Under the pieces are notes generated by a model. It worked only from the letters and a program-made list of their open reading frames with translations. It did no database searches and was not told the origin of the DNA. Shown piece by piece: positions 1 through 64,000 of a stretch of DNA of 64,000 nt. The stretch is from Tunicatimonas pelagia (GTDB lineage Bacteria > Bacteroidota > Bacteroidia > Cytophagales > Cyclobacteriaceae). How positions within the stretch are numbered: the stretch's first letter is position 1; the number at the start of each line of letters is the position of its first letter. The stretch covers positions 1,240,001 to 1,304,000 of the forward strand of contig NZ_CP120683.1 of the NCBI RefSeq assembly GCF_030506325.1. The letters run 5' to 3'. A program made the position numbers and the translations under genes.

Positions 1-996
1 GGTGTCGGTTTGTCCGCCTAAATACTGATAATGAGCGGCCATAGCAATCATAGCGGCATTGTCAGTGCAGTACTCAATTTTCGGAATGTACACCTGCCAT
101 TGTTTTTGCTGGGCTAATACCTTCAGTTGGTTTCGCAACCCTGAGTTAGCGGACACCCCTCCGGCAATAGCAATTTCACGAATACCCGTCTGGCTAACAG
201 CAGCTTCTACTTTTTCTAACAACATGCTAATGAGAGTAGCTTGTACGCTGGCGCATAAATCAGGTAGATTTTCTTCAACAAATCGCTCGTTTTGCTTAAT
301 CTGATCACGCAGAAAATAAAGCACGGCGGTTTTTATCCCACTAAATGAAAAATTTAGGTCAGGCATTGAAGTAATGGGAAAAGAAAATCGTTTAGGGTTT
401 CCTTGTTGGGCAATACGATCTAAATGAGGGCCACCCGGATAAGGCAACCCTAGCAACTTGGCAATCTTATCAAATGCCTCGCCTACCGCATCGTCCAGCG
501 TTTCACCAATGATTTCCATATCCAGATAATCGCGAACTACTACGAGCTGGGTATGACCTCCGCTTACCGTCAGACAGAGAAACGGAAACTGAGGTTGGGG
601 CGACTCAATGAAGTGCGCTAAAATATGAGCCTGCATATGGTTAACCGAAAGCAAAGGAATCTGTAAACCCCAAGCCAGCGATTTCACAAAAGAAGAGCCT
701 ACTAGTAATGCTCCTAACAAGCCTGGCCCCTGGGTGTAAGCCGCTGCGTTCAGCATAGTTTTTGTTATATTTGCATCCCGAAGGGCCTGATGTACTATTG
801 GAACAATATTTTGTTGGTGAGCCCGAGAAGCTAATTCCGGAACCACACCCCCGTAGTTTTCATGAACCGCTTGAGTAGCAACAATGTTACTAAGTATTTC
901 CCCGTTTTTACTAATAGCTGCTGAGGTCTCATCGCAAGATGATTCCACCGCCAGAATAATAGGGAAAGAGGGATCAGGTCTCGTACTTTTACGCAT
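1..996 (-). CDS. tsaD: tRNA N6-adenosine threonylcarbamoyltransferase TsaD, 3' end outside window
   Basis: The reverse strand is open from ATG at 996 to the window edge, so about 332 codons are visible and the C-terminus is missing. The translation carries the TsaD/Kae1 signatures: an N-terminal AVESSCDETS motif, the metal-binding HMQAH motif (His120 and His124), a VSGGHTQL segment, a DDAVGEAFDK segment and SFSGIKTA. TsaD transfers the threonylcarbamoyl group from TC-AMP to N6 of A37 in ANN-decoding tRNAs, working with TsaB and TsaE in the cytoplasm; it is nearly universal and usually essential. The gene is divergent from the tamB-like gene with about 80 bases between the starts. The visible length fits a family of about 335-340 residues, so only a few residues are likely lost at the edge. 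Confidence 0.96.
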   Translation of the reverse strand, partial: MRKSTRPDPSFPIILAVESSCDETSAAISKNGEILSNIVATQAVHENYGGVVPELASRAHQQNIVPIVHQALRDANITKTMLNAAAYTQGPGLLGALLVGSSFVKSLAWGLQIPLLSVNHMQAHILAHFIESPQPQFPFLCLTVSGGHTQLVVVRDYLDMEIIGETLDDAVGEAFDKIAKLLGLPYPGGPHLDRIAQQGNPKRFSFPITSMPDLNFSFSGIKTAVLYFLRDQIKQNERFVEENLPDLCASVQATLISMLLEKVEAAVSQTGIREIAIAGGVSANSGLRNQLKVLAQQKQWQVYIPKIEYCTDNAAMIAMAAHYQYLGGQTDT

Positions 997-1077
997 GATT
1001 TAATAAAAAAGAAGCAGTTGCGCGACGCATTTAGGGAGTAGAGTCTGCGTTGCAATATAGCAGAGTGCTAGTGTAAT

Positions 1078-4000
1078 TTGAAAGAAAAACATCCAAATAC
1101 CACCCGCAGTATTACTAAACGAATTGCTAAGCCAATCTTATGGCTGATGGCTATTCTTATTCTGCTATTTATTGCAGTGGTGGGTGCCGTACAAATCCCT
1201 CAGGTGCAAACCCAACTGGTGCAGTATCTAGCCAAAAGCATTACCGAACGAACGGGATTCTCTACTTCTATTGAAGGAGTACATATTAAGTGGTTTGACA
1301 CCGGAGTGCTAGATAGCGTTACGATCATGGACGATGAGAACCGCCCCATGATTATTGCCAACCACCTTACGGTAGATTTTGATATACGAACGATTGTTGA
1401 TGACGGCAATATTTTTATTGACGAAGCGCAGGTAAAAGGCGGAGTGCTCAATTTGCGAAAAGATGCAGCAGATGCTACGTTAAACATCACCCGCTTTATT
1501 GATACGGTCAAATCCATTATTCGTAAGCCGCGCAACCCAAAAGTACGCTCAACTCCTCCCTTATTTACCATTAGTGAAGTTAGCTTGGAGGAAGTAACCT
1601 TTCAATACCACGATGCTGGTGCGAACTTACTACCCGATCGATTCGACTATAATCACTTTACTGTATACGATATTTACGCTGATGCCTCTAACCTCCAGAT
1701 TGTAGCCGATACCCTACAGGTAGATATTCACCACATGCGGGGATACGAGCCTGACTACGACTTAACTATTGATGACTTTAGCGGATTCTACCGGTTTACT
1801 AACCACAGTATGCTGTTTCAAGATTTTGAACTGCACGCCGGTAACTCAGTACTGCGCGACTCACTCGTCTTCAATTACCGTACTAAAGCCAGTCTGGGCT
1901 ATTTCAATGACAGTGTAACCTTAGTGGCCAATATTAAAGACTCTGAGCTACATGCGGAAGACTTGGCTCGCTTTGCCCCTACGCTACTGGGGTACGATGA
2001 TGCCTATCGGGTATCGGGATACTTCAACGGGCAGGTTAGTGATTTTACCTTAAGCGATATGACCTTCTCGTTTGGTAATACCAGCCAGTTAGTGGGAAAA
2101 GTGAGCTTTGACGGTTTGCCCGAAACCAAAGAAGCCTTTACTGATTTACAGCTCAAAAACTCACGGGTAAGTGCTGCCGACCTCCGACAGTACGTAAATA
2201 ACGAAAAAGCCTATCGCACCATAGAGAAATTCGGTACGGTTGATTTTAATGCTGAGTTTTTAGGCTTTCCTGACGACTTTGTGGCTAACGGACAGTTTAC
2301 TACTCGCTTAGGTGGCATTGAGTCGGATATCAATCTTAAGTTGGAAGACACTCCGATTTATTCGGGAAGCTTATCATTGCAAGATTTTGATTTAGGCACT
2401 TTAACTGATGAACCGGAGCTGCTCCAGCGAACTAGTTTTCAAGGGTACATTGAAGGAGAAGGAATTACGGTGGAAGCCGCTCGCTTTAACTTAGCAGCTG
2501 AGTTCGACTACCTTGGCCTCAATCAGTATACCTATCAAAACATCACCACCGACGCCCGGCTGGCTCGATCTTTCTTCGAGGGAAAACTTACCATTGATGA
2601 CCCTAACCTACGCTTCACTGCCGATGGAACGCTAGATTTTAGAGAAGGAGAAGAGCGTATTAAGCTAGCGGCTAAATTGGATACCGCCTTCTTCCATGAA
2701 TTGAACCTATCGGACAAATATCTGTTTTTGAGCACACAAATTGATGCCGACACCCGCGGGCTAAAAGTAGACGATCTGAGCGGGCGAGCGGCCTTCGACG
2801 ATCTGTACATTGCTTACGATGATCGCCAGCTATTCATTGACTCGCTTCGGTTCCAGTCGGATTTTGATAGTCTTTCTCGTCAGGTGAAAGTACAGACCGA
2901 GCGCGTTAAGGCCGAACTTGTTGGTAACTTCAAATTTACTACCCTAGTAAGCGATATTCAGAAGTTGGCTAAAGAATATCAACTAATCTTCAGAAATGAT
3001 AGAGAAGAACTTAATAAATATTACGCCACTCGTCAAGTAGACTCCATTCAGCATTACCAAGACCAGTCCTACGAAATTTCCTATCGAGTGGAGCTTAAAA
3101 ATGCTAATCCCTTGTTACAAATGTTTGTCCCAGAGGTAGTTCTATCGCAAAACTTTGAGGCCAACGGGCGGCTTACGGGGGGCTACACCAATATTTTTAG
3201 CGTTCATTCTACCTTTGACACCTTGCAGTTCCGAGATCATTATTTCTATGATAATAGTATAGAATTCACCACCTCTAAAATAGTAGATAGCACCAGTGTA
3301 TTAGCGATGCTTTACATGGAGTCGGCTCAGCAGAATATTGCTACTAGCAACCTGCAGGCACCTATGGAAGATTTATCAATCGAGGCAATTTGGAGCGGCG
3401 ACCATATTGACTTTCAGCAGTACATCCGGCGTCAGGGTACTGATAACTACGCTAACTTACTCGGAGAAGTAGAATTCTTGAACGACAGTACACTTATTCG
3501 TTTCCAACCTTCCAACTTACAGGTGCTAGATCAGCGTTGGGAGTTTTCGCCCCAAAATCAAATCTTAATCTCTAATCAGGAAATAATTTTTGATCAGTTT
3601 AAAGTGTTTAGCGGTACAGACGACGTTCAGCAAGAAATATCAGCCATTGGCACGCTCTCTACTGATCCGAATAAGCAGTTAACCGTCAATATCAATCGCT
3701 TTCAGATAGCGAACCTCAGTCCTATTTTGGAGGAAGAGTACGAAGGGGAAATTAACGGGTTTGTAGACCTGAGGGGAATGCTCACTAACCCGGCTGACAC
3801 ACTGCAAAGTCTGATTTTAGATAGCGAGATTGCGGTGAACGACTTCACGATTAACGCATTTGAGGTAGGTAACATTATTGGGTTAGCCAAGTGGAATAAT
3901 CAGCGGCAAAACCTCAACTTAAACGTAATGGTAAACCGCGATGGGCAGCGTATAATTTCTATTAATGGTGAGTACGATCCTAAACAGGAGGAAGATCAGC

Positions 4001-5721
4001 TAGACCTGAAAGCAAACCTTCGGGGAGCATCTATCACAATTGCTGAGCCCTACGTTGATGATTTTTTCACCGAACTAGAAGGCAATGTAAACGGTACAAT
4101 TGATATTACTGGTCGCCTAAACTATCCTATTTTACGAGGTAACGGTACGCTGGCCGATGGGCACATCAGAATTAACTACCTAAACACCCGCTATAATTTT
4201 GATGGAGGCGTATTCTTTGATGCTAATACTATTGGGGTAGAAGACCTTGTTCTTCAAGATGAGCGGAAGCAAACGGCCACCTTCAACGGTGGTATTTTTC
4301 ACGATGGGTTTCGCGACTTTGTACTTGACCTCAATGGTTCACTTAGTAATGTGGCGGTGCTAAATACTACGCTGCAAGATAACGACATGTTCTACGGAAG
4401 AGGCTACGCGACCGGAACTGTCTCCTTGTTAGGGGCCATTGATAATCTGGATATTACCGCCCGGGCTAAGACTGAGAAGGGAACCAAGATATACATCCCG
4501 GTGGGTGGTATTGAAGGGGTAGAGCAATCTGACTTTATCAAGTTTGTAAAGACTGACTCACTACTTGCAGCGGAGAGCAAAATTGATAAAGTGAGCCTCA
4601 CTGGCTTAAACCTAGACTTGGATATTGAAGTAACCCCCGATGCCTACGGTGAAATTATCTTTGATGTGAAAACCGGCGATATTATCCGAGGGAGAGGCCA
4701 AGGGCAAATGCAAATGCTTATCAGCTCTCAGGGCGACTTCACTATGTTTGGTGACCTGCGATTTGTAGAAGGTGGGTACAATTTTACGCTTTACAATATC
4801 ATCAACAAGGAGTTTAATATTGAGCCAGGAAGTAGCATCGCTTGGTTGGGTGATCCCTACGGCGGGGTACTCGATATTCAGGCTACTTACGCTCAAGTAG
4901 CTTCTTTAGCTCCGTTAGTTGTTGATCCTAACCAGCGTGATAATGATGAAGTACGGCGTAAATATCCTACCGAGGTTGCGTTGGAGCTCACCGGCGACTT
5001 AATGTCGCCCGACATCGACTTTGATATCAATATCCTTAACTATCCTCAAAATAACCTATGGTTGAGAACGGCGGTAGAAACCTTGAATAATACCGTAGCT
5101 TACGATCAGGAAGAACTTAATCGGCAAGTATTTAGCCTTATTGTGTTGCGCCAGTTTTCGGAACAAGGCTCGTTTGATGTGGGTGGCTCAGTAGGAAGTA
5201 GTGTGAGCGAGCTACTCTCCAACCAATTTAGCTACTGGCTCAGTCAGGTAGACGAAAACCTAGAGATAGATGTAGATTTAGGAAGCTTTGATAACGATCG
5301 ATTTAATACCTTTCAACTCCGGCTTTCGTACTCCTTTTTAGAGGGCAGGCTACGAGTAACCCGCGACGGTGGGTTCACCGACCTAAATAATAATGCTAAT
5401 GCAGCAACAGTCATTGGCGATGTAAGCGTAGAATACCTACTGACCGATGATGGTCGCTACCGGGTAAAGATGTATAACCGTAATAATTTTAACTCCCTCA
5501 CCAATCCGCTTAATCAGGACTTTAATACCACCCAAGGCATTAGCCTGATGTACATTCAAAGCTTCGATAAAGTGCGTGATTTACTCACCAGTACGCGCAA
5601 CCGCGTTATTCAGGAACGTAAGGACGATTCTCAGGTAGATAAAGGGGATGCGCCCAAGCCACTGAGCCAATCGACAGAAAAAGCCACTGAGCCTGAGCTA
5701 CGCAAAACCCTGCCCAAATAA
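1078..5721 (+). CDS. TamB-like translocation/assembly module protein (DUF490 C-terminus), 1547 aa
   Basis: A very long envelope protein. An N-terminal cationic stretch precedes one hydrophobic helix (about residues 17-40) that should anchor it in the inner membrane. Most of the length is a beta-rich repeated fold rich in D, N and aromatic residues, typical of the periplasm-spanning AsmA/TamB tube. The last 350 residues match the TamB/DUF490 domain, ending in alternating beta strands such as FQLRLSYSF. TamB-type proteins link the inner membrane to the outer membrane and help outer-membrane biogenesis, probably by lipid transport. The only start that keeps the basic N-terminus and whole helix is TTG at 1078; a stop lies in frame just upstream, and the next in-frame ATG, at 1147, cuts into the helix. 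The stop codon directly abuts the convergent rhodanese gene. No tamA is visible in the window. Confidence 0.9.
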   Translation: MKEKHPNTTRSITKRIAKPILWLMAILILLFIAVVGAVQIPQVQTQLVQYLAKSITERTGFSTSIEGVHIKWFDTGVLDSVTIMDDENRPMIIANHLTVDFDIRTIVDDGNIFIDEAQVKGGVLNLRKDAADATLNITRFIDTVKSIIRKPRNPKVRSTPPLFTISEVSLEEVTFQYHDAGANLLPDRFDYNHFTVYDIYADASNLQIVADTLQVDIHHMRGYEPDYDLTIDDFSGFYRFTNHSMLFQDFELHAGNSVLRDSLVFNYRTKASLGYFNDSVTLVANIKDSELHAEDLARFAPTLLGYDDAYRVSGYFNGQVSDFTLSDMTFSFGNTSQLVGKVSFDGLPETKEAFTDLQLKNSRVSAADLRQYVNNEKAYRTIEKFGTVDFNAEFLGFPDDFVANGQFTTRLGGIESDINLKLEDTPIYSGSLSLQDFDLGTLTDEPELLQRTSFQGYIEGEGITVEAARFNLAAEFDYLGLNQYTYQNITTDARLARSFFEGKLTIDDPNLRFTADGTLDFREGEERIKLAAKLDTAFFHELNLSDKYLFLSTQIDADTRGLKVDDLSGRAAFDDLYIAYDDRQLFIDSLRFQSDFDSLSRQVKVQTERVKAELVGNFKFTTLVSDIQKLAKEYQLIFRNDREELNKYYATRQVDSIQHYQDQSYEISYRVELKNANPLLQMFVPEVVLSQNFEANGRLTGGYTNIFSVHSTFDTLQFRDHYFYDNSIEFTTSKIVDSTSVLAMLYMESAQQNIATSNLQAPMEDLSIEAIWSGDHIDFQQYIRRQGTDNYANLLGEVEFLNDSTLIRFQPSNLQVLDQRWEFSPQNQILISNQEIIFDQFKVFSGTDDVQQEISAIGTLSTDPNKQLTVNINRFQIANLSPILEEEYEGEINGFVDLRGMLTNPADTLQSLILDSEIAVNDFTINAFEVGNIIGLAKWNNQRQNLNLNVMVNRDGQRIISINGEYDPKQEEDQLDLKANLRGASITIAEPYVDDFFTELEGNVNGTIDITGRLNYPILRGNGTLADGHIRINYLNTRYNFDGGVFFDANTIGVEDLVLQDERKQTATFNGGIFHDGFRDFVLDLNGSLSNVAVLNTTLQDNDMFYGRGYATGTVSLLGAIDNLDITARAKTEKGTKIYIPVGGIEGVEQSDFIKFVKTDSLLAAESKIDKVSLTGLNLDLDIEVTPDAYGEIIFDVKTGDIIRGRGQGQMQMLISSQGDFTMFGDLRFVEGGYNFTLYNIINKEFNIEPGSSIAWLGDPYGGVLDIQATYAQVASLAPLVVDPNQRDNDEVRRKYPTEVALELTGDLMSPDIDFDINILNYPQNNLWLRTAVETLNNTVAYDQEELNRQVFSLIVLRQFSEQGSFDVGGSVGSSVSELLSNQFSYWLSQVDENLEIDVDLGSFDNDRFNTFQLRLSYSFLEGRLRVTRDGGFTDLNNNANAATVIGDVSVEYLLTDDGRYRVKMYNRNNFNSLTNPLNQDFNTTQGISLMYIQSFDKVRDLLTSTRNRVIQERKDDSQVDKGDAPKPLSQSTEKATEPELRKTLPK

Positions 5722-6024
5722 CTATTGGTTTTCCATAGCCTGATAGGCCAAAATCCCCCCCTTCAGATTATAGAGATTATCAAAGTTATGATTGTTTTCC
5801 AAGTACTTTACGGCATTGGCACTGCGGCTGCCGCTGCGGCACTGCATAATCACTTTTTGGTCTTTTTTCACCTCATCTACGTGCTCTGGCAACTGCCCTA
5901 ACGGAATCAGCTCTCCCCCCAGGTTGGCCTCTTCGTACTCGTGCGGTTCCCGTACATCAATCAGTTGAAACTCCTCGCCCGCTTCCTGCATAGCTTTAAG
6001 TTCTTCTACGGTAATTTCTTTCAT
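5722..6024 (-). CDS. rhodanese-like domain protein, 100 aa
   Basis: A single rhodanese domain and nothing else. The LIDVREPHEY motif lies at about residues 21-30 and the active loop is QCRSGSRS with catalytic Cys62 followed by Arg63. Single-domain rhodaneses carry a persulfide on this cysteine and pass sulfane sulfur to an acceptor; the physiological partner cannot be told from sequence. It lies tail to tail with the tamB-like gene with no base between the stops and is divergent from the osmC-metZ pair. A sulfur-handling role fits the nearby OsmC, metZ and sulfite reductase genes, but that is inference from context. Confidence 0.93.
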   Translation of the reverse strand: MKEITVEELKAMQEAGEEFQLIDVREPHEYEEANLGGELIPLGQLPEHVDEVKKDQKVIMQCRSGSRSANAVKYLENNHNFDNLYNLKGGILAYQAMENQ

Positions 6025-6100
6025 ATTCGTTTTCGTTTTGCGATGATTACTGCTAATTTGGCTACCAATTTTTCAAAAATTTTACCAATAACCAACCCGA

Positions 6101-6523
6101 ATGCAAATAAAAATAAAGCGACTGAATGATGCCACTCATTTAGAAGCATCCAATGAAGACGGTCTTACCCTGCAAATGGATGGTTCACCCGACGTAGGGG
6201 GAAAAGATCTGGCGATGCGCCCCATGCAAGTGTTGCTTTCATCGCTGGGGGGCTGTAGCGCCATGGATGTTATCAGCATTCTGAATAAACAACGACAACC
6301 GCTGGATGACATCCAATTTACGTTAGACGGAACACGCGAAGAGGGTAAGGTACCGGCAGTATTCACCAAAATTCATATTACTTACGACTTATACGGCAAC
6401 CTGGATGAAGATAAAGTAAAACGCGCAATAGACCTTTCAATGCAACAGTATTGTTCAGTGACTAAAATGCTGGAAAAAACAGCGAAGATTACGTACTCAT
6501 TCAAGATTCACCCCAGTTCCTAA
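6101..6523 (+). CDS. OsmC family protein (peroxide/thiol reductase type), 140 aa
   Basis: Small alpha/beta OsmC-like protein. The two conserved redox cysteines are visible as GGCSAMDV (Cys52) and QYCSVTKM (Cys118), together with the typical PMQVLLSSLGGC helix. Family members reduce organic hydroperoxides or act as thiol-dependent redox proteins in the cytoplasm. The chosen ATG at 6101 gives the usual family length; an overlapping reading frame upstream has no family resemblance. The stop is six bases before the metZ start, so the two are probably co-transcribed. Grouping with the divergent rhodanese suggests a thiol and sulfur redox theme. Confidence 0.92.
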   Translation: MQIKIKRLNDATHLEASNEDGLTLQMDGSPDVGGKDLAMRPMQVLLSSLGGCSAMDVISILNKQRQPLDDIQFTLDGTREEGKVPAVFTKIHITYDLYGNLDEDKVKRAIDLSMQQYCSVTKMLEKTAKITYSFKIHPSS

Positions 6524-6529
6524 GTTCAT

Positions 6530-7714
6530 ATGTCTAGTAAGAAATATCATTTCGAGACCAACGCTATTCGTACGCAGACGGAGCGTAGTCAGCACCGAGA
6601 GCACAGTGTACCCATTTTCGCTACCTCTAGCTTTGTGTTCGATGATGCCGAGCAGGCTCGCGCTTTGTTTGCCAACGAACTGGACGGAAATATCTATTCC
6701 CGCTTTTCTAATCCCAACAACGATGAGTTTATCCAGAAGCTCTGTTTGCTAGAAAATACCGAAGCCGGAATTGCCACCGCCTCGGGGATGGCTGCCATGT
6801 TTATCAGCATTGCCTCCTTTCTGAAAGCCGGTGATCACATAGTAGCTTCTCGTTCTTTATTTGGTTCCACCCATCAGATTCTGACCGGCTTACTTCCGAG
6901 ATGGAATATCAGCCACACCTACGTGGATATTCAGGCTGATCTAAGTACGTGGGAAGAGGCTATTCAGCCTACTACTAAAATGATTTTCGTGGAAACCCCT
7001 TCTAATCCGGGGTTAGATTTACTGGATTTAGAGGCACTAGGAAAGTTAGCCAAACAGCACGGATTACTCTTTAACGTTGACAACTGCTTTGCCACTCCTT
7101 ACCTGCAAAACCCAGCCGATTGGGGAGCTGATCTGGTAACGCATTCAGCTACTAAATTTATTGATGGGCAGGGACGTGCCATTGGCGGAGCCGTCTTAGG
7201 CAAAAAAGAAGCGATTGATGAGGTACGCTTTCTGGCTCGGCATACCGGACCGGCTATGTCGCCCTTTCACGGCTGGATTTTGTCTAAGAGCTTAGAAACA
7301 CTCTCGGTACGCATGGAGCGGCACTGCCAGAGTGCGCTGCATTTAGCCCAATTTCTGGAAGAACAACCTGAGGTAGTTAGTGTGAAGTATCCCTTTCTAC
7401 CCTCGCACCCGCAGTACGAATTAGCCCAACGCCAAATGCGGATGGGCGGCGGAATGCTCACCTTTGAATTGAAGGGCGGATTAGACCGGGGCAAGCGATT
7501 TCTGAATGCACTAGAAATGCTATCGTTCACCGCCAACTTAGGCGACTCCCGAAGTATCTGTACCCATCCAGCTTCAACTACGCATTCTAAACTATCGGAA
7601 GAGGAGCAGGCTCGCGTAGGTATTACTCCCGGTTTAATTCGGGTTTCGGTAGGTTTAGAACACCCGGAAGATATTCAAAGTGATATCCTTCAGGCAATTG
7701 ATAGAAGCAAGTAA
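6530..7714 (+). CDS. metZ: O-succinylhomoserine sulfhydrylase, 394 aa
   Basis: PLP-dependent enzyme of the Cys/Met metabolism (gamma family) fold. The PLP-binding lysine lies in HSATKFIDGQGR (Lys209), the cofactor-pairing aspartate is in VDNCFATP (Asp184), and the glycine-rich ASGMAAM loop is near residue 86. MetZ joins O-succinylhomoserine with sulfide to give homocysteine, so it draws on the sulfide made by the sulfite reductase encoded a few kb away. Length and the SRFSNPNNDEF segment fit MetZ better than cystathionine gamma-synthase or lyase, although O-acetylhomoserine use cannot be excluded. It sits six bases after osmC. Confidence 0.93.
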   Translation: MSSKKYHFETNAIRTQTERSQHREHSVPIFATSSFVFDDAEQARALFANELDGNIYSRFSNPNNDEFIQKLCLLENTEAGIATASGMAAMFISIASFLKAGDHIVASRSLFGSTHQILTGLLPRWNISHTYVDIQADLSTWEEAIQPTTKMIFVETPSNPGLDLLDLEALGKLAKQHGLLFNVDNCFATPYLQNPADWGADLVTHSATKFIDGQGRAIGGAVLGKKEAIDEVRFLARHTGPAMSPFHGWILSKSLETLSVRMERHCQSALHLAQFLEEQPEVVSVKYPFLPSHPQYELAQRQMRMGGGMLTFELKGGLDRGKRFLNALEMLSFTANLGDSRSICTHPASTTHSKLSEEEQARVGITPGLIRVSVGLEHPEDIQSDILQAIDRSK

Positions 7715-7976
7715 TATGGAAGGTTCAATTGTTCGATTGCTGATTGATTTGTTAGTCTACAGTCCACGATCCACAGTCTACGATTATTATTCGCTCACTA
7801 TTAGTTCGATGGCTCGATTGCTGACTGGTTAAATGATTATTGATCACTGCTTTCAACTTTCCATTATCCATTTTCCACTGTATTGCTCCCAGCCCCTCGC
7901 CAACTGTTCATCACTCATTATCAATTTTCAATTCCAATTTCTAGTCTTCCAACTTTACATTATCACCTGTCAACTA
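7715..7976. other. intergenic region with degenerate simple-motif repeats
   Basis: 262 bases between the convergent metZ and siroheme methyltransferase genes. No supportable ORF. It is built of near-repeats: TTCGATTGCTGATTGATT and TCGATTGCTGACTGG, the AGTCTACAGTCCACGATCC type at 7754-7783, and several CCATTATCCATTTTCC and CATCACTCATTATCAATT stretches. The ACAGTC motif family recurs at 61684-61727. No clear terminator hairpin was seen. Confidence 0.6.
7754..7783. repeat. AGTCTACAGTCCACG-type short dispersed repeat
   Basis: Two interleaved copies of a motif close to AGTCyACrGTC/CCACGA within 30 bases. The same word (AGTCCACAGTC) appears several times at 61684-61727, also between genes. Such low-complexity intergenic words recur in Cytophagales genomes; no function is evident from the sequence. 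Confidence 0.5.
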
Positions 7977-8762
7977 TTAAGCGTATTGCACAGCTTCTTT
8001 CACCCAAACGGGTACTTTATGCTCTCGCACTACTTCTCCAATTACAATGATGGCTGGAGCCTGCAACCCCTCTTCAGCAGCCATTTCGGTCATAGTGCTT
8101 ACGGTAGCTATTCCTACTTTTTCTTCGGGCAAAGAACCATTTTGAATGATGGCTACGGGAGTATCACACTGTCCGTAGGTTTCAAAGATTGATTGAATTT
8201 TACTTAGTTGGCGCATTCCCATTAGAATTACTACCGTAGCGGTAGATTGAGCCGCCAACGCTACATCCTGCGATAACGAGCCGCGACGGGTGGTTCCGGT
8301 AATGACCCAGAAGCTCTCGCTCACTCCTCGCCGGGTGAGCGGAATAGATTGCAGAGCCGGAACCGAGTAGAAGGAACTGATACCCGGCACCACCGAAACG
8401 GTTATATCATACGATTCAGCGTAGGTTTGTTCTTCATGTCCTCGTCCAAAAATATAGGGGTCACCACCCTTCAACCGCACTACGTGGCCATAGTGGCGCG
8501 CACAGTGAACGATCAGCTCGTTGATTTCTTCTTGAGATTTGTATTTTCCGCCGCCTCGTTTTCCTACGTAAATTCTCGGAACGTTCGGTCGAACGTACCT
8601 TAACAATTCTTCATTCGCTAAGGCATCGTACAGTACAATATCAGCTTCCTGCAAAGCCCGCGTTCCCTTGAGTGTAATTAACTCTGGGTCACCCGGCCCG
8701 GCTCCTACTAATGTGAGCCGAGGTATTTTATTTACTGTAGCCGTTAATAATACTTTGCTCAT
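7977..8762 (-). CDS. cobA: uroporphyrinogen-III C-methyltransferase, 261 aa
   Basis: SAM-dependent tetrapyrrole methyltransferase. Near residue 16 is the family N-terminus LVGAGPGDPELITLKG, followed by VRLKGGDPYIFGRG at about residues 96-109 and VVPGISSFYSVPA; all are hallmark SUMT motifs. It methylates uroporphyrinogen III at C2 and C7 to precorrin-2, the first step to siroheme. Its start overlaps the end of the sulfite reductase gene by four bases, so the pair is probably translationally coupled, and siroheme is the prosthetic group of that reductase. The length fits a stand-alone SUMT, not the CysG fusion; the dehydrogenase/chelatase part is not in this window. Confidence 0.94.
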   Translation of the reverse strand: MSKVLLTATVNKIPRLTLVGAGPGDPELITLKGTRALQEADIVLYDALANEELLRYVRPNVPRIYVGKRGGGKYKSQEEINELIVHCARHYGHVVRLKGGDPYIFGRGHEEQTYAESYDITVSVVPGISSFYSVPALQSIPLTRRGVSESFWVITGTTRRGSLSQDVALAAQSTATVVILMGMRQLSKIQSIFETYGQCDTPVAIIQNGSLPEEKVGIATVSTMTEMAAEEGLQAPAIIVIGEVVREHKVPVWVKEAVQYA

Positions 8763-10876
8763 GATGCTGAAACGGTAAGCTGTTCTTGACGCACCTGCTG
8801 AACCTTCTCTAGAAAATCTTGCGCTTGCTGCAAGTATTCTTTTGCAAAATCAGCACTAGGCTCTACTTTGTTCAGTTGTAGCACAGTGTTTTCAAAAGAA
8901 TCGCTTAGTTCCAGTAACGGATGCTGACCAAAGTGCTCGCCGAACAAGCGAATGATACTCATTTGCGTATTTGTCTTTACATCGTTGGATAACAGCAGCG
9001 CTTTTGCCCCAACTACGAATGAATTATAAGCGTGGTAAATCGCATCGGCGTAGTGCTGCTCCTGGAAGTTTTCCTTCGCCCAACCGAGTTTCTCTTCCGC
9101 TTCGTAAAACAACGTAGCTACCAAGTCAATAATGACTCCGGCACACTCGCCTACTCCGGCTTCTACTTTAAAATTTTCTTGGGCGTGTCCCCAGTCAAAG
9201 TATTCGTCATTCGCTACTTCATCCAATTCCGTGAGTGGTTTCAGTAGATGATAGAAGTACATCTTACCTTGCCGTTGGTAATAATCCGCGTAGTACTCCC
9301 CGTCTAGCTGATTTTCTTCGTAATCGTCAAATAAGGTTCTCAGTAGCTGAGGAGCACGCTTACTTGGCGTTTTCAGCAGTTTTTCGGCCACCCGACCTTG
9401 TCCGTTACCGTCTACTCCCCCGCCCAACAAAACTTGCAAAGCCGGAACTACCCGCTTTTGCTTGTCCTTCAGTGAGCTGCCGTGAAAGCCGATGCTGGCA
9501 ATACCGTGCTGCCCACAGGAGTTAGGACATCCGCTAATTTTTATCTTGATGTCTTGATTTTTTACCAGATCAGGGTACTCCTCATAAATTACTTTTTCTA
9601 GTGCCGAAGAAACTCCGGTACTGTTCGAGATTCCCAAATTACAAGTATCGGTTCCGGGGCAAGCAGTGATGTCGGCTACGCTATCAAAGCCTGGGTCAGC
9701 TAAATCTAAACCTTTCAGAGAAGTATACAGTGCCGGTAAGGCTTCAGGACGGACGTAACGCAGCAATAGCCCTTGGTTGATGGTAATTCGGATATCGTCT
9801 GAAGCCAGCCAGTCAATAATGGTAGCTAGCTTACGAGCGGTAGAAGTGCTAATATCGCCTAGGGGCACTTTAATAAATACTCCGTAGAAACCAGCTTGTT
9901 TCTGCTCAAATACGTTGGTCGCTTTCCACAGCGCGTAAGCCGCTTCGTCCTGAATTTTGGCATCTACCAGATTTATATCTTCCGCAAGCTGATGTTCCGG
10001 CACTTGGGTAGTATCTACGCTGTAGCTCTTCACCTTCAACGCGGCCCACTCTTCTTCCACCAACTTCATTAATGCTTCCAGGCCGAGCGATTGTAACAAA
10101 AACTTCATCCGGGCTTTACCGCGTTTGTTCCGCTCGCCGTGGCGGTCAAATACCCGCAGCACCGCTTCGGTAAATGGAATAAGCTGATCTTCGGGTAAAA
10201 ACTCGTGAGCTACTTGCGCCAGATGGGGTTGCGCTCCCAAACCACCGCCAAGCATTATTTTAAACCCCCGCTCTTCTTTTTCGTCAACGGTTCGCACCTT
10301 CGGAATGGCTCCAATGTCGTGAATGAAGGTAAAGGCAGAATCCTTCTCACTAGAAGAAAAAGCAATCTTAAACTTACGCCCCATCTCCTGGCACACCGGG
10401 TTCCGCAGAAAGTACGTAAACATTTCCTCGGCGTAAGGCGATACATCAAACGGTTCTTCGGGATCAATACCCGCTTTAGGCGAAGCCGTAATATTGCGAA
10501 CAGTATTTCCGCAGGCTTCTCGCAGGGTAATTTTATCTTTTTCTAGCTGCGCCCACAGTTCGGGCGTACGATCCAGACTGACGTAGTGAATCTGAATATC
10601 TTGGCGGGTGGTGAGGTGTAGATTTCCACTGGCGTATTCATCTGAGACATCGGCGATACGGAGTAACTGTTTAGGCGTAACCCGCCCGAACGGTAATTTT
10701 ATGCGTACCATTTGCACACCAGGCTGACGCTGACCGTATACGCCCCGAGCCAAGCGAAGGCTACGGAAACGGTCATCGTCTATCTTTCCTTCCTGGAATA
10801 ATCTGATTTTCCGCTCCAGATCAATAATGTCGCGCTCTACGACGGGGTTTTCAATTTCGGTTCTAAAACTCTGCAT
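8759..10876 (-). CDS. ferredoxin-type nitrite/sulfite reductase with C-terminal HEPN-like extension, 705 aa
   Basis: Siroheme and 4Fe-4S reductase. Two ferredoxin-like half domains (about 45-130 and 320-390) alternate with the siroheme-binding halves. The cluster and siroheme cysteines are in TACPGTDTCNLG (Cys406, Cys412) and SGCPNSCGQ (Cys450, Cys454). The core ends near residue 560; residues about 570-700 form an all-helical region with an AEEKLGWAKENFQEQ..ADAIYHAYNSF pattern that resembles HEPN domains, making it longer than the usual 550-600 residues. It probably reduces sulfite to sulfide for cysteine and homocysteine synthesis; nitrite use cannot be excluded. Coupling to the SUMT gene and the upstream Cys-codon leader (10973-11089) with terminator argue for assimilatory sulfite reduction. 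Start ATG at 10876 lies 20 bases after the terminator U-tract. Confidence 0.92.
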   Translation of the reverse strand: MQSFRTEIENPVVERDIIDLERKIRLFQEGKIDDDRFRSLRLARGVYGQRQPGVQMVRIKLPFGRVTPKQLLRIADVSDEYASGNLHLTTRQDIQIHYVSLDRTPELWAQLEKDKITLREACGNTVRNITASPKAGIDPEEPFDVSPYAEEMFTYFLRNPVCQEMGRKFKIAFSSSEKDSAFTFIHDIGAIPKVRTVDEKEERGFKIMLGGGLGAQPHLAQVAHEFLPEDQLIPFTEAVLRVFDRHGERNKRGKARMKFLLQSLGLEALMKLVEEEWAALKVKSYSVDTTQVPEHQLAEDINLVDAKIQDEAAYALWKATNVFEQKQAGFYGVFIKVPLGDISTSTARKLATIIDWLASDDIRITINQGLLLRYVRPEALPALYTSLKGLDLADPGFDSVADITACPGTDTCNLGISNSTGVSSALEKVIYEEYPDLVKNQDIKIKISGCPNSCGQHGIASIGFHGSSLKDKQKRVVPALQVLLGGGVDGNGQGRVAEKLLKTPSKRAPQLLRTLFDDYEENQLDGEYYADYYQRQGKMYFYHLLKPLTELDEVANDEYFDWGHAQENFKVEAGVGECAGVIIDLVATLFYEAEEKLGWAKENFQEQHYADAIYHAYNSFVVGAKALLLSNDVKTNTQMSIIRLFGEHFGQHPLLELSDSFENTVLQLNKVEPSADFAKEYLQQAQDFLEKVQQVRQEQLTVSAS

Positions 10877-10896
10877 GGTTTAGAAGATTGGGTAAT

Positions 10897-10925
10897 AAAA
10901 AAAGCCTTTCCTGACGGAAAGGCTT
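10897..10925 (-). terminator. intrinsic terminator inside the sulfite reductase leader (attenuator)
   Basis: On the minus strand a perfect 10-bp stem, AAGCCTTTCC (read in RNA sense from 10925) with GGAAAGGCTT, closes a 4-base GTCA loop and runs into a seven-U tract. It lies between the leader ORF stop at 10973 and the reductase ATG at 10876, so it can only stop transcription before the structural gene. Its 5' arm also pairs with leader sequence at 10983-10996, giving an alternative structure that would prevent termination. Confidence 0.88.
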
Positions 10926-10996
10926 AGGGTCTATTTTAAGTAATTTTCTACTGATGTATCATCTGAACGTACTTAATCTACACCTAATACTTTCCG
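10915..10996 (-). promoter_or_regulatory. predicted antiterminator competing with the terminator
   Basis: Read on the minus strand, CGGAAAG and TTAGG (10996-10983, within leader codons 31-36) pair with CCTAA and CTTTCCG (10928-10915). This gives 7 bp plus 5 bp separated by a 2x2 internal loop. The 3' arm contains the 5' half of the terminator, so the two structures exclude each other. A ribosome stalled at Cys24 or Cys25 of the leader would leave the 5' arm free, whereas one that reaches the stop would cover it. Pairing was found by eye; no folding energies were computed. Confidence 0.75.
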
Positions 10997-11089
10997 GTTA
11001 AGAAAAGGCATCTGACAACACCAAAACCAGCACGCGCAGCGACGAGCAGCAATTAGTTTTTCGTTGGTGGCAGAAAATAGGTGCAACAT
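10973..11089 (-). CDS. Cys-rich leader peptide of the sulfite reductase operon, 38 aa
   Basis: Short ORF ATG 11089 to TAA 10973, with its start 13 bases after the predicted transcription start. The middle reads RRCACWFWCCQM (residues 16-27): four cysteines in eight residues, plus two tryptophans and a methionine, in a peptide with no other sign of a folded domain. It is followed by a mutually exclusive antiterminator and terminator and then by the sulfite reductase and siroheme genes, whose products supply sulfide for cysteine. This is the arrangement of a ribosome-mediated transcription attenuator: low charged tRNA-Cys stalls the ribosome on the Cys codons and allows read-through. The mechanism is inferred by analogy with trp, his and actinobacterial cysteine leaders. 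Confidence 0.8.
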   Translation of the reverse strand: MLHLFSATNEKLIAARRCACWFWCCQMPFLNRKVLGVD

Positions 11090-11108
11090 TAATTAAACAT
11101 TCAGATTA

Positions 11109-11139
11109 CAATGATACGTTTTGTTATGAACTTTTCAAA
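11109..11139 (-). promoter_or_regulatory. promoter of the Cys leader / sulfite reductase operon
   Basis: On the minus strand TTTG (11139-11136), then 19 bases, then TATCATTG (11116-11109), which differs by one base from the Bacteroidota -7 element TAnnTTTG. Spacing is identical to the stronger matches before actA, tRNA-Cys and rpsA. It predicts a start near 11102, about 13 bases before the leader ATG. Confidence 0.6.
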
Positions 11140-11150
11140 AAATCTGGGCT

Positions 11151-11198
11151 AAACTTCCGAAGTTTAAATAAGGTATCCTCTAAAACCTTCGGAAGTTT
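11151..11198. repeat. 12-bp perfect inverted repeat (AAACTTCCGAAG)
   Basis: AAACTTCCGAAG (11151-11162) and CTTCGGAAGTTT (11187-11198) flank a 24-base loop. It lies just downstream of the trxA stop and upstream of the sulfite reductase promoter. No strong U-tract follows directly on the minus strand, so it may be a weak or factor-assisted terminator of trxA or a dispersed palindrome. Confidence 0.65.
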
Positions 11199-11207
11199 CT
11201 GATAAGA

Positions 11208-11531
11208 TTAAGCCAACTGGGCATCCAGCTTTTGGGAGAGAACGCTTTTATTTACGGCTCCTACTTGCTTATCAACAATTTCACCGTTTTTAAATACCAA
11301 CAAAGTAGGGATGCTGCGAATACCAAATTTGCCCGCTACTTCGGGATTAGAATCAACGTCTACCTTCCCTACTACCGCTTTGCCGTCGTAATCATTCGCT
11401 AACTCGTCTACTACTGGGGCAATCATTTTACAAGGCCCGCACCATTCGGCCCAAAAATCTACCAGCACCGGCTGATCAGAATTTATTACTTCGTTGAAGT
11501 TGCTATCGGTAATTTCTAATGGTTTACTCAT
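11208..11531 (-). CDS. trxA: thioredoxin, 107 aa
   Basis: Canonical single-domain thioredoxin. The active site is [10 protein letters not shown] with Cys31 and Cys34, preceded by VLVDFWA, and the cis-proline loop is [12 protein letters not shown]. Length is standard. It reduces cytoplasmic disulfides and would serve Bcp peroxidase (13873-14322) and possibly PAPS/APS reductase if that is encoded elsewhere. It is transcribed in the same direction as the downstream sulfite reductase but separated from it by a palindrome and a separate promoter. Confidence 0.97.
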
Positions 11532-11614
11532 ATCGTTAATTATTTGAACGTTATTTTATAATCTGTATGCTTGTACGAAAAAGATTTGAAATGGATATAT
11601 TTTTCTACCCTGTC

Positions 11615-12493
11615 TCAGCATTCATCTACTTTTGCCAGCACCTGCTCAATCATAGATTGAATCGTTTTTTGTGGATTGAGGGAAAATTCTCCAGTGGCTC
11701 GGTGAGCTAAAATAGCGTTTACACTCAGCATTCGGTGCCCTAGCAGTCGTCCTAACGCGTAATATCCGGCAGTTTCCATTTCCAGATTGCTAAGCTGCCC
11801 TGAGGTAAACTGAATATTTATCAGCTTTTCTAAGAAGCAGTTTTGTCGGCTAGCCAACCTTAGCTGTCGCCCCTGGGGGGCGTAAAATCCCGGACAAGTT
11901 ACGGTATTCCCTACTTGAAACTTCGATTGAAACAGGCCCATCAATTCAGAATCGGCTTCGGCTACGTAGGGAGTAAACTCCAAATTAAGCACCGATTTCA
12001 GTTGAACCGTTGCCTGTTGGAATGATGCAAGCGTAGTGTAAGGATAGAATTGCATCAATGTATCCAACCCGAAAGCAGCTTGACTGAGCAAAATACTATC
12101 CAACGCTACTTCGGGCTGTAATGCTCCTGAGGTACCTAGCCGAATGATTGTCAACGAGCGCAGATTATTTTTTGGTTGACGTGTCTCCCGATCAATATTA
12201 ACCAATGCATCTAACTCAGTCATTAGAATTTCTACGTTGTCGGCGCCCATCCCACTACTAATTACCATCAGTTGACGAGTGCCTATTCGGCCAATATGAG
12301 AGACAAATTCCCGATGAGTTACTTTCGTTTCTACCGCATCGAAGTACTGACTTACGGTGGATACCCGCTCGGGGTCGCCTACTGCAAAAATAACATCCGG
12401 CATCTGCTCAGGCTGAAGCCCCAGATGGTAGATGGAACCATCATCCCGGTAGATCAGATCGGTTTTGCTGATAGGCACTGGCAGAAGGTTCAC
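11615..12493 (-). CDS. nucleoside phosphorylase (PNP/UDP family 1), 292 aa
   Basis: Member of the hexameric PNP_UDP_1 fold. The N-terminal phosphate loop region is VIFAVGDPERVSTVSQYFD, the second glycine motif is MVISSGMGADNVEIL, phosphate-binding TIIRLGTSGALQP is at about residue 131, and the nucleoside-binding NLEMETAGYYALGRLLGH segment is near residue 236. The enzyme splits purine nucleosides or uridine with phosphate to free base and ribose-1-phosphate. The NLEMETAG element is typical of this family, but the base specificity (uridine versus purine) cannot be decided by eye. It follows the acyltransferase gene by four bases on the same strand. Confidence 0.9.
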   Translation of the reverse strand: MNLLPVPISKTDLIYRDDGSIYHLGLQPEQMPDVIFAVGDPERVSTVSQYFDAVETKVTHREFVSHIGRIGTRQLMVISSGMGADNVEILMTELDALVNIDRETRQPKNNLRSLTIIRLGTSGALQPEVALDSILLSQAAFGLDTLMQFYPYTTLASFQQATVQLKSVLNLEFTPYVAEADSELMGLFQSKFQVGNTVTCPGFYAPQGRQLRLASRQNCFLEKLINIQFTSGQLSNLEMETAGYYALGRLLGHRMLSVNAILAHRATGEFSLNPQKTIQSMIEQVLAKVDEC

Positions 12494-12497
12494 GTTG

Positions 12498-13133
12498 CTA
12501 AATGGGCTTCGCCGGATTCCCGAACACTGTTGCCCCGGCTTTCACCGGTTCTACTACCACCGAGCCCGCTCCGATTCGCGCCCCTTTACCCACCGTAAGC
12601 GGTCCCGCAATGGTAACTCCCGCTCCGATAAATACGTTATCTTCTACCGTGGCTCCCGCGTGAACAACGCTTCCCGCACCTACGTGAACAAATTCTCCCA
12701 ACGTGGCTTCGTAATCAACGACGGAATTGCTCTGCAAAATGCAGCCCTGCCCTACTTTGGCAAAGCTACCAACTACCACTCCGGCATTGGCAAAAATACC
12801 GTAAGAAAAGTAAGCATTACTAGAGATAACCGCTTGGGCATGAATAGCGTTGGCAGGCATTACTTTCCGCTTTTCGTTTAGCATACCAAAGTATTTCTTC
12901 CGAACATCCCGCTCATCTTCGGCTACAAATGCATCACATTTTTTACCGATGAGCTTCAAGAAGCCGTGGTCTTCGGTGCGTCCCATCACCAGCACTTCAT
13001 TGATTTCGGTATTGTGCAGTTTTTCATCGTCATCCAGAAAGCCGTATACCACTACGTTGTTAGACTGAAAAATTTCTAAGGCAGCTTTGCCTAAACCACT
13101 GGCTCCGAAGATGATAATCGGATTTGTATTCAT
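12498..13133 (-). CDS. NeuD-like acetyltransferase with left-handed beta-helix, about 211 aa
   Basis: An N-terminal Rossmann-type segment IIIFGASGLGKAALEIF precedes a C-terminal hexapeptide-repeat helix (about residues 95-205) with repeated I/V-G-x-G-A-x-V units such as HVGAGSVVHAGATVEDNV. This is the sialic-acid O-acetyltransferase NeuD / PglD architecture, acting with acetyl-CoA on nucleotide-linked or lipid-linked sugars. An upstream in-frame ATG at 13172 would add 13 residues without family resemblance; ATG at 13133 places the glycine-rich motif in the expected position. It is not inside a polysaccharide cluster, so the substrate is unknown. Confidence 0.85.
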   Translation of the reverse strand: MNTNPIIIFGASGLGKAALEIFQSNNVVVYGFLDDDEKLHNTEINEVLVMGRTEDHGFLKLIGKKCDAFVAEDERDVRKKYFGMLNEKRKVMPANAIHAQAVISSNAYFSYGIFANAGVVVGSFAKVGQGCILQSNSVVDYEATLGEFVHVGAGSVVHAGATVEDNVFIGAGVTIAGPLTVGKGARIGAGSVVVEPVKAGATVFGNPAKPI

Positions 13134-13176
13134 AGTGCTATGTAGATTTGTATAGTTTTTGTCGTAAGACATTCAT

Positions 13177-13204
13177 GTAAGAACATAATTAATCACGTTC
13201 TTAC
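13177..13204. promoter_or_regulatory. inverted repeat GTAAGAAC-N12-GTTCTTAC between divergent genes
   Basis: Perfect 8-bp dyad in the roughly 100-base region between the acyltransferase start (13133) and the L,D-transpeptidase start (13231). A third partial copy, CGTAAGAC, lies at 13163-13170. The position and symmetry fit an operator for a dimeric repressor; no regulator can be named. Confidence 0.4.
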
Positions 13205-13230
13205 GATACATTCAAAGATAGAAGGTTCTG

Positions 13231-13779
13231 ATGAAAATATTCGTACTAATTAGCGGACTGTTAATTTGTTCTTTACTGGTTAACGGCCAAAGTAAAGAGG
13301 AGCCGTTCATTAAAGTTTCGGTAGCCGAACAAAAGCTGTACTTGATGGAAGGCGGTCAGCCATTGAAGCAGTACCCGGTATCCACCTCAGCATATGGCAT
13401 TGGCAGTAAAGCAGGAAGCAATAAAACTCCGTTAGGTAAGCATGAAGTAATTAGCAAGTTCGGAGATAATGCCCCACTTGGAACGATTTTCAGAAGTCGC
13501 ATTAATACCGGCCGCACGGCTAAAATCTATACCGATGATACTGATTTGGAACAAGATGATGTAACCACTCGGATTCTTCGCCTTACCGGATTGGAACCGG
13601 GCAAGAACCAAGGTTCAGGAGTAGATTCGTTCTCTCGCTACATTTATATTCATGGCACGCCCGAAGAGGGACTGATTGGTCGCCCCGCATCTCACGGCTG
13701 CATCCGAATGAAAAATACCGATGTGGTAGAACTGTATGATTTGGTAGATGAAGGAACGCTGGTAGTGATTGAGCGTTAA
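13231..13779 (+). CDS. L,D-transpeptidase (YkuD family), exported, 182 aa
   Basis: A signal peptide (about residues 1-19, hydrophobic core VLISGLLICSLLV) is followed by one YkuD domain. The catalytic signature is IHGTPEEGLIG..SHGCIRM with His141, His155, Cys157 and Arg159 in place. These periplasmic enzymes make 3-3 cross-links or anchor proteins on peptidoglycan stem peptides; those of about this size are often involved in cell-wall remodelling under stress. It is divergent from the NeuD-like gene. The exact reaction cannot be assigned from sequence alone. Confidence 0.93.
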   Translation: MKIFVLISGLLICSLLVNGQSKEEPFIKVSVAEQKLYLMEGGQPLKQYPVSTSAYGIGSKAGSNKTPLGKHEVISKFGDNAPLGTIFRSRINTGRTAKIYTDDTDLEQDDVTTRILRLTGLEPGKNQGSGVDSFSRYIYIHGTPEEGLIGRPASHGCIRMKNTDVVELYDLVDEGTLVVIER

Positions 13780-13872
13780 AGACAAGAAGAGTTTTTCTAC
13801 CCGTAGCCTTCCAGTTTTTCATCAATTGACATTCTCTCGTATCTTCGCAGCAAAACCTAACTAAGTACAAAA

Positions 13873-14322
13873 ATGGAATTACAAATTGGCGATACTGCCC
13901 CTAATTTTGAAGCTCAGAACCAAGAGGGCGGAACCATAAAACTGTCTGATTATCAAGGAAAGAAAGTAGTTTTATACTTCTACCCTAAAGACAATACTCC
14001 CGGTTGCACCGCGCAAGCCTGCAATTTGCGGGACAATTATTCGGCGCTACAGCAGGCCGGTTACGAAGTTATCGGCGTAAGCCCCGACGGCGTGAAGTCT
14101 CATCAGAAGTTTATTGAGAAACAGGAACTACCCTTCACGCTGATTGCCGATGAAGATAAAGCGGTGAACGAGCAGTACGGCGTATGGCAAGAGAAATCGA
14201 TGTACGGCCGTAAATACATGGGAACCGTCCGCACCACCTTTGTTATTGACGAAGAAGGAAAGGTTGAGGACATTATCAAAAAGGTTAAAACCAAAGATCA
14301 TACTGCTCAAATTCTTGGTTAA
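13873..14322 (+). CDS. bcp: thioredoxin-dependent thiol peroxidase (Bcp/PrxQ), 149 aa
   Basis: Peroxiredoxin of the PrxQ/BCP class. The peroxidatic centre is YPKDNTPGCTAQAC with peroxidatic Cys45 and resolving Cys50 five residues later, the hallmark spacing; Thr42 and Pro43 precede it. It reduces hydrogen peroxide and organic peroxides using thioredoxin, which is encoded 2.3 kb away. It has its own upstream gap of about 90 bases after the L,D-transpeptidase gene, so it may be separately transcribed. Confidence 0.96.
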   Translation: MELQIGDTAPNFEAQNQEGGTIKLSDYQGKKVVLYFYPKDNTPGCTAQACNLRDNYSALQQAGYEVIGVSPDGVKSHQKFIEKQELPFTLIADEDKAVNEQYGVWQEKSMYGRKYMGTVRTTFVIDEEGKVEDIIKKVKTKDHTAQILG

Positions 14323-14812
14323 GCAATTACACCTGGTTCTAAGTTAGTTTGGGTTTACCTAAGAGAGGTAGTTCTGTTGAGCAACTAAATGCTCGCCTTT
14401 TCGGTAAACCTTACATACGTAGGAAATACGACTGAGTAGCTTTTTCTAAGAGACGGCGAACCACTAGTATTGCACCCAACAACTATCGCCTTTTCTCAGA
14501 CCACATAAACCCATGAATAAAGGCTGCTTTTGTGTAATGGTGTCGCGAAGGTAAATAATGAGGTCACCGAAGCACTAGTAGATTAAGTAAGGTTTTAATT
14601 GTATTTATCTTATTTTATTGGCTAGTGCACACGGTACCAGGATTTTATTATACCTGCTAAACTAAACAAACCAACGTCCATTGTTCATTTGCCGGATGGC
14701 ACTCAGTAAACGGAAGTAAACAAAGTAAAACCCGGAGGTGAAAGCCTTCGGGTTTTATGTTAAATGCTGATCCAAATTCTCTTACTAATACCTAGCTGAG
14801 TTGCTTAGCCCG
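14323..14812. other. 490-base gene-free region with imperfect inverted repeats
   Basis: No ORF with recognisable content on either strand. It contains GGTTTACC (14352-14359) opposite GGTAAACC (14403-14410), a 15-base imperfect dyad (14445-14459 with 14486-14500, 12 matches), and a direct repeat TCGCCTTTTC at 14393 and 14486. This could be the worn remains of a mobile element or a structured RNA; nothing decides between them. A terminator lies at its right end. Confidence 0.5.
14727..14756 (-). terminator. hairpin terminator downstream of the 153-aa membrane protein gene
   Basis: AAAACCCGGAGG and CCTTCGGGTTTT form a 12-bp stem (one G-U pair in RNA) with a 6-base loop. It lies 57 bases after the stop of the minus-strand gene at 14813-15274. 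The A/T ends give short U-tracts on both strands, so it may act in both directions. Confidence 0.72.
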
Positions 14813-15274
14813 CTAGAGCTTGCTTTGGTACCAAGTTCCTGCCATTAATACGGGTAAAATACTTAAGGGAACCATCCAAACAATAGGTTTAGCTACGTAA
14901 AGAATGAGCCAATTTTCAGGTAAGCTGTGCCAAATAAGTTGATTTGCTAGTGTAAAAGAGGAGGCTACCCCGGTAGAAAGTAGCACTACGGCAATAGCGG
15001 TGGTGTAGCACCTCCAGTAACTCTTTCTACCTTTCGTAAGAATATTCACCGCTAGCTTTTGTCCTAGCAAATACGAAAAAAGCAAGGTGCTCAGGATAAA
15101 TACTGAAAAAGTAGGTAAACCAATCCACTCAAAAATCCCACCTAAAAAGCTAAGTGATCCGGTGGATGAGAGTAAAAAAGTGAGTGCCAAGCAGCCTATC
15201 GCCAGCTCAGTGACTAGTGCTGCTTGTACGGCATATTTTCTTCCTATCTGCTGAGCTTCAAAAATAGTAGTCAT
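14813..15274 (-). CDS. four-helix membrane protein of unknown function, 153 aa
   Basis: Not recognised. Four hydrophobic segments are visible at about residues 18-38, 48-70, 88-108 and 122-143, joined by short polar loops, so it should be an integral inner-membrane protein. The segment YLLGQKLAVNILTKGRKSYW between helices 2 and 3 is the only strongly basic loop. It ends before a hairpin terminator and starts 20 bases after the CIA30 gene stop on the same strand, so the two are probably co-transcribed. Confidence 0.7.
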   Translation of the reverse strand: MTTIFEAQQIGRKYAVQAALVTELAIGCLALTFLLSSTGSLSFLGGIFEWIGLPTFSVFILSTLLFSYLLGQKLAVNILTKGRKSYWRCYTTAIAVVLLSTGVASSFTLANQLIWHSLPENWLILYVAKPIVWMVPLSILPVLMAGTWYQSKL

Positions 15275-15294
15275 AGCGTGTTGGGTAAAGGGGA

Positions 15295-15852
15295 TTATTC
15301 TAACACTATTTTATCAATCATCAATTTAAACGTTTCTTCCTTCTTGTTTCCTATCAGAAAGGCTATTTCTTCTAAATAATCTTGCTGAAAGTTGGGTTGG
15401 TCTAGTTTTCTTCCTCTGAACGCGGGATACATATCTGCCAGTGGAATTACAATCTCTTCCCACTCACCAGAAGTGCTAAAAGTGGCAATGTAGGAGTAGC
15501 GATCTTCGGCACTGGCTTTCACTCTAAACTGATACTTTTTACCATCGCCTCGTAGTTTAATACGAACTGTAGTAGCAGATTTTACAGGCAATTTGTTGAG
15601 TCGGTAGCGCACTGAGGAGAAGCCCCCGTTATTTTCTAACGAAACTTTGCCGGCAAAAACCCCGAAGCCATCTTCACTTACAGTAAATTTTCCCGATGAC
15701 ACTCCACCCATTACTCCGTCATCTACCACTCGCCAGTGCTGAATATCTGTGTCTGTCGTAAAATCAAAGATTATTTGTGAACTCATGGACGTAATTAAGA
15801 AAATAATGTATGCTGGGATTCTCACGATACCTACTGTTTTTAACGTAAACAC
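15295..15852 (-). CDS. CIA30-like protein, 185 aa
   Basis: Beta-sandwich protein of the complex I intermediate-associated protein 30 family. The key stretch is WRVVDDGVMGGVSSGKF at about residues 39-55, followed by FAGKVSLENNGGFSSVRYR, both diagnostic for CIA30/NDUFAF1-like folds. In bacteria the family is widespread but its role is not settled; it resembles carbohydrate-binding modules. ATG at 15852 gives a hydrophobic N-terminus (about residues 8-24) that could be a signal peptide; an internal ATG at 15786 would give a cytoplasmic form. It appears co-transcribed with the downstream membrane protein. Confidence 0.82.
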   Translation of the reverse strand: MFTLKTVGIVRIPAYIIFLITSMSSQIIFDFTTDTDIQHWRVVDDGVMGGVSSGKFTVSEDGFGVFAGKVSLENNGGFSSVRYRLNKLPVKSATTVRIKLRGDGKKYQFRVKASAEDRYSYIATFSTSGEWEEIVIPLADMYPAFRGRKLDQPNFQQDYLEEIAFLIGNKKEETFKLMIDKIVLE

Positions 15853-15894
15853 TGTACTAAGAATAATGATTAGCGAATTGCTCGCGACAGTGCT

Positions 15895-16707
15895 TTATTT
15901 GGTAGCAACGATATGTACGGTAGGAAATAAGTAAGGAGCAATCCGTCGCCGTAAACGAGCTGTTACATTCTTGAATAACCGCTCAGTAGTTCGGAATATC
16001 CAAAAAGGAAGGGGAATGCGGATACCGTTTAGGAACCAGTAGCATTGGTAATGACTGAAATCTACTTTTTTTAGTTGCTCAACAGTAGCAGTAAACGTAC
16101 TTTCATTTAGATGAAATCCGGTAGGCGTATCGGTAAAAAAGCGCGAAATATCTTTTGGCCCCCGATAAATATGCGGATACCGAAACGAATATTTCCCCCC
16201 TGGCACTAGTAAATGATGTGCCAAAGCATAGTGTTCGGGTACATCTTCTGGATGCAAATGCTCAATAAACTGATCGCTAAATAGTACATCAATTGTATTG
16301 GGAGGCATGTTCAACTCGTAACCATCGTACACGATCAGTTCAAAGTTTTGGGGGCGAGTGCGCTGAGGATCGGCCTGATCGGATATATCCATTCCGTAGA
16401 CTCGCTGCACTTGGTTAGCCACATAGAAGCAAAACTCGCAGTCGCCCGGGGCAAACTCAGCAAAAACAGTTTGCCTGTTGAGCAAACCACGCATCATTTT
16501 TATCTTATTCTTATTTCTCTTGCGAGTAACTTCCGGATCAGACCGTTTGGTTAAACGAGGGTGATCGGGTACTTTTTCAAAGAGCTCGTCGTACATTACC
16601 CGAAACAATGCTTTTCGCTCTTCGCGGTTAGATTTTCTCAACTTGTCGGCTAACGCCCGCTCTACTTCGTAGTGGTTTCTTATTTGTTTTTTGGTTCGGA
16701 CAGACAT
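15895..16707 (-). CDS. class I SAM-dependent methyltransferase, 270 aa
   Basis: The SAM-binding motif appears as VFAEFAPGDCEFCFYVAN (about residues 80-97) followed by the acidic VYGMDISDQ, and the post-motif region VDVLFSDQFIEHLHPED is typical of methyltransf_11/23 proteins. An N-terminal basic helical region (RTKKQIRNHYEVERALADK) precedes the fold. The substrate is unknown. A C-terminal patch FLNGIRIPLPFWIFR plus a basic tail suggests membrane association. It has no obvious operon partner. Confidence 0.85.
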   Translation of the reverse strand: MSVRTKKQIRNHYEVERALADKLRKSNREERKALFRVMYDELFEKVPDHPRLTKRSDPEVTRKRNKNKIKMMRGLLNRQTVFAEFAPGDCEFCFYVANQVQRVYGMDISDQADPQRTRPQNFELIVYDGYELNMPPNTIDVLFSDQFIEHLHPEDVPEHYALAHHLLVPGGKYSFRYPHIYRGPKDISRFFTDTPTGFHLNESTFTATVEQLKKVDFSHYQCYWFLNGIRIPLPFWIFRTTERLFKNVTARLRRRIAPYLFPTVHIVATK

Positions 16708-16903
16708 GTAGTATATTTTACAAGTGGTAGTTAATCAGGTAGTAGGTGATATTACTATCTAAAGCACCCCTTACTTGTTGCGACTGAGAGCAAATAATAT
16801 AGGAACATTCTTCTTATCTCAAAAACTATTTTCTATTCATCAGTAGATTCATTGCTGTTTAGCAGGTGTTCAAAGCAAAAAAAACGGGTTCAGCATTACG
16901 CAT

Positions 16904-16939
16904 AAAAAAACAGGGTACCTATGAGCACCCTGTCTTTTT
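16904..16939. terminator. bidirectional hairpin terminator
   Basis: ACAGGGT (16910-16916) and ACCCTGT (16927-16933) close a 10-base loop. A seven-base A run precedes and a five-base T run follows, so both strands end in U-rich RNA. It lies 30 bases after the stop of the minus-strand lipoprotein gene at 16969. Confidence 0.78.
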
Positions 16940-16968
16940 ACTTGGATTAATTATGATAGTAAGAAAGA

Positions 16969-17388
16969 CTAGTTCTCAATTTCTTGCTCAATACCTTCCA
17001 TCTCTTGTTCAATTTCATTGAAGGCATTGCTTACTTCACTTTTAATATCTCCCCAGGTTTCAGCAGTAGAATTCTCTAACTGGTTTAGATCCTCTTTTAA
17101 CTCGTCAATATTCTCCTGGTATTCAGCTTTTGCTTCATCAGAGGCATTCTCCATATCTTGCTCTAACTTAGCAATCTTATCGTTTAACTTAGATTCCCAT
17201 TCATCCTGCTCGGCTTCCCAGCTAGCAGCGGTCTCTTCAATCTCATTACCAGCTTCTTCCATTGCTGCCTCAGTTTCATTAGCTGCTTCGTTGGCAGCAT
17301 TCTGAGTGGAGTCACAAGCAGTGAATACCGCCAAACAAAATGATCCCGCGAAAAAATAAGTAGCTAGTGTTTTGAAATTCGTTTTCAT
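16969..17388 (-). CDS. acidic coiled-coil lipoprotein, 139 aa
   Basis: A lipoprotein signal peptide ends in LAVFTAC with the lipidated Cys at about residue 25. The mature part is almost entirely charged, rich in E, A, N and K with heptad-like spacing (for example IAKLEQDMENASDEAKAEYQ), predicting one long coiled coil. This resembles small stress-induced lipoproteins and apolipoprotein-like helices, but no family was recognised. It is followed by a clear terminator and preceded by the MscS gene on the same strand. Confidence 0.82.
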   Translation of the reverse strand: MKTNFKTLATYFFAGSFCLAVFTACDSTQNAANEAANETEAAMEEAGNEIEETAASWEAEQDEWESKLNDKIAKLEQDMENASDEAKAEYQENIDELKEDLNQLENSTAETWGDIKSEVSNAFNEIEQEMEGIEQEIEN

Positions 17389-17431
17389 AGTTCTTAAAAA
17401 TTAAATGTAAAAAGTTTGATTTTAGTATAAA

Positions 17432-18343
17432 TTAATTAGCCGATTGGCCGTTCCCATGGTGAATTGTCATCTCGGAGAGCTTTTCTCCTCCCTTTATTCC
17501 GAAATCTAACGTCCGGATTGGGAACGGAATTACAATATCGTTTCGGTCGTAAACCTGCTGAATAGCAATAATTGCATCACTCTGCGCTTGTAGAAAATCG
17601 GGTTGCTTAGGTGATTTAGCCCAAAATCGCACAGTGAAGTTGATAGAACTACCCCCAAATTCATTGTAAAAGAGCGTAACATCTTTGCTCCTGTCTATGC
17701 TATCCAGTTCACTAAGTGTGTCTATTGTCAGCTTCTTTACTTTCTCTAAGTCGTCTCCGTAAGATACTCCCACACTTAAATCAACTCGCCGATCTTTCGT
17801 GCGAGTATAGTTAACCACCGGATTTTCAAAAATGTTTTTGTTGGGAATTAAGACATCCAGCCCCTGGAATGTAGTAATTGTGGTCGTTCGTAGATTGATA
17901 TCGCTCACCTTACCGAAGTAATCAGCACTCTCAATAGTATCGCCAATCTTGAATGGTTGTCTAACCGCAATTAAGATTCCGGAAATAAAATTAGCAGCAA
18001 TATCTTGAAAGGCAAAACCTAACGCTAGACCAATAATACCAACCCCCGCCAGTAAGGTAGCCACCGTATCTTTTTGTCCCAATACACCCAGCGCAATGAA
18101 TATACCAGCCACAATAATAGCAACATTGACGAGCGTGACCAGCAGGTTATTTACAGCCTCGTTGGCTGAAACGCGCCCCAGTATCTTAGCCATTGTACTC
18201 TTTACTACTTTGGCTAGTAGTATAAAGAGCACTACAATCAAGACGGCCAATACTAAATTAGGCAGATTAGAAACAAATGACTTTACCCATTCTTCTAACG
18301 TACCCGTAACGAGTCCCCAAAGGTTCTCAATATTGAAATTCAT
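17432..18343 (-). CDS. small-conductance mechanosensitive channel, MscS family, 303 aa
   Basis: Three N-terminal hydrophobic helices (about residues 24-50, 68-90 and 95-125) precede the conserved MscS core. The pore helix contains GVGIIGLALGFAFQDIAANFISG and the beta domain has PFKIGDTIES, followed by LRTTTITTFQGLDVLIPNK. Such channels release solutes on hypo-osmotic shock. Length is close to E. coli MscS (286 residues), so it is the short class. The neighbouring genes (acidic lipoprotein, YtxH, YqaE, DUF1206) suggest an envelope-stress group. Confidence 0.95.
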   Translation of the reverse strand: MNFNIENLWGLVTGTLEEWVKSFVSNLPNLVLAVLIVVLFILLAKVVKSTMAKILGRVSANEAVNNLLVTLVNVAIIVAGIFIALGVLGQKDTVATLLAGVGIIGLALGFAFQDIAANFISGILIAVRQPFKIGDTIESADYFGKVSDINLRTTTITTFQGLDVLIPNKNIFENPVVNYTRTKDRRVDLSVGVSYGDDLEKVKKLTIDTLSELDSIDRSKDVTLFYNEFGGSSINFTVRFWAKSPKQPDFLQAQSDAIIAIQQVYDRNDIVIPFPIRTLDFGIKGGEKLSEMTIHHGNGQSAN

Positions 18344-18521
18344 GGTAAATAAAGGTAGTAGGAAAAAATCAGCGCAAAGAAGTAGAAAAAATCATAAAAA
18401 GTTCAAATTAAGGTGAATGTCTTCAATTAACTTCGTTCTTGTCTCTATTGCTTACCATTCATCAAAAAAAGTGAAGACCCTAAAAAATTTTGCGCTGTTT
18501 TAAAAATCGAGAACAATCTTG

Positions 18522-18782
18522 TTAGAAGTTGATGTATCGTTTCTTCTTCTTAGCCTGCTTGAGTGACTTTTGGCTGCGCTTAGAATAATCATCAATAGCC
18601 TGACTAACTGAGTCGAGCAAGTTATAGATGCCTTCATTCAAGGACTTCTCTACATCCGTACGAACACGGCTACTCTCCTTGTTCAACTTCTTGCGGGTAC
18701 TGTCCCCACGGTCGGGAGCCATCAATACACCTGCGGCAATTCCAGCTAATGCTCCAGCAATAATTCCTGATAGTAATCTCAT
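18522..18782 (-). CDS. YtxH domain protein, 86 aa
   Basis: An N-terminal glycine-rich hydrophobic segment (about residues 2-24, SGIIAGALAGIAAGVLMAPDRG) with the LMAPDRGDSTRKKL junction is diagnostic of YtxH. It is followed by an amphipathic, basic helical tail. Homologues are stress-related small membrane proteins of unknown biochemical role. Codon use and length are normal. It is on the strand opposite to the YqaE and DUF1206 genes that follow. Confidence 0.88.
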   Translation of the reverse strand: MRLLSGIIAGALAGIAAGVLMAPDRGDSTRKKLNKESSRVRTDVEKSLNEGIYNLLDSVSQAIDDYSKRSQKSLKQAKKKKRYINF

Positions 18783-19183
18783 AAGATAAAAAAAGTTTAA
18801 ATGTTTACCCCTGTATACGAAAATCCTGTGCCAGGTTTCAGTTTATCCTCTTTTTCTGCGTTTTTGGCTAAAAAAAGCGAGCAAGCCATACTTTTCTGGA
18901 AAATTCGTAAGGATAAATGATAAATAATCTATGATTATCTGAGAAATTTTTTCTACGCTTTGGGGAAGCCTGTCCTTTTTTCCTCAGTAAGGTTAGTTCT
19001 GAATAAAGAGCAAAACTAGACTATTATTTAGTCGTCGTTTGAATGAGCAAATAGCTTCCAGGTGCTTCGTAAGCAAGATTTCACCTAGCTTATTTTCTTG
19101 GAAGCGATGCAATAACTTAAGCTTTGGCAGGATATTTTGACTAGCAAGAGTGAAATATTTTTTGAATCTAAACATACGTTGAT
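18783..19183. other. 401-base region without a supported gene
   Basis: AT-rich spacer between the divergent YtxH and YqaE genes; it should hold both promoters. No ORF with recognisable content and no clear repeats were seen. A TAGTTTTG word on the minus strand at 19011-19018 lacks a partner element at the right distance. Confidence 0.5.
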
Positions 19184-19336
19184 ATGTCACTTTTAATGAT
19201 TATTCTAGCCATTTTATTACCTCCGCTAGCTGTCGGACTACAGAAAGGACTTTCTGGATCGTTCTGGCTTAATGTACTTCTTACCATCGTAGGCTGGGTA
19301 CCTGGTGTAATCCACGCATTTTTTACTTTAAAATAA
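19184..19336 (+). CDS. YqaE/Pmp3 family small membrane protein, 50 aa
   Basis: Short gene, ATG 19184 to TAA 19334-19336. Two hydrophobic helices are joined by a short loop: LLMIILAILLPPLAVGLQ, then a KGLSGSFW turn, then LNVLLTIVGWVPGVIHAFF. The LPPLAV and GWVPGVIHA motifs are the family signature. Pmp3/YqaE proteins are tiny inner-membrane proteins, often salt, cold or envelope-stress induced, which affect membrane potential and ion leakage. It ends seven bases before a hairpin terminator and lies just upstream of DUF1206. Confidence 0.93.
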   Translation: MSLLMIILAILLPPLAVGLQKGLSGSFWLNVLLTIVGWVPGVIHAFFTLK

Positions 19337-19342
19337 TCATAT

Positions 19343-19370
19343 CCCTAGGCTACGTCCTAGGGTTTACTTT
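19343..19370 (+). terminator. terminator after the YqaE gene
   Basis: CCCTAGG and CCTAGGG form a perfect 7-bp stem with a 6-base loop (19343-19362), followed by TTTACTTTT. It lies between the YqaE stop and the DUF1206 start, so the two genes may be separately transcribed or linked by read-through. Confidence 0.7.
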
Positions 19371-19384
19371 TAACTCTCAATACC

Positions 19385-20209
19385 ATGAATGTAACATTAG
19401 ATCAAACCAAAGATGAATCCATCAGAAAGATAGCCCGGGTAGGGATGTTTGCTAAAGGAGTCGTCTACGTAATATTAGGGGTACTAACTGCCATGTATGC
19501 CTTTGGCTCGGGCGGGCAAAAGGCGGGAAAAGATTCTGCGCTGAAATTTGTCTACGAACAGCCTTTTGGAAAAGTATTATTAGCAGTGCTAGCTGCCGGA
19601 TTAATTTGCTACGTAATATGGCGATTTGTCCAAGCCTTCCGCGACCCAGAAGATAAAGGCGACGATAAGCAGGGAATTGGCAACCGTATTGGTTATGCTG
19701 CCAGTGGTGTACTCTATGGTGTATTTGCTTACGAAGCAATTCGCATGTTATTTACCAGTGGTAGCTCGGGTAGCGGAGGAAGCCAGAAGGAAACAATAGT
19801 TAGTATGCTTTTAGGACAACCTTTCGGTCAGATACTAGTTGGAATTGTAGCGGTTGTATTTTTTGGTAAGGCAGCTTACCAGATTTATCGAGCTGTAAGT
19901 GGTAAATACGCCAAGAAGGTGAAAGATAGTGAACTAGACTATCGGGTGAAGGATATATTGCGTAAAGCAGGTTATGTAGGATATGTTGCTCGTGGAATTG
20001 TAATTGCTATCATTGGTTACTTCTTCCTGCGAGCTGCAATTGAATCTAACCCAAATGCTGCCGGAGGAACTCAGCAAGCATTTGACTTTATTCAGTCTAG
20101 TAGCACCTGGGGAACGATACTATTAGGTATTATTGCAATTGGTTTAGCATGCTATGGTGTATTTATGTTTGTGAAAGCTCGCTACCGCGTATTGCCTAGC
20201 AGTATTTAA
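19385..20209 (+). CDS. DUF1206 membrane protein, 274 aa
   Basis: Six hydrophobic helices fall into three repeats of about 80 residues, each opening with a GxxAKGVVYVxLG-like motif: GMFAKGVVYVILG near residue 20, GYAASGVLYGVFA near residue 103 and GYVARGIVIAIIG near residue 199. This internal triplication defines DUF1206. No biochemical role is established. It lies 14 bases before the DUF4235 gene and is probably co-transcribed with it. Confidence 0.9.
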   Translation: MNVTLDQTKDESIRKIARVGMFAKGVVYVILGVLTAMYAFGSGGQKAGKDSALKFVYEQPFGKVLLAVLAAGLICYVIWRFVQAFRDPEDKGDDKQGIGNRIGYAASGVLYGVFAYEAIRMLFTSGSSGSGGSQKETIVSMLLGQPFGQILVGIVAVVFFGKAAYQIYRAVSGKYAKKVKDSELDYRVKDILRKAGYVGYVARGIVIAIIGYFFLRAAIESNPNAAGGTQQAFDFIQSSSTWGTILLGIIAIGLACYGVFMFVKARYRVLPSSI

Positions 20210-20223
20210 TCAACCAAATAGAA

Positions 20224-20502
20224 ATGAGTTTACTAGGAAAAATTAGAGAAAACTTTGACGATGAAGAACAACTAAATAACTGGATTATTGGCGGGGCAAC
20301 CATGATTAGTGCGGTTCTGGTTAAGCGCATTATTGAGTTTGGCTGGCGACAGGCAACTCGTGAAGAACCGCCCAAAAATCCAGCAGATCGTGATGTTTCG
20401 CTCCAGCAAGCATTAGCTTGGACTCTTATAGTAGGGGTCACTTCCAGCTTAGTTAAATTGCTTATTAGGCGAAGCATTACTTGGGATGTTCGTAAATCTT
20501 AG
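20224..20502 (+). CDS. DUF4235 family protein, 92 aa
   Basis: Two predicted helices (about 20-40 and 62-82) surround a conserved polar centre, REEPPKNPADRDVSLQQALAW, which matches the ePPxNPxDxxVxxxxAlaW core of DUF4235. The function is unknown; relatives are small membrane proteins often next to stress genes. It follows DUF1206 and ends just before a strong terminator. Confidence 0.82.
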   Translation: MSLLGKIRENFDDEEQLNNWIIGGATMISAVLVKRIIEFGWRQATREEPPKNPADRDVSLQQALAWTLIVGVTSSLVKLLIRRSITWDVRKS

Positions 20503-20513
20503 AATTATACATG

Positions 20514-20549
20514 AAAAGCGTGTTGTATTATTACAACACGCTTTTTTTT
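20514..20549 (+). terminator. strong intrinsic terminator
   Basis: AAAAGCGTGTTGTA and TACAACACGCTTTT form a perfect 14-bp stem with a TTAT loop, running into eight T. It closes the DUF1206-DUF4235 transcript. The A-rich 5' side would also give a short U-tract on the other strand. Confidence 0.93.
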
Positions 20550-20660
20550 GCTTTCTGACTAACATAACCGACTACCTTTGAGTTAAATAGTAGTAACTTT
20601 TTAAACGAGACAGGCTTCTGTCGTCAGACGATAATTTTTTTATACTAATTTTTTAAACCG

Positions 20661-20870
20661 ATGATACAGCAAGGATCAACAGTTAAGTGGAAATGGGGCA
20701 ACGGGGAAGCTCAGGGAAAGGTAACCGAATCTTTTACCGAAGAAGTGACCAAAACCATTGATGGTAGCGATATTACCCGCAAAGGCGAGTCAGGAAATAA
20801 AGCCTTGCTTATAGAGCAAGAAGATGGTTCGCAAGTGCTAAAGTTAGAAAGCGAAGTAAGTAAAGCATAG
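20661..20870 (+). CDS. DUF2945 (TUDOR-like) protein, 69 aa
   Basis: A short beta-rich protein beginning GSTVKWKWGNGEAQGKV and carrying the ITRKGESGNKALLIEQEDGSQVLK segment characteristic of DUF2945 (hypervirulence-associated TUDOR domain). The role is unknown; a Tudor-like beta barrel suggests nucleic acid or peptide contact. It starts after a terminator and lies 11 bases before the topoisomerase IB gene, so these two form a small operon. Confidence 0.88.
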   Translation: MIQQGSTVKWKWGNGEAQGKVTESFTEEVTKTIDGSDITRKGESGNKALLIEQEDGSQVLKLESEVSKA

Positions 20871-20881
20871 GCTTTTTCATT

Positions 20882-21901
20882 ATGGGATTTCCTTTAATGA
20901 GTGGGCTCCCACAGGGTTTAATCTATCAGGACGATTCGCAACCTGGCTACTTACGCAAAAAGTGGGGACGGGGTCACTCGTATTTTGATAAGCAGGCTAA
21001 GCTACGGGAAGAAAAAACGCTAACTTGGATACAATCCTTGGGCATTCCACCCGACTGGGATGATGTGTGGATATCCAAAGATCCGAACGGACATCTGTTA
21101 GCTACTGGCTACGATGCCAAAGGCCGCAAGCAGTACTACTATCACCCTTCCTGGGCTGAATACCGAAACAAAGTTAAGTTTGATAAATTGGCTTTGTTTG
21201 GTAGAAAGTTACCAATTGTTCGTTTGAAAGTAACGAAAGACTTAGAAAAAAGGGGTTGGCCGAAAGAGAAAGTGTTAGCACTTATTCTTCAGGTGCTCGA
21301 CGAATACGGTATACGCATTGGGAATGAGCAGTATAAACGAGAGAATAAGACCTTTGGACTTACTACATTACGAAGAAAGCATCTCGATTTTGAGGAGGGT
21401 CACGCCCGCTTAGAATATCGAGCTAAGAGCGGTAAGTACCGCAAGATCAATATCAAACAGAATCAGTTGGTTCGGCTAATTAAGCGTTGTTCGGAGCTGC
21501 CTGGTTACGAAGTTTTCAAGTACCGGGGGCAAGACGGAAAATACCACCATATTCGTTCCCAAGATGTAAATGAGTACTTGCAAGATATAGTGGGTGAGCA
21601 ATTCACCTGCAAGGATTTTCGTACTTGGCACGGTACCGTCACCGCCATTGATAAGTGGAAAGATGCTCAAGCACTACAGACAAAAAATCCTCGCCTGAAG
21701 CTAGAAACCACCATTATAAAGCTAGTTGCCAAGGAATTAGGTAATACTATTAGTGTGTGCCGTAAGTATTACATTCACCCGGAAGTACTAAAAGCCTTGT
21801 TAGAAAACACATGGGAAGTGGAAAAAGAACTCAAAATAAAGCCGACCCATCTCAAACAATTGGATAAGTATGAGATAACCGCTCTAAGCATTATCAGCTA
21901 G
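20882..21901 (+). CDS. DNA topoisomerase IB (poxvirus/bacterial type), 339 aa
   Basis: Monomeric type IB topoisomerase. The N-terminal domain includes PPDWDDVWISKDPNGHLLATGYDAKGR (about residues 56-82, split here by a loop), the core has KTFGLTTLRRKHL, and the catalytic pocket shows FRTWHGT (Arg247, His250) and CRKYYIHP with nucleophile Tyr297. It nicks one strand through a 3'-phosphotyrosine link and relaxes supercoils of both signs. These enzymes are patchily distributed and non-essential in bacteria. Its 3' end overlaps the convergent sensor kinase gene by 8 bases. Confidence 0.95.
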   Translation: MGFPLMSGLPQGLIYQDDSQPGYLRKKWGRGHSYFDKQAKLREEKTLTWIQSLGIPPDWDDVWISKDPNGHLLATGYDAKGRKQYYYHPSWAEYRNKVKFDKLALFGRKLPIVRLKVTKDLEKRGWPKEKVLALILQVLDEYGIRIGNEQYKRENKTFGLTTLRRKHLDFEEGHARLEYRAKSGKYRKINIKQNQLVRLIKRCSELPGYEVFKYRGQDGKYHHIRSQDVNEYLQDIVGEQFTCKDFRTWHGTVTAIDKWKDAQALQTKNPRLKLETTIIKLVAKELGNTISVCRKYYIHPEVLKALLENTWEVEKELKIKPTHLKQLDKYEITALSIIS

Positions 21902-23357
21902 TTGGGAAAAATTCTTTTTGCTTAGGAAAAGCAATAGTGAAGCAAGTACCCCTTCGTAGCTTACTATCTACTGATATTTTAGCTTGGTGGCTATTAACAA
22001 TATTCTGAGTAGAGGTAAGGCCTAACCCCATTCCACCCCGCTTACCGGTATGAAAAGCATCGAACAGTTTATCTAAGTCAGCTGCGGCTATTCCGCGTCC
22101 GTTGTCGGTTACAACAATATACTCAGCTTGATCGTCTTCCTTAGTTTCTATCGCAATGTGTCCGGTTTTAGGCTTCACTGCTTCTATGGCATTATTTACA
22201 ATGTTGAGGAGAGCCATCACTAACTTATCTTGGTCAAGCGGAATAGCTTCTAAATGATGATTGAGTTTAAGCTCAACGTGTACTTCCTGTAATTTCACCC
22301 GGTCGGCGGTAATGCTTAGTGTTTTTTCTACTACTTCGTTCAATGAGCCGGGCTGAAGAGAAAGTTGAGAAGGTTTGGAGGAATTGAGCATCGCGGTAAT
22401 CAGCTCGTTAATGCGTTGCGTATTCCGGTAAATAATATCTACGTAAACTGTTAGATCATCCCGATCTTCAATTTCGGTACTAAATTGCTCTAACGATAAG
22501 TTGATATTGGTGAGCGGATTACGTACTTCGTGGGCAATACTGCGGGCAATATTGGCGGTCATCATCATTTTTTCTAGCCGGATTAGCTCCTGCTGCACTT
22601 TCTGCTTTTCAGAAATATCTGTAATAATACCTTGATAGCCCAATAGGTTTTGCTCAGAGTCTACCAAGCGTGCCGCCGATAAGTTACAGATTACAATATT
22701 CTGGTTTTTGTGCTTTAGTCTTACCTCGAAATCAATAACCTTCCCATCGGTGGTGAGTGATTGGTACAGGTTGGGGTACTCGTCGGGATAAGCAAAAAGA
22801 TCACTGAGGGAAAGCTGTTGAAGTTCAGGTAATGTATAGCCGAACAGCTTCTCCATTGCGCTATTTGTGTTGATGAATAAATCTTCTTGGTCTGTGATAT
22901 AAATAGCATTGACCGACTGCTCGAACAAGGCGCGATATTTCTGTTCTTGAGCAAAAAGCTTATCTACTATCCGAGAATTATTTAAGGCGTACCGAATGCT
23001 ACGCTCAATAATCATGGTGTTCAGCCCATCTTTCACCAAATAGTCTGCTGCCCCCATTTCCATAGCCTGATGGTCAATTTCGGCAAAACCCTTTCCGGTA
23101 AGCATAATAATCGGATTCCGAACTCCTTGCTCAATACCCGTTTTCAGCAAATCCAATCCACTCTTTTCTCCCAATCGATAGTCAATGAGATACACATCAA
23201 AAATATCCTGCTTTAGCTTCTGCACCGCTTCATCGTAATTATCTACCCACGTAATCGAAAAATCGGTTGTTTTGATGTCAGTTAGCAGGTCCCGGGTGAT
23301 GATATAATCATCTTCGTCATCATCTACCAGTAGTACATTTACTTTTTCTTGATGCAT
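21894..23357 (-). CDS. receiver-PAS-histidine kinase hybrid, 487 aa
   Basis: Order of domains: receiver (1-120, phospho-acceptor Asp59 in YLIDYRLG), PAS (about 140-255, with FGYTLPELQ), HisKA (His276 in ARSIAHEVRNPL), HATPase (N box near 385 NIVNNAIEAV; G boxes VTDNGRGI and GGMGLGLTST). There is no membrane segment, so it is cytoplasmic. The N-terminal receiver suggests its kinase activity is gated by another kinase. It lies in a five-gene signalling cluster on the minus strand and ends overlapping the topoisomerase gene by 8 bases. Confidence 0.94.
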   Translation of the reverse strand: MHQEKVNVLLVDDDEDDYIITRDLLTDIKTTDFSITWVDNYDEAVQKLKQDIFDVYLIDYRLGEKSGLDLLKTGIEQGVRNPIIMLTGKGFAEIDHQAMEMGAADYLVKDGLNTMIIERSIRYALNNSRIVDKLFAQEQKYRALFEQSVNAIYITDQEDLFINTNSAMEKLFGYTLPELQQLSLSDLFAYPDEYPNLYQSLTTDGKVIDFEVRLKHKNQNIVICNLSAARLVDSEQNLLGYQGIITDISEKQKVQQELIRLEKMMMTANIARSIAHEVRNPLTNINLSLEQFSTEIEDRDDLTVYVDIIYRNTQRINELITAMLNSSKPSQLSLQPGSLNEVVEKTLSITADRVKLQEVHVELKLNHHLEAIPLDQDKLVMALLNIVNNAIEAVKPKTGHIAIETKEDDQAEYIVVTDNGRGIAAADLDKLFDAFHTGKRGGMGLGLTSTQNIVNSHQAKISVDSKLRRGTCFTIAFPKQKEFFPTS

Positions 23358-23428
23358 GAGTTGGGGGAATCACGTTTTATAAATGCCTTAGCTCAGTATT
23401 AAAATAGGTGGTACGCGAGAGAAGAGCC

Positions 23429-23887
23429 TCAGCTTTTCTTCCGTTGAGGTAGCTCAACAATACCAAACCAGTAGGTACCAATTGCTTTAGTCACTTCTAC
23501 CAAACCTTCAAAAGTAACTGGCTTAGTAATAAACGAGCTAACTCCTAAATCGTATGTTTTAAAAATATCTTCCTCGGCCTTGGAGGTGGTGAGTACAATT
23601 ACCGGAATATGCTTTAGCTTAGGATGTGCCTTGATTTCAGCCAATGCTTCCCGACCATCTTTACGGGGCATATTCAGGTCAAGCAAAATAAGCCCTGGTT
23701 TGGGGGCATTAGTGTCGTTGTATTCTCCTCGGTGAAGCAGATAGTCCATTAGCTCTTCTCCGTCTTCCACAAAGTGTAAGTCATTGGCTAAGTAATTTTC
23801 TTCTAAAGCATCTTTAGTCAGAATACGGTCATCTGGGTCATCATCGGCCATTAAAATCGTGATGGTTTTATAGCTTTTATCGCTCAT
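23429..23887 (-). CDS. single-domain response regulator (Rcp1-like), 152 aa
   Basis: Receiver only. The acidic pocket is ADDDPDDR (about 14-21), the phospho-acceptor is Asp70 in LILLDLNMPRKDG, the switch Thr-Ser is VLTTSKAEED, and the conserved Lys is in FITKPVTFEG. The long alpha1-beta2 insertion (LHRGEYNDTNAPKPG) is typical of the phytochrome-associated Rcp1 class. Its start overlaps the end of the upstream PAS kinase gene by four bases, so translational coupling with that kinase is likely and the kinase is its probable phosphodonor. Confidence 0.93.
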   Translation of the reverse strand: MSDKSYKTITILMADDDPDDRILTKDALEENYLANDLHFVEDGEELMDYLLHRGEYNDTNAPKPGLILLDLNMPRKDGREALAEIKAHPKLKHIPVIVLTTSKAEEDIFKTYDLGVSSFITKPVTFEGLVEVTKAIGTYWFGIVELPQRKKS

Positions 23888-25377
23888 AACTGGGTATTCT
23901 GTTGTTGTGGTAAGATCATATGAAAGCTTGCTCCTTCTCCCACTTCGCTGGTAGCAAAAATATCGCCTTGGTGATTATCAATAATTTTACGACAAATGGC
24001 TAACCCAATGCCCGTACCGGGATAGTGGTTTCGCCCGTGCAATCGCTGAAAGATATTAAAAATCCGATCTAGGTACTTTTCTTCAAATCCAATACCATTG
24101 TCCTGAACAATGATCTCCCGAGGATTATTAAGCTTGCTATACGCCCCTGCCAATGTCTCCGACAATTTACCCGATGTGATTTTAATGTGCGGGGCAGTCC
24201 CTTCCTTTTTAAACTTAATAGCGTTGCTAAGTAAATTCTGAAAAAGCTGACGTAGCTGAGTAGCTTCTCCTTCTATAGTCGGTAGATTTTCTACTTCAAT
24301 AATAGCTTCTGCTTCTCCAATGGCTGTTTCCATATCGTTCAGCACCGCGCTAACTAGATCATTTAAGTCTACCGGTTCAAAACCATTCTGAATGCGCCCT
24401 ACCCGAGAGTACTTTAGCAGATCATCGATGAGTACCTGCATTCGCTGAGCCGCATTTTGCATTCGGGCAAAATAGTCCTGCCCGGTATCATCCAATTGAT
24501 TCGCGTAGCGCGTAGTAATTCTGTCGCCAAAAGCCCGTATTTTACGCAGTGGTTCCTGCAAGTCGTGCGAGGCTACGTAGGCGAACTGCTCCAGGCTCTC
24601 TTGCGTGCTCTCTAGCGCGTAAAGTTTATTACGGAGCTCATCTTCCGACAGGCTAAATACTCCAATATCTTCGGTCACAATTAGGCTACCGAAAACCTCG
24701 CCGGTATGGTCGTGAACGGGTACAAAAGAAACCCGGTAAATAGCATCATCGTGAGTAACCTCTCGCCGAACCGTTTCTTGCTTGAAATTCTTTTTACAAT
24801 TGTCCTTGATTTCGTCTAACGCTGCCGGATCCAGCTTTTCCGATAGTTCGGTATCTAGCTCGATAACTGAGACCGAACCAAATGCTTTTAGTGGTCTACC
24901 TTTGCTAAATTGTACCCGAAGGTTACGGTCTACCAACAATAAGTCTAAGTCGGGCAAGGCTTGAATCAGTGCTTTGTACAGGCTTTCGTTACGGGCACTT
25001 TCCTTTAAAAGCTGCCGGTACTCACCAATATCGGTAAATTGTACTACTAGATTGGTTCCTAACCGAAACACATGGTTTCTAAACCAGGTATCTAAGCCTT
25101 CGCCTTGGTAGTGAAATTCTGAACGAAAACTATCGCCACTCTCCAGCACACGCACGTACTGTTCAAATAGTTTACTGCCAGCGAGGGTAGGAAAAGCAGT
25201 GAGCAAAGTACTACCGATCAAATCTTGCTTTCGCCTTTTGATTGTCTGTAGAGCCAGTTGGTTGACCTGTTCGTACTTAAGATCTGTGATTTTGCCCTGT
25301 TGATTATGAACTGGGCTGAATATGAGCACCCCGTTTTCAATGGCCTCAAATATATCGCTAAACAGGGTTTCATTCAT
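23884..25377 (-). CDS. PAS-containing sensor histidine kinase, 497 aa
   Basis: Two PAS-like regions (about 5-120 and 130-245) are followed by a HisKA domain with His271 in YVASHDLQEPLRKIRAFGDRI split by a short loop; this is the bacteriophytochrome-type kinase dimerisation motif. The HATPase boxes are LFQNLLSNAIKF, VQDNGIGFEE and PGTGIGLAICRKI. No membrane helix, so soluble. It is coupled by a four-base overlap to the Rcp1-like receiver. The sensed signal is unknown: no chromophore-binding cysteine or GAF domain is visible. Confidence 0.93.
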   Translation of the reverse strand: MNETLFSDIFEAIENGVLIFSPVHNQQGKITDLKYEQVNQLALQTIKRRKQDLIGSTLLTAFPTLAGSKLFEQYVRVLESGDSFRSEFHYQGEGLDTWFRNHVFRLGTNLVVQFTDIGEYRQLLKESARNESLYKALIQALPDLDLLLVDRNLRVQFSKGRPLKAFGSVSVIELDTELSEKLDPAALDEIKDNCKKNFKQETVRREVTHDDAIYRVSFVPVHDHTGEVFGSLIVTEDIGVFSLSEDELRNKLYALESTQESLEQFAYVASHDLQEPLRKIRAFGDRITTRYANQLDDTGQDYFARMQNAAQRMQVLIDDLLKYSRVGRIQNGFEPVDLNDLVSAVLNDMETAIGEAEAIIEVENLPTIEGEATQLRQLFQNLLSNAIKFKKEGTAPHIKITSGKLSETLAGAYSKLNNPREIIVQDNGIGFEEKYLDRIFNIFQRLHGRNHYPGTGIGLAICRKIIDNHQGDIFATSEVGEGASFHMILPQQQNTQL

Positions 25378-25432
25378 AGGTGAAAAAAGAACGTTAGCCG
25401 GGAGCAGTTAGTGGTAGTGCCTCGGCATCTGA

Positions 25433-26785
25433 CTATAAATCTATGTTATAAGACTTCATTTTATTGTACAGGGTTTTGCGGTCAATTTTTAGTACGCTCG
25501 CTGCTTTGGTCTTATTGTATCCCGTTTTTTCTAATACGCTGATAATTGCGTCGCGCTCCGCTATTTTAGAAACCGACTTCAAATTATCTGGCTCAGAAGC
25601 AGCCTCTTCGGGGGTAATGTCCTCAAAGTAGGCCGGCGTTCTGATTTCTTCCGGTAGGCAGTCAGAGGTAATACGATCACTGTGGGCTAACAGCACCGCT
25701 CGTTTTACTACGTTATGCAGTTCGCGCAGATTGCCGTGCCAAAAGTAAGCCTTCATTTTCTGCATTACTTCGTCTTCAAATCCCTCTACTGACTTGTCCA
25801 GCTCATGGTTGGCATTCTCAAGGAAATACTGGGCAAAGAGCTTAATATCCGTCTTACGCTCCCGCAGGGGTGACAGCTCAATCCTAAACTCATTGAACCG
25901 ATGATAAAGATCCTCCCGAAAGTCGCCTTTTTTCACAGCGTCAGAGAGATTTTCGTTAGTGGCCACAATAAGGCGCACATCAATCGGAATATCTTTAGTA
26001 CTGCCCAGTTTCTTAATTTTTCGCTCCTGAATGACTCGCAGTAGCTTTATCTGGTTTTCGTACGAAAGATTCCCGATCTCATCTAAGAACAGAGTGCCAC
26101 CGTTAGCGGTCTCAAAACTACCCGTTTTATCGTTTAAAGCTCCCGTAAATGAGCCCTTTACGTGTCCAAATAGTTCCGATCCGGCTAGGTCTTTAGGCAG
26201 TGCACCGCAGTCAATTGCAACAAATGGCTGCCCTTTTCGCTTGCTGTAGTTGTGTATTTCGTTAGCAACAAACTCCTTTCCTGTTCCGGTTTCTCCCTGA
26301 ATAATCACCGACATATCAGTTGGGGCAATTAGGCGAATATGCTGCATCACCTGTCGCGACTGCGGGCTCTCGCCCGTGACAAACCGCTTGGTTTTAGGAG
26401 CTCTCGCTACCTTTGTTTTAGATTTCTTACTAGCTATTGCCTGCTTGATGGTTAGTAAAATCTCATCAGGATATAAAGGCTTCGTAACGTAGTCGTAGGC
26501 TCCCAGCTTAATTGCTTTTACCGCTATTTTCACATCAGAATAGCCAGTAATAACGATAATAGCGGCTTTGGGATTGGTGATTTTAATTCGAGGAATCAGC
26601 TCTATTCCGGTAGTGTCAGGTAGCTTAAAGTCGCAAAGTATCAGATCATATATTTCTTTCTTGGTAGCATCAAGCGCTTCATCGCCAGCACTAGCCGTGG
26701 CAGTATCAAATCCATTTTTAGCCAAGAACTTATCAAGTAGCAACCTGATATCCTGGTCATCATCTACTATTAAAACTTTACTCAT
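25433..26785 (-). CDS. NtrC-family sigma-54-dependent response regulator, 450 aa
   Basis: Receiver (phospho-acceptor Asp52 in LILCDFKLPDTTG), AAA+ central domain and Fis-type HTH. Walker A is GETGTGKE (164-171), the sigma-54 contact loop reads GSFTGA (211-216; the more common form is GAFTGA, Ser at position two is a known variant), Walker B is TLFLDE (231-236), and the C-terminal helix-turn-helix contains GYNKTKAASVLKIDRKTLYNKM. It should activate sigma-54 promoters when phosphorylated. The two neighbouring kinases are candidate donors. No sigma-54 -24/-12 site was recognised in the window. Confidence 0.95.
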   Translation of the reverse strand: MSKVLIVDDDQDIRLLLDKFLAKNGFDTATASAGDEALDATKKEIYDLILCDFKLPDTTGIELIPRIKITNPKAAIIVITGYSDVKIAVKAIKLGAYDYVTKPLYPDEILLTIKQAIASKKSKTKVARAPKTKRFVTGESPQSRQVMQHIRLIAPTDMSVIIQGETGTGKEFVANEIHNYSKRKGQPFVAIDCGALPKDLAGSELFGHVKGSFTGALNDKTGSFETANGGTLFLDEIGNLSYENQIKLLRVIQERKIKKLGSTKDIPIDVRLIVATNENLSDAVKKGDFREDLYHRFNEFRIELSPLRERKTDIKLFAQYFLENANHELDKSVEGFEDEVMQKMKAYFWHGNLRELHNVVKRAVLLAHSDRITSDCLPEEIRTPAYFEDITPEEAASEPDNLKSVSKIAERDAIISVLEKTGYNKTKAASVLKIDRKTLYNKMKSYNIDL

Positions 26786-26902
26786 TGAGTAGGGTAGAAA
26801 AATCGTTTGTAATTGAAAAAAGTGTAAAGAGGTTCTGCTAAGATAGCTATTTTTCCTATCTAGTAATAATTCAAAAACAAAAGCAATTGTTTGAAATGGG
26901 GA

Positions 26903-27268
26903 TTACAGATTGAGCTCGGACAGTATTTGTGAGATATTTTCTCGGTTGAAGGGTTTGGTAATGAAATGATCAAACTGCCGACTCTGATTCCTTATTTGCT
27001 CTAAGATACTTCCGTGGGCACTAATCATTACAATTTTGGCCTGTTGGTGCTGATCTTTGATAAGAGGAATGATGTGGTGGCCTAAACCATCGGGGAGATT
27101 TAAATCAAGAAAGACTAAATCGAAGGGTTGTTCGCTATATATTTTTCGTACTCCATCATCTATCGTGTGGACATAATCGGTCTGGTAGCCCATCTGAGAT
27201 AGCAGAGTAGCAAGCAGAAAACAGATTTCCTCCTCATCATCAAGTATCAAAATTCGCTTCTCGTTCAT
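26903..27268 (-). CDS. single-domain response regulator, 121 aa
   Basis: Receiver only, with acidic pair DDEEE near residue 10, phospho-acceptor Asp55 in LVFLDLNLPDGLG, MISAHGS switch region and FITKPFNREN lysine. It lies about 120 bases upstream of the NtrC-type gene on the same strand and opens the signalling cluster. With no output domain it may act as a phosphate sink or shuttle in a relay with the neighbouring kinases. Confidence 0.9.
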   Translation of the reverse strand: MNEKRILILDDEEEICFLLATLLSQMGYQTDYVHTIDDGVRKIYSEQPFDLVFLDLNLPDGLGHHIIPLIKDQHQQAKIVMISAHGSILEQIRNQSRQFDHFITKPFNRENISQILSELNL

Positions 27269-27667
27269 CTCTCTAGTGGGCTGTTGCTGTATGGGTTGGT
27301 TCTAATAAATAAAAGCTTAAACTATATTACGAGGATAAAAACTATGCCAAAATACCACGCTATTTGCTCCGCAAAGGCTAGACTAAAGACTCTAGCTATT
27401 TTAAGCGGTTTTTATATCTAAATACAGAAAAAGAAAATTTATGATACGAAACGGATATTTTTTGCACTGATGTCTTCCCTCTACAACAATTGGGGAAAAA
27501 ATGCCTATTCGGTTGATGAATATCCGTAAAGCTCCCGTGCAAAGCGTAGGTGGATAAAAGCTGCTTAATTATTCGTTTACCAGTACCCCTGTTTACTTTC
27601 TTATTAATAGCCCAAAGAACCAAATGAATTTTTATTTTTACTGCTAATACTAAACTTTAGAACCATT
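27269..27667. other. 399-base region without a supported gene
   Basis: Separates the divergent signalling cluster and the hypothetical gene at 27668. A 75-codon minus-strand open frame (27396-27623) has an unusual composition and no recognisable motif, and I do not call it. No convincing promoter or sigma-54 site was seen. Confidence 0.5.
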
Positions 27668-27886
27668 ATGAAAACTCAGAACTATAACCCCAGTCCTTGG
27701 GAACAGACCTTTGCTCAAATTATTACTGACCTAAAAGATACGATACAAAATCAGCTCTCAGAAGCTAAAATTGTGGATGTCCATACCGAACTGGAAGTAG
27801 ACAACCCATCGGTACGCTTTAATTTGGAAGATAGTGACGGCGACCCGCACGAGATTGTTGTCCGGGTGATTGAACGTATCGACTAG
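27668..27886 (+). CDS. small hypothetical protein, 72 aa
   Basis: Not recognised. The protein is acidic and ends in a predicted beta-rich segment (VRFNLEDSDGDPHEIVVRVIERID). The N-terminal third, PWEQTFAQIITDLKDTIQNQL, should form an amphipathic helix. It is 19 bases upstream of the 201-residue hypothetical gene, so the two likely form an operon. The consistent short spacing and normal codon use support a real gene. Confidence 0.68.
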   Translation: MKTQNYNPSPWEQTFAQIITDLKDTIQNQLSEAKIVDVHTELEVDNPSVRFNLEDSDGDPHEIVVRVIERID

Positions 27887-27904
27887 CCTTAGCGCGCTAC
27901 CGGT

Positions 27905-28510
27905 ATGTCACCACCATCGCTCACGGCTAAAGAGCTACGGCAGCTTGCGGATACTGACTTTCTACTAACTAAAGCGGTTATTCACCAAAAAGCCGAACGT
28001 CTGCTGACAGCTACCCAAACTCAGCTGAAAGCTTACATTCAGGATAAGTCGCCCGCTTTTCCTGAGGCAGTGCTAATACGGGGAGGAAAAATTTCTCGGG
28101 GAGAGAATTATCAAAACTTACCCTATCACGTACTAGACTATCCGCGCCAACTGAGTCAAGATGCTATTTTTACCCTGCGTACCATGATTTGGTGGGGCCA
28201 CGAGTTAAGCATTACCTGGCATATGGCGGGGCATTCTCTGCAACAGTTTCGTGCCCAACTAGAAAATAAATTGCCCCTTATGAAGCAGTGGCATTGGCAA
28301 ATATGCGTGAGTGATGATCCGTGGCAGTATCACCGAATTCCATCCTACTACCAACCCGCTTTGGGTTTTGAGGAAAATACGTGGAGATTATGGCTGGAGA
28401 AACGTTCATTTTGCAAGTTTGTCGTTTTTTTTCCATTTTCTGACTGGGATGTGCTTCCCCGTAAGGCCGTTACTTTTTTAGACCAAGTTGTGACATTACT
28501 AGATTTATAG
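27905..28510 (+). CDS. hypothetical protein, 201 aa
   Basis: Not recognised. Soluble, rich in W, H and Q, with a central helix-rich segment around IWWGHELSITWHMAGHSLQQF. An aromatic cluster and a CVSDDPWQYHRIPSYYQ stretch recur in the second half. No signal peptide or membrane helix. It belongs with the 72-residue gene upstream; the next gene (YwqK-like) follows after 29 bases in the same direction. The function cannot be proposed. Confidence 0.72.
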   Translation: MSPPSLTAKELRQLADTDFLLTKAVIHQKAERLLTATQTQLKAYIQDKSPAFPEAVLIRGGKISRGENYQNLPYHVLDYPRQLSQDAIFTLRTMIWWGHELSITWHMAGHSLQQFRAQLENKLPLMKQWHWQICVSDDPWQYHRIPSYYQPALGFEENTWRLWLEKRSFCKFVVFFPFSDWDVLPRKAVTFLDQVVTLLDL

Positions 28511-28538
28511 CGTTATATACCTAAACCAAGCAAGTTCG

Positions 28539-29603
28539 ATGAGATACCTACTTTTTTACCTAACCTTTTTTTCAGCCGTACCTACCATTGCCCAAGACCG
28601 TATTACTCCCATTGATAGTCTTCGTGGACGAGGAGAACTGGTAGATGGTGAGCGAGAAGGCCGATGGCTCTTCTTTGATCAGCGTGGTCAGGTAGTGCAA
28701 CGGGGCGAGTTTGAAGACGGCAAGCAGGAGGGACGATGGCAATTCTTTAACAATTACGGTGGATTATTGGGGGTAGGCAACTACGAGAATGACGAGCCTA
28801 GCGGAGAATGGAAGTTCTATTTCATTAATGGGCAGCTTAAATCAGTTAGTTACTTCAATAATGGAATTCGCGACAGCACGTACCTGGAATATCACTACAA
28901 CGGCAAAAAAAGTGTAGAGGGCCAGTACCAGAGCGGAGTGGAAACCGGGGTTTGGAAAAACTACTACGAATCGGGCCGAATATATTCAGCGGGAAAGTAC
29001 CTCAATGGCTTAAAGGATGGCTTATGGAAGTACTACAACGAGACCGGAACCTTGGCAGCCGAAGGAAACTACAAGCTAGGGTTGGAAGATGGTCAATGGT
29101 TCAAATACCATAGCAACGGGCAGTTAGAATCAGTAGGTTCGTTTGTGATGGGGGAAGAAGATGGACTCTGGGGCCTGTTCTACATCAATGGGCAACTGAT
29201 GCAGGAAGAATCGTGGGAGGTAGGGCTGCTCAAAACAGTAAGTAAATTTTATACCATCACTGGCGACTCTCTTACGAGTGGCAGCTTAGAGAATGGTTAC
29301 GGCGAGCGGCTGACCTACTACCCCACTGGCGAACTAGAGTCTAAGGGTAATTACCAAAACGGGCTACCCTACGGCAAATGGGAATACTACTTTAAAGACG
29401 GAAAAAAACTCAGTGAAGGCAATATGCTCAATGGCTATCGCGAGGGCGAATGGGTACTGTACTACGATAATGGCAACGTAGAATCTAAAGGCTCTTACGA
29501 GCGAGGCGAGAAAGCTGGCAACTGGATTTACTACAGCCGCTCCGGTAAGGTAATAGAAAAAGTCAACCACAAGCTTAAAGATGTTGTGGCCAATGAGTCT
29601 TGA
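28539..29603 (+). CDS. exported YwqK/MORN-like repeat protein, 354 aa
   Basis: A signal peptide (about 1-18) is followed by roughly a dozen repeats of about 23 residues built on the pattern G.w.fY...G.l...G.f.nG.r.G.W (for example GRWQFFNNYGGLLGVGNYEN). This is the toxin-antitoxin-like YwqK antitoxin / MORN-variant repeat, a beta-hairpin repeat common in Bacteroidota. Such proteins are often extracellular or periplasmic; an antitoxin role is only an annotation carried over from B. subtilis and is not supported by a nearby toxin here. Confidence 0.85.
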   Translation: MRYLLFYLTFFSAVPTIAQDRITPIDSLRGRGELVDGEREGRWLFFDQRGQVVQRGEFEDGKQEGRWQFFNNYGGLLGVGNYENDEPSGEWKFYFINGQLKSVSYFNNGIRDSTYLEYHYNGKKSVEGQYQSGVETGVWKNYYESGRIYSAGKYLNGLKDGLWKYYNETGTLAAEGNYKLGLEDGQWFKYHSNGQLESVGSFVMGEEDGLWGLFYINGQLMQEESWEVGLLKTVSKFYTITGDSLTSGSLENGYGERLTYYPTGELESKGNYQNGLPYGKWEYYFKDGKKLSEGNMLNGYREGEWVLYYDNGNVESKGSYERGEKAGNWIYYSRSGKVIEKVNHKLKDVVANES

Positions 29604-29653
29604 GTTCTTCCCTTAAGAAATGTTATTCAGCAGCAATTAGCTATATGCGCTTA

Positions 29654-30193
29654 CTAATCAGCAGTTAGGTTACCTACGATAGAACCAGTCATATTCTTCA
29701 TCGCTCTAATTTCCCGTTTGGGAAGGTTCTCAGGATAACCATACGATAGTCCGGCTGCTTTGACCTGTCGACCTTCGCGATACAGATAAAATATGAAAGG
29801 ATAATTCTTGTCCAAAGGCTGTCCGTTGTTGTAAGCCTCCTCTTGCCAGCGATAGCAATCTTCATCTGCTGATTCACAATTACCAATGGTTACTTCCATC
29901 TTAATATGAGTCAGTAAATTTTCAGCATTATACTCGATGTTACGGTACGCGATATTTACTCCTCTCTTACCAAATTCATCAGCAATCTTTTCCAATGATT
30001 TTCTTTGAAGTGAGGCTCGAATTACCAGATACATCTTCTGATCTTCGTGAAGATCCAGGTACTGTTCTATCCCCTGAATATCAGCTGAGGTTTGTGCGTA
30101 CACAAAACTTGAAACAAAAAACAAGCTAGTAACTACCGAAGCTACGAACCAGAATTTCCATACGGAAAACGAGAAGAAAGATTGATTATTCAT
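29654..30193 (-). CDS. exported hypothetical protein, 179 aa
   Basis: Not recognised. A hydrophobic N-terminal segment (WFVASVVTSLFFVSSFVYAQT) with an AQ cleavage-like site follows ATG 30193, so it should be exported. The mature part is alpha/beta with KIADEFGKRGVNIAYRNI and two cysteines (about residues 108 and 114), which could form a disulfide. An earlier ATG at 30223 adds ten residues that overlap the inverted repeat, so the shorter start is preferred. It follows the permease gene on the same strand. Confidence 0.72.
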   Translation of the reverse strand: MNNQSFFSFSVWKFWFVASVVTSLFFVSSFVYAQTSADIQGIEQYLDLHEDQKMYLVIRASLQRKSLEKIADEFGKRGVNIAYRNIEYNAENLLTHIKMEVTIGNCESADEDCYRWQEEAYNNGQPLDKNYPFIFYLYREGRQVKAAGLSYGYPENLPKREIRAMKNMTGSIVGNLTAD

Positions 30194-30222
30194 GGTAACG
30201 ATTTTGCGATAATTCTTTATCA

Positions 30223-30279
30223 TAATGAGTGATGACTAATACTCCTTGTAGTTCATTCATCATTAGTCATCACTCATTA
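30223..30279. repeat. 18-bp perfect inverted repeat at the permease gene end
   Basis: TAATGAGTGATGACTAAT (30223-30240) pairs with ATTAGTCATCACTCATTA (30262-30279) around a 21-base loop. The right arm overlaps the last codons and stop of the permease gene that ends at 30270. Similar CATCACTCATTA words occur at 7913-7922. It could be a terminator-like hairpin for the permease operon or an insertion remnant; no strong U-tract follows. Confidence 0.75.
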
Positions 30280-32885
30280 CGAAGACTGTCTACCGGATTA
30301 GCCAAGGCAGCTCTAACAGATTGAAAACTTACGGTAAGCATCGCTATCAGGAAGGTAGCGGCTATAGCTAGGGCAAAAATCCCACCCCCTATTTCTATCC
30401 GATACGTGAAGTTCTCTAGCCAGTTCTGCATCACCCACCAGGCTAAGGGGGCAGCTATTACGAATGCCAAAATCAACAGGCGAGTGAATTCTTTGCCAAA
30501 CAGCCATAGGATACTTGGCAAGCTGGCACCTAATACTTTCCGTACCCCTACCTCTTTGGTTTTCTGAGCTGCCATGAATGATACTAAGCCGTACAAACCA
30601 AGGCAACCAATGATAATGGCGATGCTGGCAAAAATCTGGATCAGCCGGAAGATCATATTATCCGTTTCATAGAATCGGGCAATCTGCTCATCCAGGAAAC
30701 TATATTCAAAGACATGGTTCGGAAAGACTTCCACCCAACTCGTTTCAAGATCTGACAAAGTGGACTGTAGATTGCCAGGATTAATCTTTACAGCACAACT
30801 AGAATACCAATCAGTTGAGGTAGTAATACAAAGCGGATCAATAGTCTCATGAAAAGACCTATTATGAAAGTCCTTTACCACACCCACAATAGTTCCTTCA
30901 CTACCGTTGAGACCAATCCACACTCTTTTTCCGATCACATCCTCGGGGGAATGCTCTCCGAACCTCCTTACCGCGGTCTCATTAATCAAAAACTCCCGAA
31001 CCGTATCCGAGGGTTGTAAGTTACGCCCGGCTACAATCTGTAAGTCAAACGTAGGAACGTACTGATGGTCACCTGCCTTCACGGTAATATCGAAGTTCTC
31101 GTTTTCGGTGCGGGAACTATAGCGTACGTCCACGCTAGCCCAGCCCTCAGAAGCCGGGGCACGACTGCAAAAGGCTATTTTTTCTACATCAGCGAGTTGG
31201 GAAATCTCCGAGTCGAGTGCGCTTATAGTCGATTTTTCCTTTTCAGGTACGGGGAGCATCACGATGGCGTCTTTGGCGAAACCCATGTCCGCTTGCCGGG
31301 AGTAACGCACCTGGTTCGCGATCACAATAGTACCGATGATCAGCAGCTGTGAAATTACAAACTGAGTGATTACCAAACCCCTCCGTAATGAGAACCCACC
31401 CGCGTGTTTCTGGGATAGTTTACCTTTCAGAGCCATAACGGGCTGAAAGCCTGCCATAATTAAACCGGGATAGGAACCGGAAAGTACGATTACAACCAGC
31501 AGCAGAATGGGCAAGAATGTAAGTAGATAAATATCCTGAAAAATGTTGATCTGAAGCTGAATATTGAGCAGTTGATTCAGGTAGGGCAGCGCTAACTGGG
31601 CGAATGCATAAGCTAATACCAGTGCCAATATCGTGATTAAGGCTGTTTCAGTTATAAACTGCCAGAAAAGTTGCCCTCGTTTGCTTCCCAGTGCCTTCCG
31701 TACCCCAATCTCCTTCGCCCGGCGAAGTGCTTGGGCAGTAGCCAGGTTAATAAAATTTACGCAAGCTGTGATGATCAGAAACAAGCCAATCAGAGACAAA
31801 GCCCACAGGTTTTTCTTGGCTATGTAACCTCCTAAATCAGGATTGAAGTGAATATCCGAAATGTGCTGAAGTTTGAACTGGTATATTTCAGCATCCCGTT
31901 CGTTGTAGTATTTTTTAGACAGTTCGGGAAAGGTTTCATTTACCTCGGAAGGTGGGACATCGGGTTTTAGCAGCATAAAGCAGTGCATACCTCCGGCTAT
32001 CCCCTGCCAACTATCACCGGCTAACCACGCATTGTACTCTTTCAGGCTACTGTACGATAAATAAATTTCATCCCGACGGTCAGTGTTGATTGGCAAATCT
32101 TGCAGAACTCCCGTAATTCTGAAATCCAGCTTGTTTTGTACCCGGATCATTTGATCTATCGGGTTTTGATCGCCGAAAAGTTTCTCTGCAATCCGTTCGG
32201 TAATAACTGCTGTATTGGGTTCGGTTAGGATAGTATTTTTATCACCTTGTACCAAAGGGAAGTCCAGGATGTCAAAAAACTCTGGCTCCGCAAAAGCAAT
32301 GTGTTCCTTAAATTTCTTATCGTCTTCAGAAGATGGGACAGAAACCAGCCAATCCGAGTCGCTGTAAACCATTGCTATTTTTTCGGCAAAAGTATAGTCA
32401 TCGCGCAGGGCCTTCCCAATGGGTTGTGGGACGTTAGATTCTCTACTTATTTCTTCCTGGTGGAATTCGGTAGTGACGCGATAAATTCTATCAGCTTTTG
32501 AATGGAATGTATCAAAACTCAAATGGTACTTAACCAGAGTGAAGATCAGGATGGCACCAGTAATACCCAACGTCAAACCCAAGACATTAATCACCGAATA
32601 GCCTTTGTGATTGAGTAAGTTTCTCCAACCAATTTTAAAATAGTTTTGAAACATAGCTGTATGATTTATAGGTTGTATTTTACAAAAAGGACGGATAATT
32701 CCCGGTCTGAAAAGCTTTGTAACATCCTGAGCAAACCTCCAGCAGGCAGCTCTCTCTCCTTTTTCTTCTACATTCCGCTCGTATCGTTCCCATAAATCCC
32801 CCTCAATATCTTCCGCATAATCGGGATGACAGTACCAGCGGAAGAAGCGTAGGGGTAGCTTGGGTGGAGTAGATTGATTACTCAT
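30270..32885 (-). CDS. FtsX/MacB-type ABC transporter permease, second of a tandem pair, 871 aa
   Basis: An N-terminal 'permease prefix' domain (about 1-85, with FRWYCHPDYAEDIEGDLWERYER) precedes a MacB_PCD/FtsX layout: one helix near residue 98-116, a large extracytoplasmic domain, three helices near 370-475, a second periplasmic domain and three C-terminal helices (about 755-865). The KEIGVRKALG and KEVGVRKVLG motifs mark the coupling loops to an ATPase. Many such Bacteroidota proteins work in lipid or peptide export, but no ABC ATPase gene is visible in this window. It overlaps the upstream paralogue by 8 bases. The stop lies in the inverted repeat at 30223-30279. Confidence 0.92.
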   Translation of the reverse strand: MSNQSTPPKLPLRFFRWYCHPDYAEDIEGDLWERYERNVEEKGERAACWRFAQDVTKLFRPGIIRPFCKIQPINHTAMFQNYFKIGWRNLLNHKGYSVINVLGLTLGITGAILIFTLVKYHLSFDTFHSKADRIYRVTTEFHQEEISRESNVPQPIGKALRDDYTFAEKIAMVYSDSDWLVSVPSSEDDKKFKEHIAFAEPEFFDILDFPLVQGDKNTILTEPNTAVITERIAEKLFGDQNPIDQMIRVQNKLDFRITGVLQDLPINTDRRDEIYLSYSSLKEYNAWLAGDSWQGIAGGMHCFMLLKPDVPPSEVNETFPELSKKYYNERDAEIYQFKLQHISDIHFNPDLGGYIAKKNLWALSLIGLFLIITACVNFINLATAQALRRAKEIGVRKALGSKRGQLFWQFITETALITILALVLAYAFAQLALPYLNQLLNIQLQINIFQDIYLLTFLPILLLVVIVLSGSYPGLIMAGFQPVMALKGKLSQKHAGGFSLRRGLVITQFVISQLLIIGTIVIANQVRYSRQADMGFAKDAIVMLPVPEKEKSTISALDSEISQLADVEKIAFCSRAPASEGWASVDVRYSSRTENENFDITVKAGDHQYVPTFDLQIVAGRNLQPSDTVREFLINETAVRRFGEHSPEDVIGKRVWIGLNGSEGTIVGVVKDFHNRSFHETIDPLCITTSTDWYSSCAVKINPGNLQSTLSDLETSWVEVFPNHVFEYSFLDEQIARFYETDNMIFRLIQIFASIAIIIGCLGLYGLVSFMAAQKTKEVGVRKVLGASLPSILWLFGKEFTRLLILAFVIAAPLAWWVMQNWLENFTYRIEIGGGIFALAIAATFLIAMLTVSFQSVRAALANPVDSLRNE

Positions 32886-35523
32886 TTCTCAGCGAATCTA
32901 CGGGGTTGGCGAGGGCGGCTTTTACTGATTGATAGCAGACTGTTAGCAGGGTAATAAGTAGAACAATTCCACTTGTAGTAATGAGAATACCGATACCTAT
33001 ATCAACCCGATACGCAAAGTTTTCCAGCCAACGGTTCATTATAAAATATCCTATTGGGGCAGCAACTAGAAAAGCAATCAAAATGAGTTTAGTGAAATCT
33101 CTGGATAGCAACATGGTAATACTACTCACCGTTGCCCCCAGAACCTTACGAATACCAATTTCCTTCGTTCGTTGAGCGACCACAAAAGAGGCTAATCCGT
33201 AGACTCCTAGCCCTCCAATACCTAAGGCGAGCATCGAGAAGAGCGTAAAGATTCGGAGAAAGCGCTCTTCCCCTTGGTAAAGAGCGTATACATCTTCATC
33301 CATAAAAGAATAAGAAAGCGATCGTCCGAAGGCCATATCTTGCCACGTAGCTTCTAAGTGTTGTATTGTTCTGATTAAATTACCTTCCACCCGAATAGCC
33401 ATCAATTGCACGGCCATCGTCTGTTCGGAATGCAATGAGAAAATCATCGGTTGAATTTCAGTATGCAGTGAGGCTAAGTGAAAGTCTTCAACAACCCCAA
33501 TAATCTGAGCATTTTTCCTAGACCACTCACTTCCGGTAAATGCTGCTCCAATGATCGGGGTTCCTACGGGTGACTCTAGCTCAAGAAACTTTTGGGCACT
33601 TTCGTTGATGATAAATGCCTCGGATACATCGGTAGGGCGAGTTGGTGAAAAATCTCTTCCACTCACAAAAGTAGCTTCCAACGTTGCGAAAAAATCTTGT
33701 TCTACCACCACAGTAGGAATCGTTGTACTCTCTTCTGAACCATCTAACCAATAGGGACGCCATCCTCCTACCCGTTGAGTCAGTGGTGCGTTAGCTGCCG
33801 TAATACTTATGAAGCGGCTATCTTCTAACAAGCGAGTCTTTAAAGTTTCGTACTGCTGCTGGATAGATTCGGTGGGTAACGGAACCAGCACTACTTGTTC
33901 GGTGGTAATACCTAAGTTTTCGTGACGAAGGAAATTTAGTTGTTTAAAAACCACCATTGCTCCGGTTAGCAATAAGATGGAGGCTATAAACTGGAAAGCT
34001 ACCAGCCCTTTTCGTACCAAATGAATACCGCTTCCTGAATGAGTGTGACCCTTTATTACATCAACAGAGGGAAAAGATGAGATGAAGAAGGCCGGGTAAC
34101 TACCTGCTAACAAACCTACTCCTAGTGCAATAAGTAGTAGATAAACAGACATAGAAGAAAAACTCAGAAGGTTTAAGGTGGTTTCTTTTCCGGTAATTTC
34201 CCGAAACAGTGGCATACTTAACTCAGCCAGAAACCCAGCAGCCACCAAGGCGATACCCACCACCAGCGTTGCTTCGCTCAAAAATTGAACGATCAATTGT
34301 TTTTTCAAAGCTCCTAATGCCCTGCGAACCCCTACTTCCCTAGATCGTTTTATTGCGTAAGCAGTAGCCAAATTGATGTAGTTGATACTAGCAATCAGAA
34401 CAATTAGCAGTGCCACCACCGAAAAAAGATAAACGTACTGAATATCGCCATTGGGACTGATTTCGCCAGTTAACGCCGAGTGGAGGTGTATGTCAGTAAG
34501 GGCTTGTAGAAAGTATTTACGTTGACGAGCTTCACCTTCCCCTTCGTTTTCTGAAACGTACTGATTGATCTGCGTAGCCAACGCTCTCGGATCAGCTTTT
34601 TCTGTGAGTTGAATGTAGGTGTGGTGACTAGTACCTGTGCGATTCTCAAAAACCCATTGAGGGTAAAGAGGCTCTACAGTCTTCATTGATACTAGAAAAT
34701 CAGCCTGTAAATGGGAATTACTCGGCATGTTTTCCATCACTCCGGTTACCACCACTGATAGTGTATCAAAGAAGGTGAGCGTTTTGCCAACTGCCGGAGT
34801 AGGTTGACCGAAGTACTTCTCAACCATTGTTTGACTTAGAATAACCGAGTTTGGAGCATCCAGTGCCGTTCGGGCATCGCCTTCTAGCAAGGAGAAAGAG
34901 AAAACATCCAGAAACGTGCTATCTACGTAGTAAACCTCTTCTTCGGTATACTGCTGGTCTTTGTAGGTGATAAAGGCTCCAGTAAAGTTATCAATACGTA
35001 CTATTTCTTCAATCGCTGAGAACCTTTCTTCCAAATCAGAAGCTAATAAGTAAGTAGTAATTGCGCTTCGGTTGGTTGCATCACCCCCTTGATCGTATTC
35101 TCCTGCTATCCGATAAATCTGCCCAGCGTTAGTATGAAAGCGGTCAAACGAAAGCTCGTCTTTCACATATAAAACAATGAGAATACAAACTGCCATGCCG
35201 ACTGCCAATCCACCTATATTAATGAGCGAATAGCCTTTATGCTTAAGTAGATTGCGCCAGCCGATTTTGAAATAGTTTTGAAACATAGCTGTATGATTTA
35301 TAGGTTGTATTTTATAAAAGGGACGGATAATTCCCGGTCTGAAAAGCTTCACCACATCCTTAGTGAACCTCCAGTAGGCAGCCTTCTCTCCCCTTTCTTC
35401 TACATTCCGCTCGTATCGTTCCCGTAAATCCCCCTCAATATCTTCCACATAATCGGGATGACAGTACCAGTGGAAAAAGCGGAGGAGCCATCGAGGAGGT
35501 GAAGGATTATCGGGCGAGCTCAT
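32878..35523 (-). CDS. FtsX/MacB-type ABC transporter permease, first of a tandem pair, 881 aa
   Basis: Same architecture as the downstream paralogue: prefix domain (about 1-88, FHWYCHPDYVEDIEGDLRERYER), first helix near 102-122, two extracytoplasmic domains, and FtsX helices with REVGVRRALG and KEIGIRKVLG coupling motifs. It overlaps the PadR gene start region by four bases and the next permease by eight, so the three genes form one tightly coupled operon. The prefix domain region is much more similar at DNA level to its paralogue than the rest (see findings). Substrate unknown. Confidence 0.92.
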   Translation of the reverse strand: MSSPDNPSPPRWLLRFFHWYCHPDYVEDIEGDLRERYERNVEERGEKAAYWRFTKDVVKLFRPGIIRPFYKIQPINHTAMFQNYFKIGWRNLLKHKGYSLINIGGLAVGMAVCILIVLYVKDELSFDRFHTNAGQIYRIAGEYDQGGDATNRSAITTYLLASDLEERFSAIEEIVRIDNFTGAFITYKDQQYTEEEVYYVDSTFLDVFSFSLLEGDARTALDAPNSVILSQTMVEKYFGQPTPAVGKTLTFFDTLSVVVTGVMENMPSNSHLQADFLVSMKTVEPLYPQWVFENRTGTSHHTYIQLTEKADPRALATQINQYVSENEGEGEARQRKYFLQALTDIHLHSALTGEISPNGDIQYVYLFSVVALLIVLIASINYINLATAYAIKRSREVGVRRALGALKKQLIVQFLSEATLVVGIALVAAGFLAELSMPLFREITGKETTLNLLSFSSMSVYLLLIALGVGLLAGSYPAFFISSFPSVDVIKGHTHSGSGIHLVRKGLVAFQFIASILLLTGAMVVFKQLNFLRHENLGITTEQVVLVPLPTESIQQQYETLKTRLLEDSRFISITAANAPLTQRVGGWRPYWLDGSEESTTIPTVVVEQDFFATLEATFVSGRDFSPTRPTDVSEAFIINESAQKFLELESPVGTPIIGAAFTGSEWSRKNAQIIGVVEDFHLASLHTEIQPMIFSLHSEQTMAVQLMAIRVEGNLIRTIQHLEATWQDMAFGRSLSYSFMDEDVYALYQGEERFLRIFTLFSMLALGIGGLGVYGLASFVVAQRTKEIGIRKVLGATVSSITMLLSRDFTKLILIAFLVAAPIGYFIMNRWLENFAYRVDIGIGILITTSGIVLLITLLTVCYQSVKAALANPVDSLRNE

Positions 35524-35855
35524 GATTGCGGATTAAAAGCGATAGCCGGAATGGCATTCCACAAGGCCAACCGCTGGTCTTTGGCTCCTTCCAGAGCTTG
35601 CCGTCCGAAGTTGGTAACCGTGAAGAAACGCTTTCTTTTTCCACCCCGTACCTTGGTGGCTTCCCCAAACTCAGAAGATAGATATCCTTTCTTCTCTAGC
35701 CGGCGCAGCACCGTTTGCAGTGAACCGATGCTTACTTTGCGATTCAGTCTTTTTTCCATTTCGTCGATAATAGCCACACCGTAGGCTTCGCCGTAAAGGA
35801 TAGCAACCGTAAGCATCACGATTTCTTCAAATTCACCAAGATGATGTTTACTCAT
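35520..35855 (-). CDS. PadR family transcriptional regulator, 111 aa
   Basis: A short winged-helix PadR domain only: an EIVMLTVAILYGEAYGVAIIDEME helix pair, then SIGSLQTVLRRLEKKGYLSS (recognition helix and wing) and RGGKRKRFFTVTNFGRQAL. PadR proteins repress genes for toxic compound handling and are usually autoregulated; in Bacteroidota they commonly precede permease-prefix ABC genes, as here. It is the first gene of a three-gene operon with the two permeases, overlapping the first by four bases. Confidence 0.94.
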   Translation of the reverse strand: MSKHHLGEFEEIVMLTVAILYGEAYGVAIIDEMEKRLNRKVSIGSLQTVLRRLEKKGYLSSEFGEATKVRGGKRKRFFTVTNFGRQALEGAKDQRLALWNAIPAIAFNPQS

Positions 35856-36197
35856 AATCTTTATTTACCTTAAATGTAGTTAAAATATTTAAACGATTCT
35901 TATACCCTCTCATCTTTTTGGTTCTCTGACAATTTTGATGGTGCTTATTATTTATAAGTCATCGTGCTATGCAGTAGGCGAGACTTTGTGAAGCGATCTA
36001 TACGTGGCTATACCCTTAATAATGAGTGAGACGGTTGCCGCACGATAGCTTCGTCATACTTTTACGCGATGGTCGCTTGCTATGACGTTTTTTATTGCAG
36101 TTCTCTGCTATTTTTAGTCAGAGGATCATTTTTTTAGTTCAACTGAATGCTAAGTACCATTTTCGGCATAGTATCCCCCCCCCAACCTTGAGACTTC
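35856..36197. other. 342-base region between padR and the CRISPR relic
   Basis: No gene seen. The right part contains several small hairpins, of which the clearest is CGTCATA (36052-36058) with TATGACG (36081-36087) followed by six T, enclosing an inner GCGA/TCGC pairing. A poly-C run lies at 36175-36183. Leftover of a decayed locus is possible. Confidence 0.45.
36052..36093 (+). terminator. weak terminator-like hairpin
   Basis: A 7-bp stem (CGTCATA with TATGACG) with an inner GCGA-TGG-TCGC hairpin, followed by six T on the plus strand. No gene ends nearby on that strand, so its role, if any, is unclear. Confidence 0.35.
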
Positions 36198-36358
36198 ATT
36201 TCAATTCCACAATGGGGCGATTATAGGAGTGAAGTCACTAGATTGGTCACCTCGTTCACTAGATTTCAATTCCATGATGGTGCGATTAAGAATAATTGCC
36301 CAAATAGTTCTTTTTCTATCCCAGACAGATTTCAATTCCACGATAGTGCGATTAAGAG
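36198..36358. CRISPR. degenerate three-repeat CRISPR relic, 30-base repeats
   Basis: Three copies at 36198-36227, 36263-36292 and 36329-36358, separated by spacers of 35 and 36 bases. The first 12 bases, ATTTCAATTCCA, are identical in all; the rest varies (for example GGTGCGATTAAG). The reverse complement ends in ATTGAAAT, the usual 8-base 5' handle of class 1 crRNAs, so transcription on the minus strand is inferred, with the leader on the right. A 14-base third 'spacer' is cut by the IS1 element at 36373. The repeat form resembles those used by type I-B/III systems. No other repeats follow beyond the IS. Confidence 0.8.
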
Positions 36359-36372
36359 ACCCCCTAAATCTG

Positions 36373-37286
36373 GGTAGTGTATTTAACATAAGGATGGGTT
36401 TTTTGCCAACCTCTCAAGATTATAGCGACCGACGCCCGGTGAACTAGGAAATATTTGATCGCCAAATAATGATCTTCCCAATTTTTAGAGAAAGATAATG
36501 TTTTACGGACTCACCGGGCACACCGCTGACGAACCGTATTATTGATCGGACCGCCGAGCGGACGTTCTATTATCCTAGTTTGCCACTTCCCTTCGCGCTG
36601 ATGCGCTCCGGCGCCCGGTTGGCCTTTAGCGAACACAGGCACATAGGCCTCCCCATCATCAGTGAAGCATAATGCCTTCTTTCTGAGCTTTTTAGGAATA
36701 CTTAACCACAGACCAAAGGCCCCTTCTTGGTCACGCCCCCCAAGGTGAAAACCCACCACGAGTCTACTACGTCGCTCGATCGCCAGCCATTCCATGGTGG
36801 CCATATCCATTCGGGACAGTCTTTGGCTCCTACAAACGACCGCGCGGCGGACCGCCACATTTCATCCGCCTCTAGGCAATAGAGGGCTAATTCAGGCTGT
36901 TCTAGTCGTCCAACGGGAAGCTCTTTATCAACCGATTGCCAGTATTGTTTAGCACGTTTGACTACCCAACCCAGACTGACGTTTAGCGTGCGGGCAATCG
37001 CCCGTAATGAGATGCGCTCTAGTAGCAGACTCTGTAGTATTTCTTCCCGCTTAAAACGTACAGAATCCGTTCTTTCTCCGGCTTGGCGTTGGCAAGAATG
37101 GCAGCGATAATTTTGCTTTCCGTAGGAAGTAAATCCATTCTTTACGATCTTGCTACTTGGGCAATGAGGACAAGTGAGCATATTATTGATGTTTTGGCGG
37201 TTCGCCGCGCGGTCAACCCAATAATACGATTTACTACCCCATTGCCAAATTCTCAATTTTTTCATCCTTATCTAAAGTACACTACC
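36373..37286 (-). mobile_element. IS1-family insertion sequence, 914 bp, decayed
   Basis: Bounded by terminal inverted repeats 36373-36396 and 37263-37286: both ends read GGTAGTGTA...ATAAGGATG with 21 of 24 bases matching. The interior encodes an IS1-type transposase in broken frames. No 8-9 bp target duplication is seen (left flank CTAAATCT, right flank AGTTTTAC), so the insertion is old or recombined. It lies next to the CRISPR relic on the side where the leader should be, separating it from cas6. Confidence 0.85.
36397..37181 (-). pseudogene. IS1-type DDE transposase, frameshifted and interrupted
   Basis: From ATG 37181 the zinc-finger region reads CPHCPSSKIVKNG...YRCHSCQRQ, then a helix-turn-helix, then DEMW..SFVGAK. 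The frame is lost near 36800; the next part (LAIERRSRLVVGFHLGG, FTDDGEAYVPVF, IIERPLGG, NNTVRQR) is in another frame and ends in TGA at 36511-36513, after which VRKTLSFSK and IKYFL continue in yet another frame. The three acidic DDE residues (DEMW, FTDD, IIER) are all present but never in one open frame. It is very unlikely to make active enzyme. Confidence 0.82.
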
Positions 37287-37334
37287 AGTTTTACTTATCT
37301 ACTCTTCCTTTAGGGAATTATAAAGAAAGAATGT

Positions 37335-37505
37335 ATGTCAAAACCTGATCAGACCACGAAACAAGAACCTAGAGTAAATCCTTTTCTTACGGATAAGGCA
37401 GACTCGCTTTGGGATAGCTTAGATAAAAACGCCAAGCCCGTATCTAAAGAAACCCTGCTAAAGAGGATTGAAAATATTAAGAAGCAGAACGAATCCAAAG
37501 GCTAA
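37335..37505 (+). CDS. possible small protein, 56 aa
   Basis: ATG 37335 to TAA 37503-37505, starting 48 bases past the right end of the IS1 element. Hydrophilic and basic (for example KPVSKETLLKRIENIKKQN), with a PFLTDKADSLWDSLDKN core that would be helical. No family recognised. An AAAGAAAG purine stretch precedes the ATG. It is convergent with the cas6 remnant. It may be a real small gene or a chance ORF in a decayed locus. Confidence 0.42.
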   Translation: MSKPDQTTKQEPRVNPFLTDKADSLWDSLDKNAKPVSKETLLKRIENIKKQNESKG

Positions 37506-37579
37506 AGAGAACGCAGAACACCAACGTAAACCGGATAAGTAATTCACCATTTCCTTCAATCTGTTAACTCTTACCCCCT

Positions 37580-38382
37580 TCAGCTCTTCAGCTCTTCCAA
37601 AAACCCAAAACCCATACTATTATCTTCCCCCAGCCCGGCGTAGTAGGCTAGTTGTTGCACTTCGGGCGGCGCGGTTAATGTAAGGTTATAAGTGTAGCCA
37701 ATAATTTTGTTCTGCTGGGGCGTATGCTGCTTTACTACGATACCTTACCTTTTTTGCGAAACGAACTGTTAAGCTTCAGTTTCCATGCTTCGGTAAAATC
37801 ACGATTATTATCCGCTACTTCGGGTAGGTTTAGCCTCGCCGCTTCCGCTTTGTGTTGGAGGTTTTTTAGTAGCTGTTCAGTGTAGCCGTTATTATTTGGG
37901 ATCTGGTATTGGGGGTGTTTGTGTTCGGGTAACCTTATACTTACCACCACCGGCGTAAGGATGCGGTAGCGCATAGTTTCAGTAAACTGGGGGCGCGGCA
38001 GGGCTTCAATACGGACTACTTCCAAATCTACCTGGCTAATGCGATCTCCTAGCCGGAACTGCTGCCCCATAAACAGTCCTCTAATAAAGTGCTCGGCTGC
38101 TTCGGGTAACCAGAAGCTGACACCTAGTTGTAACTCTGGCCCGTAGAAGCCTATTCTTTCTTCTTTGGCAAAAATGCGGTACGGCTCGCCCTTTAGTTGT
38201 GAGAAGGTAAATAGTTTAAACCGCCGACTGCCCACTGTATACCCTTTGTCGTGCAGAAAACGGCTAAACTCGGCATCAGCCTGCTGAATTACCCGGTACA
38301 CCCAACTGTGTAGTGGGTATTGGTAGTTAATGGGTAATACCCGATGGTTACCAATAACTCGAAGAACGAGATTGAATCGCAT
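37580..38382 (-). pseudogene. cas6: CRISPR-associated endoribonuclease Cas6, split by a one-base frameshift
   Basis: From ATG 38382 the protein runs as a Cas6 N-terminal and central RAMP region (about 215 residues) and then meets TAG at 37735-37737. A -1 frame continues from 37744 to TGA at 37580-37582 with 54 residues containing GYTYNLTLTAPP and AYYAGLGEDNSMGFGFLE, the glycine-rich C-terminal signature of Cas6. Loss of one base (an AAGGGTATC read now as AAGGTATC) explains the break. Cas6 cuts pre-crRNA at repeats. It starts three bases after the stop of the BNR-protein gene. No other cas gene is visible, so crRNA processing here is probably dead unless ribosomal frameshifting restores it. 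Confidence 0.88.
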
Positions 38383-38385
38383 GGT

Positions 38386-41300
38386 CTAAGGCATCGCGGT
38401 TTCTGTTACTTCCTTCTGCTCAGTAGCGATATAGGGAATATTATTATCCTGGATTAGCCGATTGTAGTCGGGTATCGTTTCTTCCATTAGTTGCTGGATT
38501 TCGGATTTTCGGTTCTGCCAGTCGCTCATCATATCAGTAAAACGCTGCTGCTGTCCGTTGGTCACAGGAGGCACGGAGGCATCAATAATATTCTTGAGAT
38601 GCTTCAGATGGGTGTCTAGTTGATTAGGAAAGTTAATTACATCCTGAAAGGTTTTCTGCTCCATTTGTACTAGCTTTCCTTGCAGCTCGTCCACCGTATC
38701 CAGAATTTTTTCTCCAGCTTCTACCACCTCGGCGTTAAGCTCATCGTCACATAAGCGTTCGTTCATACTCTTCACTAGTTCTCGAACATTCTGCATCTTC
38801 CGTACCGATTGATACAGGTCTTTCACCGACTGATCTAAAGTTTCCAGGTGTTGTTCTTTTTCGGCTAACTGAGCTTCGGTAGCTTTCACTCGCGGGTCCA
38901 TGAGCACATTAAACGATTGGGTCAGTGTGTCTTCTCCGTAGGCCAACCGGACTTGGTACTCGCCCGGCATCACGCGGTAGCTCTGCATCCCCTGAAACGG
39001 CATTAGCCCTTTTACTTCTTCGTAGTCATTTTGATAGAGGTTCCACACCCAGTGGTTCATTCCGGCTTTCTTAGGGGCTTGCTGCGGTTCTTTTTCAGCA
39101 TTACTGGCGTAAGATCGGATTACTGAGTCTTCCTCATTCAGAATTTCTAGTGTCAACGCCAACGAATCATCTTCGGGTACTTCGTTCAAATAATAATAAA
39201 TTGCTGTACCATTAACTGGGTTCTCGCCTAATGCCACTGCCGTAGTATCCCGGCTACCGTCGGTTTTGTAGGTGTCTCGCGGTTGAAACAGGAAGGTACT
39301 GGCTTCTTTAATACTTTCGTTAAGTTGATGCAAAGGAGTAAGATCATCCAATATCCAGAAAGCTCTACCTTGCGTAGCGGCCACTAAATCGTTACGATGT
39401 ACTTGTAGATCAGTGATTGGTACTACGGGTAAATTCAGTTGAAAAGGCTGCCACTGCTGTCCGCCGTCAAACGAAGCGTACAATCCGGTTTCGGTTCCAG
39501 CGTAGAGTAAATCTTTACGCTGAGGGTCTTCTCGCACCACTCGCACAAAAGCCTCGTCGGCTATTCCATCAACTAAGCGAGACCAGGATTTACCATAGTC
39601 GGTGGTTTTAAAAATGTGGGGTGTAAAGTCATTAAACTTATAGCGAGTAACGGCTAGATACGCTGTTCCCGGTTCGTGGGGCGATACTTCTATGGTGTTA
39701 ATCAGAGCTTCACCAATTTCGCTAGGGGTTACGTTACTCCAGCTTTCGCCACCATCCTGAGTGACGTGAACTAATCCGTCATCACTACCCACCCATAGTG
39801 TACTGGCATTGTGGGGTGATTCCGCCAAGTAAGCAATGGTATGGTACACTTCTCCTCCCGCTCCTTCTTTCGTGATCGGTCCACCGCCGTAATCCAAATT
39901 AGTAGTATCATTTTGGGTTAGATCCGGGCTAATTTCTTCCCACTGATTTCCTCGATTAGCAGATTTTAGCACTACATTTCCGGCGTGGTAAATCACCGAT
40001 GGGTCGTGTTGAGAGACCAAAATAGGCGCATTCCAATTGAAGCGATACTTAACTTCGGCGGGCTTAGAACCCAACCCCTGAAAGGCGTAAGCCATCACAT
40101 CGCGGGTTTCGTTGCGGTTGGCATCGTACTCCGATATAATCCCTTGATAACAACCGGCGTAGATATGTTCCGGATTATCAGGGTCAAATGCCACAAAGGC
40201 ACTCTCACATCCGCCTACCCGATAAAAGTCTTCCCAGTAGATACCATCTTTATTCGTTCGGCTCGGGATAGCTACGGTAGAATTATCTTGCTGCCCACCG
40301 TATACGTAGTAAGGAAAGCGATTATCTACACTCACGCGGTAAAACTGAGCCGTAGGCTGATTCTGCTGAGTTGACCAACTCTTTCCGCCATCAAATGAGA
40401 TGTTTGCCCCACCGTCATTAGCATTAATCATATAGTCCGGCTGATTGGGATTAATCCATAAGTCATGATTATCACCGTGGGGCGTGGATACTTGCTCAAA
40501 AGTCTTCCCGCCATCAATAGACTTCATAAACGGGGCATTGAGGACGTACACCATATTCTCATTGGTAGGGTGAGCGAAGATGTGCATGTAGTACCAAGAT
40601 CGCGCCCGTAGTACTCGATCTTCGTTAATCAGTTTCCAGGAACTACCCGCATCATCGGAACGATATAGTCCACCTTGCTCCGACTCAATAATCGCCCACA
40701 CCCGATCAGGGTTGGCCGGGGAAATAGTGATTCCAATCTTGCCCATAATAGAATCAGGTAAACCTGTGGTTAGCTGATTCCATGAGTCTCCACCGTCGGT
40801 AGTTTTGTAGATACCACTCCCCTCGCCCCCACTGCGGATTTTCCAGGGAGTGCGCTGATGATCCCAGAAAGTAGCGTACATCACTCTTGGATTGGTGGCG
40901 TCCATCGCCAAGTCACAGGCTCCACTGTTCTCATCTACGAAAAGGGTCTTTTCCCAACTTTTACCCCCATCTTGGGTACGATAAATTCCGCGCTCGTCAG
41001 TAGGAGCCCAAGGGCTGCCCTGCGCCGCTACGTACACCACATCGGGATTTTCGGGGTGAATCCGTACTTTAGAAATCTGCCGGGTCTTCTCTAATCCAAT
41101 ATTCTCCCAGGTTCTACCCGCATCAGTAGATTTGTAGACTCCATCACCGTGTGACGTTTTTACTCCTCTTACCGGAGCCTCTCCCGTACCTACGTACAGT
41201 ACGTTAGGATCACTTTCGCTAACTGCTACTGAACCAACCGATCCGGTTTTGAAAAAACCGTCGGTGACATTGTTCCAACTATGTCCGGCATTGGTAGTTT

Positions 41301-41535
41301 TCCAGACTCCCCCGCCGGTAGCCCCAAAATAATACGTCTGAGGTTGACCGACTACTCCGGTCGCCGTAGTAGATCGCCCCCCTCGGAATGGCCCGATGTT
41401 TCGCCAACGCAAGGCATCGTAATATTTTTCGTCAAACTGAGCGGATGCTTCGGCGGATTTTGATCGCCTTTGGGCATCAACCTGATAAATACCGAAGAAA
41501 AAAATTGATAGGGTAAGTAGTAAACGTAGTAACAT
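38386..41535 (-). CDS. exported BNR/sortilin-like (VPS10-type) protein, 1049 aa
   Basis: A signal peptide (about 1-21, LLRLLLTLSIFFFGIYQVDA) is followed by about ten Asp-box/BNR repeats, each showing S.DGG.tW or T.DAGrTWE (for example STDAGRTWENIGL, TQDGGKSWEK, SFDGGKSW, TQDGGESWSNV), which build a beta-propeller across residues 40-760. The C-terminal 250 residues are helical and charged. Similar Bacteroidota proteins are annotated glycosyl hydrolase or VPS10; hydrolytic activity is not demonstrated by sequence. It precedes cas6 by three bases on the same strand, but no functional link is expected. Confidence 0.85.
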   Translation of the reverse strand: MLLRLLLTLSIFFFGIYQVDAQRRSKSAEASAQFDEKYYDALRWRNIGPFRGGRSTTATGVVGQPQTYYFGATGGGVWKTTNAGHSWNNVTDGFFKTGSVGSVAVSESDPNVLYVGTGEAPVRGVKTSHGDGVYKSTDAGRTWENIGLEKTRQISKVRIHPENPDVVYVAAQGSPWAPTDERGIYRTQDGGKSWEKTLFVDENSGACDLAMDATNPRVMYATFWDHQRTPWKIRSGGEGSGIYKTTDGGDSWNQLTTGLPDSIMGKIGITISPANPDRVWAIIESEQGGLYRSDDAGSSWKLINEDRVLRARSWYYMHIFAHPTNENMVYVLNAPFMKSIDGGKTFEQVSTPHGDNHDLWINPNQPDYMINANDGGANISFDGGKSWSTQQNQPTAQFYRVSVDNRFPYYVYGGQQDNSTVAIPSRTNKDGIYWEDFYRVGGCESAFVAFDPDNPEHIYAGCYQGIISEYDANRNETRDVMAYAFQGLGSKPAEVKYRFNWNAPILVSQHDPSVIYHAGNVVLKSANRGNQWEEISPDLTQNDTTNLDYGGGPITKEGAGGEVYHTIAYLAESPHNASTLWVGSDDGLVHVTQDGGESWSNVTPSEIGEALINTIEVSPHEPGTAYLAVTRYKFNDFTPHIFKTTDYGKSWSRLVDGIADEAFVRVVREDPQRKDLLYAGTETGLYASFDGGQQWQPFQLNLPVVPITDLQVHRNDLVAATQGRAFWILDDLTPLHQLNESIKEASTFLFQPRDTYKTDGSRDTTAVALGENPVNGTAIYYYLNEVPEDDSLALTLEILNEEDSVIRSYASNAEKEPQQAPKKAGMNHWVWNLYQNDYEEVKGLMPFQGMQSYRVMPGEYQVRLAYGEDTLTQSFNVLMDPRVKATEAQLAEKEQHLETLDQSVKDLYQSVRKMQNVRELVKSMNERLCDDELNAEVVEAGEKILDTVDELQGKLVQMEQKTFQDVINFPNQLDTHLKHLKNIIDASVPPVTNGQQQRFTDMMSDWQNRKSEIQQLMEETIPDYNRLIQDNNIPYIATEQKEVTETAMP

Positions 41536-41630
41536 ACGGAAGAAAGGTTGGGTTTGTAGAATAGTCCAACCCCAAAATATCAGTTCTTCCCTGAATTACC
41601 AATCAATTATCGGAAATTATCAGTAGAGGC

Positions 41631-42017
41631 TTATTTTGCCATCTTAGGATTGTACTTAAGCCCACCGAACCCGTACAGAAAGAGGGTTCGCGAATAGCGA
41701 AAAACAATGGGTAGGGATAGTAATACCACCACCGGAACAGTAGTGATGTAAACTATTAGCTCCGGATCGCCGAAGAAGTTGTACAAGACAAACGCGGTGC
41801 CCAGTAATATAGCCATAGTGAACGCGTAGCTGACGTACATAGCTCCGACGAAAAAACCCGGTTCCTGTTCGTACTGTACCCCACAATGAGGGCAACTTTT
41901 ATGGGTAGCCGTAAACTTAGCAGGTTTCTGAAGGAAAGGATACTGAAAAATGTCCCCAGTACGACAGCGAGGGCACTTATGATTGAGGATAGCTGATCCG
42001 ACGGATTTTTTTTGCAT
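41631..42017 (-). CDS. DUF983 membrane protein, 128 aa
   Basis: An N-terminal zinc-ribbon-like CPRCRTGDIF..CPHCGVQYEQEPGFFVGAMYVSY segment (two CxxC pairs) precedes two membrane helices (about residues 64-84 and 89-111). DUF983 proteins are found beside cytochrome oxidase genes and are thought to help oxidase assembly. ATG at 42017 is preferred; an upstream ATG at 42062 would run deep into the overlapping 90-residue gene. It overlaps that gene by about 41 bases. Confidence 0.87.
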   Translation of the reverse strand: MQKKSVGSAILNHKCPRCRTGDIFQYPFLQKPAKFTATHKSCPHCGVQYEQEPGFFVGAMYVSYAFTMAILLGTAFVLYNFFGDPELIVYITTVPVVVLLSLPIVFRYSRTLFLYGFGGLKYNPKMAK

Positions 42018-42249
42018 TAGCCGCACGACTTTTTTTATACCAGAAAAATGCGATAGTCCCAAAGATTAGATATGGAGCTACAAACAAATATAATATACCA
42101 AAATTAAGACCAGAAGCTAAGGCAGTTTCACCATAACTCACATTATTTTCTACCGTAGCTCGGCACATAGCACACTGCGCCAACAACGATTGAGCTGATC
42201 CAGCTATTAAAGTAACAGTTACTGTAAGAAATTTGATAAATCGCACCAT
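41977..42249 (-). CDS. small exported/membrane protein with CxxC, 90 aa
   Basis: A signal-like N-terminus (about 1-24) is followed by QCAMCRATVENN and then one membrane helix (about 47-70) and a basic tail. The CAMCRA motif right after the signal is a recurrent feature of small proteins in Bacteroidota oxidase clusters; the role is unknown but metal or haem handling is plausible. It overlaps the DUF983 gene. Confidence 0.75.
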   Translation of the reverse strand: MVRFIKFLTVTVTLIAGSAQSLLAQCAMCRATVENNVSYGETALASGLNFGILYLFVAPYLIFGTIAFFWYKKSRAANAKKIRRISYPQS

Positions 42250-42555
42250 AATAATCTTAAAACGTAGTAAGCCTGTTTTCAGTTCTCAGAAGTTGTTTCA
42301 ATTAATTCTTTTGGTCAAAAATGGCTGAAATTAAGCCATCTTATTTTTCTCTCAAAATTTATAACTGAAACAGCTTCTTAAAATCAGCCGTAATATGAGC
42401 CGATCATAAATCACTTGGAAAATTAAAAACTATGCCCCCACGGAAAAGCTACTAATACCACAGGAGGCACCGCAGGTGATGATCTGGAAAAAGAGTGAGA
42501 AGAAACCAAAGTCAAAATACAAATGTTGTTTGGGAGAAATTAACGGTCAGAATCA
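42250..42555. other. 306-base spacer with two opposed short frames
   Basis: Between the divergent 90-residue gene and DUF420. A plus-strand frame of 26 codons (42479-42559) whose TGA overlaps the DUF420 ATG, and a minus-strand frame (42430-42522) reading FFSLFFQIITCGASCGISS, are the only candidates. Neither is confirmed. Confidence 0.4.
42430..42522 (-). other. possible 30-residue hydrophobic peptide frame
   Basis: From TTG at 42522 to TAG at 42430. It encodes YFDFGFFSLFFQIITCG, then ASCGISSFSVGA. The Phe-rich hydrophobic stretch and two Cys look like a micro-membrane peptide, but start, ribosome site and conservation are unproven and the opposite strand has an open frame as well. Confidence 0.25.
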
Positions 42556-43098
42556 ATGAGTGTCAAAACCCAGTCGTATCCTACGCTTCTTACCAATCGT
42601 CGGGCGATCAATATACTATCCATCGTCATTCCGGTAGCTGTTGCCCTGCTAATCGGCATTCGGCAGAAAGTGCCGCTCGGCGAATGGACTTCCGCTTTAC
42701 CACATGCAATCGGTATTATCAATGCAGCTACTTCGTTACTACTCATTGCCGCAGTGGTGGCCATTAAGCAACAGAAGGTAGAATTGCACCGCAAGCTGAT
42801 GACAACCGCTTTTGCACTGGGAGCTATTTTCTTGGTGACCTATATTACTTATCATATTTCTAATCCTTCCACGTCCTACGGTGGTGAAGGAGCTATACGC
42901 TATCTTTACTATTTTCTGCTAATTTCGCATATACTACTATCAATTGTGGTGGTGCGCTATGTGCTGTTAGCTATGTACTACGCGCTTAATAAGCAGTTTG
43001 GCGATCATCGGCGGATTGTTAAGTTAGCATTTCCTATTTGGCTCTACGTATCCATCACCGGCGTAGCAGTGTACCTAATGATTAGCCCGTATTATTGA
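42556..43098 (+). CDS. DUF420 membrane protein, 180 aa
   Basis: Five membrane helices (about residues 17-33, 46-68, 79-101, 117-140 and 154-175). The short HRKLMTTAF loop and HILLSIVVV helix with two His are typical of DUF420 (CtaM-like) proteins, which help to assemble haem-copper oxidases. It is the only plus-strand gene in the oxidase region and begins the ATGA overlap with the 26-codon frame upstream. Confidence 0.88.
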   Translation: MSVKTQSYPTLLTNRRAINILSIVIPVAVALLIGIRQKVPLGEWTSALPHAIGIINAATSLLLIAAVVAIKQQKVELHRKLMTTAFALGAIFLVTYITYHISNPSTSYGGEGAIRYLYYFLLISHILLSIVVVRYVLLAMYYALNKQFGDHRRIVKLAFPIWLYVSITGVAVYLMISPYY

Positions 43099-43333
43099 TT
43101 AAGTACTGATTTATGTTCGGTACGGTGGTACGCTATATCTGCTATCATTTGGTAGATATTAGCTCTGCTTGATAGTGCAATAGAAGGATCAGAGTTTAGC
43201 GTATCATTCAGAGAGAAATGAAACACACCCTATCTTCCTTCAACACTTAACTTTGTAGGAGAAAAAAGAAGGTGGAACTACTGCTAACGGGATAGCTACT
43301 GAAAGTAAATTGTACTATTGATAACAAGATCAA

Positions 43334-43990
43334 TTATCCTGTGCGGTCTTGGGAATAATCTTCTTGGCTATCGGTACTGTATTCTAGAATTCGAATTTCT
43401 GCAATGAGGCGATCTACTTCAGAAGGATCAGTTCCTCGGTAGTAACCCCGAATCTGCCCTAGTCGGTCTACTAACACTAGCGTTTCGTGTAGAGGAATAT
43501 TAAACCGAGGTAATACTAACTCGCACTGAAGAAACGAAGGATACTCACGCTCGCTTCCTTCCAAAAAAAGCCAACTAGGCTGACTTTTTTTATATCTCTG
43601 AGCCAGTAATGATAATGAAGGAGAACCTGAATTCGCAATTAAAGTGATTTGGGTAGGTGCTTGGGTTTCCAAAACCCCTTGTACTCGAGCTAGTTCTTCC
43701 AGCATAGTAACACAAGCACTTTCACATTTAGCAGATGGAGTGTATACAACCTGCACCGCATCAGTAAATAGATGGGGGCGAGTCTGCTGATTGGTGGTGT
43801 TTTGCGTTAATAGCGGCTTCACCCGATGAGCCGATTGACTAGGCTTACAAGCAGCAAGCGAGTCTATACCGTTCTCATAAAATACAGGAACCGCGTAATG
43901 ATTAGTACTAAATAATTCAAAGAATAGGATAAAAAAAATCGGTATTGCCAGTAACAATATTAGCAAACCGATCTTCCGGGATTTTTGCAT
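43334..43990 (-). CDS. SCO1/SenC-like copper chaperone, membrane anchored, 218 aa
   Basis: One N-terminal anchor helix (about residues 6-27) is followed by a degenerate thioredoxin fold. The copper-binding pair is in KCESACVTM (Cys-x3-Cys, near residue 92), and the third ligand His lies in PLHETLVLVDRLGQIRGYYRGT. SCO proteins deliver copper to CuA of cytochrome oxidase subunit II, matching the neighbours. ATG 43990 is chosen: an earlier ATG at 44050 would place the long nested hairpin inside the coding region. The protein is divergent from the usual SCO sequence, so metal binding is likely but not certain. Confidence 0.78.
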   Translation of the reverse strand: MQKSRKIGLLILLLAIPIFFILFFELFSTNHYAVPVFYENGIDSLAACKPSQSAHRVKPLLTQNTTNQQTRPHLFTDAVQVVYTPSAKCESACVTMLEELARVQGVLETQAPTQITLIANSGSPSLSLLAQRYKKSQPSWLFLEGSEREYPSFLQCELVLPRFNIPLHETLVLVDRLGQIRGYYRGTDPSEVDRLIAEIRILEYSTDSQEDYSQDRTG

Positions 43991-43996
43991 AAGTAT

Positions 43997-44097
43997 TTGG
44001 TCTGGGTAATAGAGAATATTCTGATAAACTTCTAAGGTTCGTGACGACACGAACCTTGAGGTAAATAATTATCAGAATAATGTTTAATATAGACCAA
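43997..44097 (-). repeat. three-tier nested inverted repeat before sco
   Basis: Outer arms TTGGTCT (43997-44003) with AGACCAA (44091-44097), middle arms ATTCTGATAA with TTATCAGAAT, inner perfect AAGGTTCGTG (44034-44043) with CACGAACCTT (44048-44057) around ACGA. It fills nearly all of the space between the subunit IV stop and the SCO ATG. It could regulate SCO expression within the operon or end the upstream transcript; no clear U-tract follows the inner stem. Confidence 0.7.
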
Positions 44098-44115
44098 GTA
44101 TTTATTGATATTGTT

Positions 44116-44445
44116 TTAGAACTTCAGCTCAAAGATAGATGAACCTTCGGCCAGCAGGGCAATGACCAACCAAACCACAAAGATTGTGGGAATTACAATT
44201 GACCAGATCAATGTCTTGACTTCTCCTTTGAGGTGCATAAACTCCGCAACAATATAAAATGCCTTCACTAGCGTAAGTGCTATAAATGTGAAATACAGCA
44301 ACGGTCCCCGAGGAAGAATATAGGCAAATGCGAACTCTATAGCCGTTACAATGGCCAGAATGCCCGCAATACGCCAGAGCTGATTGATTTTCTTTTGATC
44401 TTTCGGTTGAACCTTAACCGTAGTAGCTTCATCTAATTGTGCCAT
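44116..44445 (-). CDS. cytochrome c oxidase subunit IV, 109 aa
   Basis: Three hydrophobic helices (about residues 25-44, 48-70 and 80-100), with FAYILPRGPLLYFTFI and YIVAEFMHLKGEVK between them; the EFMHLKGE element marks the prokaryotic subunit IV (CtaF/CyoD-like). It is a small accessory subunit that stabilises haem-copper oxidases. It lies 20 bases after the subunit III gene on the same strand. Confidence 0.9.
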   Translation of the reverse strand: MAQLDEATTVKVQPKDQKKINQLWRIAGILAIVTAIEFAFAYILPRGPLLYFTFIALTLVKAFYIVAEFMHLKGEVKTLIWSIVIPTIFVVWLVIALLAEGSSIFELKF

Positions 44446-44465
44446 GCGTTATTGAATCAGTGTTG

Positions 44466-45218
44466 TCAAATCAAGTAAAAGAAAGTAAATACGAACACCC
44501 ACACTAAATCTACAAAGTGCCAGTAGAGCCCAACTTTCTCTACCATTTCGTAGTGCCCCCGGCGCTCAAAGACCCCTACAGTAGCTTGATAGAAAATTAG
44601 AAAGTTTAACGCTACGCCACTAAATACGTGAAAACCATGAAAGCCGGTAATAAAGAAAAACAGATCTGCGAAGAGTGGTGGCCCGTACTGATTTTGGGTG
44701 AGATTGGCTCCGTAGAAGATAGAGCCATCGGGCATCATACCACCTTCATCAGTTCCGTGAATAAAGTGTGACCACTCCCAAGCTTGGCAACCTAAAAAAG
44801 CCACCCCGCCAATTAGCGTCCATAGCATCCATTTGGTCACATCTTTCTTATCCATTCGGTGCCCAGCTTCTACTGCCAACACCATCGTAACGCTACTCAA
44901 AATCAGAATGAATGTCATGATACCCACAAAGACCAAAGGAAGCGATACTCCGTGTAGCAGTGGTACCGCATCAAAAACCTTCTCTGGAATAGGCCAATAT
45001 TCTTGGGAAAAAACAAAATCTTCTACTTCACCATTGTACGCAGGCCAAGCGTAACGAATCATTCCGTAGGAAATAAGTAGCGATGAAAAAGTAAACGCAT
45101 CAGATAGTAAGAAGAACCACATCATGAGCTTGCCGTAACTGGCTTTCAGAGGTGCCATTCCCCCATCCCAGACGCTACCTGTGGTTGTTTCTTCTACGGA
45201 TGTTGTAGTAGTTGCCAT
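44466..45218 (-). CDS. cytochrome c oxidase subunit III, second copy, 250 aa
   Basis: Seven membrane helices. The conserved EWSHFIHGTDEG region and the GFHGFHVFSGVALNF motif plus GLYWHFVDLVWVFVF near the C-terminus mark subunit III of haem-copper oxidases. The second subunit III gene is immediately upstream; such paired genes (202 and 250 residues) are usual in Bacteroidota caa3 operons and both products are thought to sit in one complex or to assemble in sequence. Confidence 0.94.
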   Translation of the reverse strand: MATTTTSVEETTTGSVWDGGMAPLKASYGKLMMWFFLLSDAFTFSSLLISYGMIRYAWPAYNGEVEDFVFSQEYWPIPEKVFDAVPLLHGVSLPLVFVGIMTFILILSSVTMVLAVEAGHRMDKKDVTKWMLWTLIGGVAFLGCQAWEWSHFIHGTDEGGMMPDGSIFYGANLTQNQYGPPLFADLFFFITGFHGFHVFSGVALNFLIFYQATVGVFERRGHYEMVEKVGLYWHFVDLVWVFVFTFFYLI

Positions 45219-45265
45219 AAGTTTATAGTTGATTCAAAAACGAATTCAATAATTGCTTTTGCTAG

Positions 45266-45874
45266 TTAGCGATTGAGCAGCAAAAATAGAAATAAATACA
45301 GCCAAAGTCCATCTAAAAAGTGCCAATAGGTTACACACATCTCCATCGTGTCCATCTGCTTACTGTGCACCTTGTAGCGAAAAGCTCTCACTACCATAAC
45401 AATTAAGAAAACCAACGCGCTAACAATATGCACTCCGTGTACTCCACTTAGTACGTAGACAAATGATCCGGCTGGATTTCCCACAAAGAACACCTCTATA
45501 TCTACCAGTGCTCCCCAAGCCATAAACTGACCAACTAAGAAAGCAACCCCTAAGCCTAACGTAACCAGCAAAGCGACTCTAAGCTGGATAATCTGATCGC
45601 GCTTAGCTGAAATATACGCCCAATGCATACTGATGCTACTAACCAGAATAATTCCAGCAGTTGTCCAAAACAAGGGTGGCAGCTCAAAGTCTAACCAGTT
45701 TCCCTCTGAACGCCTTACAATGTAGGCACTGGTGAAGGCGGCAAAAATCATGACCACCGTTACAATAAATAGCCAAAGCGCAAACTTCTGCGGATGCATT
45801 GATAAAATTGGCTGAGGCTCTTCGCGTAAACTAATCTGATCTACCTCTTTTTCTATATTCAGTGACTTTTCCAT
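45266..45874 (-). CDS. cytochrome c oxidase subunit III, first copy, 202 aa
   Basis: Five visible helices with SGVHGVHIVSALVFL (about residues 142-156) and TYWHFLDGLWLYLFLFL at the C-terminus, both subunit III motifs. The two N-terminal helices of the seven-helix form are absent, giving the short class. It lies 11 bases after the ctaB gene. Confidence 0.93.
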   Translation of the reverse strand: MEKSLNIEKEVDQISLREEPQPILSMHPQKFALWLFIVTVVMIFAAFTSAYIVRRSEGNWLDFELPPLFWTTAGIILVSSISMHWAYISAKRDQIIQLRVALLVTLGLGVAFLVGQFMAWGALVDIEVFFVGNPAGSFVYVLSGVHGVHIVSALVFLIVMVVRAFRYKVHSKQMDTMEMCVTYWHFLDGLWLYLFLFLLLNR

Positions 45875-45885
45875 TCTTCTTTCCT

Positions 45886-46779
45886 TTAAACCTTATCCAA
45901 TAAATAAGCAATCTGTACCACTGGTAAATAGATGAAAGAGCCAAACATAATTTGTAAGGCAACCTTACGCGAGCCATCCATCATCAACCGAAAGGTCTGT
46001 CCTAAAAATAATACGCCACATACAGTTGCTACAATAGCCGAATCTACTCCCGTAATGCCAAACTTGAGCGGTAGCAACCCGAGCGGTATCAGAAATAAAG
46101 TGTAAGTCATAATTTGCACCGCCGACTGAACCGTTTTTCCACCTTTGGAAGGCAATAACTTAAACCCAGCTTTCTGATAATCCTCGTCGGCTACCCAAGC
46201 AATAGCCCAAAAGTGGGGGAACTGCCAAATAAACTGAATAGCAAAGATAATGAGAGCTTCGTGTGTGATAGTTCCGGTTACTGCTGTCCAGCCTAACAGC
46301 GGAGGCAACGCGCCCGGAACAGCTCCCACTAACACCGCAATAGGCCCTACTCGCTTGAGGGGCGTATACACAAAGCTGTATAAAACAAACGATAAGAAAG
46401 CTAAGCCAGTAGTTAACGGATTGGTGAATTGTGCCAGTAATAACATACCAATGCCGCCGGTTACCAAGGCAACTCCTACTGCTTCCGAAACATTTATTCT
46501 CTTCGTGGGTAGAGGACGGCTCTTAGTGCGAGACATCAATCGGTCGTAGTCTTGCTCAATAATTTGGTTCACTGCGGAAGAAGCCCCTGAAAGCAAAAAA
46601 CCACCTATTAACAAAATGACTAACTGTACCCAATCAACACTACCAAATGTTGCTAACACGAACCCAAAACCGGACGAAAATGCTACTAACATTGACAAAC
46701 GAGCTTTTAGCAGCTCGGTGTAGCTTCGTAGCTTTTCACCCCAAATATCAGTAATATGAATTTTCTCAGTAGCTTGCAT
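45886..46779 (-). CDS. ctaB: haem O synthase (protohaem IX farnesyltransferase), 297 aa
   Basis: UbiA-fold prenyltransferase with nine helices. The first Asp-rich motif appears as NQIIEQDYDRLMSRTKSRPLPT (about residues 71-92; broken here by variant spacing) and the second as AWVADEDYQKAGFKLLPS (about 194-211). It farnesylates haem B to haem O, then CtaA makes haem A. It overlaps the ctaA gene by 14 bases, so the pair is translationally coupled. Confidence 0.95.
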   Translation of the reverse strand: MQATEKIHITDIWGEKLRSYTELLKARLSMLVAFSSGFGFVLATFGSVDWVQLVILLIGGFLLSGASSAVNQIIEQDYDRLMSRTKSRPLPTKRINVSEAVGVALVTGGIGMLLLAQFTNPLTTGLAFLSFVLYSFVYTPLKRVGPIAVLVGAVPGALPPLLGWTAVTGTITHEALIIFAIQFIWQFPHFWAIAWVADEDYQKAGFKLLPSKGGKTVQSAVQIMTYTLFLIPLGLLPLKFGITGVDSAIVATVCGVLFLGQTFRLMMDGSRKVALQIMFGSFIYLPVVQIAYLLDKV

Positions 46780-47866
46780 ATTCCTCTATTTCTTCAGTTA
46801 CATCAGGTTTAGCGAGCCGGGGACTATTTATTTTCATCAGCAAAAATAGCTGGATACCAAAGGCTACTGTCGCCAATAATAAATGAATTGGCTGAGCCAC
46901 TCTTGGAATTCCGAAATAAGCCATAATGCCCCCGGAAACAATTTCTAAACCAATGACTACTACTAATACTAAGCTCCACCGGGTTAAGTTTCCGTTAATG
47001 CCAAAACGCTGAAATAAAGTAGCCATTAACCACAAGTGAGCTGCAATAACAATAAACGATAGCGAACGATGCAGGGTAAAGGTGCTTCCTAACGCGTCAA
47101 TCCATTCCTGCCGCCGTTCTTCTCCTAACTCTTTAGCAACAACATCTACCGACTCGCGCACTTGAGTACCAAGCAGAATCTGCCCTAACGTCAATAACAC
47201 CAAGACTATAAGTAATGTGTTTATCTGGATGAACTCCTTTTTAGGTATCTGATTGCTGTCAGACAATGCTGCTGGTTGAGCGCGGAAAGCAACGTAGATC
47301 AGTAAGCTTACGATGATCAGTGCTATCAGCATGTGGAAGGTGATCATACCCGGAAGCAAGTTAGTAGATACTACTATCGAGCCTACCCAGCCTTGAAAAC
47401 CAACTAAAATTACTGCTGCTAACGATACCCAAACCAAACTGCGGTGCGAGTGCCAGTACTTCAAAGAAGCTAGAAATGTAGCAAAGATGAGCAAGCCAAT
47501 TATTGCTCCAATCAGACGGTTTACATACTCCGTCCAGGTTTTGGCAACGTTAAAATCAGCCTCAATCAGAATTGATTTATCATTCTTAACTCGTTCGGCT
47601 AATTCTGCAAATCCCAGTACATTCAAATATCCAGTGACCCTAGTGTTTTTTTCTGCTCGCTTTTGAGCATAGACCTCCTTGTAGTTTTGAGGAAGCTGGG
47701 ATACCTCAGTGGGAGGCACCCAACTACTGAAACACTTAGGCCAGTCGGGACAACCCATACCAGAACCAGTGCTACGAACAATACCACCTACTAAAATCAA
47801 CAGGTAAACTGCTACCAGTGTGGCAACACTAAGCTTGGGAAGTAATCTACTTGGCGTTGGATTCAT
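46766..47866 (-). CDS. ctaA: haem A synthase (COX15/CtaA), 366 aa
   Basis: Eight helices. The N-terminal GGIVRSTGSGMGCPDWPKCFSSWVPP motif (split by a loop here; about residues 28-53) includes the conserved Cys pair, and HMLIALIIV, LHRSLSFIVIAAHLW and PIHLLLATVAFG hold the four haem-ligand histidines. The enzyme hydroxylates haem O to haem A. ATG at 47866 is preferred to the upstream 47905, which adds a basic stretch overlapping coxA more deeply. It overlaps coxA by 20 bases with this start. Confidence 0.93.
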   Translation of the reverse strand: MNPTPSRLLPKLSVATLVAVYLLILVGGIVRSTGSGMGCPDWPKCFSSWVPPTEVSQLPQNYKEVYAQKRAEKNTRVTGYLNVLGFAELAERVKNDKSILIEADFNVAKTWTEYVNRLIGAIIGLLIFATFLASLKYWHSHRSLVWVSLAAVILVGFQGWVGSIVVSTNLLPGMITFHMLIALIIVSLLIYVAFRAQPAALSDSNQIPKKEFIQINTLLIVLVLLTLGQILLGTQVRESVDVVAKELGEERRQEWIDALGSTFTLHRSLSFIVIAAHLWLMATLFQRFGINGNLTRWSLVLVVVIGLEIVSGGIMAYFGIPRVAQPIHLLLATVAFGIQLFLLMKINSPRLAKPDVTEEIEEYASY

Positions 47867-49730
47867 CCATTTTTTCGGTCTTTTCACCTTCTCGTTCAAT
47901 ACCAATCATGTCGTTTTCATAAGGCAAATTAGACTCGGGAGTTTCGGAGAATGGAACCGTTTGCGGAATATAGTCTTCCAGTGCTCCCGGCTTACTGTAA
48001 TCATACGGCCATCGGTAAACCGTAGGAATTTCGCCCGGCCAATTGCCGTGCCCAGGGTTGCGGGGCGTAGTCCACTCCAATGTATTTGACTTCCAAGGAT
48101 TTAACGGTGCTAGCCGACCTCGGAAAATACTATTGAAGAAGTTGTAGGCAAATACTAGCTGACCAAAGAAAGTTAAGATCGCCGCAATACTAATGAACAT
48201 ATTAAGATCAGCGAATGCCCCAAATGGATCAAACGTGGTGAATGAGTAGTAACGACGGGGGAAACCAGCAATACCAATGTAATGCATGGGGAAGAATACC
48301 ATGTACACCCCAACAAAGGTTAGCCAGAAGTGAACATAACCTAAACCTTTATCCATCATTCTACCGAACATTTTCGGAAACCAGTGATAAACCCCAGCCA
48401 TCAGCCCGAAGAATGAAGCACTACCCATTACCAAGTGGAAGTGGGCTACCACAAAGTACGTATCGTGAAGCTGGATATCAATAGCAGAATTACCTAAGAA
48501 TATTCCCGTTAGACCACCCGATATAAATACCGATACTAGTCCAATGGAAAACATCATAGCAGTGGTAAAGCGAATATTGCCCTTCCACAAAGTAGTCAGA
48601 TAATTAAATACTTTCACCGCCGAAGGTACCGCAATGATGAGTGTTAGGAACATAAAGATAGAACCTAAGAAAGGGTTCAGTCCCGAAACAAACATATGGT
48701 GTGCCCAAACTACAAACGAAAGGATGGTAATCCCCAACATGGAACCAACCATCGCTCGGTAACCAAAGATCGGTTTACGAGAGTTGGTAGCAATAATTTC
48801 AGACGTAATTCCTAATGCCGGCAGCAATACGATGTATACTTCAGGGTGACCTAAAAACCAGAATAAGTGCTGGTATAAAATTGGGCTACCGCCAATGTTA
48901 GGCAATGCCTCACCATTAATAAATATTTCTGATAAGTAGAAGCTAGTACCAAAACTTCGATCAAATACGAGTAATAAGGCTGCTGCTACCAAAACCGGGA
49001 ACGAAAGTAATCCGATAATGGCAGTTAAGAAGAATGCCCAGATAGTGAGTGGTAATCTTGCGAAAGACATTCCCTTGGTTCGCATATTAATTACTGTGGT
49101 GATGTAATTGATACCACCCAATAGCGTAGAAGCAATAAAGAATACCATTGCTACTAACCACAATGTCATGCCCATTCCTGAGCCTTGAATGGCTTGTGGT
49201 AGCGCACTCAATGGGGGATAGACCACCCAACCACCAGCAGCCGGACCAGTTTCCAAGAATAGAGAAGAAAGCATAATCACACTGGCTATAAAGAAGAACC
49301 AGTACGATAGCATATTCATAAAGCCTGAAGCCATATCCCGTGCGCCAATCTGCAAAGGAATTAAGAAGTTACTGAACGTTCCACTCAATCCGGCAGTGAG
49401 CACGAAGAATACCATAATGGTTCCGTGCATGGTTACCATCGCTAAGTAAAACTCGGGGTCGAGACTTCCGGTTTCTGAAATCCAACCTCCTAACAGTGGC
49501 TTCAAAAAGGTCATATCCATCTCGGGAAAACCAAGTTGAAGCCGGAAAAGAATAGATAATAAACCTCCAATAAATGCCCAGAGAATACCCGTAATCAGGT
49601 ATTGCTTGGCAATCATTTTGTGGTCGGTACTGAATATGTAGGTGGTAATAAAATTACCGTGGTGATGCTCTTCTTCGTGCGCGTGCGAGTGATCTTGCTC
49701 TACTACGTGTTCAATATTTGCCGTTGCCAT
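47847..49730 (-). CDS. coxA: cytochrome c oxidase subunit I, 627 aa
   Basis: Twelve-plus helices with all the haem-copper ligands in place: FHLVMGSASFFGL and the H-motif of helix II (TMHGTIMVF), GHPEVYIVLLPALG with the His-Tyr cross-link (helix VI), and WAHHMFVSG for CuB (about residues 338-346). The K-channel helix carries the YIVLLPALG tyrosine, typical of A-type oxidases. It reduces oxygen to water with proton pumping. Length includes a C-terminal polar tail with TEWTTPRNPGHGNW-like segment, known in related operons. It lies 25 bases after coxB. Confidence 0.97.
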   Translation of the reverse strand: MATANIEHVVEQDHSHAHEEEHHHGNFITTYIFSTDHKMIAKQYLITGILWAFIGGLLSILFRLQLGFPEMDMTFLKPLLGGWISETGSLDPEFYLAMVTMHGTIMVFFVLTAGLSGTFSNFLIPLQIGARDMASGFMNMLSYWFFFIASVIMLSSLFLETGPAAGGWVVYPPLSALPQAIQGSGMGMTLWLVAMVFFIASTLLGGINYITTVINMRTKGMSFARLPLTIWAFFLTAIIGLLSFPVLVAAALLLVFDRSFGTSFYLSEIFINGEALPNIGGSPILYQHLFWFLGHPEVYIVLLPALGITSEIIATNSRKPIFGYRAMVGSMLGITILSFVVWAHHMFVSGLNPFLGSIFMFLTLIIAVPSAVKVFNYLTTLWKGNIRFTTAMMFSIGLVSVFISGGLTGIFLGNSAIDIQLHDTYFVVAHFHLVMGSASFFGLMAGVYHWFPKMFGRMMDKGLGYVHFWLTFVGVYMVFFPMHYIGIAGFPRRYYSFTTFDPFGAFADLNMFISIAAILTFFGQLVFAYNFFNSIFRGRLAPLNPWKSNTLEWTTPRNPGHGNWPGEIPTVYRWPYDYSKPGALEDYIPQTVPFSETPESNLPYENDMIGIEREGEKTEKMDESNAK

Positions 49731-49755
49731 AACTTTTTTAATTATCAGCTTTCAC

Positions 49756-50826
49756 TTAATTAATCTTCTCTACCTCTATATTGTTTTGTTCTTCTATACC
49801 TGCGCTTACCATTGCTAAATCCTTCAGGTCGCTAGGTACTTTGGCTAGATAGTCAGGGTTACCCTGTAACCAAGGCTTTTTCTCTGCCTTCCAGGCTTCG
49901 TATTCTTCGGGTTCTACTACTACAAACCGCAGTCGCATTGAGAAATGAGCCCGACCGCAGACTTCAGTACAGAATACGTTGTAGTTGAAATCAGGATCTT
50001 CCATCTCCTCACGCATCTCTTCGGTTGTTTTGGTGGCAGTGAACCAAAAGCGGGTTGGCATTCCAGGTACTGCATCTTGCTTCAATCTAAACTCAGGAAT
50101 ATACACACTATGCAGTACATCTCTGGCTCTAATCTTAAACAATACTGGTTTGCCTTTCGGCACATAAAACTCACCGGAAGAAACGGTAAGATCATCAAAA
50201 GAAGCCTTGTCCGTAAAATCCATCCCCCAAATGTTTTGAGCATCAATTAAGCGGTAATCGTACTCGCCTAATTGCTCATCTGTTCCTGGATAGCGAACCG
50301 TCCAGGCAAACTGGTAGCCTAGTATTTCAATAATTTCAGAATCGTCCGGGGCTTTAGCGGTAATATCCGTCCAGGCTTTCCAACCAGAGAAAACTAAAAC
50401 CGAAAGTACAATTGCCGGAATCACAGTCCAGATCACCTCTAATTTACTGTTGTCTGGATAAAATAGAGCTTTGCTGGTTTCTTTGTACTGATAACGGTAC
50501 GAAAAATAAAATAACAAGATGTGGGTCAGAATAAAGATGAACCCAGTAACCGCCATAGTAATCCAGAACAAACGATCGGTTACTATACCATGCTCTGAGG
50601 CTACCGCAGGTTGATACTTATCAAACTCCCCAACTGAGTACCAAACCATTAATCCACTCATAACGATAAGAAAAACCATAAACAGCATTGCATTTACCTT
50701 ATTTCCGGTAGAAGCATGCTTTTTATCGGTGCCACGCGCAACATTCAATAACTTAAGTATCCTCAAAATAGTAAAGAGGACTACTAGAAATAGAACTACT
50801 CCAACTGCTATCAAAAACTGAATCAT
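49756..50826 (-). CDS. coxB: cytochrome c oxidase subunit II, 356 aa
   Basis: Three N-terminal helices (about 3-24, 46-66 and 90-112) precede the cupredoxin domain. The CuA site is complete: HSVYIPEFRLKQD for the His and NVFCTEVCGRAHFSM with two Cys, His and Met. It accepts electrons and passes them to haem a in subunit I. No haem-binding CxxCH follows, so this is not the fused caa3 form with a cytochrome c tail; the donor is probably ActA/ActE. The extra first helix with the basic NVARGTDKKHASTGNK loop is usual in this phylum. Confidence 0.95.
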   Translation of the reverse strand: MIQFLIAVGVVLFLVVLFTILRILKLLNVARGTDKKHASTGNKVNAMLFMVFLIVMSGLMVWYSVGEFDKYQPAVASEHGIVTDRLFWITMAVTGFIFILTHILLFYFSYRYQYKETSKALFYPDNSKLEVIWTVIPAIVLSVLVFSGWKAWTDITAKAPDDSEIIEILGYQFAWTVRYPGTDEQLGEYDYRLIDAQNIWGMDFTDKASFDDLTVSSGEFYVPKGKPVLFKIRARDVLHSVYIPEFRLKQDAVPGMPTRFWFTATKTTEEMREEMEDPDFNYNVFCTEVCGRAHFSMRLRFVVVEPEEYEAWKAEKKPWLQGNPDYLAKVPSDLKDLAMVSAGIEEQNNIEVEKIN

Positions 50827-50847
50827 ATCCGTTGATTTATCAATCTA

Positions 50848-52164
50848 TTAAGTATGATGATGTAAACTCTCTTGCAACATTGGGTGGTTACGAGCCACCA
50901 ACGGTGCTTTAGCTAGATTACCTAGCACGACAAATAGGAAGGCGGAAAGGTAAACCATAGCTAATCCAACTTCCAGAATACCAAAATTTCCATTTTCTTT
51001 TAGGACGCCAGGTGTTACCATCAGGTAAAAGTCCAGCCAGTGCCCGACTAGCACTACCACACAAACGACCTTGATAATTATTGTATGTCGTTTAGAATCC
51101 CTTGTCATAAAAACCAGGAAGGGAAAGAAGAAGTTCAGGATTAGGTTGATGAAGAATATAGGTGAATAGTAGTCACTATTCAACCGTTCCACAAAATAAA
51201 TGGTTTCTTCAGGAATGTTGGCGTAATAAATTAGCAAAAACTGACTAAACCACACGTACGTCCAGAAAATACTGAAGGCAAAAACGAATTTTCCCAGGTC
51301 GTGTAGGTGGCTAGAATTGATGATGGTCAGGTAGCCCGCCTCCCGTAACAAAACTACCATTAAAGTAATAGCAGCTAAGCCCGACACAAACCAACTAGCA
51401 AACACGTACCATCCAAACATAGTACTAAACCAGTGAGTATCAATTGATAGCACCCAATCCCAAGCCGAAGTAGAAGATGTTACGGCAAATATGATAATGA
51501 AGATCGTTGAGTATTTTACCATTTTGTGAAAATGGCTTACCCCACCCAGCTTGTCTTCAGCTAACGACTCTTTCCGAATATAGCGATACATCATATACCA
51601 GAGCACAAAGTACAATACCATACGGCCAAGGTAGAATGGAATATTCAAGTAAGCTTGCTTGCCAGCGATAATGTAGTCGTAGCGGGGATCACTCTCATCG
51701 TACAGGTAACTATGTGTCCAGTGAAATAGATTGCTATGGCTAAGCCAAGCTACTACAAATACTACCAGCATTAGCACTCCAGCGTAAGGTAGCCAAGCCC
51801 CAAAAGCTTCGGGTATCCGCTTAATAGAGGCAGACCATCCGGCCTGAGCCGCATATTGCAAAGCAGTGAAGAATAATCCGACTACTGCTAGTCCGGTGAA
51901 GTACACATTGTTAATCCACAAGTTGGTAAACAATCTTTCGTACCAATGAAACTCGTGGCCTTCTCCGCCGTGGGCTCCCTCAGCTGCTGCTCCAGCAACT
52001 TCAGCTTCGTGGCCATGACCACCGCCCCAAATCATTAAGTACAGTAATCCCAGTACAAATAGCACTGCTCCAACTATCCCGATAATAGTGAGCTGCTTTT
52101 TAATACTACTAGTAAATTGGAAGTACTCTTCCTGTACACTTTCTGTAGATGTATGAGTCGCCAT
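50848..52164 (-). CDS. actF: alternative complex III subunit ActF, 438 aa
   Basis: About ten helices in a layout like NrfD/ActC. The N-terminal cytoplasmic part is short; the region EAEVAGAAAEGAHGGEGHEFHWYERL is a histidine-rich loop after the first helix, and KRIPEAFGAWLPYAG, SWFVSGLAAITLMV and FWTYVWFSQFLLIYYANI are family motifs. ActF is the second large membrane subunit of alternative complex III and helps to form the menaquinol-binding side. It lies 21 bases before coxB, so the act genes run into the oxidase genes as one unit. Confidence 0.9.
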   Translation of the reverse strand: MATHTSTESVQEEYFQFTSSIKKQLTIIGIVGAVLFVLGLLYLMIWGGGHGHEAEVAGAAAEGAHGGEGHEFHWYERLFTNLWINNVYFTGLAVVGLFFTALQYAAQAGWSASIKRIPEAFGAWLPYAGVLMLVVFVVAWLSHSNLFHWTHSYLYDESDPRYDYIIAGKQAYLNIPFYLGRMVLYFVLWYMMYRYIRKESLAEDKLGGVSHFHKMVKYSTIFIIIFAVTSSTSAWDWVLSIDTHWFSTMFGWYVFASWFVSGLAAITLMVVLLREAGYLTIINSSHLHDLGKFVFAFSIFWTYVWFSQFLLIYYANIPEETIYFVERLNSDYYSPIFFINLILNFFFPFLVFMTRDSKRHTIIIKVVCVVVLVGHWLDFYLMVTPGVLKENGNFGILEVGLAMVYLSAFLFVVLGNLAKAPLVARNHPMLQESLHHHT

Positions 52165-52181
52165 GCGTTCGTTTTAGTCAG

Positions 52182-52799
52182 TTACTGTTGTTGCAAGGTT
52201 TGTACGTACCGCACAATTTTCCATCGTTCGGCAATATCCATCTGAGAGCCATGCGCGTTCATTCGCCCTCTACCCCAGGTAATAGTATGAAATATATGTC
52301 CTTCGGTCATATCTCGGTATCGCCCTTTGTTGTAAGCAGGAACCCCCAAATAAACCTCAGCAACCGGACCATTGCCCTGACCCGCACCACCGTGACAGGG
52401 GTAGCAAAACTTGGTGTACAAAGTGCGCCCTTCGGCCAAAACCACTTCGGTAGAATCTATTGGGTTCTTCAGAACGCGAGAAGCCAACTCAATACTATCG
52501 GCTGGAATACGGTAAGGAAGAAAATCATTGGGATTTCGGCGTACGGTATTAGCGGGCGGAACCCGAGAGTTCATTCGATAAGGGTTGTTGGGGTTAGAGT
52601 TGTAGAACTCTCCTACTCCGTTATCTAATGAACTTAGCCAGGCTCCTTCATCAGTATCAGTAATCTGAGTGAGTGGCTCGTAGGGCGTTGAATGGTACAT
52701 TTGTGGGGCGTACTCCAGACCAGTAAAGTCCCCTTGAGCATCGCAAGCTGCCAAACCTACACCTACGGCAAATAAAAGGTATGCTAAGTATCGCTTCAT
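52182..52799 (-). CDS. actE: alternative complex III subunit ActE, monohaem cytochrome c lipoprotein, 205 aa
   Basis: A lipobox VGLAAC (Cys19) after a hydrophobic signal marks a lipoprotein. A single CxxCH is seen in TKFCYPCHGGAGQGNGP (about residue 133), with the axial Met plausibly in GRGRMNAHGSQM. ActE carries one haem c and is thought to hand electrons from ActA to the oxidase. Length is usual. It follows ActD by four bases. Confidence 0.93.
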   Translation of the reverse strand: MKRYLAYLLFAVGVGLAACDAQGDFTGLEYAPQMYHSTPYEPLTQITDTDEGAWLSSLDNGVGEFYNSNPNNPYRMNSRVPPANTVRRNPNDFLPYRIPADSIELASRVLKNPIDSTEVVLAEGRTLYTKFCYPCHGGAGQGNGPVAEVYLGVPAYNKGRYRDMTEGHIFHTITWGRGRMNAHGSQMDIAERWKIVRYVQTLQQQ

Positions 52800-52803
52800 G
52801 TTT

Positions 52804-53328
52804 CTAATTGTGCTTTTCGTTTACTTCTACAGCACCTGCATTTACTAAAGTTTGCTTGATCTCAGTAGTATCAATACTATTTTTTGCTAAGTCAATCGCC
52901 ATAATATACTTGTCGTCGGTGGCTCGGAGATCAAATATTTTCGCTTTTCCGTAAGGGCGCAGGTCACTGATAATCATAAACGTACCTACCATTCCCAGAG
53001 CCGATAGTAACACCGTTAGCTCAAAAGTTACTGGAAAAAACGTAGGGATAGACGTGAAATTCTTCCCGCCAATAATCATTGGCCAATCAATACCCATCAT
53101 ATAAAATTGCATAAGCAACGCTAACGAAGTACCAAGCATACCGAACAAAAAAGCGGCAATCGGCAGCTTAGATCGCTTATACCCAAGGGCATCACCTAAG
53201 CCGTGTACGGGAAACGGGGTGTAACATTCATGAATACGAATACCAGATTCGCGCACTTTAGCCACCGCGCTTAGCAGCACATCGTCGTCATCAAACACCC
53301 CGACCAAAAATTTATTTCCTGCGGTCAT
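52804..53328 (-). CDS. actD: alternative complex III subunit ActD (DUF3341), 174 aa
   Basis: Two membrane helices (about residues 57-77 and 97-120) sit between an N-terminal soluble domain (FLVGVFDDDDVLLSAVAKVRE, YTPFPVHGLGDALG) and a C-terminal AGAVEVN tail. This is the DUF3341 pattern. ActD anchors the ActA-ActE arm. It overlaps no neighbours but follows ActC by four bases. Confidence 0.92.
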   Translation of the reverse strand: MTAGNKFLVGVFDDDDVLLSAVAKVRESGIRIHECYTPFPVHGLGDALGYKRSKLPIAAFLFGMLGTSLALLMQFYMMGIDWPMIIGGKNFTSIPTFFPVTFELTVLLSALGMVGTFMIISDLRPYGKAKIFDLRATDDKYIMAIDLAKNSIDTTEIKQTLVNAGAVEVNEKHN

Positions 53329-53332
53329 AGTA

Positions 53333-54763
53333 TTAGTTTTTTGAAGTAGTAGGACTCATTTCTTCTACTGACTGAGTGGTAGTAGCCGACTCTCGCATGG
53401 CAGGCTGCTTCTCGCCAGTGGCCTTCAGAATACTCTTCACTTCCGCCATATTTATCACTGGGAAAAATTTGGCAAACAAGAAGAAGAAGGTGAAGAAGAG
53501 ACCGAAAGTGAAAATATAAATCCCTAAGTCGTAAACAGTAGGTTGGAACATTGCCCACGACGAAGGTAAATAGTCGCGGTGCAGCGAGGTAACAATAATA
53601 ACAAAGCGCTCAAACCACATCCCGATATTTACAACAATTGATAAAATAAAAGTGGCTACAATGCTAGTTCTAACCTTTTTGATCCAAAACAACTGCGGTG
53701 AAATTACATTACAGGTCATCATAGTCCAGTATGCCCACCAGTACGGCCCGGTAGCCCGGTTCAAGAAAGCATACTGCTCGTACTCTACCCCTGAGTACCA
53801 CGCCATAAATAGTTCGGTGATGTAGGCAACCCCTACAATTGATCCGGTTACGATGATGACGATATTCATCATCTCAATGTGACTGATTGTAATATAATCT
53901 TCCAGCTTGTAAACCTTACGAGTAATGAGCATCAGCGTAAGTACCATTGCAAAACCGGAGAAAATTGCCCCGGCAACAAAGTAGGGCGGGAAGATAGTAG
54001 TATGCCAACCCGGAATTACGGAAGTGGCAAAGTCGAAAGATACAATGGTATGTACTGAGAGAACAAGCGGGGTAGCCAAACCGGCTAGGATCAACGCAAC
54101 GGCTTCGTAGCGTTCCCAAGTACGGGCTGAACCGTTCCACCCGAACGCTAACGCTCCGTATACCGTGCGGGAGATAATTCCCTTTGCTCGGTCACGAATA
54201 GTAGCAAAGTCAGGAATTAGCCCAATGTACCAAAATACCAACGAAACCGTAAAGTACGTGCTAATCGCAAATACGTCCCACAATAAAGGAGAATTAAAGT
54301 TTACCCAAAGCGACCCGAAAGTGTTAGGCAAAGGCAGTGCCCAGTAAGCACCCAACCATGGTCGCCCCATGTGCAGTACTGGAAACATAGCCGCACATAT
54401 TACGGCAAAAATTGTCATTGCTTCCGCTGCCCGGTTAATGGACATCCGCCAGCGCTGACGGAATAATAGTAGAATAGCTGAAATTAAGGTTCCGGCGTGA
54501 CCAATACCTACCCACCACACAAAGTTGGTAATATCCCAGGCCCAGCCAACCGTTTTATTAAGCCCCCACATTCCAATACCATCCCACAGTGTCATAGCCA
54601 CTGCATAAAGACCTATCGTTAATAAACCTAAAGAGGTAGCAACGGCTAAAAACCAAGTGATGGTTGGTTTCTCCTCAACTCGGCGACAAACATCTACGGT
54701 AACATCGTGAACGGTTTTCCCACCGGTCACTAAAGGCTTACGTACTGGGGAAGTCACTTCCAT
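53333..54763 (-). CDS. actC: alternative complex III subunit ActC (NrfD-like), 476 aa
   Basis: About ten helices, with NrfD family motifs [22 protein letters not shown] (loop broken here) near residue 100 and [18 protein letters not shown] near residue 140; the HMGRPW loop is a conserved quinol-site element. It is the main menaquinol-oxidising membrane subunit of the complex. It starts 16 bases after ActB. Confidence 0.94.
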
Positions 54764-54778
54764 AAAAATTGATTTTAA

Positions 54779-57700
54779 TTATGCGTTCATTTCTTCTGAC
54801 TGATCCTGATTTCTGATCTTGGTCAGATACCAGATGTTAGGGCTAACCCCAATTTCGTGCAACACGTTATAGGCTCGTCCTTCTGCTTCTTGAGTAACTA
54901 ATTGGGCGATGCTACTGTTTGGATCATTATAGTCGCCGAAGGTAATTGCTTCAGTAGGACAAGCAGTAGCACAAGCCGTATTGATCTCACCATCTTTGGG
55001 ACGACGCCCCTCTTTCTTGGCTTCCAGCTTTCCGGCCTGAATTCTTTGCACACAGAATGTACATTTCTCCATCACTCCGCGCGCTCGTACGGTAACATCA
55101 GGATTCAGTACCATCTTGCCCAGATCATCATTCATGGCCATATTCACATCACTGAACTGCTTGTTATCATGGTACTTAAACCAGTTAAAGCGACGCACTT
55201 TATACGGGCAGTTGTTGGCACAGTAGCGCGTTCCGATACAGCGGTTGTACGTCATTTGGTTCAACCCTTCTGAACTGTGGGTAGTTGCTGCTACCGGACA
55301 TACTGTTTCGCAGGGTGCATTGTTACACTGCTGGCAAAGCATAGGTTGGAACGTTACTTCCGGATTATCGGAAGCAATCTCCAATTTTGTCTCGTCCGGA
55401 TCGGCGGCGGCTTCCTCATCGCTACTGTAGTAGCGGTCAATCCGAATCCAGTGCATATCCCGACGATTAATCACCTCTTGTCGGCCTACCACCGGAACAT
55501 TATTTTCTACCTGACAAGCTACCGTACAAGCTCCACACCCAATACAACTATTCAAATCAATCGCCATCACCCAGTGGTGATTTGGGTACTTATGCCCTTT
55601 CCAAAGTGATATATCTTTGGGATCTTTCGGGCCTTCGTAGGTTTCTACTTTAAATTCGTAGCGTCCGGCTTTCGGATTTTCCTTGTACTCGGCTAAGGTA
55701 GCATCCTGAATAACCGTTTCTCGCCCCATATACGTCTGGTGCGTCTGCGTCTGAGCGATATTGTACGCTTCGTCTAGTAGCTCAAACTGCACCCCAGTTT
55801 GGTAGTAAGCAGCGTAACCGTTTACCTTCGCTACCATCGGATATACGTTTTTCCCTAGTCCATCTGCTACTTTACCAGCATTGGCTCGGCCGTATCCTAA
55901 TGCTATGCTAACCGTTCCGGCAGTTTGCCCAGGCTGCACCATTACGGGTAGTTCTACTGATTGCTCGCCCACCGTTACCCGAGCTTTACGGGTTTTCCCT
56001 TCGCTCATTTTTAGGTCTAATTCGCGAGCCATACTCTGAGGAATAGCGATATAATTGTCCCAGCAAGCTTTAGAGATTGGGTCGGGCATCTCTTGCAACC
56101 AAGGATTATTGGCTTGCCGTCCGTTACCGACTCCTACTTTTTGATAAAGCACTAGCTCCAAGCCATCGCCGGCATTCCCGTAGTTTTTGCCAATGCTAGA
56201 TGCAAAGCTGCTAACATTACCGGAGAAGGAAGCCGGAGAACTTTCATCGGCCATAGCCTCATCTGCTGTATCTTCGTTGGTCGCTGGCGCTACTGAAAGT
56301 TCTAGCACTCCGTCGTACAGGGCTTTATCCCAGAACATATCAAAGGTGCTAACTCCACTTTGAGCAGCAAAAGCAGTTTCCTGCCAGTTATTTTTAAGAT
56401 AGGTATAGTAGTCAGTTTCAGTACTGTTGGCCCAAGTTAAGAATGAACTCTGCGCCTGACGAGTATCAAAGATAGGGGTGATTGCGGGCTGCACCAGACT
56501 CAATTGGCCTTGCTGGGGCATCGCATCATTCCACGACTCTAAGTAATGGTTATCAGGTGCAACGTGTGTAACTGCCGATGCCGTTTCATCCATCCGATCT
56601 GACGTAGAAATGCTAATATCAGCGTTCGCAATCGTATTACCGATCATTTCACCCTGATAAAAATCATACACCGGATTACAATTATAGAAAATCACTCCTT
56701 TTAGTTGCCCTTGTTCCAATCGACTAGCCATTCGCTCCATCGCCTGGTTATTTCCCTTACGATAGTAAGTCGGAGTATTAATATCCAACGTTGTTCCGTA
56801 ATTACCTAAGGTGTTATTAATCGCGTTGACCATCCCTTGCACTGCCGGATCATTAGAATTGGATACAACGAGCGATTTTCCCCGAGCACTTAGCAGATCA
56901 TTAGCCGCTTTCTCTAAGAATTTCACGTCGGTCACTTCAGGGGCATTCACTCGGCTACCTCCAGCCTTCGCAGCAACAAGATTGTAAAGCTGAGCTACAA
57001 CCGCGCCCTCTTGAGATGGTTTAATCTGCGAACGATAATCAGCATTCGCCCCAGTTAATGTCAAAGCAGTCTCAAATTGATAGTGGCGCGACATCTTCTG
57101 TTGCTGCTGACTTACTTTCCGGGTCTTAGCGTATTGCTTCGCGTAGATAATTGGTGCAATCCAAGTACCTAAGAAATCTGCTCCTAAGCTGACGATTACA
57201 TCCGCTTTGCTAAATTCGTAAGCCGGTAAAGCTGCTTTACCAAAAGAAGCCTGATTAGCAGCCAGCATCCCATCAGCAGAAATAGGATCATACTGAATAT
57301 GTTCCATGCCGGGGTAAGCCGCCAGTAATTCATCAATTGCTTTTTGGGTAGTAGGGCTAAGAATGGTGTAGCTTACCAATGCCATAGCCCCGCCCTTTCG
57401 CATTTTCTGCCGGATGTCATTGTCTAAATCGGCCCAAGAAGCAGCTGCGCCGTTCATTACCGGACCTTGTAAACGTTGCTTATCGTATAGCGACAGTACC
57501 GAAGCCTGTACTTGGGCGTTAGTACCACCCTGACTAACAGCAGAGCGGTTATTACCTTCAATTTTTATGGGTCGCCCCTCGCGGGTTTTAACTACAATAC
57601 TACAGTAGTCGCCCCCATCCATGTAAGTGGAAGCGTAGTAGTTAGGGATAGACGGATCAACATCTACTGGTTTTACTACGTAAGGAATGGCTTTTCTGAT

Positions 57701-57907
57701 GGGAGCTTCGCAGGCAGCTAAGGTTGCGGCACTAATGCCAAAGCCCATCATTTTTAAAAAGTCGCGGCGGGTGTTAGAAGTGTCATTCCCTGACTGAGCT
57801 TCCATAGGTAAGTACTCCGGAAACTCTTTGTCAGCACGCTTTACGAATTCAGCATCGTTTCGCAGCTCTTCTAACCCTTTCCAGTATCGCTTTTTTGTTT
57901 GTTTCAT
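54779..57907 (-). CDS. actB: alternative complex III subunit ActB, iron-sulfur/molybdopterin-like fusion, 1042 aa
   Basis: A variant Tat signal (NTRRDFLKMMGFGIS..ATLAAC, about 45-66) directs export and gives a lipid-anchored Cys. The first 700 residues are a molybdopterin-oxidoreductase-like domain without obvious molybdenum ligands; the last 300 are a four-cluster ferredoxin-like domain with CIGCGACTVACQ, CQQCNNAPCETVCP, CIGTRYCANNCPY and CTFCVQRI..CATACP. In alternative complex III this passes electrons from menaquinol to haems in ActA. It lies 46 bases after actA. Only the family knowledge, not the sequence, supports absence of catalytic molybdenum. Confidence 0.94.
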   Translation of the reverse strand: MKQTKKRYWKGLEELRNDAEFVKRADKEFPEYLPMEAQSGNDTSNTRRDFLKMMGFGISAATLAACEAPIRKAIPYVVKPVDVDPSIPNYYASTYMDGGDYCSIVVKTREGRPIKIEGNNRSAVSQGGTNAQVQASVLSLYDKQRLQGPVMNGAAASWADLDNDIRQKMRKGGAMALVSYTILSPTTQKAIDELLAAYPGMEHIQYDPISADGMLAANQASFGKAALPAYEFSKADVIVSLGADFLGTWIAPIIYAKQYAKTRKVSQQQQKMSRHYQFETALTLTGANADYRSQIKPSQEGAVVAQLYNLVAAKAGGSRVNAPEVTDVKFLEKAANDLLSARGKSLVVSNSNDPAVQGMVNAINNTLGNYGTTLDINTPTYYRKGNNQAMERMASRLEQGQLKGVIFYNCNPVYDFYQGEMIGNTIANADISISTSDRMDETASAVTHVAPDNHYLESWNDAMPQQGQLSLVQPAITPIFDTRQAQSSFLTWANSTETDYYTYLKNNWQETAFAAQSGVSTFDMFWDKALYDGVLELSVAPATNEDTADEAMADESSPASFSGNVSSFASSIGKNYGNAGDGLELVLYQKVGVGNGRQANNPWLQEMPDPISKACWDNYIAIPQSMARELDLKMSEGKTRKARVTVGEQSVELPVMVQPGQTAGTVSIALGYGRANAGKVADGLGKNVYPMVAKVNGYAAYYQTGVQFELLDEAYNIAQTQTHQTYMGRETVIQDATLAEYKENPKAGRYEFKVETYEGPKDPKDISLWKGHKYPNHHWVMAIDLNSCIGCGACTVACQVENNVPVVGRQEVINRRDMHWIRIDRYYSSDEEAAADPDETKLEIASDNPEVTFQPMLCQQCNNAPCETVCPVAATTHSSEGLNQMTYNRCIGTRYCANNCPYKVRRFNWFKYHDNKQFSDVNMAMNDDLGKMVLNPDVTVRARGVMEKCTFCVQRIQAGKLEAKKEGRRPKDGEINTACATACPTEAITFGDYNDPNSSIAQLVTQEAEGRAYNVLHEIGVSPNIWYLTKIRNQDQSEEMNA

Positions 57908-57953
57908 AAATAATGAAGCGTCAGGCGACGTTTGTATTTATTAATTGTATCTT

Positions 57954-59324
57954 TTAGTAATGGCACTTAGAGCACTCCAAACCACCAATATCTTCCACCC
58001 TCATGGGTTCTTTCGGGTTTTCAGAGTTGTGTAGTTCCAGCAGCTTATCATAGTAAGCATTATCCTTGGCATTGACCTGGGTTTCGCGGTGGCAGTTGAT
58101 ACACCAGCCCATCGTAAGTTCAGATGCTTGATATACCACTTCCATTTCCTGAATTTCACCATGACACGTTTGGCATTCCAAACCACCCACATTTACGTGT
58201 TGAGCGTGGTTGAAGTAAGCTAAGTCAGGCAAGTTATGAATACGTACCCACTCAATAGGCTTTTTGTTATTACCGTAGGTTTGGGTCTCCGGGTCAAAGT
58301 CAATGGCAGCGTAGATTTTCTGAATATGTGGCGACTCCGTTTTGATCTGCTGATGGCAGTTCATACAGATATTGGCCGAAGGAATATTCGCTGATTTGGC
58401 CTTCATTACTCCGGTGTGGCAGTACTGGCACTCGATCTCGTATTGTCCGGCGTGCAGAGCGTGCGAGAAAGGAATAGGTTGCTTAGGCTGATAGCCCTGT
58501 TGCACTCCTACTGAGAACAGCCCATCGAGCACTAATTTCACCGTGATAGCCAGGAAGACGAAGAGCATCATCCCAATAAATGGACGACTCTTCACCACCT
58601 TCTGAACATCAACCTTTTGGTTAATAATCTCTCGGTCAGCTTCGTCTAAGTCTTGCTTCTGATTCAGGAATCGGGTGAGCACCGAAATGATAAGCACCAG
58701 TACCAATAAAATAAGCACTAACACCACCAATAAGCCAACAATGATAGCCGTGAGGTAGCCAGAAGGAATACCGCCCCCGCCAGCTACTACAGTTTCACCA
58801 CCTTCGCCCCCACCAACTGGAGCTTCAGCCTGAGCTGGTGCCGAAGCTTCGGCCTTAATGTAGCCTAAGATGTTAAGTATTTGCTCATCAGAGTAATCCG
58901 AGAAGGCGGGCATCAGCGTTTTATTGTATTCGTTGTACAAGTTCACGGCGTACTCGTCTCCACCTTGGATGACCTTCTGAGAATTTTTGATAAACGCTAC
59001 CAATGTTCCCAGATCGTCCCACCGCTGTTCTACCCCAGCTAGAGCCGGACCTACCACTTGTTGGTTGATGGCGTGACAAACCGTACAGTTATTATTAAAG
59101 ATGCTTTCTCCTTCAGCAATAGCCTCCGGACTGGAGGGTATACCACTTCCGTCATCACCTCCACTAGCCTCCGCCGGAGCAGCATCCTCAGTAGCTGCCG
59201 CGGTTGTATCTGCCGCTGCATCTTGAGCAAGAGCAGTAGACCAAGAAAGCGTAAGGAAGGTGAGTGAGAAAAGAATACAAGTTAAAAAAGCGAATCTTTG
59301 TAGTTTCGAGCAACAGTCGTTCAT
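57954..59324 (-). CDS. actA: alternative complex III subunit ActA, monohaem plus pentahaem cytochrome c, 456 aa
   Basis: A signal peptide with Cys-rich N-terminus (about 1-34) precedes a monohaem cytochrome c domain (NNNCTVCHAINQQVVGPAL near residue 78; axial Met probably in TLMPAFSDYSD), a membrane helix (about 187-214) and a second helix (about 248-270), then five CxxCH motifs: CQYCH, CMNCH, CQTCH, CINCH and CSKCH. Six haem sites total, one more than the usual five of ActA. The multihaem head passes electrons from ActB to ActE or the oxidase. It is the first gene of the act-cox operon and has a strong promoter upstream. Confidence 0.94.
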   Translation of the reverse strand: MNDCCSKLQRFAFLTCILFSLTFLTLSWSTALAQDAAADTTAAATEDAAPAEASGGDDGSGIPSSPEAIAEGESIFNNNCTVCHAINQQVVGPALAGVEQRWDDLGTLVAFIKNSQKVIQGGDEYAVNLYNEYNKTLMPAFSDYSDEQILNILGYIKAEASAPAQAEAPVGGGEGGETVVAGGGGIPSGYLTAIIVGLLVVLVLILLVLVLIISVLTRFLNQKQDLDEADREIINQKVDVQKVVKSRPFIGMMLFVFLAITVKLVLDGLFSVGVQQGYQPKQPIPFSHALHAGQYEIECQYCHTGVMKAKSANIPSANICMNCHQQIKTESPHIQKIYAAIDFDPETQTYGNNKKPIEWVRIHNLPDLAYFNHAQHVNVGGLECQTCHGEIQEMEVVYQASELTMGWCINCHRETQVNAKDNAYYDKLLELHNSENPKEPMRVEDIGGLECSKCHY

Positions 59325-59348
59325 TATAACCCCTGGTTTAAATCCTCA

Positions 59349-59379
59349 CAAAAGTAATACGGGAATGCTTATATTCAAA
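59349..59379 (-). promoter_or_regulatory. promoter of the act-cox operon
   Basis: On the minus strand TTTG (59379-59376), a 19-base spacer and TACTTTTG (59356-59349), a full match to the Bacteroidota TTTG-N19-TAnnTTTG consensus. It predicts a start about 18 bases before the actA ATG. Confidence 0.75.
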
Positions 59380-59547
59380 CACATTTACATCAATTTGGTA
59401 TTCCAATTGTGCCAGATGTAATATTTTCCTAAAGAATCTGATATTCAGCCACTTAGTTCAAAGTGTTTCGGACTAAATAGCTAATTTAGAAAAGATATAA
59501 ATAGTAAGTTAGGGAACTTATTGAGAAGAAAGAGAAGCAAAAAAAAT

Positions 59548-59570
59548 AAAACCCATCTACTGATGGGTTT
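59548..59570 (-). terminator. terminator of the tRNA-Cys transcript
   Basis: AAACCCATC (59549-59557) with GATGGGTTT (59562-59570) around a TACT loop; on the minus strand it is followed by UAUUUUUUUU. It lies five bases downstream of the tRNA 3' end. Confidence 0.82.
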
Positions 59571-59574
59571 ATTG

Positions 59575-59645
59575 AGGTAGCGAGCGGATTCGAACCGCTG
59601 TAAGAGGTTTTGCAGACCTCCGCCTAGCCACTCGGCCACGCTACC
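59575..59645 (-). tRNA. tRNA-Cys (anticodon GCA)
   Basis: 71 bases on the minus strand. Acceptor stem GGTAGCG pairs with CGCTACC, discriminator base U (typical of tRNA-Cys), D-arm GGCCGAGTGGCTAGGC, anticodon loop CTGCAAA with anticodon GCA between AGGT and ACCT arms, T-arm GCGGTTCGAATCCGC. CCA is not encoded. It has its own promoter and terminator. This tRNA would be the sensor of the cysteine leader near 10973-11089. Confidence 0.97.
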
Positions 59646-59654
59646 ATTGCAAAG

Positions 59655-59685
59655 CAAAACTACGGGTTTTATGCCCTTTGTCAAA
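59655..59685 (-). promoter_or_regulatory. promoter of tRNA-Cys
   Basis: On the minus strand TTTG (59685-59682), 19 bases, TAGTTTTG (59662-59655), a full match to TTTG-N19-TAnnTTTG, about 10-17 bases before the tRNA 5' end. Confidence 0.75.
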
Positions 59686-59714
59686 GCAAAAAGGGGCTTT
59701 GTCCCCTTTTTGCT
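59685..59714 (-). terminator. terminator of rpsA
   Basis: AGCAAAAAGGGG (59685-59696) with CCCCTTTTTGCT (59703-59714) forms a perfect 12-bp stem and 6-base loop, about 20 bases after the rpsA stop. The U-rich 3' side on the minus strand fits a terminator. Confidence 0.8.
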
Positions 59715-59734
59715 AAGATAAATGCGTTCTGCCG

Positions 59735-61519
59735 CTATTTATTGGACTTTTCGTCTTGCTTCATTTGCTCTTTCAGATTAGATAGAGCTTCTAAATCACC
59801 TAACGTAGACCGTTCAGCTTCGTTATTACTATTAGAAGTAGAAGCAGAGCGTGTGGGTTTTGATGCAGCTTTCTTCACCTCCACCTCACGATAGGTTGCC
59901 GTGTGCGAAAGCACAATACGCTTATCGTCCTTGGAGAAATCAACTACTCGGAAGTCAATAGCCTCTCCCACCTCGGGTTCGCTACCATCTTCTTTAACCA
60001 AATGCTTACTTCCGGCAAAGCCTTCAATTCCGTACTGTAACTCAACTAATGCTCCTTTATCCATCTTGGTCGTGATCGTACCTTTATGCACAGAACCAAC
60101 TGGGAACAGATCAGCAAAAGTATCCCACGGATTTTCTTCTAGCTGCTTATGACCCAGTGCCAAACGACGGTTATCTACGTCAAGCTCCAGCACCTTCACC
60201 TCTAGGTTATCACCCACTTTTACAAACTCTGAAGGGTGTTTAATCTTCTTCGTCCAGCTCAGATCAGAAACGTGTACTAACCCGTCAATACCCTCCTCTA
60301 GCTCTAAGAACAGGCCAAAGTTGGTTAGGTTACGTACAATACCGCTGTGCGTAGTGCCAATCGCGTACTTCGTTAGTACATCAGCCTTCGTCCACGGATC
60401 TTCGGTTAGCTGCTTAATGCCTAACGACATCTTGCGCTCCTCGCGGTCTAGCGTAAGCACTACAGCATCTAGCTCGTCGCCAATGTTAATAAAATCTTGT
60501 GGATTGCGAAGGTGCTGCGACCACGACATTTCAGAAACGTGAATCAGCCCTTCTACACCGGGCATAATTTCTAGAAATGCTCCGTAGTCAGCTACATTGA
60601 CAATTTTGCCGTGAACTTTGCTACCTACCTGAATTTCTTCGGCTAGCGAATCCCACGGATGAGGCGTAAGCTGCTTCATTCCGAGCGAAATACGCTTCTT
60701 CTCATCATCAAAATCCAGTACTACTACATTCACCTTCTCATCTAAGTTAAGCACTTCTTCGGGATGATTGATGCGCCCCCAAGAAATGTCCGTGATGTGC
60801 AGTAAGCCATCTACTCCACCTAGATCGATGAACACCCCAAAATTGGTCATGTTCTTGATAATACCTTCGAGCACCTGACCTTTCTCCAGATTGTTGAGGA
60901 TACGGGCTTTTTGCTCTTCTAGGTCTTTCTCAATCAGTACCTTGTGCGATACTACTACGTTATCGTTGGCGTAGTTAATCTTTACCACCTTCACTTCCAT
61001 CTTCTTACCCACGAACACATCAAAGTCGCGAATGGGCTTCACATCAATTTGGGAGCCAGGTAAGAAAGCTTCTACTCCGTAGATGTCGCAGATCAAACCA
61101 CCTTTGGTACGACGCTTTACCGTACCTTCAATTACTTCGTCAAAATCTAGCGCGTGCTGAATTTTCTCCCAAGCGCGCACAATCTTCGCCTTTTTACGAG
61201 ATAAGATTAGCTGACCTCGCTTGTCTTCTTGCTCTTCGATATATACTTCTACTTCGTCCCCTACCTTCAGATCATCAAGGTCGCGGAATTCAGAAATAGA
61301 AACCAATCCATCGGACTTAAAACCGATATTCAAAATAACGTCGCGATCGTTAACTCCCACTACCGTACCACTGACCACTTCTTTCTCATTGATCTGAGTA
61401 AGAGTGTCGTTGTACATTTCGGCCATGTGGGCTTTTTCTTCTTCAGAGTATTCTTCGCCAAAGCCTTTGTTATCGGCCTGATCCCAATCAAACTCTTCTT
61501 GTACTTGCGTTTCTGCCAT
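59735..61519 (-). CDS. rpsA: 30S ribosomal protein S1, 594 aa
   Basis: Six S1 domains at about residues 45-115, 130-198, 210-280, 295-366, 380-450 and 465-535, each with the FGVFIDLG/GLLHITDIS-like core (for example FGVFIDLGGVDGLLHITD). The C-terminus ends in a basic, Ser/Asn-rich tail. S1 tethers mRNA to the 30S subunit and also autoregulates. Length is standard. It has a promoter about 113 bases upstream of the start, so a long 5' leader is expected. Confidence 0.97.
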   Translation of the reverse strand: MAETQVQEEFDWDQADNKGFGEEYSEEEKAHMAEMYNDTLTQINEKEVVSGTVVGVNDRDVILNIGFKSDGLVSISEFRDLDDLKVGDEVEVYIEEQEDKRGQLILSRKKAKIVRAWEKIQHALDFDEVIEGTVKRRTKGGLICDIYGVEAFLPGSQIDVKPIRDFDVFVGKKMEVKVVKINYANDNVVVSHKVLIEKDLEEQKARILNNLEKGQVLEGIIKNMTNFGVFIDLGGVDGLLHITDISWGRINHPEEVLNLDEKVNVVVLDFDDEKKRISLGMKQLTPHPWDSLAEEIQVGSKVHGKIVNVADYGAFLEIMPGVEGLIHVSEMSWSQHLRNPQDFINIGDELDAVVLTLDREERKMSLGIKQLTEDPWTKADVLTKYAIGTTHSGIVRNLTNFGLFLELEEGIDGLVHVSDLSWTKKIKHPSEFVKVGDNLEVKVLELDVDNRRLALGHKQLEENPWDTFADLFPVGSVHKGTITTKMDKGALVELQYGIEGFAGSKHLVKEDGSEPEVGEAIDFRVVDFSKDDKRIVLSHTATYREVEVKKAASKPTRSASTSNSNNEAERSTLGDLEALSNLKEQMKQDEKSNK

Positions 61520-61638
61520 AAAATATAGTTTGCTCAGTTTACACGCCAGACGTAGAGCAATTGGCCGGGCGGTTTAATTAAACATAAATAGAGTAATGAT
61601 AGAATTTCCTTACGATAGAAGGTGTTCTAAAAGTTCCG

Positions 61639-61669
61639 CAAAATTACAATTTTTCTGGTTTACAACAAG
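61639..61669 (-). promoter_or_regulatory. promoter of rpsA
   Basis: On the minus strand CTTG (61669-61666), 19 bases, TAATTTTG (61646-61639), close to the Bacteroidota consensus. It leaves a leader of about 113 bases before the rpsA ATG at 61519. Confidence 0.65.
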
Positions 61670-61683
61670 CAACGCTGGAAAAT

Positions 61684-61727
61684 AGTCCATAGCTTTCAGT
61701 CCACAGTCGATAGTCCACAGTCCACGG
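61684..61727. repeat. tandem AGTCCACAGTC-type short repeats
   Basis: Four near-copies of AGTCCAyrGTC/CAGTCCACAGTC within 44 bases between rpsA and the peptidase gene. The same motif family is seen at 7754-7783. It is probably a dispersed low-complexity element with no assigned role. Confidence 0.5.
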
Positions 61728-61762
61728 TTGGTAGTGCGCGGTTAAACTTCTGGTACGATCAA

Positions 61763-63460
61763 CTATGGACTAGACAATGACTCCTCACGGATGGCTTTGA
61801 ACTCGGAGCCCTCTTTCCACCGAGGAAATGTTTCTTCGTTGCTAATCCGGTAGCCAACTTTAAATAATAGGTGGGCATCTTGCACCATGCCTGCTAGGTT
61901 CCATTCGCTTTCATTGTACTCATCAGAAGGCTGATGATAATCGCGCTGAGTCCACTCCTCCATTTTAGCCTGCGTCCACTCTACGCCTTGTTCAGCTTGT
62001 TCATACTCGCCACTGGCGTAGAGAGCCGGAATACCCACTTTGGCAAAACTGAAATGATCGGAACGAAAGAAATACCCTTTCTCCGCATTGGGGTCAGGTA
62101 TCACGTAGCGATCTTGCTCTCTTGCCACCGCTTCCGCGTAGTCATCTAACTCGGATTGACCGTAGCCCACAATGGTCAGATCTTTCATTGAGCCTCGGAA
62201 GTGGATTCCATCCATATTGATATTCGCTACGGTTTGGTTGACCGGATAGATTGGGTTTTCGGCATAATACGCTGAACCCAGTAACCCTTGTTCTTCGGCC
62301 GTAACTGCCAAAAACACAACGGTTCGGTCGGGTGCTTTTTCCAGCTGACTAAAAGCATTGGCCACTTCGAGCAATACGGCAGTTCCGCTGGCGTTATCAA
62401 GTGCTCCGTTGTAAATAGAGTCCCCGTTGATTGGTTTACCCACTCCCAGATGATCCCAGTGGGCGGAGTAGATAATGTATTCGTTAGGCCGTTCGCTACC
62501 GGTTCGTTTAGCGACTACATTCTGGGATGTAGCTTCTTTATACGTAACATTTAGTTTAAGATTTATTGCCAACCCCATCGGAATAGGCCGGAACCCTGGC
62601 GTTCGGGCTTGCCCCAGATAGTTTTCAATATTAGCTAGCTCCAGCAGTTGGCGTGCTGATTGTTGAGAAACCCAACCTTCAAAAGCACAACGAGACTGGT
62701 TGCCATTTTCTGATCTTAAATACAGCGCATTGCCCGTCCAGCTACTTTGTACTACGTTCCAAGCGTAACCTGCCGGAGCAGTATTGTGAATAATAATGAC
62801 TCCCTCGGCTCCCTGACGGGCAGCTTCCTCGTACTTATAGGTCCACCGTCCGTAGTACGTCATGGTATTACCTTTAAATAGCGCACTATCGCTAGTGCCG
62901 AAACCCGGATCGTTGACTAGCACCACCGCAGTTTTGCCGGTCATATCAATTCCTTTGTAGTCGTTCCAGTTATACTCAGGAGCCACAATACCGAATCCGC
63001 AGAATACCAACTCGGAATTACCAACCTCAACACGATCGGTAACTCGGCGGGTTAGCGCTACAAAGTCTTCCCGATAGTTTAGTTCTACGGTCTCACCGGC
63101 TCCTTCAACCACCATTGTTTCTTCGGGTACGGCCGCAATTTCTACCAGCGGAACTGCCTGAAAATAACTATCACCGTTGCCCGGTTCCAGTCCGATAGTA
63201 TTAAAGGCATTTTCAAGATATTGGATGGTTTTTTTTTCACCTTCGGTGAACGGCATACGCCCCTCAAATTCGTCGGAGGCTAATGTCTGTATATGCTTCT
63301 GCAACCCTGGTTCGGTTATCGCTCGATCTAGCGGTGCATCTACGCTATTTTCCTCGCTTTCAGAGCGACAGCCCACAATTATTACTAGCGTAAATAGGAT
63401 TAGCGGAGTACCCAAAATAAAAAATAAATGGCAGCCTGAGTCAAAAAAAGCTTTTTTCAT
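61763..63460 (-). CDS. M28 family metallopeptidase lipoprotein, 565 aa
   Basis: ATG 63460 is the first start that gives a lipoprotein signal, with a LVIIVGC lipobox at about residue 29; the earlier ATG at 63583 only adds a basic stretch. A PA-type insert (about residues 140-290) precedes the M28 zinc site: YSAHWDHLGVG, GALDNASGTAVLLEV, VTAEEQGLLGS, INMDGIHF and FRSDHFSFAKVG supply the two-zinc ligands and the catalytic Glu. Such lipoproteins cleave N-terminal residues or glutamyl/aspartyl ends of peptides in the periplasm or at the surface. Substrate unknown. Confidence 0.9.
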   Translation of the reverse strand: MKKAFFDSGCHLFFILGTPLILFTLVIIVGCRSESEENSVDAPLDRAITEPGLQKHIQTLASDEFEGRMPFTEGEKKTIQYLENAFNTIGLEPGNGDSYFQAVPLVEIAAVPEETMVVEGAGETVELNYREDFVALTRRVTDRVEVGNSELVFCGFGIVAPEYNWNDYKGIDMTGKTAVVLVNDPGFGTSDSALFKGNTMTYYGRWTYKYEEAARQGAEGVIIIHNTAPAGYAWNVVQSSWTGNALYLRSENGNQSRCAFEGWVSQQSARQLLELANIENYLGQARTPGFRPIPMGLAINLKLNVTYKEATSQNVVAKRTGSERPNEYIIYSAHWDHLGVGKPINGDSIYNGALDNASGTAVLLEVANAFSQLEKAPDRTVVFLAVTAEEQGLLGSAYYAENPIYPVNQTVANINMDGIHFRGSMKDLTIVGYGQSELDDYAEAVAREQDRYVIPDPNAEKGYFFRSDHFSFAKVGIPALYASGEYEQAEQGVEWTQAKMEEWTQRDYHQPSDEYNESEWNLAGMVQDAHLLFKVGYRISNEETFPRWKEGSEFKAIREESLSSP

Positions 63461-63595
63461 ATTGTTAAAGTGCAATTTACAGGATTCTATTTGGTATTTT
63501 TTCTTACATCTGGCAGTTTTCTCTCTTTTTCTAGTAGCAAAAATACGCAGTTGGTTTTTCAATTGTACAGAAAACAAAAACAATTGTCTATTACC

Positions 63596-64000
63596 ATGAC
63601 TATTATTGGTTTACTATACCGATTGACTCTTGCGCTTTTGCTTGGTTTAAGCAGTAGCATGTCTCTTGGTACTACGTTGAATAATCATTTTACTGAAGAT
63701 ATTTTAGCTGAAGAACTACCACCAGGTGTCTATTTGGTAGTGGGGGCATTTGAGTACGAAGATAATGCTAAAAAGTATACTGAGCATGTTGCCGAACGGG
63801 GTCTTTCGGCGCAATACGCATTCTATCCTAAATCAGGTTATTTCTACGTGTATACTTCCTCAGCAATATCTGCGGAGGAAGTGACTTCTGCTTACCAAGA
63901 ACTTCGAACCAGTCAAGAGTTTAGTGAAGCTTGGATTCTAGTAGCTGAGGAAGATCATTTGGAAGTTGAGTGGGAGAACTCGGCGGCTGAAGAAAGTAGT
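63596..64000 (+). CDS. SPOR-like exported protein, 5' part, cut by window edge
   Basis: ATG 63596 opens a frame that runs to the edge with no stop. A signal peptide (about 1-24, TLALLLGLSSSMSL) is followed by YLVVGAFEYEDNAKKYTEH and SGYFYVYTSSAISAEEV, whose beta-alpha-beta pattern resembles the SPOR peptidoglycan-binding domain. The rest, probably an OmpA- or PorE-type part, is missing. It is divergent from the M28 peptidase. Confidence 0.75.
   Translation, partial: MTIIGLLYRLTLALLLGLSSSMSLGTTLNNHFTEDILAEELPPGVYLVVGAFEYEDNAKKYTEHVAERGLSAQYAFYPKSGYFYVYTSSAISAEEVTSAYQELRTSQEFSEAWILVAEEDHLEVEWENSAAEESS

Follow-up and report, generated by a model that had tools for sequence, protein, structure and literature searches.

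A candidate cysteine-codon attenuator with a conserved leader peptide upstream of the sulfite reductase gene in Tunicatimonas pelagia and other Bacteroidota

Introduction

In the Tunicatimonas pelagia chromosome, a short reading frame rich in Cys codons and an intrinsic terminator stand one after the other in front of a sulfite reductase gene, sir. What might such an arrangement do, and is it peculiar to this genome? The locus lies in a stretch of 64,000 nucleotides, hereafter the window, and a preliminary description had proposed that charged tRNA-Cys is sensed there by ribosome stalling. We regard it as highly probable that a translation-coupled transcription attenuator, reading the supply of charged tRNA-Cys, controls sir and the following gene, cobA. 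The proposal finds support in the comparison of ten related sites and in the Cys-codon leaders of other Bacteroidota.

Organization of the locus

On the minus strand of the window, the order is trxA (11531-11208), leader ORF, intrinsic terminator, sir and cobA. The leader ORF, recognized by reading-frame translation and by related leaders in other genomes, comprises 38 codons plus a stop (10973-11089, minus strand) and, read from 11089 to 10973, encodes the peptide MLHLFSATNEKLIAARRCACWFWCCQMPFLNRKVLGVD followed by the stop. As the preliminary description had it, four Cys codons fall within eight (11036-11038, 11030-11032, 11018-11020 and 11015-11017), and the last two form the predicted stall site (11015-11020, minus strand). 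The sulfide-producing operon that it placed downstream is likewise recognizable: sir (8759-10876, minus strand, ATG at 10876) encodes a sulfite reductase of 705 aa with NIR_SIR domains, and its end overlaps by 4 bp with cobA (7977-8762, minus strand), coding for the uroporphyrinogen-III C-methyltransferase of the siroheme pathway. At least four Cys in eight codons are found in 3 of the 1465 window ORFs of 8-60 aa, the leader being one of these; the two further short frames are at 52117 and 56546 on the plus strand.

Two minor features can be recorded here. The sir product bears a C-terminal HEPN domain (Pfam PF05168, E 8e-8) and, directly 3' of trxA, positions 11151-11198 hold an inverted repeat with 12-nt arms (AAACTTCCGAAG / CTTCGGAAGTTT), which is probably the hairpin of the trxA 3' end.

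A candidate promoter of the Bacteroidota type spans 11109-11139 of the minus strand, with TTTG at 11139-11136, a spacer N19 and TATCATTG at 11116-11109. This weak match would place the RNA start about 12-15 nt 5' of the leader ATG, in agreement with the position of about 13 bases proposed earlier, but taken alone it is no better than chance at 5% (p 0.10); considered jointly, the promoter matches of nine sites reach p 0.0017.

Mutually exclusive RNA structures

The perfect 10-bp terminator reported just before the sir ATG was recovered by the terminator scan. Specifically, the intrinsic terminator (10895-10925, minus strand; -15.5 kcal/mol) consists of a stem of 10 pairs at 10925-10902 and a U-rich tail, with TTTTTATT following the stem, and lies 25 nt before the sir ATG. 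The alternative pairing said to exclude it can also be read from the sequence: an antiterminator strand (10983-10996, minus strand) pairs with a shared strand (10915-10928, minus strand) that is at once its partner and the 5' arm of the terminator. In particular, 10996-10983 (CGGAAAGTATTAGG) and 10928-10915 (CCTAAGCCTTTCCG) form 7 plus 5 bp flanking a 2-nt mismatch, with a duplex energy of -16.3 kcal/mol and a shuffle p of 0.007.

Folding of the leader RNA, which the preliminary description had suggested as a check, makes the two structures alternate with the position of the RNA end and with masking. An RNA reaching from 12 nt past the last Cys codon to just beyond the 5' arm folds as the antiterminator (-23.6 kcal/mol, z -4.4); once the 3' arm is added, the terminator is more stable (-28.3 kcal/mol, compared with -23.6 for the shorter RNA), and when the leader is masked to beyond its stop codon the terminator folds. 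As the terminator wins whenever its 3' arm is present, antitermination must be kinetic, as it is in trp. The minimum-energy fold of the window contains, in addition, a possible hairpin of 11007-11002 with 10995-10990 (10990-11007, minus strand), which could sequester the antiterminator strand in the absence of a stalled ribosome.

We infer from the sequence that the promoter is used and the leader translated, that ribosomes stall and transcripts terminate there, and that cysteine sets the outcome. In the mechanism that we propose, RNA polymerase would start shortly 5' of the leader ORF, with a ribosome trailing it. When cysteine is ample, the ribosome would clear the Cys codons, reach the stop codon and partly cover the antiterminator strand, the terminator would form and sir-cobA would stay untranscribed. 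When cysteine is scarce, the ribosome would stall at the Cys codons with its front edge short of the antiterminator strand, which would then pair with the terminator 5' arm before the 3' arm exists, thereby letting the polymerase enter sir-cobA. The locus displays the sequence features by which attenuators of amino-acid operons are recognized, namely codons for the amino acid of the pathway, a terminator before the gene and an antiterminator that shares the terminator 5' arm just past those codons.

An intrinsic terminator upstream of a sulfur gene marks the kind of place in which riboswitches and T-boxes lie too, and the present one could belong to such a switch, the ORF being incidental. At its cut-off, however, Rfam gave no match in the leader region, the sole match in the window being a tRNA elsewhere, and it is the Cys codons, and no other motif, that recur among relatives; we judge this explanation very improbable. 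Six sub-threshold matches obtained with permissive Rfam settings, the best being Phe_leader with 22.4 bits against a cut-off of 55, were rejected.

Leaders of the same type in other genomes

The preliminary description had set the conservation of Cys codons and pairings in relatives among the tests on which its proposal should stand or fall. Ten sites with a leader of the (K/R)RCxCWxWCC type were collected, nine before sir and one, G068h, before the gene for PAPS reductase (cysH), and the leader is conserved in families other than that of the window. In a protein search, seven of 291 genomes of the order yielded sites with E < 1e-4, eight in all, namely the window, two in G068, and one each in G047, G102, G031, G141 and G014; at E<=1 as many as 160 genomes match, and the weak matches, a few of which were read, were taken as chance. 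When 390 genomes of the order were scanned for a codon pattern, 22 places were returned; they included these eight sites, and the remaining 14 were judged chance from their letters alone. A pattern scan of public genomes returned at least 116 stretches and, among the matches listed, L120 (a Bacteroidetes MAG) and L159 (a Cyclobacteriaceae MAG) were accepted. Finally, an HMM search with the leader in 395 genomes of the phylum, scoring at most 19 candidates per genome, gave matches at E<=0.01 in 16 genomes; seven of the 15 beyond the window were read and none of these was leader-like.

The leader, its Cys codons, the terminator and the mutually exclusive pairing do recur in relatives. Cys codons are kept at all ten sites, although for two of them the search motif partly demanded this, and a strong terminator (-13.1 to -20.8 kcal/mol) is present at nine; G014 has only a hairpin of -8.6 kcal/mol and no scorable antiterminator. 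Given that the MAFFT alignment misplaced the antiterminators, precluding column-wise covariation, pairing was scored by duplex energy against dinucleotide shuffles of the stretch between the Cys codons and the terminator. The antiterminator beats the shuffles at p<=0.05 in seven of the ten sites, the others being G068h (0.07), G031 (0.26) and G014 (1.0). The combined p of 2e-7 counts both G047 and G102, which are near copies, and all p values ignore shared ancestry. In eight of the nine sites with a strong terminator, the antiterminator strand starts 6-17 nt 3' of the last Cys codon, and in G068h it starts 3 nt from it. Given the usual ribosome footprint, this start would sit just ahead of the front edge of the stalled ribosome.

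Compensatory changes, which the preliminary description had recommended looking for in the hairpins, were found to a limited extent. The arms vary together in G047, G102 and G031, where CCTTCCC is matched with GGGAAGG or GGGAAGA, and in G141, where CCTCTCCC is matched with GGGACAGG; the covariation is nevertheless modest, because several of the changes are G-U tolerant. In G047 (L005/L218) and G102 (L006/L221), the first terminator is followed by another U-tailed hairpin ahead of sir.

The sir proteins of the nine leader genomes, two of these proteins being partial, are 58-78% identical to one another (99% between G047 and G102). Among 48 sir proteins placed in a tree, those with a leader share one group of 13 rows with three f11 rows and G481 (support 92/56), and no leader of the RRCxCWxWCC type was seen in G481. 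On these sequences, a single origin of this leader followed by losses is compatible with the tree, which is no proof of it.

Conservation of the leader peptide

The preliminary description foresaw neither that the peptide preceding the Cys codons is also conserved nor that such leaders are frequent. The ratio pN/pS was computed from nine of the ten sites, G102 being dropped as a near copy of G047, and synonymous sites are saturated among them (pS 0.74). Over the 12-codon stretch that closes with the last Cys (at 11015 in the window), pN/pS is 0.17 (bootstrap 0.13-0.23), 0.27 when Cys codons are left out and 0.39 (0.27-0.60) without both Cys and Trp codons. This stretch includes the conserved core A-R-R-C-A-C-W-F-W-C-C with all four Cys codons (11015-11047, minus strand). 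Further upstream, at codons -20 to -13, the ratio is 0.63 (0.49-0.86), and across the six codons that follow the last Cys it is 1.09 (0.90-1.45); in G014 the peptide ends one residue past the last Cys. Selection thus seems to act on the residues made before the stall and not on those made after it. Part of the conservation is ascertainment, because eight sites were found by peptide similarity and two by a motif demanding Cys and Trp codons.

Amino-acid conservation and a cysteine-rich motif could also befit a small protein with a function of its own, for example metal or sulfur binding through CxCWxWCC, the terminator merely limiting read-through. Against this stand the exact end of conservation at the last Cys codon, the early end of the G014 peptide, the recurrence of the antiterminator pairing with its spacing, and the unrelated Cys-run leaders that occupy the same place. 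In addition, the leader peptide has no match in NCBIfam (six members searched), nor has that of the window in Pfam or PDB. Accordingly, we hold a separate protein function to be improbable. A Pfam match to SinI in one of the six leader members (E 0.17) is at chance level.

Conservation that ends at the stall site hints, with the same caveat on ascertainment, at a role of the nascent peptide. Arrest peptides such as TnaC and SecM keep Trp and Arg residues before their stall site; the window leader keeps Trp and Arg as well, while its stall is presumably set by the Cys codons. The nascent (K/R)RCxCWxW, lying beside the catalytic centre, might reinforce or modulate stalling at the CC codons, or make the stall respond to a sulfur metabolite. 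Such a role would complement the attenuator, not substitute for it. The purifying selection before the stall site that this reading predicts is found (0.17 up to the last Cys, 1.09 downstream), with synonymous sites saturated and most sites having been found through similarity to this very peptide, so that the signal is partly ascertainment. A motif-independent scan of 107 sir loci gave six leaders of the RRCxCWxWCC type, 17 quite different ones and no half-way forms, again in line with an arrest peptide. Nonetheless, poly-Cys leaders with unrelated peptides manage without it, some of them in the same families as the RRCxCWxWCC type (G186 in f15; G054 and G136 in f4), and we put the idea forward only tentatively, as a possibility on the unlikely side.

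Cys-run leaders at other sir loci

The attenuator reading does not depend on the conserved peptide alone, as Cys-codon leaders of other kinds precede sir elsewhere in the phylum. In the order, sir is present in 143 of 291 genomes, and 107 loci besides that of the window were picked across genera, with duplicates and one 60-base region removed. By a strict criterion, a short ORF with CCC or four Cys in eight codons within 560 nt upstream of sir, a Cys-run leader is found at 23 of the 107 loci, compared with none of the 107 on the antisense strand and 0.8 expected from shuffles; the other 84 loci have no leader by this criterion. Besides the six of the RRCxCWxWCC type, the 23 include 17 other Cys runs, with up to ten Cys in a row (L310). 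These controls also bear on whether the window leader might be a Cys-rich frame that arose by chance ahead of an unremarkable terminator, a view for which the two other window frames of similar composition could be cited. The ten related sites, the empty antisense strand and the conservation all contradict it, which makes coincidence scarcely credible.

Antiterminators of the poly-Cys type were assessed in 13 leaders, twelve picked with a terminator in view and one that proved to be without; p<=0.05 was reached in 8 of the 12 scored, with a combined value of 2e-9. Tandem pairs of leaders, each followed by its own terminator, precede sir in L298, L303 and L368, and L384, from the family of the window itself, has two leaders and one detected terminator. 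Leaders ending in 5-7 Cys codons right at the stop were observed in L380, L385, L436 and L438, where the best hairpin is not a U-tailed terminator; another mode of control is likely at these loci.

In family f23, 61 of 81 genomes carry sir, at 62 places, of which 60 were scanned (one region at a contig end and one second copy were left out) for a terminator within 75 nt of the ATG and, in the 145 nt preceding the terminator, a short ORF containing a Cys pair. A Cys-pair leader is present at 17 of the 25 terminator-bearing loci and at none of the 35 without terminator (Fisher p 2.8e-9, shared ancestry ignored). In the antisense control, the counts are 0 of 25 and 1 of 35, respectively, and shuffles of the 25 terminator loci predict 1.5. 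Among the eight exceptions, Cys codons are single or spaced in L188, L193, L249, L252 and L254 and missing from L239, L243 and L256. Individually, the f23 antiterminators are weak (p<=0.05 in 2 of 17), with a combined p of 1e-4.

The trait is patchy. In eight longer regions that were read, covering same-family cysD/cysN-sir and flavobacterial operons, there was no such leader, and six flagged Cys-pair frames (two in L223, one in L224, one in L225 and two in L230) were judged chance, lying over genes or far from sulfur genes.

Cys-run leaders before other genes

Runs of five Cys codons were sought in 17 chosen genomes and, among the matches listed, 30 loci and 20 further stretches were read. 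Cys-run leaders were found, within these matches, before cysH (L408, L434, L436), metY (L413, L438), cysM (L445, L446) and genes for TonB-dependent receptors (L415, L435). In 14 of the 20 further stretches, including all five TGY5 stretches of the window genome, the run lies over long ORFs and was rejected as a leader; L401 and L418, from the same genome, are without a short frame. No second leader was found in the window genome before cysD and cysH within the stretches read, that for cysD, a gene directly after cysC, ending short of the true start of the operon.

Genome G054 has four Cys-run leaders (before sir, cysH, metY and a receptor gene), none with a U-tailed hairpin as its best hairpin; a second mode of control, Rho-dependent or translational, may therefore act there. 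Judged by these sequences, the poly-Cys leaders before several sulfur genes look like a regulon read by ribosomes. A more far-reaching scheme would be a cysteine-limitation network of leader ORFs in Bacteroidota (sir, cysH, metY, cysM and TonB-dependent receptors), in one branch of which the leader turned into the conserved arrest peptide (K/R)RCxCWxWCC, the nascent chain and the hunger for Cys codons together setting the stall. We rate this combined scheme as rather doubtful, its odds being lowered by the fact that leaders found by similarity must look conserved in peptide.

Relation to known systems

In enteric attenuators of the trp and his type, the leader contains codons for the amino acid that the operon produces, and antiterminator and terminator share one strand. 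The window differs from these in the amino acid and the phylum, Bacteroidota promoters are different and, as for a protecting 1:2 hairpin, only the fold of the window shows one. For mycobacteria, Canestrari et al. in 2020 reportedly described polycysteine short ORFs with Cys-responsive ribosome attenuation at several sulfur loci; these are said to be leaderless, with the start codon at the RNA 5' end, and to act by unmasking the ribosome-binding site of the next gene. In the window, a short 5' leader is predicted from a weak promoter match, and an intrinsic terminator is present.

A comparable arrangement is uORFC-8-2, a motif that Brewer et al. (2021, PMC8632094) describe upstream of the cysS gene of Rhodobacterales, where a short ORF with tandem Cys codons is followed by an intrinsic terminator and the authors propose stalling at low charged tRNA-Cys followed by read-through. 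The succession of Cys-codon ORF and intrinsic terminator is common to both, whereas the window belongs to another phylum and its leader precedes sir instead of cysS. The likeness is one of description: the Cys codons of uORFC-8-2 lie inside the first stem and, in the available part of the article, no conserved peptide similar to RRCxCWxWCC is mentioned. Cys leaders in actinobacteria, to which the preliminary description had alluded, are indeed documented, as Seliverstov et al. (2005, PMC1262725) report runs of Cys codons in leader ORFs that precede the sulfur assimilation genes of actinobacterial cys operons; in the accessible portion of their report, no conserved terminator hairpins are found and Rho is suggested. 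The window, unlike these, has a terminator, and the terminator-less poly-Cys leaders of G054 and others resemble them more.

The earlier remark that no well-studied Bacteroidota case of this form was known agrees with our search, in which, among the open-access papers listed, no Cys-codon attenuator of this phylum was recognized; the main text of a survey of premature terminators (PMC2965389) contains neither the word Bacteroid nor the word sulfite. Cys-codon attenuators are already known or proposed elsewhere, and what appears to be new is the Bacteroidota variant with a conserved peptide.

If the proposed attenuator is real, several sulfur genes of some Bacteroidota would be preceded by short leader ORFs on which ribosomes sense cysteine, accompanied by terminators in some lineages, seemingly lacking them in others and sometimes arranged in tandem. 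The window would offer a definite example that is simple to test and, thanks to the conserved peptide, the contribution of codon sensing could be separated from that of the nascent chain inside a single family.

Further regulation upstream of the leaders is suggested by a group of loci, L187-L194, in which an element like CTACTAATTCC..TATA, common by eye, lies near the promoter 5' of the leaders. In several loci, a regulator-like gene beginning with MLSKKTKYAIKAL, which we take to be of the Rrf2 type, stands 5' of sir, and a transcription factor may act there beside the attenuator.
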